Assembly (NCBI GenBank): GCA_019750255.1
Contig: JAIEOU010000011.1
Location: forward strand, 1 to 38,638
Source of the DNA: Patescibacteria group bacterium
Lineage (GTDB): Bacteria; Patescibacteriota; Minisyncoccia; Phycocordibacterales; UBA918
DNA length: 38,638 nucleotides
Direction of reading: 5' to 3'
In this document: positions 1 through 38,638 of the stretch, one piece after another
How positions within the stretch are numbered: position 1 is the stretch's first letter
How the letters are laid out: each line of letters begins with the position of its first letter
Made by a program: the position numbers and the translations under genes
Notes under the pieces: generated by a model
Told to the model about the DNA's origin: nothing
The model's input: the letters and a program-made list of their open reading frames with translations, nothing else
Database searches by the model: none

Positions 1-1
1 A

Positions 2-30
2 AAGCGGGTCAAAAGACCTGCTTAATTTTT
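2..30 (+). terminator. Rho-independent terminator of a gene upstream of the window
   Basis: Hairpin AAGCGGGTC-AAAA-GACCTGCTT (8 WC + 1 GU pairs) followed by AATTTTT. Confidence 0.7.
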
Positions 31-50
31 GGCTTGAAATAAAGGTACAT

Positions 51-99
51 GGGTCACACCGATACTTAGTTCTACTGGCGGAGTATTAGCGATTCGAAC
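51..99 (-). repeat. Imperfect direct repeat of the tRNA-Ser 3' end plus downstream flank (candidate att-like repeat, left copy)
   Basis: gggtcacaccgatacttagttctactggcggag...gattcgaac aligns without gaps to 4349-4397; 28/33 identity over 51-83, about 38/49 overall by eye. Confidence 0.6.
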
Positions 100-212
100 T
101 AAGTGGGTCGCCGCTATATCCTAAGTAATAGGGTCGCTAAACATTCAGCTTTTAAGTAGCTCAATTTTGACTGATACATCTGAGAAATAACTGGATTTTC
201 CATCTGATAAAA

Positions 213-962
213 CTACATTCCTCCCCAGCCCCGTCTTTGACCACTACCTCCGCCATTTTTACTACCACGCTCTGTATCTGTTGCAATGATCCCTACATAT
301 TCTTCTACTGAAATATATTGCGGGGTATACGTTTCTCCTCGAGCTGTTAATTGCTTGGTAAATGAGCGAAGATGATTGCGTGATGCACGCATAAGATTCT
401 CATAGGCAAATGCAATGTCAGCATTGTCAGTTCTATCTATAGCTTCTTGCAAGTCTTTAATGTCGAGCTCTTCAATCAGCGCACCCACTCGAAACGCTTC
501 AACTTCTGAAACAGCACCTTGGCTCATTAAGTTATTATAGAGAGATTGTAAGTCTTTATTCTGAAAAACACCTACCGAATCATCTGTTACTGGGTCTGTA
601 ATGTTATATTTCTCTAATAGTTCACGAACTGTTTCGGTATGAGTTTGCTCACTCTGGCCAATATTTGCAAAAACTTGCACGCCCCATTTCTCATAGAGAG
701 TTTGATATACGTCACGAGCTAGTTTCTCTTCTTCTCGTATGTAGATCAAATCTGTTTTTTCAACTTCAGATAATGATTCGTCAGGAAGTGAAGCTAGGGC
801 TGGTCGTATCGATACATAATCTTCTGCAACCACAGTTTCTTTTGCTCTTTCTTCTGTGAGCTGAGGAGAAGAGTCTTCGTTATTTGACTTTGTATAGGTA
901 ATTCCGCCAGCTAGCCCTGTAAGAAGAGCCAATAGGGAGGCAAATATAATTGTACTGTTCAT
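213..962 (-). CDS. DUF2202 (ferritin-like fold) domain protein with signal anchor
   Basis: ORF 249 aa; 'IREEEKLARDVYQTLYEKWG...F.NI..SEQTHT..V..LLEKY' and 'ENLMRASRNHLRSF' are typical of DUF2202; Gly/Trp-rich tail. Confidence 0.8.
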   Translation of the reverse strand: MNSTIIFASLLALLTGLAGGITYTKSNNEDSSPQLTEERAKETVVAEDYVSIRPALASLPDESLSEVEKTDLIYIREEEKLARDVYQTLYEKWGVQVFANIGQSEQTHTETVRELLEKYNITDPVTDDSVGVFQNKDLQSLYNNLMSQGAVSEVEAFRVGALIEELDIKDLQEAIDRTDNADIAFAYENLMRASRNHLRSFTKQLTARGETYTPQYISVEEYVGIIATDTERGSKNGGGSGQRRGWGGM

Positions 963-1034
963 GAATTTATTTTAATTAGTTGGTAGTAGCAGGTCGCTAT
1001 GTAATTGATGTTCACACTCGAACCGGTAACGGAA

Positions 1035-1076
1035 TTGACTTGTTGTGTGCTTTGTATATAATACCCCTATGGGTAT
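1035..1076 (+). promoter_or_regulatory. Sigma70-like promoter overlapped by a palindromic operator of CsoR/CstR type
   Basis: TTGACT (1035-1040), 16-nt spacer, TATAAT (1057-1062); perfect inverted repeat ATACCC-CTAT-GGGTAT at 1061-1076. Confidence 0.75.
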
Positions 1077-1088
1077 AGGTATGTCAAT

Positions 1089-1349
1089 ATGAAAACAACA
1101 TTCAACGAAGATAAATTAAAACTTATAAAACACGTCACTAAACTGCAAGGTCAGCTTGATTCTGTTAAGCGAGAGCTGGAGAAGGATGTACCCGACTGCG
1201 AAAAAACATCAGCTACGTTATATGCGGCTTCCCGCTCGTTTGCCTCTGTTCGTACCATCTTTATGAAATGCTTTCTCACAAAAGAGTTTCTCAAAGAATC
1301 ACGTGACGAGAAGCGACTTGACCAATTATTAACATTAATAAAAGGCTAA
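1089..1349 (+). CDS. Metal/sulfur-sensing transcriptional repressor, CsoR/FrmR/CstR (DUF156) family
   Basis: ORF 86 aa; 'LIKHVTKLQGQLDSVKREL' and conserved Cys; first gene of sulfur operon. Confidence 0.75.
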   Translation: MKTTFNEDKLKLIKHVTKLQGQLDSVKRELEKDVPDCEKTSATLYAASRSFASVRTIFMKCFLTKEFLKESRDEKRLDQLLTLIKG

Positions 1350-1354
1350 TACAT

Positions 1355-2227
1355 ATGAACGTAAAATCATTTTTTGATCATGATAGTCACACTGCAAGTT
1401 ATGTCGTGTATGACAAAGAAGGTGGTACATCTGCTGTTATCGATTCAGTAATGGACTGGAATAACAAAAACTACACTACCGACACACAGAGTGCTGAAGA
1501 AGTTATCGCATTCATTAAAGAACATAATTTAACCAATGAATGGATTCTCGAAACACATATGCATGCTGACCATCTTTCAGCTTCACAACATATAAAAAAA
1601 GCTGTTGGTGGAAGGATTGCCATCGGTGATAAAATCTCAGTCGTTCAAACAACTCTCAAAGGACTCTTTAATCTCAATGACTCATTTATTACTGATGGTT
1701 CAAATTTTGACCATACATTCGCAGACGGTGACGAATTTACCATTGGGGACTTAAAAGCAAAGGCTGTTCACGTGCCTGGTCATACCCCAGCGGACATGAT
1801 GTATGTCATTGAGGGTTCTATTTTCTCTGGCGATACGATTTTCATGCCGGACGTTGGTACAGCTCGCTGTGACTTCCCTGGAGGGGATGCTGAAGCATTA
1901 TGGGACTCTATTCAAAAAATCCTTGCGTATCCCGATGAGACAAAAATTTACTTATGTCATGACTACCCTGAAGGTAAGGGTCGTGATGTTTCGTTTATGA
2001 CGACAGTCGCTGAAGAGAAACGTGAAAACATTCACGTCAAGACTGGCACAAACCGTGAGGAGTTTCTAAAATTTAGAGCGGAACGTGACGCTACACTTGA
2101 CCTTCCAACATACATCTTTCCGTCAATGCACATTAATGCTCGAGCGGGAGAACTTCCTGGCATGGAAGACAACAATGCTACGTACTTAAAAATCCCGATT
2201 AACTGGTGGAAGAAATCAAATGTTTAG
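1355..2227 (+). CDS. MBL-fold hydrolase, persulfide dioxygenase-like (ETHE1/Blh type)
   Basis: ORF 290 aa; ETHMHADHLSA, PGHTPADMMY, SGDTIF, LCHDYP motifs. Confidence 0.85.
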   Translation: MNVKSFFDHDSHTASYVVYDKEGGTSAVIDSVMDWNNKNYTTDTQSAEEVIAFIKEHNLTNEWILETHMHADHLSASQHIKKAVGGRIAIGDKISVVQTTLKGLFNLNDSFITDGSNFDHTFADGDEFTIGDLKAKAVHVPGHTPADMMYVIEGSIFSGDTIFMPDVGTARCDFPGGDAEALWDSIQKILAYPDETKIYLCHDYPEGKGRDVSFMTTVAEEKRENIHVKTGTNREEFLKFRAERDATLDLPTYIFPSMHINARAGELPGMEDNNATYLKIPINWWKKSNV

Positions 2228-2660
2228 TATGGAAATAGATTGGGTTAACTTTACGCCGTTTGCGAGTTTATTGGGTGGCGTTATCTTGGGACTAGCCTCA
2301 GTACTTATGTTGATTCTCTTTGGCAGAATTATGGGTATTTCTGGGATTGTGGGCACTGCTCTTGAACGGCCGAAAAATGATACTTTGTGGCGATTAGTAT
2401 TCATTGCTGGACTTATAAGCTCAGCTGTAATTTTTGCTCCTTTTGTTGATATCGCTCGTACTGTACCAATCGAGACGAACATATGGCTTATTGTCTTAGC
2501 AGGATTACTGGTTGGGTATGGTACACGCCTAGGGAGCGGTTGTACGTCTGGACATGGTATTTGCGGTATTTCGCGACTCTCGGTGCGTTCACTAGTGGCA
2601 ACCGGAGTCTTCATGGTCGCAGGAATTGTGACGGTAGCAATAATGCAATTTGTATTTTAG
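2220..2660 (+). CDS. YeeE/YedE family sulfur transporter, N-terminal half
   Basis: ORF 146 aa; GSGCTSGHGICGISRLS motif; overlaps preceding gene by 8 bp. Confidence 0.8.
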   Translation: MFSMEIDWVNFTPFASLLGGVILGLASVLMLILFGRIMGISGIVGTALERPKNDTLWRLVFIAGLISSAVIFAPFVDIARTVPIETNIWLIVLAGLLVGYGTRLGSGCTSGHGICGISRLSVRSLVATGVFMVAGIVTVAIMQFVF

Positions 2661-2662
2661 GT

Positions 2663-3082
2663 ATGAAACAAAATCATCACTATCTCTATAAGTTCTTACT
2701 TGGGCTCATGTTTGGACTGGGACTGATTATTTCAGGCATGATTTACCCAGCAAAAGTTATTGGATTTCTCAACATTTTTGGTGTATGGGATCCGTCACTA
2801 GCATTTGTCATGTTTGGAGGAATTACAGTGTATACAGTCTTACACTTTCTACACATTAAAAAAGTCGATACACTCCTTGGCTATACGAAGTCATTGCCAT
2901 TAAAAACGCACCTAGATAAAAGATTAATCATCGGTGCAATACTTTTTGGTATTGGCTGGGGGCTCGCTGGGTACTGTCCTGGTCCAGCTTTGGTGAGTTT
3001 TGGCACCCTTGGGTTTGAAGCTGTGGTATTCGTCCTAGCAATGATCGGAGGAATGACATTATTTAAGCTAACCTCAAAATAA
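2663..3082 (+). CDS. YeeE/YedE family sulfur transporter, C-terminal half
   Basis: In-frame start MKQNHHYLYKF at 2663 inside the longer ORF 2483-3082; GWGLAGYCPGPALVSFG motif. Confidence 0.8.
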   Translation: MKQNHHYLYKFLLGLMFGLGLIISGMIYPAKVIGFLNIFGVWDPSLAFVMFGGITVYTVLHFLHIKKVDTLLGYTKSLPLKTHLDKRLIIGAILFGIGWGLAGYCPGPALVSFGTLGFEAVVFVLAMIGGMTLFKLTSK

Positions 3083-3083
3083 C

Positions 3084-3413
3084 ATGGATTTACAACACTA
3101 CAAAAAGAATATCTACATCGCTGGAAAAATCGACCCAGCTGATATCCAAAGTCTAGTAGACGACTATGGGTTTTCAGCTATTGTAAATAATCGCGTTGAC
3201 GATGAAGAAGAAGGCCAGCCCAAGAGTACGACGATCGCTACAGCCTGTAAGGACAGCGGGGTCGAGTACTACTATCTGCCCATGCGTGATCGACAAGATA
3301 TTACCGCGGAGGCTGTGACAACTCGCGATGAGCTTCTAAAGAATCATCAAGAAAAAAACATCCTCTTCTTTTGTCGGACAGGAGGTCGAAGTGAAGCACT
3401 TCTTAATCATTAA
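3084..3413 (+). CDS. DUF442 / Blh N-domain-like (protein tyrosine phosphatase-like fold)
   Basis: ORF 109 aa; FFCRTGGRSEAL CX5R-type loop. Confidence 0.7.
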   Translation: MDLQHYKKNIYIAGKIDPADIQSLVDDYGFSAIVNNRVDDEEEGQPKSTTIATACKDSGVEYYYLPMRDRQDITAEAVTTRDELLKNHQEKNILFFCRTGGRSEALLNH

Positions 3414-3419
3414 CATTGT

Positions 3420-4229
3420 ATGGAAGTATTAGGGTATGTTGCTTCGGTAGCAATTGGGTTGGCGCTTGGGTTAATCGGAGGTGGCGGGAGTATCCTCACG
3501 CTCCCCGTCTTGGTGTACTTGTTTGGCGTACCAGTAGTCTTAGCAACTACCTACTCATTGTTTGTGGTGGGAATAACTGCACTGATTGGTTCTATTTCAT
3601 TCTACAAGCAGAAATTGATAGACATCCGAATATTTTTTGTTTTTGGAATCCCTTCAATCATCGCTGTATTCCTAACTCGGTTGTATCTCGTACCATTAAT
3701 ACCGGAAGTAGTGTTTAGAATCGGGACTTTTGTAGTGACCAAAGATATGTTCATTATGGGTGTTTTTGCAACCCTCATGATAGGGGCTGCCTATGGCATG
3801 TTACGTTCTACAAATCAAAAAGAGACAGCTGAAAAAGCGACCGCCTCCTTGGTAGCACAAAAAATTAATTACTCACTTGTGCTACTTGAAGGAACGGTTG
3901 TTGGAGGTGTGACTGGACTAGTAGGTGCGGGTGGTGGATTTTTAATCATTCCAGCTCTGGTATTCATTGGGAAACTCCCAATGAAAGTAGCTGTCGGTAC
4001 ATCACTACTCATCATTGCAGCTAAGTCTCTCTTTGGATTTTTTGCAGAGTTCAGTGAAATAGCGATAGACTGGGTACTGCTTGTGATTGTTTCTCTATTT
4101 GCTGTACTAGGTATGTTTATTGGTACTCTGTTATCAAAGAGAATTGAGGGTGAAAAACTGAAGCCAATTTTTGGTTGGTTTACGCTTGTGATGGGGATGT
4201 ATATTTTAATAAAAGAATTTTTCAACTAG
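3420..4229 (+). CDS. TauE/SafE family sulfite/anion exporter
   Basis: ORF 269 aa; LALGLIGGGGSILTLPVLVYL and VTGLVGAGGGFLIIPALV repeats. Confidence 0.85.
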   Translation: MEVLGYVASVAIGLALGLIGGGGSILTLPVLVYLFGVPVVLATTYSLFVVGITALIGSISFYKQKLIDIRIFFVFGIPSIIAVFLTRLYLVPLIPEVVFRIGTFVVTKDMFIMGVFATLMIGAAYGMLRSTNQKETAEKATASLVAQKINYSLVLLEGTVVGGVTGLVGAGGGFLIIPALVFIGKLPMKVAVGTSLLIIAAKSLFGFFAEFSEIAIDWVLLVIVSLFAVLGMFIGTLLSKRIEGEKLKPIFGWFTLVMGMYILIKEFFN

Positions 4230-4348
4230 AGTGTTTTAAGTAATACGAAACAGGCCTCAATAAGGTTTCCTATGTTTGTTTTTACCTTTGCAGGTTAGTA
4301 ACTAAATTTACCTGAACTAAGTAGGTCGCACCCCAGTCTTGAGTAGCT

Positions 4349-4397
4349 GGGTCACTCCGATACTTAATTGTGTTGGCGGAGAGAGGGGGATTCGAAC
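4349..4397 (-). repeat. Right copy of tRNA-Ser 3' end direct repeat (candidate att-like)
   Basis: gggtcactccgatacttaattgtgttggcggag...gattcgaac, same spacing as left copy. Confidence 0.6.
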
Positions 4398-4463
4398 CCC
4401 CGATGGGGTTTCCCCCATACTACCTTTCCAAGGTAGCGCGTTCGACCGCTCTGCCATCTCTCC
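4374..4463 (-). tRNA. tRNA-Ser (anticodon GGA), CCA encoded
   Basis: Reverse complement GGAGAGATGGCAGAGCGGTCGAACGCGCTACCTTGGAAAGGTAGTATGGGGGAAACCCCATCGGGGGTTCGAATCCCCCTCTCTCCGCCA; class II long variable arm. Confidence 0.95.
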
Positions 4464-4500
4464 GTTTATATTCGTCGCACATTTATACCACGAAATTATC

Positions 4501-5490
4501 CTATAGGCGCACTTGTTCCGTGAGGGAGACGATGCGCCAGAGTGGTCGAAGCGTGTTGGATAAATACTTTTGCATATCCTCACGGGTGGGAGCGGTCGGA
4601 ATATCTCTAAATACTATATGATTGTCCGGAAGTGCTATGTAGAGCATGCTTCCCTTAAAGGCTATACGCATAGTAGCTTTATGCTCTAGCCACCACTCGT
4701 GGAGGCTCGCCATAACGTTTGGTGTGAGGATGTACCGCGCTTCTACTGGGTCACTCGAGGCCACATGGAGATCACGTTCAAAGACGTTTGATTCAAGCTC
4801 GGTCTCCTTCACTTCCCCACTTTCAGTGAGGCTTTCCCAAAGCCCACGGTGGGCAAAACCACTCCCATCACCTTCAGTTGAAATATAGGTGGAACCCGTA
4901 AGCGTTCGCGGTAGTGTGAAGATGCCAAAGAGGCCAGAGAACAGAGTAACGGTAGTGGATTGCTTGCCGTTTCGTTCAGTACGCGTCACCCGAAGTTCAC
5001 GCACAGAGCCCGGTAACTTCCCTGCTATTTCGTAGCAATCATCGGTCTCATAGTCATCTATGCGGTCAGTAAATAGGGACGAATCGGTGAGATGAGCAAT
5101 AGTTTCTTCATGGTGCATAGCTTCCGGAATATGAGCAAGTGTTCGGCCGAGCACCGTACTCATTACTGGCACCAGTTGCCGCCCTGCACTAAACGAATAA
5201 GCGTCCTGAGCCTCCTTGAGAAGATTTAGATAATTCCAAGTACGTATACCAAAGACTGCAACCAAAAACACTAAGACGCCATAGGCTACAGCTGATAATG
5301 ATCCAGATTGCGCAATGAGTACAGTCAGCATCATTGCCAGCACGAAAACAGCTGATCCACGCCACAACGCTCTGTGTACCGCTCGATAGCGTAGTCGCTC
5401 TGTGATAGTTTCTTCTAGAAATGTACGGTGCATATGCTCACTATACACGCTAACCAGACGCTCATGTAGCACTTCTGCAGTTGCGGACAC
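4501..5490 (-). CDS. DUF3137-like membrane protein
   Basis: ORF 329 aa; two TM segments then LFSGLFGIF...; soluble domain typical of DUF3137. Confidence 0.6.
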   Translation of the reverse strand: MSATAEVLHERLVSVYSEHMHRTFLEETITERLRYRAVHRALWRGSAVFVLAMMLTVLIAQSGSLSAVAYGVLVFLVAVFGIRTWNYLNLLKEAQDAYSFSAGRQLVPVMSTVLGRTLAHIPEAMHHEETIAHLTDSSLFTDRIDDYETDDCYEIAGKLPGSVRELRVTRTERNGKQSTTVTLFSGLFGIFTLPRTLTGSTYISTEGDGSGFAHRGLWESLTESGEVKETELESNVFERDLHVASSDPVEARYILTPNVMASLHEWWLEHKATMRIAFKGSMLYIALPDNHIVFRDIPTAPTREDMQKYLSNTLRPLWRIVSLTEQVRL

Positions 5491-5533
5491 ACTGGTTGAA
5501 GAATCTATTCGCTACATACTACACCCTACAAAC

Positions 5534-6456
5534 TTACCAAAAGTGTAAGTTCTGAAGTAGATCTTCTGATGCTAAAAATGCGAGGATACCACCAACAATC
5601 CCCTGCGCTACTCGACCAGGCTCAGTGGTCATAAGCCGACGGTCAGAGGCATTAGTGAGAAATCCCATCTCGACAATCGCGGACGGGGTTTGCGGGTGCA
5701 CAGCATGATCGTAACGTCGCCAATTAAAGGCATAATAGCCACTCATACGGCGCGTGAAGGCATCGTCGCGCGGTAACGAGGTACACTCTCGTATGACGCA
5801 TACAGAGCCGCTACCAGCTCGCCCGCCCGCCCCGAAAAATCGGTCCGCGGCGGCGCAAACTTAAAACCTGAGACAGCGGTATTGCTGCTGCCGTCGGCAT
5901 GAATTGAAATAAATGCATCTGCTCTATAATCGATAGGAATCGCTACCGGAAGCAGATCCACCTCGACTCCAGCAGCAGTTAGAAGTTTCACCACTTCCCG
6001 CGCCACCATGATATTAACCTCCTCTTCGGTGTAACCACCGGCGTTCGCGCCAGAACTACCAGTGAGTCCATTTAATTCTTCAGGCAGAGCTTCACGCTGC
6101 CAATGACCGACCTGGATACCCACTCGAGGCGGACCAGGCAGGCGTTCACGTGGACCGTAGACCGATTCTTCTTCTGGCGTCATCGGCTCCCAGTAAGCGG
6201 CCCAGCGGGTACGACCCTCCTCGTTTAAGGGTTCGGGGAGCGGCGGCAGGTAGGTGGTAGTGGTTGGAGCGGGCGGCAGTGGCGGCACAGGAATAGCCGG
6301 AGGGGTTTCATTCGTAGTAGCCAACATCGCTTCACTCCCCTCAAATTCTTGCTCGTAATCACTCACCACCGCTTCCCTGGCAGTAGTTACTTGCCAGCCC
6401 CACCAGCCAGCGCCACTGACTCCCGCGACTACTGCCATCGCAATAAGATATTTCAT
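5534..6456 (-). pseudogene. N-acetylmuramoyl-L-alanine amidase (Amidase_3), frameshifted
   Basis: ORF 5743-6456 has RVGIQVGHWQ...TEEEVN...ISIHADGS; ORF 5534-5746 continues YYAFNW...SAIVEMGFLTN; join restored by removing one CG from the CGCGCG run at 5767-5772. Confidence 0.75.
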
Positions 6457-6500
6457 GTCATCCGCTAGTACGCAGATTTAGTAGGGCTCTTTCAATAAAA

Positions 6501-6527
6501 AACACCACCTAGTTCACAGGTGCTGTT
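6501..6527 (-). terminator. Rho-independent terminator of htpX
   Basis: Minus strand AACAGCACC-tgtgaacta-GGTGGTGTT then TTTT; 8/9 pairs. Confidence 0.6.
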
Positions 6528-6535
6528 CTTAATAA

Positions 6536-7435
6536 TTAGACATCCATCTGACGCAGTAAGCGTATACGATCAACGGCGGGAGGGTGAGTGGCAAAGAGGC
6601 CACTGATCTTCTGTCCAATTGATCTCTTCCCTTCTGCAGCATACGGATCGCTGATGAAAAGATGGGCGGTCGCGTGAGAAGCGGTTTGCATAGGTATGTG
6701 CGAGCGGCTGATCTTTTCGAGTGCGGAAGCGAGACCTTCTGGGTAGCGGGTAAGGAGAGCAGCCGTAGCGTCGGCCAGATACTCACGCTTTCGAGAAATA
6801 GCTAGCTGAATAAGCTGAGCCGCGATAGGTGCGAGAATGATACCGGCGATGCCCAAGATAAGGAAAATCGGACTCCGTTCGCGATTATCGCCACCACCAA
6901 ACATAAAGGCCCGTGACAAGAAGTCGGCCAAGATAGCCACAAAGCCCGCGAGTACTACCGCCACCGTCATCACTAGCATGTCGCGGTTCCCAATATGCGC
7001 CATTTCGTGCGCCACCACTCCTTCAAGCTCATTTCTGTCGAGAATCGATAGAAGACCCGTCGTTACCGCCACAACCGCATTCTCTGGGTTGCGCCCCGTC
7101 GCAAAGGCGTTTGGGGACGGGTCCTCCATGATATAGACCTTTGGCATCGGGAGACCAGCGGTAATCGCGAGGTTTTCCACGATGTTATAGAGCTCGGGAG
7201 CCTCGGCTTTCGTTACGGGCTTCGCTCCGGTCATCCGGAGCACGAGCCTGTCTGAAAACCAGTAGCTGTACACGTTCATTCCTAGAGCAAAAATCACGGC
7301 GATATAAACAATGAGTGGATTATTGAGGTACCAGGCAGCGGCGTAGCCAATGGCAATCACTGCCGTCAAAAATCCCGTCATTAGCATGATGGTTTTAAAG
7401 CGATTGCTATCTTGTTGAGTATAGATTGTGGACAT
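6536..7435 (-). CDS. htpX: M48 family zinc metalloprotease HtpX
   Basis: ORF 299 aa; VVAHEMAHIGNRD, NAFATGRNPENAVVAVTTGLL. Confidence 0.92.
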   Translation of the reverse strand: MSTIYTQQDSNRFKTIMLMTGFLTAVIAIGYAAAWYLNNPLIVYIAVIFALGMNVYSYWFSDRLVLRMTGAKPVTKAEAPELYNIVENLAITAGLPMPKVYIMEDPSPNAFATGRNPENAVVAVTTGLLSILDRNELEGVVAHEMAHIGNRDMLVMTVAVVLAGFVAILADFLSRAFMFGGGDNRERSPIFLILGIAGIILAPIAAQLIQLAISRKREYLADATAALLTRYPEGLASALEKISRSHIPMQTASHATAHLFISDPYAAEGKRSIGQKISGLFATHPPAVDRIRLLRQMDV

Positions 7436-7523
7436 AATGTGTTAGCAATACTACGCAGAATCGGGCATTTTTGTTTCGAACAAACCAAACTTGGCTCAAT
7501 CTTTGAGATTTATAAGCTCTGAA

Positions 7524-7651
7524 ACTTTAGGCTCGAGACGGCCCCAGATACAAGGCGTCGAGGAGTAAAATCACGAAGTGTACTAAATTGTACAGTGAGT
7601 GACTTTACGACGAAGACAACGCAGTCGATAGGGTCGTATCGAGTCTAAAGT
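7524..7651. repeat. Nested palindromic intergenic element
   Basis: Outer arms ACTTTAGGCTCGA (7524-7536)/TCGAGTCTAAAGT (7639-7651); inner arms GTAAAATCAC/GTGACTTTAC, CGTCG/CGACG and TGTAC/GTACA. Confidence 0.7.
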
Positions 7652-8028
7652 GGAATGCCCTGAGGGGATTCGTTCGACGAATACCCGACATCATCTGACC
7701 ACATGAGGAAATGTCGGTGTTTGTATGCACCCTTCTTTAGTAGATTGTCTTCTCGGGCCGCACGCAATTCATCGTGAGTGATTTCGAGCTGACCAACTAT
7801 AGTTTCGAGCACAATCATTAAATCAGCGTATTCACCCAAGAACTCTTCCTTCGTGCGGGCCATGGACAATGAAGCCGCCTCTTCCTTGATTTTCTTCATC
7901 AGTTCCTGCTGAAACTCCTGCATGTCACAGACCGGTCGCACTTCGCAATGCTCACCCTTAGATTTAATTTTATCGGGGATGTTATCGCGTACTAATTTGT
8001 TGTAGTAGACGCGCGTAATTTCTGCCAT
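7645..8028 (-). CDS. Nucleoside triphosphate pyrophosphohydrolase, MazG/PRA-PH-like
   Basis: ORF 127 aa; YNKLVRDNIPDKI...KKIKEEAASL...EEFLGEYADLMIVL. Confidence 0.75.
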   Translation of the reverse strand: MAEITRVYYNKLVRDNIPDKIKSKGEHCEVRPVCDMQEFQQELMKKIKEEAASLSMARTKEEFLGEYADLMIVLETIVGQLEITHDELRAAREDNLLKKGAYKHRHFLMWSDDVGYSSNESPQGIPL

Positions 8029-8037
8029 ATCTAAAAA

Positions 8038-8616
8038 TTAGAATGCTACCTTTACCACTTCTCGCTCCACACTGTTTTCTGCCAGCTCGAAGAATTGCTC
8101 TGCTTTGAAACCAAATGTGCTCCCTACCATATTGGAAGGGAATGACTGCAGGGCAATGTTGAGGTCACGAATGTTTCCGTTATAGAAACGGCGAGCGGCC
8201 TGAATCTTATTTTCGGTATCGGTTAGCTCGCTCTGAAGCTGGCTAAAGTTCTGGTTCGCCTTAAGGTCTGGGTACGCCTCTGCTATAGCAAGCAGTCTGC
8301 CGAGTGATTCACCTAGTGCTGATTCCGCCCCGGCCATGGCGGTAATTTGTTCAGCCGTGATATTGGTAGGATCAACGTGGACCTGGGTCGCCTTGGCACG
8401 CGCAGCAGTTACCTCTTCAAATACACCACGTTCATGAGCGGCGTATCCCTTGACTGTTTCGATGAGGTTTGGGATGAGGTCGTAGCGCCGCTTGAGCTGG
8501 ACATCAATATCTGCCCACGCTTCCTTAACCCGTTGAGTGAGCTTAACAAAATTATTGTACGCATAGACGAGGTACAGAGCGAGAACTGCAACGGCAATAA
8601 CAATAATGAGCGTCAT
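8038..8616 (-). CDS. lemA: LemA family protein
   Basis: ORF 192 aa; YNNFVKLTQRVKEAWADIDVQLKRRYDLIPNLIETVKGYAAHE. Confidence 0.93.
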   Translation of the reverse strand: MTLIIVIAVAVLALYLVYAYNNFVKLTQRVKEAWADIDVQLKRRYDLIPNLIETVKGYAAHERGVFEEVTAARAKATQVHVDPTNITAEQITAMAGAESALGESLGRLLAIAEAYPDLKANQNFSQLQSELTDTENKIQAARRFYNGNIRDLNIALQSFPSNMVGSTFGFKAEQFFELAENSVEREVVKVAF

Positions 8617-8725
8617 ATAATGAGAATACGTAATTTAAATGCGTTAAAACCTCACAACTAGTATAGCATCAGGTCCTATTGCCAACAATTACTTTTTTTA
8701 GTACAAAGCACCACAGACAGAGAGG

Positions 8726-9136
8726 GTGTTGCCAGTGAGAAAGTCTCGAAAACGGACTCCTAAACAAAATAGGACCTTCAATGAAGAAGACGTGCCAGAA
8801 AAGTTAACCGTCCACCAATTCATCGGCATCTGTATGATTGTGGAGATTAGACTGTGTGAAGTTTTCGGCAGAGAGGTTCATTTGCCACCAAAGGAATTCC
8901 TAGTCTTGCAGGCACTCATAGATAAGCCTGAAAGGTTCTTTAGTCGCGAAGAACTCATAAACTACATCCAGGCAAACTCTGAGGAAGAATACTGTGTGAA
9001 TGACCGAACCATAGACACAATAGTGAAGCGGCTGAGGCAAAGGCTTTTTCCCAAGGATCCTGCGCTTTCAAAAATGGTAATTCAATCCATCTATAAGGGC
9101 GGCTATCGAATAGCCCGTCCACGAGAGGAGCTCTAG
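8726..9136 (+). CDS. Orphan OmpR/PhoB-type winged-helix DNA-binding protein
   Basis: ORF 136 aa (GTG start); LPPKEFLVLQALIDKPERFFSREELI...VNDRTIDTIVKRLRQRL...IQSIYKGGYRI; no receiver domain. Confidence 0.8.
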   Translation: MLPVRKSRKRTPKQNRTFNEEDVPEKLTVHQFIGICMIVEIRLCEVFGREVHLPPKEFLVLQALIDKPERFFSREELINYIQANSEEEYCVNDRTIDTIVKRLRQRLFPKDPALSKMVIQSIYKGGYRIARPREEL

Positions 9137-9141
9137 ACCAA

Positions 9142-9172
9142 AAAAGGCGCGACCGGAATGGCCGCGCCTTTT
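9142..9172 (+). terminator. Rho-independent terminator
   Basis: AAAAGGCGCG ... CGCGCCTTTT perfect 10-bp arms after the wHTH gene. Confidence 0.85.
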
Positions 9173-9225
9173 CTGCTATGTGTGGAAACAAAAGTGTTAC
9201 TTCCAAGTTAGTGCACTTAGGCAGC

Positions 9226-9256
9226 TCGCCGCCGTTACTTTTATTTCTACTTAGCA
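9226..9256 (-). repeat. Truncated copy (A) of structured intergenic repeat
   Basis: cgccgccgttacttttatttctacttagca matches the edges of copy B with the internal part missing. Confidence 0.5.
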
Positions 9257-9259
9257 AGT

Positions 9260-9356
9260 CGCTGCCATTACTTTCTTCGTTAAGAAACTCAAAAGTAATG
9301 AAGCGATTGCATAAGGAAAATATAGTCAGCCTACGGCCTCCTTATTTCTCCTTAGC
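9260..9356 (-). repeat. Copy B of structured intergenic repeat
   Basis: Minus strand TGCTAAGGAGAAATAAGGAGGCCGTAGGCTGACTATATTTTCCTTATG...CATTACTTT...AAAGTAATGG. Confidence 0.75.
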
Positions 9357-9450
9357 AAACACTACCAGCATATTCTCCCTCAATAGGTCGAATCTGCTGA
9401 AGTGTTTACATTAGTAAAACATAGTCGGTCTACGATCTCCTTGTTTCTAC

Positions 9451-9453
<3 letters not shown>
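9357..9453 (-). repeat. Copy E of structured intergenic repeat, abutting and including the groEL stop codon
   Basis: Minus strand TACTAAGTAGAAACAAGGAGATCGTAGACCGACTATGTTTTACTAATG aligned to copy B; AAACACT...AGTGTTT arms. Confidence 0.65.
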
Positions 9454-11124
<1,671 letters not shown>

Positions 11125-11457
11125 TTAATTGTTAAAGATTCCGAGCACGCTGGTTTCAGCCACAATGTAATACTCAGTGCCATTCACCTTAATCTCGTCA
11201 TGACTGTACTTAGAAAAAACTACCCGATCACCCACCTTGACTTCCATGGGAATCCGTTTCTCTCCATCTTCGTCCCATTTACCCTGACCAACGGCCACAA
11301 CGACTCCTTGTTCAGGCTTTTCCTTACTCACCGTGTCGGGAATGATAATGCCAGAAGCTGAGACGTGACCTAACTCTTCTGGTGTAAGTGGACGAACGAC
11401 AATACGATCCGCCAAAGGCTTGATTGGACTTCCGCTAACGTTAGTTGTGTCTGTCAT
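11125..11457 (-). CDS. groES: Co-chaperonin GroES
   Basis: ORF 110 aa; IKPLADRIVVRPL...GDRVVFSKYSHDEIKVNGTEYYIV. Confidence 0.97.
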   Translation of the reverse strand: MTDTTNVSGSPIKPLADRIVVRPLTPEELGHVSASGIIIPDTVSKEKPEQGVVVAVGQGKWDEDGEKRIPMEVKVGDRVVFSKYSHDEIKVNGTEYYIVAETSVLGIFNN

Positions 11458-11645
11458 GTACTTGATAGCTAGAAAGCAAAAATGCTTGTTAAGTAATTAG
11501 AATTGGTTCACAGCACGGACAAAATCCTCGCTTCGCCCAAGAAAATCGTCTGAGAAACTTCTCCGTGCGCCGGTATTATACTGCGGGCCTACAGAGCGTC
11601 AATGTTGTGCTACTGTCCCCACAGAAAACCGTAGAGGAGTAACTC

Positions 11646-11981
11646 ATGCCGAACGATGCAACACAACAGACTCGCACCACAGAAAAAGCAACACCAGCAA
11701 CTTTCAAAGGACAACCAGTTAGGTTACGGTGGGGCACCGTTAAAAAAAAGCCACCCACAACGGTTGTCGAGGGACGGGCCGTACACAAGATTATTGTCGA
11801 GTTTGATTACTCGAATGACAGCCAAACAATGTATCCTCCAAATTACAGAAGGCGCCGAGTGGAGATTGCCGTTTCGGAACTCCTCTACACTGGAGTGTAC
11901 ACAGGAGCCACGCTCCCATTATTTGTGCAGTATCCACCAACGGAAGACACAAACTGTGTTAACGCCTGGATTGCGAGCTAA
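11646..11981 (+). CDS. Hypothetical protein
   Basis: ORF 111 aa preceded by gaggagt and followed by a strong terminator; no recognised domain. Confidence 0.55.
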   Translation: MPNDATQQTRTTEKATPATFKGQPVRLRWGTVKKKPPTTVVEGRAVHKIIVEFDYSNDSQTMYPPNYRRRRVEIAVSELLYTGVYTGATLPLFVQYPPTEDTNCVNAWIAS

Positions 11982-11989
11982 CGAGCGCC

Positions 11990-12035
11990 ACCCGCGCCCT
12001 CCCAGCACTTTGGGTCGGCGCGGGTTCTCTTTTTA
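11990..12035 (+). terminator. Rho-independent terminator
   Basis: ACCCGCGCC ... GGCGCGGGT then TTCTCTTTTT. Confidence 0.85.
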
Positions 12036-12092
12036 TACTCCCCCACCCCTTGAGTTGCCACTTTTAACGTTATCTGGTACTATCGTGCCGAC

Positions 12093-12332
12093 ATGGAAAT
12101 CATCGATGCAGTGCTTCCCGCATTGCCGTACGTACAAGTTGCACTCGCCATTCTCCTCACTGCTTCAATTCTTTTGCAGCAGCGTGGATCGAGTCTTGGT
12201 GGAGCCTTCGGCGGAGACAACTTTAGTTCCGCCTTTCATAAGCGCCGGGGCGCAGAGCTTTTTCTGTTCAAATTCACGATTGGTGTCAGCGTTCTCTTTG
12301 TCGTTGCAACCTTCCTAAACATTCTCGCGTAA
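12093..12332 (+). CDS. secG: Preprotein translocase subunit SecG
   Basis: ORF 79 aa; VALAILLTASILLQQRGSSLGGAFGG...RRGAELFLFKFT. Confidence 0.85.
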   Translation: MEIIDAVLPALPYVQVALAILLTASILLQQRGSSLGGAFGGDNFSSAFHKRRGAELFLFKFTIGVSVLFVVATFLNILA

Positions 12333-12418
12333 ATAGCGTGTGGAATGTGTTGTTTTCAAAGGACTAAGACCGTGCCTTAGACCGGCAGCGTCGCGCTCTG
12401 TTTCTCTCTTCATATTGC

Positions 12419-14206
12419 ATGAACAACTCAGCTAGACGCATCTCTCCCACTCAAGCCCTTTTTACTCGTCTCGAGCGAGGTGGAGCCAGCGACCGATTCC
12501 TCCTTAAAGGACTGTTTTTCGCGATCGTTGGCGTATTTGTCCTACTCGCTATTACACTCTCAAGCTCATATTCAGCTATCGTTCCTACTCGCGGTGGTGT
12601 ACTTACTGAAGGCATCGTTGGTATACCGCGCTTTGTGAACCCCGCCCTGGCCATCACGAGAGCCGATCAAGACATGGTTGCGCTCGTCTACAGCGGGCTT
12701 ATGCGCCTCAGCGAGGGCGGTACCCTCGTGCCGGACGTTGCTGAATCCATTACTTTGTCTGACGACGGTCGCACCTATAGCGTAACCCTCCGTAAGAATG
12801 TCAGATTCCATGACGGCACGCCGCTTACCGCTCAGGACGTGGCCTATACCATTGAGCTCATACAAAATCCCGACCTGAAGAGTCCGCTGCGCGGTACTTG
12901 GAATAACGTGAGCGTAAACGTGCTTGGTGAATACGACCTTGAGATTTCCCTTGAAGAAACCTACGCGCCATTTGTTGAAAATTTTACCCTCGGCATTATG
13001 CCTCGCCACATCTGGCAGGAACTACCCATTGAACAACTCCCCTTTTCGCAGTACAACACTGAACCGATTGGTTCAGGACCCTTTGCCGTAAGCAATGTCG
13101 GCCGTGATGCTGGCGGCCTCATAAGTTCGTACGAGCTCTCTAGTTTTGAAAGTGCACTTAACAGACCAAACCTCGCCCGCATTGATCTCAATTTCTATAA
13201 GAACGAAACGGCTCTAGAAGAGGCGCTTACCCTTGGAGAGATCAAAGCCACGGCGTACCTTACCGGCACCTCTCTGGTCACTATTGATAGGAATCGCTTC
13301 CAAATCATTGAAGAGCCGCTGCCACGCATTTTTGGAATATTTTTTAACCAGAATCGCTCACCGGTCATGCGAGACCGGTCTGTACGCGACGCCCTCGGGG
13401 CCGCAGTTGACCGCACTACGCTCATTAATGAAGTCCTCGGTGGTTACGGAATCCCCACGAGCGGACCCACGCTCTCAGGTGCACTCATGGTAGAATCACA
13501 GCAAGCTTCTTCCACTACCACCTCCGACTCTCAAATTGAGTCCGCTATGCAGATTCTAAAGCGGGGTGGCTGGACGCAGACCAGCGCAGGCACATGGGAA
13601 AAACGCCTCGACGGCACTCCCACCTCCTTGCAAGTCACTATTCGCTCCAGCAATAACGCACCCTTTAGTGCGGTGGTGGCGAATGTCGCAGAACGCTGGC
13701 GCGCGCTTGGAGTTGAAGTAACCGTTGAACAATTTGAGCAAGCAGATTTAGTACAGTCAGTTATCCGTCCGCGTGATTTCGAAACACTCTTCTTTGGAAT
13801 GGACATGAATCGGAGTGAAGATCTTTACCCATTCTGGCACTCCTCACAAAAAGATGATCCAGGTCTCAATGTGGCGCAGTACACCAACATCGCGGTTGAT
13901 AACCTTCTAGCAGACGCACGGGTTGAGCATGATCCTGGAGCGCGTGCCCTCATCTTGGCGGACGTGGCTACTCGCATAGAAAATGAAGCGCCGGCCATCT
14001 TCCTCTTTGCACCGACAATGACGTATGTTGTTGCCAAGGACATCACTACGACCCCGCTCCCGACCATCCATCGCCCATCCGATCGATTTGTTACCGTCGC
14101 ATCATGGTATGCCACTACCGACACCTTATGGTCATGGTTTTCAAAAGTGACCTTCCCCACCCCCGAGAGTAATGAATCCGAAGCTTCTGAATCAATAATT
14201 AATTAA
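12419..14206 (+). CDS. Extracellular solute-binding protein family 5 (peptide/nickel ABC type)
   Basis: ORF 595 aa; LTEGIVGIPRFVNPALA...ADQDMVALVYSGLMR...DGRTYSVTLRKNVRFHDGTPLTAQDVAYTI. Confidence 0.9.
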   Translation: MNNSARRISPTQALFTRLERGGASDRFLLKGLFFAIVGVFVLLAITLSSSYSAIVPTRGGVLTEGIVGIPRFVNPALAITRADQDMVALVYSGLMRLSEGGTLVPDVAESITLSDDGRTYSVTLRKNVRFHDGTPLTAQDVAYTIELIQNPDLKSPLRGTWNNVSVNVLGEYDLEISLEETYAPFVENFTLGIMPRHIWQELPIEQLPFSQYNTEPIGSGPFAVSNVGRDAGGLISSYELSSFESALNRPNLARIDLNFYKNETALEEALTLGEIKATAYLTGTSLVTIDRNRFQIIEEPLPRIFGIFFNQNRSPVMRDRSVRDALGAAVDRTTLINEVLGGYGIPTSGPTLSGALMVESQQASSTTTSDSQIESAMQILKRGGWTQTSAGTWEKRLDGTPTSLQVTIRSSNNAPFSAVVANVAERWRALGVEVTVEQFEQADLVQSVIRPRDFETLFFGMDMNRSEDLYPFWHSSQKDDPGLNVAQYTNIAVDNLLADARVEHDPGARALILADVATRIENEAPAIFLFAPTMTYVVAKDITTTPLPTIHRPSDRFVTVASWYATTDTLWSWFSKVTFPTPESNESEASESIIN

Positions 14207-14218
14207 TTCCTTTACGAT

Positions 14219-16207
14219 ATGAACCCATCATCAGACACACCACAGAGCAGCACGCAAAGCAGCACACCACGCCCTCGAACTCCATTTAACCGTGGGGGTC
14301 GTTTCCGTGGACGTGGTCGTGGTCCCGGCACAGCACCTGGTGCACCGCGACCAGCTCGACCAGAAGGTGCACCACCAGCGCGTGAAGGCGCACCAAAGCG
14401 TGCTGGTGCGGGTCAGGGTCGCGGCAACCGTCGACCACACCCGGCGAGGCGCCGCAGCACAACCGCCCCGGCGCTGACTCACCGACTCACGCTCACCGAC
14501 GAGAAATCAACGGTGATTCCACCACTTACTGATGAGAATACCGTTCGCATCATTACTGTATCTGGCGTTGAGCAGATTGGACGTAACATGAACATTATTG
14601 AAACTAAGGACGACATCATTGTCATTGATGCCGGTTTTCAGTTTGTGTCTGAAGAAAGCGGTACCCCGGGGGCAAACTACATCCTCCCCAACACGCAATA
14701 CCTGGAAGAGCGCAAAGATAAAATCCGCGGCCTTGTCGTCACCCACGGTCACCTCGACCACATTGGTGGTATTCCATTTATTATGGAGCGTATTGGTAAC
14801 CCACCACTCTACACACAATATTTGACTGCGCTCATGATTCAAAAGCGCCAAACTGAGTTCCCACACATGGAGCCGCTCACTATTAACGTAGTGAAAGAGG
14901 GCGAAGCGTTTACTATTGGTAGCACAAAAATTAAAACCTTCCCCGTTACCCACTCGATTCCTGACGCTATGGGTCTCATGATTGAAACTAAGTTTGGTGA
15001 TGTTGTGGTCACTGGGGATATTAAGCTCAAGCAAGAAGGCAATGTGGTTGAAGTAGAAGAAAAAGCCGCCTGGGAGAAGGTTGGCCTTGGCAACAATCTT
15101 GCCCTCCTCTGTGACTCAACAAATGCAGACCGCGCTGGCTTTTCAACTCCAGAAGCCCGTGTTTTTGAAACCCTAGAAGAAATAATTAAGACTTCACGTG
15201 GTCGCCTCGTCATCGGCACCTTTGCTTCACAGTTTGATCGTCTCATTTCTGTCATTAAGGTCTGTGAAGCGATGAACAAGAAGGTAGTGATGGAGGGTCG
15301 TAGTATCAAAACCAACATTGACATTGCTATTCAAGCCAAGCTCATGGAGGTACAGCCCAACACCTTTATTACCGCTGGTGACATGGGTGACTATCCGGCC
15401 GATAAAATTGTGATTCTTTCAACGGGTGCCCAGGGTGAAGAGTTCGCGGCGCTCATGCGTATGGCGACCGATAAACACAAGTTTATTACCCTCACGGAAC
15501 GCGACACCATTGTGCTTTCATCCTCAGTTATTCCCGGTAATGAAATTGCTGTTCAGATTCTTAAAGACAACCTCTACCGCAAGAATGTGCGCGTCATCAA
15601 CTATCAAGGCTCACACGTGCACTCATCCGGTCACGGTAACGCAGGCGAGCTTGTGTGGGTACACCAAACCGTTAAGCCGAAGTTTCTTATCCCTGTTCAC
15701 GGTCACCATTTCCACCTCAAGAGCCACATGTATGCGGCGGTAGAAAACGGTTTCCCTCGTGACCATATCGTTGTGCCTGACAACGGGAGTATTATTGAGA
15801 TTACAAACGGCACCGACCTTAAGGTGCTCCCCATGAAAATTCCAAGTGAGATGGTTCTTGTTGACGGCTTTACCGTAGGTACTAAGCAAGAGGTGGTGAT
15901 TCGTGACCGCCAAACCCTGGCTGCCGATGGAATGTTCGTTATCATTGCGACCGTTAATGCCAAGACTGGCAAGCTGCGTAAATCGCCGGACATTATCTCA
16001 CGCGGTTTCATTTATCTGCGCGAAAATCAGCTTTTGCTTTCCGAAGCACGGATCCTTATAAAGCGCACAATCGAAAAAGCCACAGAGCGTATGAACCCGG
16101 TCGACCTCGATCAGGTAAAGGATGAGCTGACGAATGTTGTCTCAGGCTTCCTCATGCAAAAGACCCAAAAGACCCCGATGGTAATTCCAGTCCTGATTGG
16201 TATTTAA
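14219..16207 (+). CDS. rnj: Ribonuclease J with RG/RP-rich N-terminal extension
   Basis: ORF 662 aa; THGHLDHIGGIPFI, CDSTNADRAGFSTPE, NYQGSHVHSSGHG, PVHGHHFHLKSH. Confidence 0.95.
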   Translation: MNPSSDTPQSSTQSSTPRPRTPFNRGGRFRGRGRGPGTAPGAPRPARPEGAPPAREGAPKRAGAGQGRGNRRPHPARRRSTTAPALTHRLTLTDEKSTVIPPLTDENTVRIITVSGVEQIGRNMNIIETKDDIIVIDAGFQFVSEESGTPGANYILPNTQYLEERKDKIRGLVVTHGHLDHIGGIPFIMERIGNPPLYTQYLTALMIQKRQTEFPHMEPLTINVVKEGEAFTIGSTKIKTFPVTHSIPDAMGLMIETKFGDVVVTGDIKLKQEGNVVEVEEKAAWEKVGLGNNLALLCDSTNADRAGFSTPEARVFETLEEIIKTSRGRLVIGTFASQFDRLISVIKVCEAMNKKVVMEGRSIKTNIDIAIQAKLMEVQPNTFITAGDMGDYPADKIVILSTGAQGEEFAALMRMATDKHKFITLTERDTIVLSSSVIPGNEIAVQILKDNLYRKNVRVINYQGSHVHSSGHGNAGELVWVHQTVKPKFLIPVHGHHFHLKSHMYAAVENGFPRDHIVVPDNGSIIEITNGTDLKVLPMKIPSEMVLVDGFTVGTKQEVVIRDRQTLAADGMFVIIATVNAKTGKLRKSPDIISRGFIYLRENQLLLSEARILIKRTIEKATERMNPVDLDQVKDELTNVVSGFLMQKTQKTPMVIPVLIGI

Positions 16208-16218
16208 TGCCAAAACCG

Positions 16219-16254
16219 AAATACCCTCGGCATCCACTGCTGCTCGGGGTATTT
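16219..16254 (+). terminator. Putative terminator after RNase J
   Basis: AAATACCC ... GGGTATTT inverted repeat. Confidence 0.55.
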
Positions 16255-16300
16255 GTTGACTTTAATTAATAATCGTGGTACTTTTGAAGGAGGAAAAAGG

Positions 16301-16723
16301 ATGAGCTCCATGACCTTAACAAAGTTTATTCGACTTGGGTTCCTGCTTGCCTTCTTCGGTATTGCGACCACACTCGGAATACTGATGGATTCACGGTTTT
16401 TCTACCTCTATCTCGGCTGCACCATTGCGGGCGTTTGGGCGGGAAGTAATGATTTTCATTCCAGCCAGACCTGGTGGACCTATACCAGATCAATGCTCCG
16501 GACCGGAAAAGCGTGGGTGGTGGTAGGTGGGTTGTTGCTGTTAAGCTTCTTAATGACTGGAACCTACAGCCTTTTCGTATCGCTCTTGATGACGTTCATA
16601 ATGGTGGGAATATGGTGGTGCCTCTTCCAGTCTGGCGGCCAAGCCTACTGGCTCGCTATGAGAATCAGGCGCGACATGCCTGAGCCGCATGGAGATGAAG
16701 ACCCCCAACTATCTTCACGTTGA
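16301..16723 (+). CDS. Hypothetical membrane protein
   Basis: ATG at 16301 preceded by GAAGGAGG (RBS); several hydrophobic segments; track ORF starts earlier at 16253. Confidence 0.6.
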   Translation: MSSMTLTKFIRLGFLLAFFGIATTLGILMDSRFFYLYLGCTIAGVWAGSNDFHSSQTWWTYTRSMLRTGKAWVVVGGLLLLSFLMTGTYSLFVSLLMTFIMVGIWWCLFQSGGQAYWLAMRIRRDMPEPHGDEDPQLSSR

Positions 16724-16740
16724 ATGACCCTGCCCCACGG

Positions 16741-16766
16741 CCGGCCTCCCCCAAGAGGCCGGCCTG
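16741..16766 (+). terminator. Strong hairpin (putative terminator)
   Basis: GGCCGGCCTC-ccccaa-GAGGCCGGCC perfect 10 bp; weak T tail. Confidence 0.6.
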
Positions 16767-16802
16767 TTCGTTTCCCGTCACTGCTATACTAAAAGACTCT
16801 CT

Positions 16803-17993
16803 ATGGATACTTTTGTTACAACGGTAGCTCCGAATCGCACGCCCCCGATATCGTTTTCAATAATCTATCTGTTATCGGTTGTATTTACCTTCCACACCCT
16901 CGTCACTGCCTACAGCAGTTCAACCTATCTCGAGCAATTCGTTGGCAAAAGCGGCGTTGGCCTCTTGTACGCCATCGCCTCAGGCCTATCAGTCCTCCTT
17001 TTTTTATATCTCTCGCCACTCCTGCGTCGTCTTGGCAACACCGCTCTCTCACTGATGTTTATGAGCACAGCCGTAGTGTCTCTAGTGCTCCTCGGACTCG
17101 GTATATACCCAGCAATAGCATTCATCGTCTTCATTACCTTAAACCCTCTTCTCTACCTCAGCCTCGATATTTATTCAGAAAACACCATTGGTGAAGACGA
17201 GGGACAAACCGGCAGCAAGCGTGGCCTCACCCTTTCACTCATGGCCATCGCCTCAGTGTTCGCCCCGCTCGCAGCCGGGGCTATTACCACCCAATTTGGC
17301 AACAACCTTGCCCTCCCCTACTTTCTCGCCGCTTTTATTGGTGGATTTTTTATGGTGATAATTCTTTTGGCCTTCCGCGGCTTTAAAGATCCGGAGTATC
17401 CGGTGCTGTCACCCCTATCGGTCATACGTTCATTTAGGACCTACCGAAATATTCGCGGAGTTATATCAGCTCACTTCCTTTTACAATTTTTCTTTTCCTG
17501 GATAGTTATTTATTTCCCGCTCTATCTTGCCACGGAACTTAATGTATCCTGGTCAACCCTTGGTATCATTATCGCCGCCGGCCTCATGGCGTACGTTTTA
17601 TGCGAGTACCCCATTGGTATTCTCGCGGACCGTTATTGGGGTGAGAAAGAAATGATGGCTGCAGGATTCTTAATTCTCGCCCTCTCTTCGGCCAGCATTG
17701 GCTTTATGGCGGCCGTGGGAACAATTGGCTGGATGGTGGTCATGTTTGTCAGTCGTGTCGGTGCGAGCTTGGTTGAGGTCACAACGGAAAGTTACTTTTT
17801 TAAACAAGTAAAAAGTGGTGACGCGTCACTCATTAGCCTCTTTAGGATTACGAGACCACTTGCTAATCTGGCCGGAGCGGTCGCCGGAAGCGTCACTCTC
17901 CTCTTCTTTCCCTACCCGCTTATGTTCATTCTCCTTGGCGTCCTCATGATTCCTGGCATCATCCTCGCTGCGTACATCGTTGACACAAAATAA
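16803..17993 (+). CDS. Major facilitator superfamily transporter
   Basis: ORF 396 aa, about 12 hydrophobic segments; EYPIGILADRYWGEKEMMAAG. Confidence 0.8.
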   Translation: MDTFVTTVAPNRTPPISFSIIYLLSVVFTFHTLVTAYSSSTYLEQFVGKSGVGLLYAIASGLSVLLFLYLSPLLRRLGNTALSLMFMSTAVVSLVLLGLGIYPAIAFIVFITLNPLLYLSLDIYSENTIGEDEGQTGSKRGLTLSLMAIASVFAPLAAGAITTQFGNNLALPYFLAAFIGGFFMVIILLAFRGFKDPEYPVLSPLSVIRSFRTYRNIRGVISAHFLLQFFFSWIVIYFPLYLATELNVSWSTLGIIIAAGLMAYVLCEYPIGILADRYWGEKEMMAAGFLILALSSASIGFMAAVGTIGWMVVMFVSRVGASLVEVTTESYFFKQVKSGDASLISLFRITRPLANLAGAVAGSVTLLFFPYPLMFILLGVLMIPGIILAAYIVDTK

Positions 17994-17997
17994 TCAT

Positions 17998-18021
17998 CTT
18001 ACTACTCAACTGAGTAGTAAG
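17998..18021. terminator. Hairpin between convergent genes
   Basis: CTTACTACTC-AACT-GAGTAGTAAG perfect 10 bp. Confidence 0.5.
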
Positions 18022-18045
18022 AGAGCGGGTTGCTTTATAGTGGTG

Positions 18046-18900
18046 CTAGTGCGGAAGGTGGTAGCGGTCTCGTGTACATACGACCAGGCTTTCCTTTACG
18101 AGCGACTGAAGCTGCGCACGAATTTTTGTAATATCGAGGTCAGTTAGTCGTTTTTCAAAATCAAGGAGAGAGAGGGCCCTTTTGTCCTTAACTAGTGTCC
18201 TCATAATAGCGCCGCGGACTTGCCTGGCACTGCCAACAAAGCGAGTCTGTTTTTTATAGCTACTGCTTTTCGCATTAAGATTACCGACCGTTCGCTTCAG
18301 GTAGGTGCCATAGTCCATCAAAGCGGCGTACCAGTCTCTCGACCGCTGTGAGGGGAGTGTTCGCTCTACAAGCTTAAGAATTGATGCGTCTTTTATCCCT
18401 GACCTGTTATTAAAAAAGTGGTAGATAAATACCGTACGCACATTAGTTTCAATGAGCACAACCGGGGCATTGTACGCAAACGCCATTAGGGCGCTCGCCG
18501 TATAACTTCCAACCCCAGGAAGCGATAGGAGCGCAGCTCGGTCTTTGGGAAAGCGCCCCTTATGGTCACTCACTATCGCCTGCGCAGCCTTATGAAGATA
18601 TCCGGCGCGTCGGTTATATCCTAAACCCTGCCAGAGCGTGAGCACATCAGCAAGCGGAGCCTCTGCGAGCGCCTTTACTGTGGGGAAGGTTTTTAAAAAG
18701 GTCTGGTACTTCGGTATCACGCGCTCGACCTGCGTCTGTTGTAACATCATTTCTGAAACGAGCACATGGTAGGGATGATGCGACTTTCGCCACGGCAAAT
18801 CATGTCTACCCTTCTCTGCATAATACTTCCATACGACGCTCGCAAAGTGAGCTTCCGCTTCAGTCATGGAAAAGCGACGCCCTTCCATCATAGCGTGCAA
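18046..18900 (-). CDS. HhH-GPD A/G-specific adenine glycosylase-like (MutY-like, apparently lacking Fe-S cysteines)
   Basis: ORF 284 aa; WRKSHHPYHVLVSEMMLQQTQVERVIPKY...LPGVGSYTASALMAFAY. Confidence 0.8.
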   Translation of the reverse strand: MHAMMEGRRFSMTEAEAHFASVVWKYYAEKGRHDLPWRKSHHPYHVLVSEMMLQQTQVERVIPKYQTFLKTFPTVKALAEAPLADVLTLWQGLGYNRRAGYLHKAAQAIVSDHKGRFPKDRAALLSLPGVGSYTASALMAFAYNAPVVLIETNVRTVFIYHFFNNRSGIKDASILKLVERTLPSQRSRDWYAALMDYGTYLKRTVGNLNAKSSSYKKQTRFVGSARQVRGAIMRTLVKDKRALSLLDFEKRLTDLDITKIRAQLQSLVKESLVVCTRDRYHLPH

Positions 18901-20230
18901 TGTACGCTTTTATATCGAACTTACGTTTGGCTCCTGCGTAATTCATATAACGGATTTTTCCAAATACAGATCGCGTATTCCAAGCCCGATCGTGCACGCC
19001 CGCTATCGACCACATCACACCAACTACTCCATTTGGATCATGACCATCGAGTTCGTAGCGATCATTTAGGTACAGAGCCGTATCAATCGCTGTTTGCGTA
19101 TCTGGAGTCCACTCTAAAATTTTCTTTGCCCAGTACATGCGGCACCAGCCATGCAGTTTGCCGGTTGTGGTTAATTGACTTTGCATAGCATTCCACAACT
19201 CGTCGTGTGTCTTTCCGGCATCAAGCGCACTCCGGCTATAGCTAAACTCTCGAACGTCGTCGGCGTGTTCGGCAATAGTCTTTTGTGCCCAGGCGTGCGC
19301 GCCCGCAATGGTATCGTACTGATTGTTATAAAAACAATAGTTATCAGCAAGTTCCCGCCGAACAATCAGTTCCTCTAGATACGCCTCACGAGCTGACACG
19401 TTCACCTCTGGAGCGCAGCGGACCATGAGCGCCGCACGCTGCGGCGACAGCTGACCGAAATGGAAATAGGGCGAAAGGTCTGACTGTCCATCTTCATTTG
19501 GGTCGTTGCGTCTATTGTCATAACCCGACAAACGCTCTTCGCAGAAAACCTTCAATGCTGTATCCGCAGCGTGTGCACCGGGTACGAGCCACGACACCGG
19601 CACTACCGACCGGTCGGTCTCAAGGTTAGCCATTACATTGTCCCACGACACCTCGGCCGGTAGAGTCAGATCCGCCGACTGCGCCTGTAGACGCGGAAAT
19701 TCAGTTAAAAATTCTGGCAAAAGGCGAGTTATTTTCGGTCGAAACGTATAGGCTGCGAACTCTTCTTTTGGACTAGCGAACCATACCGGAACAATATTGT
19801 GGGCATCGACCTCCGTCAAACGCACAGGTATCAACCTCCCTACCTGTTCGCGCCAGGCATTTGGGTCGCGCAATGGGTTTTGATCAGTCACCACTTCACC
19901 CACGTCATGTTTTTTCACGAACTTAGAAATAGTATCAGCGGGATTCCCTTGTAACAGGTAGAAAGGGATATGTTTACTTCGTACAGTGGATTCAACTTCG
20001 GCCAGTCCGCGCAGCATGAAATCATACTGACGATGCGTAGCGTGCCCATAGGTAGATACAAGATTAAATACCACACAGAGCGTCACTCCTCTCGCTACCG
20101 CTTGTTCTTGTGCGTAAAGGAGCGCCCAGTTATCCAGAGCGCGCTGATCGCGCTCCATCCAGTAGACCACCATCCCAGCACCTACAGGAGCCTCATTGCG
20201 CGGTCTCACTCGTCGCATATCAACCTTCAT
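18860..20230 (-). CDS. phr: Class II deoxyribodipyrimidine photolyase
   Basis: ORF 456 aa; VVYWMERDQRALDNWALL...; WCRMYWAKKILEWTPDTQTAIDTALYLNDRYELDGHDPNGVVGVMWSIAGVHDRAW. Confidence 0.92.
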   Translation of the reverse strand: MKVDMRRVRPRNEAPVGAGMVVYWMERDQRALDNWALLYAQEQAVARGVTLCVVFNLVSTYGHATHRQYDFMLRGLAEVESTVRSKHIPFYLLQGNPADTISKFVKKHDVGEVVTDQNPLRDPNAWREQVGRLIPVRLTEVDAHNIVPVWFASPKEEFAAYTFRPKITRLLPEFLTEFPRLQAQSADLTLPAEVSWDNVMANLETDRSVVPVSWLVPGAHAADTALKVFCEERLSGYDNRRNDPNEDGQSDLSPYFHFGQLSPQRAALMVRCAPEVNVSAREAYLEELIVRRELADNYCFYNNQYDTIAGAHAWAQKTIAEHADDVREFSYSRSALDAGKTHDELWNAMQSQLTTTGKLHGWCRMYWAKKILEWTPDTQTAIDTALYLNDRYELDGHDPNGVVGVMWSIAGVHDRAWNTRSVFGKIRYMNYAGAKRKFDIKAYIARYDGRASLFHD

Positions 20231-20232
20231 AC

Positions 20233-20457
20233 CTATTCAATAATCGTGTATTCAACAGTACCCAAGGTGCGCTTCGGCATAATCAACCAAGCAACGAAAT
20301 AGAGTAGGGCTCCAGGAAAGATACCCGTAAGGACGAGGAGGATAATCGCTATAATCCGAAACAGCACCGGGTCTTGATCAAAGTAACGAGCAAGACCAGC
20401 GAGTACTCCCGCCACGACCGCACCTTCATACTCACGCTCTAGCTTTTTTGTATTCAT
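20233..20457 (-). CDS. PspC domain protein
   Basis: In-frame start MNTKKLEREYEGAVVAGVLAGLARYFDQDPVLFRI within ORF 20233-20604. Confidence 0.8.
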   Translation of the reverse strand: MNTKKLEREYEGAVVAGVLAGLARYFDQDPVLFRIIAIILLVLTGIFPGALLYFVAWLIMPKRTLGTVEYTIIE

Positions 20458-20458
20458 T

Positions 20459-21148
20459 TTATAGATTATAGATGACATCTTTCCGCTCAACAACCACATC
20501 CCAACCACGCGCTTGAGCATGCGCGTACAAAGCGGCGTTTGGATTAAAACAAATCGGCCGTTCCACCGCCTCCAGGAGCGGTATGTCGGACTCCGTATCA
20601 CCAACGGCTATTGCTCCAATCCGTGACAATTCCGGGTGACGAGCAAACACCCGCTCCACGATACTCGACTTATTCTGGATGAGATGCTCTTCGGTAACTA
20701 CCCCCGTAAAGCGATCTTGAGGCCCAATTTCGTATATGCGACCATACACCTTATCAAAACCATATTGACCACAAAACTCATCAAGAATCGTTTTTGGTGA
20801 TTGAGAAATTGCTATCAAGGTAAAGCCCTGATGTTTTAAATCGCGCAAGAGATCTCGGGTATACCGATAGACACGCTTGCTGTGCACAACTACTACTTGT
20901 CTACCAATATCAGCAAATACGCCGTAGTGCACACCACGTATGTGCCGAATAAAGGTTGTGATAACCGCATCTATATAGGCCTCATAGCTCCCCTCGCGCC
21001 CCTGCCAAGCGCGATAAGCTTCTTCATATTCGTACCGTGCATCCGAGGGGAACACATGAGCCTTAATCAGCGCCTCAACAAGCTCAATGAGTAAACTGGA
21101 ACGAAAGACAGTCCCATCAATATCAAAGAATGCGACGGGGTGTTCCAT
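20459..21148 (-). CDS. HAD-IB family hydrolase (SerB-like phosphatase)
   Basis: ORF 229 aa; VAFFDIDGTVFRSSLL...AISQSPKTIL...IGAIAVGDTESDIPLLEAVERPICFNPNAAL. Confidence 0.88.
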   Translation of the reverse strand: MEHPVAFFDIDGTVFRSSLLIELVEALIKAHVFPSDARYEYEEAYRAWQGREGSYEAYIDAVITTFIRHIRGVHYGVFADIGRQVVVVHSKRVYRYTRDLLRDLKHQGFTLIAISQSPKTILDEFCGQYGFDKVYGRIYEIGPQDRFTGVVTEEHLIQNKSSIVERVFARHPELSRIGAIAVGDTESDIPLLEAVERPICFNPNAALYAHAQARGWDVVVERKDVIYNL

Positions 21149-21169
21149 AGTGGATGTATGCTATCACGT

Positions 21170-22000
21170 TTAGGTCACACGAATAAAGAGCGCCCGCAGT
21201 TCACGATACTCTTTTTCATTCAACTGATATCGGACAAATACACCCTCTTCATCCTTACCTACGGTCGAGACCGTAAGCGTCCCATCAGGTCGTACGGACT
21301 CAACATACCCAACCACACTTTCACCATCAGGCACATCATATTCAATTACCGCTCCGGTGTGCGGAGCAAGTCCAACATGCACACCACGCCCTCCCCGCAA
21401 AAGCACATGCCAGGTCCCGGCCCGCCGTGGACGGACCATGGTCCACGGCAGGGTTCGACCATTGCGCCTGAGCATAAAAGATACATATTCGACCGCCAAC
21501 AGCGGTAAGTAGAGCGACTCAGTAAAAAAATCATCACCCAAATACCGTCGGACGGCTTGAGTTGAAGCATGGTGCGCGTCATACGATTCTCCCACAGCCA
21601 ACTCTGGAAAAATTGATTCCCCACTATAGACAAGCTCATCCTTGTGCACCCACCCAATTACACCGTGGTGTTCAATCGATGTGAACCGCCCCTCATGCCG
21701 CATCACCCTCACTGGTGTTGCATAGGGCACCACCGTCAGCACGCTGTCAAACGCATGGACCGGTCGCAGAAACAATCGTGCTTCAGGAACCCGAACGAAC
21801 GCTTCAGTATGAGTACCAATGTCCGGCCGACCAGAGAAATCAAACACATCGGGTGGTACCGTTACCGCACTAAGGAGGGGTGCCGCAACGGGAGCCGGAA
21901 ACTCGCGACGGGTGGTACTTTCGGGCTTTACGTTATACGTACCGCGTGAAGTACTAAATAACTCCTTAATTACTTCAATGAAAGCCTGACGGTATTGCAT
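21170..22000 (-). CDS. SH3-like plus CHAP/NlpC-like domain protein, possibly catalytically degenerate
   Basis: ORF 276 aa; SH3-like ARLFLRPVHAFDSVLTVVPYATPVRVMRHEGRFTSIEHHGVIGWVHKDEL; CHAP-like GTWHVLLRGGRGVHVGL...VGYVESVRPDGTLTVSTV. Confidence 0.45.
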   Translation of the reverse strand: MQYRQAFIEVIKELFSTSRGTYNVKPESTTRREFPAPVAAPLLSAVTVPPDVFDFSGRPDIGTHTEAFVRVPEARLFLRPVHAFDSVLTVVPYATPVRVMRHEGRFTSIEHHGVIGWVHKDELVYSGESIFPELAVGESYDAHHASTQAVRRYLGDDFFTESLYLPLLAVEYVSFMLRRNGRTLPWTMVRPRRAGTWHVLLRGGRGVHVGLAPHTGAVIEYDVPDGESVVGYVESVRPDGTLTVSTVGKDEEGVFVRYQLNEKEYRELRALFIRVT

Positions 22001-22036
22001 AACGGTACCCCGAGAATAACACCACTATAGTAACAG

Positions 22037-22067
22037 AAAATGCGCACCCTTGTTTGGTGCGCATTTT
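22037..22067 (-). terminator. Rho-independent terminator
   Basis: AAAATGCGCACC-cttgttt-GGTGCGCATTTT perfect 12 bp. Confidence 0.8.
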
Positions 22068-22086
22068 GTATGGCAATTTCGGTGCT

Positions 22087-23205
22087 CTACCGAACCATCT
22101 GGTAGATGCGCTCAGCTACGGCGCCCAGGGTAACTGAGACCATCATAAGGAGCACCAGCACCGCACCAAATGGTACATAGAGAAGAAGACCATACAATAA
22201 CGCGCCAAAGAGCAGCCAAGGGAGACCAAAAGTGTATCGCGGCATAATCAATACGCGCAGGAACCCGCCAGTAACCGCCACGGCGCCCACAATCGCCACA
22301 CACAAGAGAAAGAGATACAGTACCAGCATCATGCCACCGAGGAACACCCCGAGCTGGCTCGCAATGAGAATTCCAGCCACAAACGGCATGACGAGCAGAA
22401 CCGCTAGACCAATTAATCCTGACCGAAGGTAGTGAGTGGTGGCGTGTGCGACGAGAGACTCGAGCGAACGACGCAAAAGCAAATACCAGGTAAGCACGGC
22501 AAACAGAAGTGTCAGCGTCAGTTCCGCCACCGTCCAGAGTCGCTGTGCAGGGTTTACCGCTTCGCCACTCCCCTGCACCACTGCACCTTGTACGACAGAA
22601 CCTGGCGCGCGTACGAGCGGTGATCCACTACCATACTGCACAGCGCCCGCAATAGCGGCTCGTTCCCCTAGCGTTAATTCTCCCACCGTGACAGTGACAT
22701 CATGAGCAACCGGACCATCAAGTCGCAAGGTAGTCATGTGACCGAGCACATCGTGTCCGACCGACCCAGCAATGACAGCCTCTTGCCCAAAGAATATTAC
22801 ATCGCCATCAATTTGCGCACCTGAAAGCACTTCCAGTCTTTGTCCGATAACAAAAAGATCGCCGCGTACTCGACCACTAACAGTCACTTCACCCGCAATA
22901 ATACGGACATCATCACCACTGTCACCCTGCATATCAGCAGTTAATCCCACCGCCAGAGTATCTGAAGCAACGGTACCGTTAAGTGTAACTCGTCCACCGG
23001 CGACGTACGCATCACCCTCAATAACACCCGACAAGGATACCGCCGAGCCAACTCCATAAAAGTCACCCTCTACCGTTTGCTCCTGGGCCAAAGAAACAGT
23101 TTCCTCACTACGAATAACACTGTTAGCTTCGGCCGGCTGAGCCAAGAAGAAAACAATAGAAAAGGCGCTAAAAATAAGCGCAGAACCAGCAAAATATGAC
23201 TTCAT
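22087..23205 (-). CDS. Membrane protein with signal peptide and bactofilin-like beta-helix repeats
   Basis: VEGDFYGVGSAVSLSGVIEGDAYVAGGRVTLNGTV...VSGRVRGDLFVIGQRLEVLSGAQIDGDVIFFG followed by several TM segments. Confidence 0.7.
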   Translation of the reverse strand: MKSYFAGSALIFSAFSIVFFLAQPAEANSVIRSEETVSLAQEQTVEGDFYGVGSAVSLSGVIEGDAYVAGGRVTLNGTVASDTLAVGLTADMQGDSGDDVRIIAGEVTVSGRVRGDLFVIGQRLEVLSGAQIDGDVIFFGQEAVIAGSVGHDVLGHMTTLRLDGPVAHDVTVTVGELTLGERAAIAGAVQYGSGSPLVRAPGSVVQGAVVQGSGEAVNPAQRLWTVAELTLTLLFAVLTWYLLLRRSLESLVAHATTHYLRSGLIGLAVLLVMPFVAGILIASQLGVFLGGMMLVLYLFLLCVAIVGAVAVTGGFLRVLIMPRYTFGLPWLLFGALLYGLLLYVPFGAVLVLLMMVSVTLGAVAERIYQMVR

Positions 23206-23257
23206 TGCAACGATTATACCACACAAAGGGTCGCTCTGCTAGAAATCTCCAGGATAG

Positions 23258-23698
23258 CTATAGACAACCCAATAGTGACATCGTTTCGAGAGTAGAAGGA
23301 CTGTCGCCACCGACGACTGCGCTAAACCTCTCTCTACCCAACTTCTCCTCTGCACATACAATCATATCGGGAGTAATGATAAACGTATCGTAATCAATTC
23401 CCGCGGTCGAAAGGAGAGATTTTTGTGTAGACGAGAGCGGCAGAGATGACAGAGCAATTGAAGTAGGAGGGATGGATGTATCAGAAACTAGTGCGCCGTC
23501 TGATACAGAATCGGTCGTAGCCGTTTCTTGCACCGACTCTTCGAGACCACCTGTAATTTCTTGACTCTGAATAGGCAACGCCTCATCTGAAGCTGGCGTG
23601 TCGGCGACTAGCAAAAATTGTACATACAGAAACGCACCAACAACCATAGATATAGCGACCAGGAGCAGTAACAGCGCAGCAAAGAGGAAACGATGCAT
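23258..23698 (-). CDS. Hypothetical single-TM protein
   Basis: ORF 146 aa with N-terminal hydrophobic anchor. Confidence 0.5.
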   Translation of the reverse strand: MHRFLFAALLLLLVAISMVVGAFLYVQFLLVADTPASDEALPIQSQEITGGLEESVQETATTDSVSDGALVSDTSIPPTSIALSSLPLSSTQKSLLSTAGIDYDTFIITPDMIVCAEEKLGRERFSAVVGGDSPSTLETMSLLGCL

Positions 23699-23947
23699 GA
23701 AAGAAATTATTATGGTCGATATTCAACCGGAGCCTGCAGAATAGCAATTAGCGTGAGAGCCAGCATAAAAAGAAACAGACCGGAGGAAAAGAGCGCCATG
23801 CGCGGACGTGACAATTCCATTTTTCCGGTATACCAATTACGAACAAATAGGAACGAGAAAACAAAACGGAAAAAGTTCATACGTAAATATCGTACCTATA
23901 GTGTACCAGTAAGGTACCGACGTATCCAATACAACCTGTCCCAATCC

Positions 23948-25159
23948 TTACGGTGTGGCTGAAAGTACTAATGTGATTACGCGCTCTTGTCCTTGCGATA
24001 AAATCGTTAATGAAATGGATTGTCCTACCTTCTTCCCGCGCAATATGGTTGCCAGGTCACGCCCTCGTAAATCTTCGCCGTCAATGTTCAGAATAATATC
24101 GTTCTCACGCAGACCTGCACGATCCGCCGGTGACCCAGGCATCACGGCCAACGCTTCTGGCCGCTCTCCCCGCGCCACCAGTGCTCCATAGTCAACGGAA
24201 AGGTTATTCACTTCCTGCAATTCCTGGCTTACTGTCACGTATCGTACTCCTAAAAAAGGCCTCACGATAGCACCGGTTTCTTTGACAGACTCGACGACGT
24301 CGCGCACCACATGCGCCGGCAGAGCGAAGGCAATATTATCTGCTCCCCGGGACGTTGCGACATTTACACCCACCACCTCCCCCGCCAGATTGAGTAGCGG
24401 ACCGCCTGAATTGCCCGGATTAATCGCAGCATCTGTCTGTATTACTTCACTAAGAGCCTCGCTTTCGCCAAAGCCATCAGTCGCCACAATTGAACGCGAA
24501 AGTCCTGAGACGACGCCCACTGATACCGAATTTTGAAACTCAGCCAAAGCATTACCAATCGCAACGACACTCTCACCTAAGCGGAGCGAAGTCGAGTCAC
24601 CAAAAATGAGCGGCTCTAGGTATACATTAGCCGGTAACTCACTAATTTTAAGTATCGCGATGTCGAGCTGCGTATCAAGCGCAAGTACTTCTACCGGGTA
24701 ACTCTCACCACTCGTCGTAATTACCGAGTAGCGAGCTTCAGTGTCATTAACCACATGGCGGTTGGTAACAACCATTCCATCACTCGACACGATAAAGCCC
24801 GACCCCCCTCCTACTTCCTGTTCTTCAACTCCATTCTCCCGCACCCGTGGGATTGCAAATCCTCCACCCCATCCGCCCCAGGGATTAAATTCTTCGTAGT
24901 ATCGCTCATAGACGGGGACATCTTTTGTGACCACAATCGACACAACAGAATCATTAACACGAGACACCATATCCGGAATAATCGTAGCTGACCCTACTTC
25001 TCCTGTTAGCACTTGTGTTTGCGCACTTGTCGCGACGGGTAATAGTGGCGTGAGTACAGTTGGGTTTGAAAAAACTATACCGAACAGCACGACTAGTACC
25101 ACTAATGCCCCCGCAATACCCCCACACAACACATAAAAAAGCTTTGCAAGCATAGGCAC
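23948..25159 (-). CDS. htrA: HtrA/DegP-type S1C serine protease with one PDZ domain
   Basis: ORF 403 aa; VVTNRHVV, LDIAILKI, DAAINPGNSGGPLLN, C-terminal PDZ. Confidence 0.94.
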   Translation of the reverse strand: MPMLAKLFYVLCGGIAGALVVLVVLFGIVFSNPTVLTPLLPVATSAQTQVLTGEVGSATIIPDMVSRVNDSVVSIVVTKDVPVYERYYEEFNPWGGWGGGFAIPRVRENGVEEQEVGGGSGFIVSSDGMVVTNRHVVNDTEARYSVITTSGESYPVEVLALDTQLDIAILKISELPANVYLEPLIFGDSTSLRLGESVVAIGNALAEFQNSVSVGVVSGLSRSIVATDGFGESEALSEVIQTDAAINPGNSGGPLLNLAGEVVGVNVATSRGADNIAFALPAHVVRDVVESVKETGAIVRPFLGVRYVTVSQELQEVNNLSVDYGALVARGERPEALAVMPGSPADRAGLRENDIILNIDGEDLRGRDLATILRGKKVGQSISLTILSQGQERVITLVLSATP

Positions 25160-25187
25160 GAATATTTTCTAAACGCTATACCCTCTG

Positions 25188-26207
25188 TTACGTTTCGGGA
25201 GGAGTCTCTCTTTCAAACAATAATCTTCCCCGCTCCCACATTTCAGGGTGACCGCGCAGCTTTAGCCAATACCACCATTCCCCACCCCATAAGTATTGTT
25301 TGTCGTAGCGAGTGTCTCTGGCGTAGGCCAAAATATCATTAAACTTATGCACGTCCATCCGTGTGAACTGAAGGTCAATAGACGTCTCTATCACAGGTGC
25401 AATGAGCCACGGCTCAGCTGAAAGCTCAATGAGAACGGTCGGCTTTTTGCCATATACCAACGAAATGAGCTTTTCCTTCACGCGATACGCAAAGGGCGGG
25501 AGTATAGTGCGGAATTGGCCGAGTTCAGGATTCCAGAAATAAACGTAGACACTGGTGCCAAACAGATCACCACGCTGATATGCCCCCTTCCACGTCCCAA
25601 GATTGCCGCTGTCCGTCACCAAAATTGGTCGTGACGGGTCAAGCTCGCGAACAAGCGCAATTTCAGCATCCAGCAACGCCTCATCGAGTTCTCCGCAGTG
25701 CTCAAATGCAAACACTCGAAGATATGGTTCGTTTTCCACTTGCCATGTCTTAACAGCCGGACTGTTCTTGTAGCGATTTACCACGACCTCGATATAGGCA
25801 AGAAGCTGTTCGCGCTGCAGCTCCGAAGTCTGGCCACGCACCCACAGAGGAATATGACATTCTGGCCAGCGCGGTAGACGCCGCCCGACAGCCAACACAA
25901 CTTCTGCCCCCACTTCTTCAGCGCGACGGATTTGATAGTCGAGCTCCTCAAAATTGTAGTCCTCATCTTCTGGCTCTACCATTGGCCAATGTGCAGCCAG
26001 TCGTAGATGACGTATTTTTAGATCATCAAGTTGCGCATCATAGGCCTCTCGCCAGTTGAGCCCAAGTTCCCGAGCGTACGGTGTACTAAATGACATACCG
26101 TAGGTAACGGTAGGAGGCACGGGCTTGTAAGCAAGGAAATAACCCAGAGCCAAAGAAAGCAAAAGGAGGACCAGGAGGACGAGTGTGATTTTTTTTAAAC
26201 GAGACAT
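25188..26207 (-). CDS. Glycoside hydrolase clan-A-like TIM barrel (cellulase/GH5-like), membrane anchored
   Basis: ORF about 340 aa; HLRLAAHWPMVEPEDEDYNFEELDYQI...VKTWQVENEPYLR; second Glu in VLIELSAEPW. Confidence 0.65.
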   Translation of the reverse strand: MSRLKKITLVLLVLLLLSLALGYFLAYKPVPPTVTYGMSFSTPYARELGLNWREAYDAQLDDLKIRHLRLAAHWPMVEPEDEDYNFEELDYQIRRAEEVGAEVVLAVGRRLPRWPECHIPLWVRGQTSELQREQLLAYIEVVVNRYKNSPAVKTWQVENEPYLRVFAFEHCGELDEALLDAEIALVRELDPSRPILVTDSGNLGTWKGAYQRGDLFGTSVYVYFWNPELGQFRTILPPFAYRVKEKLISLVYGKKPTVLIELSAEPWLIAPVIETSIDLQFTRMDVHKFNDILAYARDTRYDKQYLWGGEWWYWLKLRGHPEMWERGRLLFERETPPET

Positions 26208-26209
26208 AG

Positions 26210-27148
26210 CTACCATGTGACAAATAAAGTTACGTATCCAACAGCTATCAAAACGACATACGCAACCTGACGCAAAACAACGCTCGGGCGAGTCTCATGC
26301 ACGGCAGCACTGTCAGGTATTGCTGCCCCGAGAAAGACTGTAATTATAAAAATAAACACAAACTTAAGCCCATCGAGCGCTTGAACTACTGCCACGTCCC
26401 CCCAATCAGTGGCCTTTAAGAGCAAAAAGGCGGCCGCCCCAGCGAGCATCTTCGCCAGAATTACAATTGCCCCAGTTTTCTTAGTCGTTGTCTTGGTCTG
26501 TTCTTTAATTTTTCCCAGATAATTAGGAACAAGTAAGAGCGACAGCGTAAACAGGAGCAATCCTACCCGTGACCAAAAAAACCCATCATCAAAACTTGTT
26601 TCTTCAAACAGTCCCTTCATAGTTATAAAGTGGAGCGCAAAGAAAATTCCACTATGGATTACCTGCATTACAGTATCGGTGCGCGGTAGGTTTTGTGCTA
26701 CCAGAAGCGTACCGAGCGAAAGCACGACGATTCCAATGATGTAATTACTGGACAGTCCCGTACCTAAAAAAAGGTACGTCATACCAAAGGAAGCGATGGC
26801 GGAAATAGAACCAATTACTGGCATCACATTAACCGCCTCTGCCCTTTTTAGTGCATCATACATCGATACCAGGGCCATAAAAAAGGTATACGCCGCCAGG
26901 AATGACATGCCCACAACCTGGATGCTGGGCTGCTCGACATTCGCTAGATGAGGAAATCCGATAGACGACAGCCCCGGTAAGAACCCAATGACATATATCA
27001 CTAACCAAAAACCTGTAAGGAGGCAGGAGTAAAAGGCATACACAAACGGACGCGGAAGCGCCTTCTCGTCTGTGACGATGTACTTATCAATGATGGCAAC
27101 GATGGCGTTTAAGAGCTGCCCACCGGTCGCCAAGAGAATCCAGGCCAT
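26210..27148 (-). CDS. EamA/DMT-like permease
   Basis: ORF 312 aa, about 10 TM; EAVNVMPVIGSISAIASFGMTYLFLGTGLS. Confidence 0.65.
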   Translation of the reverse strand: MAWILLATGGQLLNAIVAIIDKYIVTDEKALPRPFVYAFYSCLLTGFWLVIYVIGFLPGLSSIGFPHLANVEQPSIQVVGMSFLAAYTFFMALVSMYDALKRAEAVNVMPVIGSISAIASFGMTYLFLGTGLSSNYIIGIVVLSLGTLLVAQNLPRTDTVMQVIHSGIFFALHFITMKGLFEETSFDDGFFWSRVGLLLFTLSLLLVPNYLGKIKEQTKTTTKKTGAIVILAKMLAGAAAFLLLKATDWGDVAVVQALDGLKFVFIFIITVFLGAAIPDSAAVHETRPSVVLRQVAYVVLIAVGYVTLFVTW

Positions 27149-27154
27149 GTAGGC

Positions 27155-28378
27155 CTATTCTACCACCCGGTTTTCTTCACAGATTTTCTTATACACGTAC
27201 GCACTTGGGCGAATTGATCGCTCGAGTGTCTCGTAGTTAACCTCCACTAGACCGAAGCGTTTTTTAAATCCGAGTGCCCATTCGTAATTATCGAGGAGCG
27301 ACCAGTACATGTGACTGCGAACCTCTGCACCGTCCTGAATCGCCCTCCACGTTCCGTAGACCTGTTTTTTTATATACTCCGCACGGTCACTGTCGTCCTC
27401 GTCTGCTACACCACCCTCAGATACAAACAACGGCTTTTTGTATCTCGCCAACATCATGAGTGCGTCATATATATATTCAGGAGCAAAGTTCCAGTCCATG
27501 TCAGTTTTCTTCCATGAACGACCGTCTCCGAACTGTGTATAGAAGTAGTAGTTGAGACCAACCGAGTCGCAGTGTTTATGGATTCGCTTCATCAGACAGT
27601 GTGTCCACAGGTAATTAGCAAGCAGTGCTTTTATTTTATTAAAAGGGTTGCCATTGGCTGCAAAAACAATTACGTGCGCGACATGACTCACCTCTGTCTG
27701 TGGTGACACCACTTTAATGGCACGGTACGCAGCGTTATGTGCGAGTGCCAAGTTCTTCATGACTCGAAAATACATAAACACAGGTGACAGGCCCCAACTA
27801 GGTTTAGCTTCATACTGTCGTCCGGAATTGGTGATCGATACACGGTCAGTGAGCGTAAAGCGCTTAAATGGCGGCCAACTTCCTCGCAGCCACCCGTTGC
27901 TCGCAAATACAGCCGCCTCATTCATGGTTGAGAAGTGTTCACAAAGATCACCCAGCTTCAGAACAACATAGGAGCAATAGCGAGCAAAGATTTCCGATGA
28001 ATTCTTCTGCTCAAAGCCTCCTTGCTCGGTAAACCACACAGGCTGGGTGAAATGCCACAGCGTAACGTACGGGGTAATTCCCCTGGTGTGGAGCGCTGTA
28101 AGTACAGCTCGGTAATGAAGAATTGCATTTTCATCAAACTGCCCCGCTATGGGTTCAATGCGTGCCCACTCCACCGAGAAGCGGTGCGCCGTATGCCCGA
28201 GGGACTGAGCGATATCAAAATCAGCTTCGAAACGGTTATAGTGGTCGCAGGCTTGGCCGCAGGGTGGTACCAAGCCATCACGTGCAGCTTCGGCCCAATC
28301 GCAATTATCAATACCGCCTTCTACTTGGTAAGAAGCAGTTGCTGCTCCCCACTTAAATCCTTCCGGGAAAGTTTTCAT
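27155..28378 (-). CDS. Glycoside hydrolase family 1 (beta-glucosidase-like)
   Basis: ORF 407 aa; FPEGFKWGAATASYQVEGG, HRFSVEWARIEP, STMNEAAVF, LFVSEGG. Confidence 0.92.
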   Translation of the reverse strand: MKTFPEGFKWGAATASYQVEGGIDNCDWAEAARDGLVPPCGQACDHYNRFEADFDIAQSLGHTAHRFSVEWARIEPIAGQFDENAILHYRAVLTALHTRGITPYVTLWHFTQPVWFTEQGGFEQKNSSEIFARYCSYVVLKLGDLCEHFSTMNEAAVFASNGWLRGSWPPFKRFTLTDRVSITNSGRQYEAKPSWGLSPVFMYFRVMKNLALAHNAAYRAIKVVSPQTEVSHVAHVIVFAANGNPFNKIKALLANYLWTHCLMKRIHKHCDSVGLNYYFYTQFGDGRSWKKTDMDWNFAPEYIYDALMMLARYKKPLFVSEGGVADEDDSDRAEYIKKQVYGTWRAIQDGAEVRSHMYWSLLDNYEWALGFKKRFGLVEVNYETLERSIRPSAYVYKKICEENRVVE

Positions 28379-28388
28379 AAATATACTA

Positions 28389-28529
28389 TTAGCTGTTCCT
28401 TACAGGAACGGTACACCTTGTCGATATTTTAGTTCGCAAAGCTCCTAAAAATATCTGGCAAGGTCTTGGGAAAGCCTCCCAGGCTTTCTCACCCCACTTA
28501 AATCCTTCAGGAAATGTCTTGTCTGTCAT
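28389..28529 (-). pseudogene. Remnant of the 5' end of a second GH1 gene
   Basis: Minus-strand ORF MTDKTFPEGFKWGEKAWEAF... (46 aa) directly upstream of the GH1 gene; KTFPEGFKWG identical to its N-terminus. Confidence 0.65.
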
Positions 28530-28580
28530 AGGGAAAGTATAACAGAAGCGCCATATACAAGAATGGAATTGGGCGGCCAG

Positions 28581-29411
28581 TTAAAGCGTAGTTTGAAGAC
28601 TCGACAGCAAGCTAACCGGAGCACCAGAGAAACAATGCAGTATATGCTCACGCTCGGTAGAGAGGAAGTAGCGGTACATGCCCCCCACCATAATCCCCCC
28701 ACACGCATCCGTTTTAGCATATGCATTCACGCCGTAAATTGGAAAGCCATCGAGCGCATAGCCAACAAGCGTTTCACTGCCAAACACAGTATATAGCGCT
28801 ACCTCATTGTTACGAATGAGTGATCCGTCGGTCGCTATCCCCACCACGTCTTGAGGTAAGCACGCCGGTGAAGGAAATGGACTAGTGCGAAGTGGCAGTT
28901 GCGCGAGGATACTATCAGTAGAGACAGGCGGCAGCGCTATCGTTCCAGTACTCATGTCTGTTGGTGTAACGGGAACCACTGACACACCCTCACGATAGAC
29001 GATGCGTGCACCCTCTACTTCTTTAAACTGCGCTCCCGCAAAACCAGCCCACACTACGTCCTCATAGCCTGCACACAGGAGCGGTGCATCTTCAACTTCC
29101 GCGACCTCTTCCTCACCTCCAGCCGTGGATTGAACGGGATCAGGAGTTACACTTGCTACCACCACCCCACCGAGTGCCGCTACTTTTGCTTTCATGCTGG
29201 CTAGGAGCGAGGGTCGATCCGGCTCTGGGGCGCTTACCACTACTGCTTCGTGTCCCTCTACCGGCGATGGTAGCTCGTCAGGCATTGATAACAACACCAT
29301 TCCCGTCTGGCCACTAGGCAGTGAAAGATCCTGAACGATAGTCGCACTGATACCTACCACTAAAAATAGTACCGTTAGGGCAAAGAGAAAAAAGTCACGT
29401 GTGCGGATCAT
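28581..29411 (-). CDS. YHYH-domain-like secreted/anchored protein
   Basis: LVGYALDGFPIYGVNAYAKTDACGGIMVGGMYRYFLSTEREHILHCFSGAP; N-terminal TM. Confidence 0.55.
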   Translation of the reverse strand: MIRTRDFFLFALTVLFLVVGISATIVQDLSLPSGQTGMVLLSMPDELPSPVEGHEAVVVSAPEPDRPSLLASMKAKVAALGGVVVASVTPDPVQSTAGGEEEVAEVEDAPLLCAGYEDVVWAGFAGAQFKEVEGARIVYREGVSVVPVTPTDMSTGTIALPPVSTDSILAQLPLRTSPFPSPACLPQDVVGIATDGSLIRNNEVALYTVFGSETLVGYALDGFPIYGVNAYAKTDACGGIMVGGMYRYFLSTEREHILHCFSGAPVSLLSSLQTTL

Positions 29412-29433
29412 AAGGTATATACATAATAGCAAA

Positions 29434-29457
29434 GGGCGGCGAGCAATGCTCGCCGCT
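29434..29457 (-). terminator. Hairpin terminator downstream of small acidic ORF
   Basis: GCGGCGAGC-aat-GCTCGCCGC perfect; minus strand continues CCCTTTGC. Confidence 0.6.
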
Positions 29458-29473
29458 CTTCCCCAGAGAAAGC

Positions 29474-29590
29474 TTATTCAGCTCCTTCTTCTTCCTCTTC
29501 GTCAGCCGCCTCAACAGCCTCCTCAACTGCTTCTGCATCTGCTTCCCCGTCTACTACTTCTTCTTCTTCACCATCAAAGAAATGAATCAT
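29474..29590 (-). CDS. Small acidic protein (38 aa)
   Basis: MIHFFDGEEEEVVDGEADAEAVEEAVEAADEEEEEGAE*; not in ORF track (below length cutoff); followed by terminator. Confidence 0.5.
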   Translation of the reverse strand: MIHFFDGEEEEVVDGEADAEAVEEAVEAADEEEEEGAE

Positions 29591-29709
29591 AAATTTAAAT
29601 TATTGGCTGCCAATCAAGCGTCGGGCAAGAGTATACACTAGCCTGAAAGACAATCGCAACTATACCACAAAAGCGCTAATACGGCTAAATCCAACGTGTA
29701 CAGTACGGT

Positions 29710-30396
29710 TTATAGCCCGAAACGAACAGCGGCGGGGGGTGTGGCTACCTCGTCAGTCGTGCTAGCCATACCGTAGCTCGGGTCTACAGCGCGAGCGATT
29801 TGCTCGTAAAAATCCTCGTAGGTTTCAATTTCCATACGTACTCCGTTGAGGAAGAAGGTTGGCGTGCCGGTAATCTGCGCTGCCATAGCATCGGCGGCGT
29901 CAGCCTTCACCTCGTCACGCAAAAGTGAAGAGCGCATATGACGACCAAACTGATCAACGTCGAGACCTAACTCGTCAGCGTAGCGCATAAAAAATGCGGT
30001 AGGATTGGGACCTCGACTCCATACTGCCTGTTCAGCAAACAGTTTGTCATGGTACTCAAAGAATTTGCCCTGCTGTCCGGCCGCCTCAGCAGCGCGTGCT
30101 GCAGGCTCAGCAAATGGGTGAATAGCTGTAAGTGGAAAATGCTTGTACTCAAACGCTACATCATCGCCAAATTCGTTAAGCACATCTTGAATAACCGGCT
30201 GGAAGGCATTACACGCTGGGCACTGGAAGTCACTGTATTCAAGAAGCGTGACAGTCGCACCTTCTCCGCCTTTAATATGGCGCGTACCCGTCTCAACTCC
30301 GACATTATTCTTCTCAGCAGCATACCCCGAATACCACACTGACCCGCCGACCAAGACCACTACTATGATCCCGATAATTACCCATGGATTTTTCAT
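29710..30396 (-). CDS. DsbA-family thiol-disulfide oxidoreductase, membrane anchored
   Basis: ORF 228 aa; VTLLEYSDFQCPACNAFQPVI...GTPTFFLNGVRM. Confidence 0.92.
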   Translation of the reverse strand: MKNPWVIIGIIVVVLVGGSVWYSGYAAEKNNVGVETGTRHIKGGEGATVTLLEYSDFQCPACNAFQPVIQDVLNEFGDDVAFEYKHFPLTAIHPFAEPAARAAEAAGQQGKFFEYHDKLFAEQAVWSRGPNPTAFFMRYADELGLDVDQFGRHMRSSLLRDEVKADAADAMAAQITGTPTFFLNGVRMEIETYEDFYEQIARAVDPSYGMASTTDEVATPPAAVRFGL

Positions 30397-30437
30397 ATGT
30401 TGACCAGTGTAACACAGCCACTATGTGGCCTCGTAAG

Positions 30438-30466
30438 TTGCGAAAAGGTATTTTCTGTGGTATATT
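30438..30466 (+). promoter_or_regulatory. Sigma70-like promoter of methyltransferase gene
   Basis: TTGCGA (30438-30443), 17-nt spacer, TATATT (30461-30466). Confidence 0.5.
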
Positions 30467-30476
30467 CATCAGACCT

Positions 30477-31217
30477 ATGGCGATGAAACCAAACTTCGTG
30501 CGAAAGAAAAAGCACCAGCGCCACGGAGCGGCGTTTTGGGATAGTGAATACGCTAATCCTGAACATCTCGCTCTTTCTAACAACCCAAGTGAGGACCTAG
30601 AAAAGTTTACACGCTGGCTCGACCGTGGCGAATACGCCGGAATTCTCACTCAAGATCAAACGGTCGCCGACTTTGGCTGTGGTAACGGCCGACACTTGGT
30701 ATTCCTTGCAAAAACCTTTGGTATGCGTGGGGTAGGTTACGATGTATCCCAAGCGGGTATCGCACAGGCCAAGAAGCTTTCTCAGGGTCTCCCCATTAAG
30801 TACGAAGCGCGCACCATTGCCGGGACCTATCCTTCCCTTCCAGACACCTCCCAATCACTCGCGCTTGATATGATGACATCACACTACTTAACCGCTCCCG
30901 AGCGGACACTCCTTCGTGATGAAATTTTCCGAGTACTGAAGCCAGGGGGCTACTTGTTTATGAAAACCTTTTTACGTGATGGAGACCTCCACAGCGAGCG
31001 CCTACTTAAAGATGTGCCTGGAAAAGAACTAGGCAGTTACATCCACCCCGTTATCGGTGTACCTGAGTATGTCTACACCGAAGAAGAACTAGTGCTATTT
31101 TTACGAGAGCGGTTTTTAGTACAGAAAATCTACCGATCTCATAAGCACTCTTTCAAGGGCCGGGCACGGAAGCGCCGAACTATCACTATCTACGCTCAGA
31201 AAGACCCCTACGCCTAA
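30477..31217 (+). CDS. Class I SAM-dependent methyltransferase
   Basis: VADFGCGNGRHLVFLAKTFGMRGVGYDVS; start at 30477 favoured by promoter position. Confidence 0.85.
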   Translation: MAMKPNFVRKKKHQRHGAAFWDSEYANPEHLALSNNPSEDLEKFTRWLDRGEYAGILTQDQTVADFGCGNGRHLVFLAKTFGMRGVGYDVSQAGIAQAKKLSQGLPIKYEARTIAGTYPSLPDTSQSLALDMMTSHYLTAPERTLLRDEIFRVLKPGGYLFMKTFLRDGDLHSERLLKDVPGKELGSYIHPVIGVPEYVYTEEELVLFLRERFLVQKIYRSHKHSFKGRARKRRTITIYAQKDPYA

Positions 31218-31237
31218 CGTACCTGATATAATTGGGC

Positions 31238-31603
31238 ATGCTTCTTCGCAACCTACGTCGCTTTCCGCACGCTCTTCGCGGTCTCTTCTCTGCTCTCGCT
31301 AATGATTTCAGTTTTAAGACGCAAGTACTAGGGGGCTTACTTTCAGCCGGGCTCGTCATCTGGTTAGCCGCCCCACTCTCACTCACGGAATACCATTTTC
31401 TAGGACTTGGACTCGCACTCATATTTATAACCGAACTACAGAACTCGAGCGTCGAAGCGGCTATGGACCACCTCCATCCGGACAACCATAGCGCCATCGG
31501 GCTCACTAAGGATTTAGCTGCAGCGACAGTATTAATAGCGGGAATTTTCTATGCTGTTACCATCCTGCTAATTCTGCTGCCCCGCTTCCTCTCCATGCAT
31601 TAA
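31238..31603 (+). CDS. dgkA: Diacylglycerol/undecaprenol kinase
   Basis: ALRGLFSALANDFSFKTQ...ITELQNSSVEAAMDHLHPDNHSAIGLTKDLAAATVLI. Confidence 0.88.
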   Translation: MLLRNLRRFPHALRGLFSALANDFSFKTQVLGGLLSAGLVIWLAAPLSLTEYHFLGLGLALIFITELQNSSVEAAMDHLHPDNHSAIGLTKDLAAATVLIAGIFYAVTILLILLPRFLSMH

Positions 31604-32586
31604 ATGAACAGGGCGGCAATCGAAAAGTAGATACAGAGGCTCATGAGTTGGCACACAACCGAGGTAATTGGCTCACTCGCGATTGCGGGGTCGTACCCAC
31701 GACGGTAAAAAAACCAAGGCAAACCAATACCAATGAGCGTTACTAAACATACCGTAATAAATACTGTTAAGCCTAAGACCGTACTTACTACTGGGACTAG
31801 TAACCACCACCAACTAACAACTAAAATTAATAGCCCCAGCACAGCACCCAACATAACATTCACGACAAGTTCTCGCGCAATATAGGTCCGCAGATTAAGC
31901 TGCGCCGCAATCGTTGAGGCACGAATGTACAGCATTTGGGTTTGGGCACTCACCGCATCAGCGATATATATAACTACAGGAATGAACGCAGCGAGCAGCA
32001 ATTGCACACGGAGTGCATCCTCAAACCACCGCACCACAACCGCGGCACCAATTCCGCCAATGAGGCCAATAACGAGCCATGGCAGACGCGAGTATACGTG
32101 CGTCAGTGGACCACCGCCTAAGAGATACCGCTCAGGATCAGGACGCTTGCTCACACCGGCAAAATGCAACACGTCCTCAGTGTGTTCGTGATTAAGTGTA
32201 GAAAGGATTGCGCCCGAGGACACAACGCCGAGAAAACGCTCGTGCGCATCGATGACCGGTACAGCTTTGAGTCCACTGCGCAGCGCCACATGAGCAACCC
32301 GCTCCTGGTCAGTATGCGGCCGTACTGTCACTACCGACTGTGGTGAGAAAGTTTGCAGATGTTCGTGACTTGGTGCCTGGAGCAACTCTCGTATCGACAC
32401 GACCCCGGTAAGGCGGCGCTCACCATTTACCAGATAGAGGTAATTAACCGTATCAAATTGTTCAGCCGAGTGTTGCAAAAGCTGTCGCCCCTCATGAATA
32501 GTAGCATCATCATTAATGGTGGGAACCTTAGTCGTAAGCATTCGGCCAGCCGAATCTTTTGGGTAATGTGAGAGTGCCATACTCAC
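31600..32586 (-). CDS. mgtE: MgtE-type magnesium transporter (CBS pair plus membrane domain)
   Basis: ORF 328 aa; CBS repeats then SRLPWLVIGLIGGIGAAVVVRWFE...FIPVVIYIADAVSAQTQMLYIR. Confidence 0.85.
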   Translation of the reverse strand: MSMALSHYPKDSAGRMLTTKVPTINDDATIHEGRQLLQHSAEQFDTVNYLYLVNGERRLTGVVSIRELLQAPSHEHLQTFSPQSVVTVRPHTDQERVAHVALRSGLKAVPVIDAHERFLGVVSSGAILSTLNHEHTEDVLHFAGVSKRPDPERYLLGGGPLTHVYSRLPWLVIGLIGGIGAAVVVRWFEDALRVQLLLAAFIPVVIYIADAVSAQTQMLYIRASTIAAQLNLRTYIARELVVNVMLGAVLGLLILVVSWWWLLVPVVSTVLGLTVFITVCLVTLIGIGLPWFFYRRGYDPAIASEPITSVVCQLMSLCIYFSIAALFI

Positions 32587-32588
32587 AA

Positions 32589-33326
32589 TTAACGTACCTC
32601 TTCAGTACAGGAAAAACGTTCAGCGCAGGCAGCCTTGTCTGCGGAGTCTGATATCAACACGCACGCGGCACAGGCATCACCCCCACCGGGGACGACAGCG
32701 CCTTCAAAGGTTGTCCCATACTCCATCCCTCCCTCCATAATTGTCGAAAGGTCTCGGAACAATACGTCGCTTGGAGGAACGAACACACTACGGTCTACCC
32801 CAACCCACGGTGTACAATCGTAGGCAATATCATCATTCAGACTAACTGGTTCTTGAGTTTCAAGCTGGGGGCTCGTCGTACCTGAATCCTGTGTGACACT
32901 ACTCTTCATACCCCACGCCTCTCCGTCAATTACCGACCACAGGAACATGGTTCCATCCTTCACAATCATCGAACTTACCACCGGCTCTGCGCCGGACTCA
33001 CGCGGTACCAAAAAGTCACCGCGCAGCGCCCCGCCGCTGATAAAAATCGTTCCCTCAGTTTCATCCACACTACCCGAGGCAACAGCATCGCTATTGTCTT
33101 GAATGCGACATTCAAAGTCACGCCCCAGCGCTAAGAGCGTCGTCATGGCTGCCCGACCAGAAATAGGATCGTTCGCTCCGGGTTGGCGATTAAGACTGTC
33201 AGCTGGCAGCGAAGGTGACAGACCATCTGGTACTACCGGTACCGACGTACGGCCGAGTTGCCAGAAAAAAATTCCACTCGCAATGCCGAGCACCGCCACC
33301 ACACCCACAATTAGCTTACTATTCAT
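32589..33326 (-). CDS. Hypothetical anchored protein
   Basis: ORF 245 aa with N-terminal TM; FECRIQDNSDAVASGSV...GTIFISGGALRGDF. Confidence 0.55.
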   Translation of the reverse strand: MNSKLIVGVVAVLGIASGIFFWQLGRTSVPVVPDGLSPSLPADSLNRQPGANDPISGRAAMTTLLALGRDFECRIQDNSDAVASGSVDETEGTIFISGGALRGDFLVPRESGAEPVVSSMIVKDGTMFLWSVIDGEAWGMKSSVTQDSGTTSPQLETQEPVSLNDDIAYDCTPWVGVDRSVFVPPSDVLFRDLSTIMEGGMEYGTTFEGAVVPGGGDACAACVLISDSADKAACAERFSCTEEVR

Positions 33327-33406
33327 ATGATTGTGACTACCTTAACGGCGCTGCTAATTGTACTAAGCATAGCAGGTTTTTTATTCGCTCAGGTAACGGT
33401 TCTGCA

Positions 33407-33898
33407 CTATGCTGCAAATTCCCCACGCTCTGGGGCCACCAAGACCGCATAATCACTTGCGCGCATGGCCACTGAAAACCGCTTATCACCGGCGTTAAAA
33501 ACAATTTTCTCATTCAAGAGAAGTGACTCGTCAGCATACACCGGTAGTCCAAAAAGGGTACCAAAGGGCGGAACACCACCAGGCTGTACCCCACCAGTGA
33601 TTTCCGCCACCTCAGCTTCAGTGGCAAATCTTAGGTCGGTAAAGCCAAACAACGCCTTTACCTTCTCGCTCGCAAAGCGCTGTCCGCCTGGCAGCACAAA
33701 CATAACAAAATGTTTGCCACGCACGGGGTGCTTAGCACGCACAATCAGAGCTTTGGCTCCCTGATTAATCGAATAGCCGGGACGAAGCGCGGCCGCCTCT
33801 TCACTCGTACGCACCGGTTCATGCTCAAAGGTTTCGTACCACACCCCCGCATCATCAAGCACTTCCCGGATTTTTGCTACGACTGGGTGATAGTCCAT
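33407..33898 (-). CDS. YbaK/EbsC-family aminoacyl-tRNA deacylase-like
   Basis: ORF 163 aa; GVWYETFEHEPVRTSEEAA...GAKALIVRA. Confidence 0.85.
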   Translation of the reverse strand: MDYHPVVAKIREVLDDAGVWYETFEHEPVRTSEEAAALRPGYSINQGAKALIVRAKHPVRGKHFVMFVLPGGQRFASEKVKALFGFTDLRFATEAEVAEITGGVQPGGVPPFGTLFGLPVYADESLLLNEKIVFNAGDKRFSVAMRASDYAVLVAPERGEFAA

Positions 33899-33907
33899 GA
33901 ACGTATG

Positions 33908-35581
33908 TTACGACTTCTTTTGTATCACCGCAATTGCGTCCTCAACCTTCTTGGTAAGGCGCCCAGCGCTCGCGAGTGCGGCAATGACTGGAAAGAGCAC
34001 TAAACGCTCCCGCACCTGTCCACTCATCGATGAAAGGTAGACGGTCTTCCCGGCAGCTTCTAGTGCCAAAATTCCCTCCGCCGACATTTCTTCACCTTCG
34101 TAGTCAACCGAGAAAAGATTACGGAGACGAATAACCACAACCGGCGTCGCAGCCTGTGCCAGTGTTCGGAAATTGGCCGCATGCCGAGAACTATCGATGT
34201 AGCCGAGAAACCCAGCCACGCTATATGTCACAAAGGTATAGGTTTCATTTGGCACGAGACCCAGCACCTTGGCATTACGTTCGTCACGCTTACTTCCGTC
34301 TGCAAAATTGTACATAACATCAAAGTAGCCCCGACTCACCCGGTCAGCAAACAAAAGTAGTGCCACCACTGCCCCCACCACCACTGCCACCCCAGCATCT
34401 TCAAACACCGTAACAAGCAACACTAAGATGGCCACAAAGAAACTTTCCTTCTCCCGTCTCCAAAACTCTTTAAATTGATGGACCTCAATGAGACCAAGAG
34501 CAGTGTTAGCAAGGATGGCCGCAATCACTGCCATTGGAATGTACGAGAAAAATGGCAGTGCAATGACGGCAATCACGGCGGTAATCACAGCCGCAATAAC
34601 CGCTGCGGTTTTATGAGTCGCTCCGGCCTTAATGTTTGCACCAGTGCGAATAAAGACACCAGTAGCCGGAAGACCTCCCATCGAGCCGGATCCAAGGTTG
34701 GCCAAGGCCAGTCCCAATAACTCTTTTCGACTAGAAAACTGGGTCTTCGTCAGCTTATCAGCAATCTGTGCCGTAATAAGAGTTTCAAGGACCGCAATCA
34801 GCGCAATTGTACCTGCCGCCCCCACCACCCAGCGCAGCTGTTCGGTGTTACCTACCACCTCCGCGTAGGTATCCCACGGCACACTCATCATCAGCGCTCC
34901 CGAAAAGGCACCGAATTTATCACCGAGGGTAGTGAGGCCGATCTGTATGTATCCATACGTATCAAGTACTCCTACACCAATTCCTACGAGCGCCGCTGGA
35001 ATAACTGCTGGTATGAGCTTTACATAGCGCTTCCAAGCTAGTATGCCCACAATAAAAAGCACGAAGATACCAAAGGTCGGCGTGTGTACATCAGTAAAAT
35101 GCTGCACAAAGAGCTCAATGTCTCCGGTAAAGTGGCCCGTACGCTTCAGCGAAGAAAGTCCAGTAGCATCAAACAGCTGCGAGGCCGCAATCAAAAATGC
35201 TACACCCCCAGCAAACCCGTACATGACACTCGATGGAATGTAGTACAAAAACCGGTCAGCCCGCAACAACCAAATGAGAAAAATAATGACACCCGTAGCT
35301 AGGGCCAAAAGTGGCAATACAGCCGCCCCAAGACCAAGCGGCGCAGCGAGCGTCGCAGCAAACAGCACGGTCGTGAGGGCACCGGCCGCTCCGACAATAT
35401 TGTAATTACTACCGCCAAAAAACCCCGCAATAAGCGTAGCCCACACTCCTGTAATAATGCCCGGCACGGGCCCCGCCCCGGATGCCACCGACAGCGCAAT
35501 TGAAAGTGGTACGGAAATAAGCGCGACCGTAAGGCCAGCTTTCCAGTTTTCTTGTAGCCGTGTGGTAAGTTGTGTCTTCAT
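33908..35581 (-). CDS. SulP-family inorganic anion transporter
   Basis: SulP fold: AGLTVALISVPLSIALSVASGAGPVPGIITGVWATLIAGFFGGSNYNIVGAAGALT; C-terminal STAS-like; start MKTQLTTRL at 35581. Confidence 0.92.
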   Translation of the reverse strand: MKTQLTTRLQENWKAGLTVALISVPLSIALSVASGAGPVPGIITGVWATLIAGFFGGSNYNIVGAAGALTTVLFAATLAAPLGLGAAVLPLLALATGVIIFLIWLLRADRFLYYIPSSVMYGFAGGVAFLIAASQLFDATGLSSLKRTGHFTGDIELFVQHFTDVHTPTFGIFVLFIVGILAWKRYVKLIPAVIPAALVGIGVGVLDTYGYIQIGLTTLGDKFGAFSGALMMSVPWDTYAEVVGNTEQLRWVVGAAGTIALIAVLETLITAQIADKLTKTQFSSRKELLGLALANLGSGSMGGLPATGVFIRTGANIKAGATHKTAAVIAAVITAVIAVIALPFFSYIPMAVIAAILANTALGLIEVHQFKEFWRREKESFFVAILVLLVTVFEDAGVAVVVGAVVALLLFADRVSRGYFDVMYNFADGSKRDERNAKVLGLVPNETYTFVTYSVAGFLGYIDSSRHAANFRTLAQAATPVVVIRLRNLFSVDYEGEEMSAEGILALEAAGKTVYLSSMSGQVRERLVLFPVIAALASAGRLTKKVEDAIAVIQKKS

Positions 35582-35641
35582 AACTTCGTAAACTATCCTC
35601 AATAAAAAATAAACCTCTCTCGCTTCAGTATGAAAAAGTGT

Positions 35642-35677
35642 CTGCTCACCCAAGGTACAATGACCTTAGGTGAGCAG
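35642..35677 (-). terminator. Intercistronic hairpin with T-rich tail (attenuator/terminator candidate)
   Basis: CTGCTCACC-c-AAGGT-acaatg-ACCTT-a-GGTGAGCAG; minus strand continues ACACTTTTT. Confidence 0.65.
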
Positions 35678-35695
35678 TACACACTCTTCGCCTAC

Positions 35696-36130
35696 TCAGG
35701 CTGCAATGGCTGGATCACAACGCAGTCGCAGCCGATGTAAACGAGTCAAGCCTTTAATGCAATGATGGTCATGCATCACCACAATGGGCAAATGCACTCC
35801 TGCAGCACGGAGCCTAGCAATAAAGGCCTCCACGTACCGCTGCACCTCCGCTTCGGTAAACCCAATGAGAGCTTGAACCGCGCAGTGCTCATGGGTGACA
35901 ATCTCGATTGAAACCGGCTTGCGGGCCGTTATCAATAACTTAATCTTTCCTATAAAGATAGATTGCCTGGTCTCGACACTGACGCCGCTACTGCACGGAC
36001 ACAATGGATCAAGTATTCCTCCCGGAACACTGATAGTTGGCGCAGGTGTTGGATGCAGCGGTTCAGATCGTTCGTCCGAGCATCTGATTACCAACCGCAC
36101 TCCTTCTCCGCCTTCGGCAACGTAAGCCAT
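35696..36130 (-). CDS. Small beta-carbonic-anhydrase-like protein
   Basis: Start MAYVAEGG at 36130; LVIRCSDERSE ... SIEIVTHEHCAVQAL (CxDxR and HxxC Zn-site pattern). Confidence 0.6.
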   Translation of the reverse strand: MAYVAEGGEGVRLVIRCSDERSEPLHPTPAPTISVPGGILDPLCPCSSGVSVETRQSIFIGKIKLLITARKPVSIEIVTHEHCAVQALIGFTEAEVQRYVEAFIARLRAAGVHLPIVVMHDHHCIKGLTRLHRLRLRCDPAIAA

Positions 36131-36340
36131 AAAACCCCCTCTGTTTTTGTTTGAACACCGCACACTCTCTGGCACCGAAACGATGATGTAATGACACCAT
36201 CCCCCCAAAGCGAGAGAAAACGCTAAGAACTATGAAGCAGGAATTGTACCCAGTGGCCAAGATTCCAAACTTGCCGCCAACAAACATACGCCTGTAGTAC
36301 GTACTTGTAAAGAGAGTTATGCACCCACCTGTCACAAGGT

Positions 36341-36377
36341 AAAAAAAATGGCCGCAGGCAAAGCCTGCGGCCATTTT
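36341..36377. terminator. Strong bidirectional terminator
   Basis: AAAAAATGGCCGCAGGC-aaa-GCCTGCGGCCATTTTTT perfect 17-bp arms. Confidence 0.9.
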
Positions 36378-36389
36378 TTCTATATAATC

Positions 36390-37445
36390 TTACAGTTCAT
36401 CTTCTGCGTCCTCGATCAAGCTTTCTGCGTCATCGAGGTAATCCTCAGCGTCACTATCCTCACCATCATCGAGCGCATCCTCGGCGTCATCAAGAGCATC
36501 TTCCGCCTCGTCGAGATAGTCTTCAGCATCGCCTACCTCTTCATCGTTATCAATCGCTTCCTCAACCTCATCACGCACATCATCAAGTTCATCACGTAAA
36601 TCATCAAGTCTATCTTCCAGATCCTCTGAATCCTCACCCTCATCGTCCTCGTCAGAACGTTCGCGCTTCCCAATAGCATCAACCGCCTCTGCAATCAGTG
36701 GAAGCGCTCGCTTTGTAACAACCAGTACCCGATCGTAATCATTGTCATCAAATAAATCCTCAGCCTGACTTAACATATCGGCAACCTCATCGAGAAGCTC
36801 TTCGGCAACATCGACACGCTCGCCGTCTTCGTCGGCTTCGGCAATCTCCTCTTCGGCCGCCACGAAGGCATCGTCAGCCTCGTTTAAAGCCGCCTCTGCC
36901 CGCTCGGCTTTCGAACCGGCTGCTGATGTTGGCGCAGCGACTGGCTTTAGACTGTCAGTAGCTGGCTTTTTCCCCTCCAAAGCAGCCACGCGTGCCTCGA
37001 GACTAACGAGACGCTTGAGGAGAGCCTGGAGCAAATCTGGCGCAGGCAGAGTTCCTGCAGACGGTGTGGTGACACCAAGCACTTCTCCGGACGGACTCGC
37101 GTCACCAGTTCTATACAACGCGCGAGAGAGCGGTCCAAAAGTGCCGCTCGCCGGGGAGATTCCCTTGGCTGCTTGCCACTTCTTTACTGCCGCTTCGGTA
37201 AGCACCTTGTACTCACCAGTCTCGTTTCCTGGTGAACCGGCCCCCGTGTCAGCAATCTTGAAACCATTTCCGTTTAGATAAACTTGCAAACATTTTACGT
37301 CTTCACCAGTAACACCCAACTGTAGATCTCGAGTAAAAGTACACGTAGCAGCCTGCGACACGAGTGGTACTACTAAAACAACACTGGCAATACATCCTAC
37401 TAATAATGCGATAAAAGCGCCCCAGCTATGGTTAATCATTTTCAT
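36390..37445 (-). CDS. Secreted peptidoglycan-binding domain protein with long acidic repeat tail
   Basis: ORF 351 aa; signal peptide, LQLGVTGEDVKCLQVYLNGNGF...TEAAVKKWQAAKGISPASGTFGPLSRALY; Asp/Glu-rich coiled tail. Confidence 0.75.
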   Translation of the reverse strand: MKMINHSWGAFIALLVGCIASVVLVVPLVSQAATCTFTRDLQLGVTGEDVKCLQVYLNGNGFKIADTGAGSPGNETGEYKVLTEAAVKKWQAAKGISPASGTFGPLSRALYRTGDASPSGEVLGVTTPSAGTLPAPDLLQALLKRLVSLEARVAALEGKKPATDSLKPVAAPTSAAGSKAERAEAALNEADDAFVAAEEEIAEADEDGERVDVAEELLDEVADMLSQAEDLFDDNDYDRVLVVTKRALPLIAEAVDAIGKRERSDEDDEGEDSEDLEDRLDDLRDELDDVRDEVEEAIDNDEEVGDAEDYLDEAEDALDDAEDALDDGEDSDAEDYLDDAESLIEDAEDEL

Positions 37446-37505
37446 ATGTTCGTAGTATACCTTACCGGCAAAAAAGCCCGGCTGTGGATTACGCGAACAG
37501 TATTG

Positions 37506-37646
37506 CTAACCTTTCCCTGAATTCTTCACTACTTTAGTGCCTCGATTTTTAACCACTCCCTCCATGCGTGACGCCGTCCGACGTGGCTGCTGCTGATTAC
37601 CACTAGTTCGGTTTGGATGTCCGGGTTGTGAAAAATCTTTTTTCAT
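37506..37646 (-). CDS. Small basic protein (46 aa)
   Basis: MKKDFSQPGHPNRTSGNQQQPRRTASRMEGVVKNRGTKVVKNSGKG*; below ORF-track cutoff. Confidence 0.4.
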   Translation of the reverse strand: MKKDFSQPGHPNRTSGNQQQPRRTASRMEGVVKNRGTKVVKNSGKG

Positions 37647-37755
37647 ACTAATTATTGTACGCCTATATCACCCACGCACAACCACTATCGGTGCTCGGAC
37701 GAGCTGTGGTCTTGATTACAAAACGAGCACCTTACCTGCTATACTTGCACCTACC

Positions 37756-38409
37756 ATGACCTCCGGCCTTGAACAAAGCCTCACTTCTCTCATTGAGGCA
37801 ATACCACTTGAGTTATTTGCCTTCATCGCTTCCTTTATTGAAGAAGTAATTGCCCCGATCCCTTCAGCAGGAGTACTTGTTCTCACCGGATCCTTTGCTG
37901 CAGTTCAAGGTCGGACCGTTCTGGAGCTCATCCCGCTCGTAGTCATAGCTGCCGCCGGAAAAGCACTCGGGGCTATCATTGTTTATTTTTTTGCGGATAA
38001 GATATCTCACTTTGTGTTCCGCAGTTTCGGAAAGTGGTTTAAGGTTAGCTCCGAGGAAGTCAGTGAGCTCGGCAAGCGCATAACCGGTACGCCTCGTGAT
38101 TACCTTATTCTCACCGCCTGTCGAGCGCTTCCTATCATTCCTTCTTCAGCCATGTCGGTTGGATGCGGGGTGCTCAAAATTCCCTTCCGTCTTTTTATGA
38201 TTACCACTGTCATTGGCACAATCGTGCGGGACAGTGTATTCATTTATGCCGGATATACGGGAGCGGATTTCCTGAAGCGCCTTACCGAACATTCAGTCAG
38301 TATTGAATCGTACGTCCAGCTCGGTATCGTCAGTGCGGTAATACTGGTGTTTATTTATATTTATGTGCGCCGCTCACGAAAAGCCAAAGACGAACACCCC
38401 TCTATTTAA
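37756..38409 (+). CDS. DedA/VTT-domain membrane protein
   Basis: ORF 217 aa; IASFIEEVIAPIPSAGVLVLTGSFA...FRSFGKWFKVSSEEV...LTACRALPIIPSSAMSVGCGVLKIPF. Confidence 0.85.
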   Translation: MTSGLEQSLTSLIEAIPLELFAFIASFIEEVIAPIPSAGVLVLTGSFAAVQGRTVLELIPLVVIAAAGKALGAIIVYFFADKISHFVFRSFGKWFKVSSEEVSELGKRITGTPRDYLILTACRALPIIPSSAMSVGCGVLKIPFRLFMITTVIGTIVRDSVFIYAGYTGADFLKRLTEHSVSIESYVQLGIVSAVILVFIYIYVRRSRKAKDEHPSI

Positions 38410-38450
38410 ATTACTGGCAGTATTTCCGAAGTAATTCTCCCAAGGCCGCA

Positions 38451-38638
38451 CGCTACCACTACTTTTCTCGCTTTGAGGCTCAAAAGTAATGAAGCGTCGA
38501 CATGAGGAAAATATAGTCGTAGCTTTGCTACTCCTTATTTCTGCTCCTCAGCCTGACGCTGCCACTACTTTTCTCGCTTTGAGGCTCAAAAGTAATGAAG
38601 CGTCGACATGAGGAAAATATAGTCGTAGCTTTGCTACT
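38451..38638 (-). repeat. 106-bp tandem repeat (copies C and D of structured intergenic repeat; D truncated by window end)
   Basis: acttttctcgctttgaggctcaaaagtaatgaagcgtcgacatgaggaaaatatagtcgtagctttgctact at 38461-38532 and again at 38567-38638. Confidence 0.9.

Follow-up and report, generated by a model that had tools for sequence, protein, structure and literature searches.

A long hairpin abutting a stop codon in a patescibacterial genome is probably one copy of a dispersed, fold-conserved family of mobile palindromes

The 38,638-nucleotide stretch of patescibacterial DNA analysed here (the window) contains a palindrome of about 128 bp between two genes transcribed from the minus strand, and it raises the question of whether this is a repeat element, a structured RNA or an accident of the local sequence. 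A preliminary description, made from the sequence alone, read it as a non-autonomous palindromic repeat (MITE/REP-like) or a structured RNA and recognised no family. The features of the locus are as follows.

7524-7651, plus strand: the whole hairpin element; the folded, G-U-tolerant strand is the plus strand, antisense to both neighbouring genes
7524-7536, plus strand: far outer arm, pairing with 7639-7651; matches the abutting gene's 3' end in inverted orientation
7537-7638, plus strand: conserved core, the 102 positions of covariance model R1
7546-7557, plus strand: conserved 5' internal motif AGATACAAGGCG; columns invariant or nearly so in alignment A2
7565-7608, plus strand: region of the stem 7565-7574/7599-7608 (10 positions), with two-sided changes at most pairs
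7575-7576 and 7597-7598, plus strand: G-A/A-G step
7579-7594, plus strand: apical hairpin TGTAC-TAAATT-GTACA (TGTAC 7579-7583, GTACA 7590-7594)
7617-7629, plus strand: 3' internal motif CAACGCAGTCGAT (family form CAACRMAGTAGAT); columns invariant or nearly so in A2
7639-7651, plus strand: near outer arm; holds the stop codon (CTA at 7645-7647, TAG on the minus strand) and 4 nt of coding sequence
7645-8028, minus strand: abutting gene, host of the insertion (127 aa), a distant relative of phosphoribosyl-ATP pyrophosphohydrolase/MazG-type proteins
6536-7435, minus strand: the following co-directional gene, HtpX (M48 protease), which in congeners follows the same upstream gene

Folding of both strands, a check proposed in the preliminary description, confirms that 7524-7651 is one long genuine hairpin. 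The plus strand folds at -55.9 kcal/mol against a shuffled mean of -28.5 (z -8.3, with none of 200 shuffles as good), and the minus strand at -48.1 kcal/mol (z -6.6). The outer arms pair through 12 Watson-Crick and one G-U pair, the apex is TGTAC/GTACA around a TAAATT loop, and the right arm overlaps the TAG stop of the abutting ORF, all as had been reported from inspection. The small inner arms proposed at the same time (GCGTCG/CGACG and ACGGCCCC/GGGTCGT) are only approximate; the inner pairing with evolutionary support is instead GTC (7557-7559) with GAC (7615-7617) together with the 10-position stem, and conserved G-A and A-G steps separate the helices. The likeness of the abutting gene to MazG, also remarked upon, is present but weak, its matches to PRA-PH PF01503 (E 0.006) and TIGR03188 (E 0.002) both lying below cut-off.

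The genome from which the window derives is CPR-like (0.95 Mb in 16 contigs), and a genome-wide BLASTN search with the hairpin, as had been suggested, gives only one clear match within it. In congeners the inner part has matches of ~74% identity, which lie at unrelated loci and fold into the architecture of the window hairpin with different stem sequences. A covariance model (R1) built from 12 diverged copies identifies about 20 copies in the window's own genome, with a clean gap below them, and scores the window core at 100.7 bits (E 5.9e-24, filters off). In congeners there are from 0 to at least 64 copies; no more than 68 candidates were scored per genome, and the high counts are therefore lower bounds. 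A single-copy accident is ruled out, as BLASTN shows one clear copy yet R1 shows about 20. The preliminary reading would have been refuted by a single-copy sequence without homologues or compensatory changes, but the covariance model that it advised running across CPR genomes finds relatives with compensatory changes: about 20 copies in this genome and hundreds elsewhere, with most pairs compensated. There is no match among 4227 Rfam families for the window copy at E values up to 5, nor for other loci at gathering thresholds, which rules out a known Rfam family and agrees with the earlier remark that none was recognised. No published description of such a family was found in the open-access literature, although this search covers only part of the literature.

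The class-level sampling gives 35 of 286 genomes. Further carriers were located by the DNA pattern of the apical part and then confirmed with R1; these include two Uhrbacteria genomes (62 and 88 matches), Nitrospira (32), another member of the Nitrospirota (22), Troglogloeales (9), Oryzomonas (22) and Saccharibacteria (11), with Kaiserbacteria and other Patescibacteria also confirmed. Pattern matches in Myxococcales, Gemmatimonadetes, Streptomyces and Burkholderiales were not confirmed by R1. Two Myxococcales bins each contain several hairpins (L157 7246-7346 and L163 3890-3990; about -115 kcal/mol) with a GAGGCGTAC..GTACGGTGAG apex as in the family; these are unscored by R1 and are possibly a distant branch. 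A plasmid, phage or viral origin was rejected, there being no match in such sequences. Most of the carriers outside the genus are metagenome bins, but contamination is unlikely in the main carriers because there are many matches per genome, on many contigs. G011 (1.7 Mb, 310 contigs, 7% contamination) is probably a mixed bin, and its 42 matches may stem from more than one organism.

The fold is conserved while the stem sequence changes freely. In a MAFFT alignment of 12 mixed copies (A2) there are two-sided changes at 28 of 33 pairs, 90.4% of cells pair, and the covariation score is 0.686, compared with 0.248 for shuffled and at most 0.153 for slid controls. The 21 ssb-adjacent copies, aligned in the same way, have two-sided changes at 27 of 32 pairs with 91.9% paired, and score 0.729 against 0.228 shuffled and at most 0.147 slid. 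Folding of family copies supplied the structure, which makes the slid control a little lenient, yet the margin is wide. Covariation of base pairs beyond controls is a criterion of structured non-coding RNA that the family meets. In the family, the conserved unpaired or non-canonical parts comprise AGATACAAGGCG, CAACRMAGTAGAT and recurring GA/GA steps that separate short helices.

The strand that folds runs antisense to the gene it abuts. Non-Watson-Crick positions on the modelled strand are G-T rather than A-C in ratios of 54:12, 181:35 and 91:22 in three sets of copies, and the modelled strand has the lower minimum free energy in 120 of 124 copies. The sets overlap in some copies, and the G-T:A-C counts rest on model-fitted alignments whereas the energies do not. 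Since G-T predominates over A-C and the folding energy is better, we infer that this antisense strand is the functional fold, either as RNA or as single-stranded DNA.

Within this genus the copies sit at stop codons. Placement was counted for the 18 of the roughly 20 copies in the window's genome that lie in the 0.79 Mb studied in detail, with genes called as longest ORFs. All but one of these (17/18) point at an oppositely oriented gene, and 12 have a stop codon within -5 to +15 nt of the core end, where random intergenic placement expects 4.9% (p about 3e-12). Thirteen copies lie between co-directional genes and four between convergent genes; some copies are only 24 nt from the start of the next gene, and the abutted genes include housekeeping genes such as ssb, atpD, gyrA and a secY-like gene (names assigned by eye from translations). 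Flanking sequence is not shared from copy to copy. The palindrome does not end at a set distance from the stop codon, its end ranging from -7 to +13 nt among 52 copies, and avoidance of TGA at element-abutting stops (0 TGA against 10% expected) is not significant with these small numbers. The context is more random in the distant carriers (Uhrbacteria, Nitrospirota), where units occur in alternating-orientation clusters.

Comparison of individual loci shows that copies have been gained, lost or swapped between loci among congeners. The MazG-like gene and htpX are adjacent in many congeners, separated by a short spacer without the element, and all 25 relative loci examined lack an element at this position. 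At the ssb locus an element directly follows the ssb stop in 21 of 30 congeners, and most of the others have a short plain spacer. Element identity at this locus does not track SSB identity (Mantel rho -0.21, one-sided p 0.98); G026 and G010, for example, have elements that are 93% identical next to SSBs that are 71% identical, with unrelated outer flanks. Past the ssb stop of G027 (L300) there is a partly palindromic segment of ~100 nt that lacks the motifs of the family and may be a decayed or different element. Several congeners have a further element ~260-415 nt from the ssb stop (L322 2355-2454, L320 2356-2455, L324 800-900, L327 2364-2464 and L319 2207-2307), apparently placed immediately downstream of rpsR, the gene after ssb, so that adjacent genes within an operon can each carry a copy.

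The sister genomes G018 and G019 contain, at one locus with orthologous flanks, two different elements, both starting immediately behind one and the same stop codon; the one in G018 has 79% identity to an element at another G019 locus. Counting this pair, the two genomes have three pairs of similar elements (76-79% identity) at loci that are not orthologous. They also have a tandem pair opposite a single copy, and one orthologous copy that is conserved. The two different elements at the orthologous locus could instead reflect differential loss where the ancestor had a tandem pair. Comparison of the ssb and window copies with the others in the window's own genome gives no pair above about 72% identity, so we see no recent movement there.

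Several near-identical composites of ~270 bp are present in G232, each consisting of ~25-bp terminal inverted repeats, a unit, a linker and a second unit in inverted orientation. These terminal repeats, together with the insertion polymorphism of empty and filled sites, fit the description of a MITE as a non-autonomous repeat with both features. A MITE would further be expected to have a direct target-site duplication and a cognate DDE transposase with the same terminal repeats; no autonomous version with the G232 terminal repeats was seen, only solo or partial copies. In one contig (L360 1501-1533, G232:C30) a solo terminal inverted repeat pair is joined almost directly, as if both inner hairpins had been removed, and in another (L353 ~1425-1455, G232:C15) a short palindrome, CCTGCCTGCCGGTAGGCAGG, belonging to a different repeat family, is inserted within the second hairpin of the composite. 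In a third (L355 after 1770, G232:C26) the composite ends beside a tRNA-like gene, and its terminal repeat holds a GTTCGAATCC-like string resembling a tRNA T-arm.

The junctions provide a clue as to how the outer arms arise. In the element-free congener G003 the gene ends ATTCCACTTTAGACTTGG, and the window gene ends ATTCCACTTTAGACTCGA and then runs into the hairpin. The gene-sense string ATTCCACTTTAGACT of the near arm is present in the G003 empty site, and the near arm thus holds pre-existing gene sequence. The far arm (ACTTTAGGCTCGA) is an inverted match to this near-arm gene sequence and is absent from the empty sites of congeners, and in the ssb copies it varies with the last codon (TTT or TTC) and stop of the ssb gene in the host concerned. 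The data do not distinguish between an insertion process that makes an inverted copy of the target and rapid adjustment of the far arm by selection. A comparison with empty sites for target-site duplications had been recommended: empty sites are available, but no direct duplication was recognised at the window, ssb or G018/G019 loci, the target being matched by the far arm in the inverted sense.

We searched for an enzyme that could move the element. The Y1 transposase domain (PF01797) is absent from the copy-bearing genomes G014, G017, G018, G019 and G020 and present in the copy-free G024, G027, G031 and G033, and the 30 Y1 loci and the reverse transcriptase (RT) genes examined have no unit within 1.5 kb. 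A Y1/RAYT partner was rejected, its presence being uncorrelated with copy number and without proximity to units, as was a reverse transcriptase, RT genes being rare in the genus; with RT genes in only 7 of 35 congeners the criterion for an RT-linked element is not met. The G018 and G019 bins are 97-98% complete and lack both Y1 and RT. From this distribution, the absence of nearby units and the rarity of RT, we conclude that RAYT and RT are unlikely movers, at least in the G018/G019 pair.

Taken together, the window hairpin is probably one copy of a dispersed non-autonomous mobile family of the REP/BIME/MITE type, with ~100-130 bp per unit and a mobilising enzyme that is unidentified. The preliminary alternatives of palindromic repeat or structured RNA were well chosen in light of the copies, the covariation and the lack of an Rfam family, and the mobile-repeat half is favoured because of the empty sites in congeners and the turnover at loci. 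We suggest that the mover would recognise a folded single strand, as ssDNA or as RNA copied back to DNA, through the internal loops and the ladder of G-A steps and not through terminal sequence. Insertion would occur just 3' of a gene, with the folded strand being that gene's template strand, and the far arm would acquire complementarity to the host gene's final codon and stop, either because the target is copied at insertion or through fast compensatory change afterwards. Against mobility, no partner enzyme was found in the Y1 and RT families and no clean direct target-site duplication was seen, and the long-lived purifying pressure on pairing exceeds the needs of a dead MITE. The fuller proposal, of an undescribed multi-phylum element that targets stop codons, is recognised from its folded strand alone through the G-A ladder, extends its hairpin with an inverted target copy and is moved by an unidentified enzyme that is neither Y1 nor RT, is offered tentatively, and we would not expect all of it to stand.

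The main rival is that each copy is a structured non-coding RNA gene, antisense toward the neighbour's 3' end and acting in cis or trans, that has spread by duplication and horizontal transfer. RNA-grade covariation, G-U tolerance on one strand and conserved internal loops with sheared-type G-A steps, which are typical of RNA, all speak for it. We nonetheless consider it unlikely, as the plus strand of the window copy has no sigma-70-like promoter (by consensus scan; there are no RNA data) and no intrinsic terminator, flanks differ between copies with some only 24 nt before the next gene's start, and copy number ranges from 0 to at least 64 within one genus. A 3'-UTR hairpin acting in the sense mRNA, in the manner of E. 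coli REPs located no more than 15 nt from stops that affect translation and mRNA decay, would account for the stop-codon position and the usual location between co-directional genes; a lowering of translation has been reported for REPs at such distances (PMC12306157). However, the sense strand is the one that folds worse in 120 of the 124 copies, with A-C where the other strand has G-U, and many congeners lack the element at the same genes, so this role has little to recommend it.

A classical REP/REPIN mobilised by RAYT (TnpA-REP, Y1 family) would be consistent with the alternating-orientation clusters and paired inverted units, and TnpA-REP is known to recognise ssDNA hairpins by structure (PMC8266576). 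A REP is a 20-40 bp palindrome with a terminal GTAG or CGTC tag (PMC3733652), though, and the unit here is 3-5 times that length, has no recognised tag of this kind, and is neither near Y1 genes nor tracked by their presence, making this very improbable. Most remote are integron attC-like recombination sites with a folded bottom strand at an ORF 3' end: a folded strand antisense to the gene and starting at the stop codon does resemble attC geometry, but the conserved motifs lie mid-hairpin and not in terminal R boxes (by eye), and the copies are dispersed beside housekeeping genes and not in cassette arrays.

Patescibacterial (CPR) genomes are tiny and compact, and some nevertheless hold 60-90 of these 100-base elements. 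The family is conserved in fold and not in sequence, eludes repeat annotation by BLAST (one clear copy by BLASTN against about 20 by R1) and is absent from Rfam. Provided that the findings on strand, stop codons and inverted target hold, it raises a testable question as to how a folded strand can be moved when neither Y1 transposase nor reverse transcriptase is involved, and as to what shapes the 3' ends of genes here.

We place this as a new family of the dispersed mobile palindrome kind, and its relationship to known systems is one of partial likeness. It shares strong covariation and conserved internal loops with Rfam structured RNAs, but differs in matching none of the families searched. 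Integron attC sites are sequence-poor, structure-rich hairpins of the template strand at gene 3' ends, with R boxes containing AAC/GTT where recombination occurs and an IntI integrase; our family is likewise sequence-poor and structure-rich, on the template strand at gene 3' ends, but differs in motif layout (by eye) and is not found in cassette arrays. Like REPs, BIMEs and REPINs, it consists of dispersed intergenic palindromes in many copies, often near stops and in alternating clusters, that appear to be recognised as structure, and it meets the REP/BIME criterion of multi-copy, extragenic units in alternating orientation. It differs in being a single hairpin of 100-130 bp with conserved internal loops, in having a common fold and not a common sequence, and in lacking a constant terminal tag among copies and a Y1 (REPtron) association in the congeners examined, so that it does not qualify as a REP by unit size, tag or Y1 association. 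MITEs (ERIC-like) are non-autonomous intergenic palindromes of ~120-300 bp whose presence or absence varies between relatives. The terminal arms of our family, unlike theirs, are unconserved between copies yet paired, with a far arm that mirrors the target and no direct target-site duplication recognised, but it too is non-autonomous, intergenic and palindromic, differs in presence and absence among relatives, and has terminal inverted repeats in its G232-type form. By these comparisons, the family would seem to work most like REP/BIME or MITE elements.
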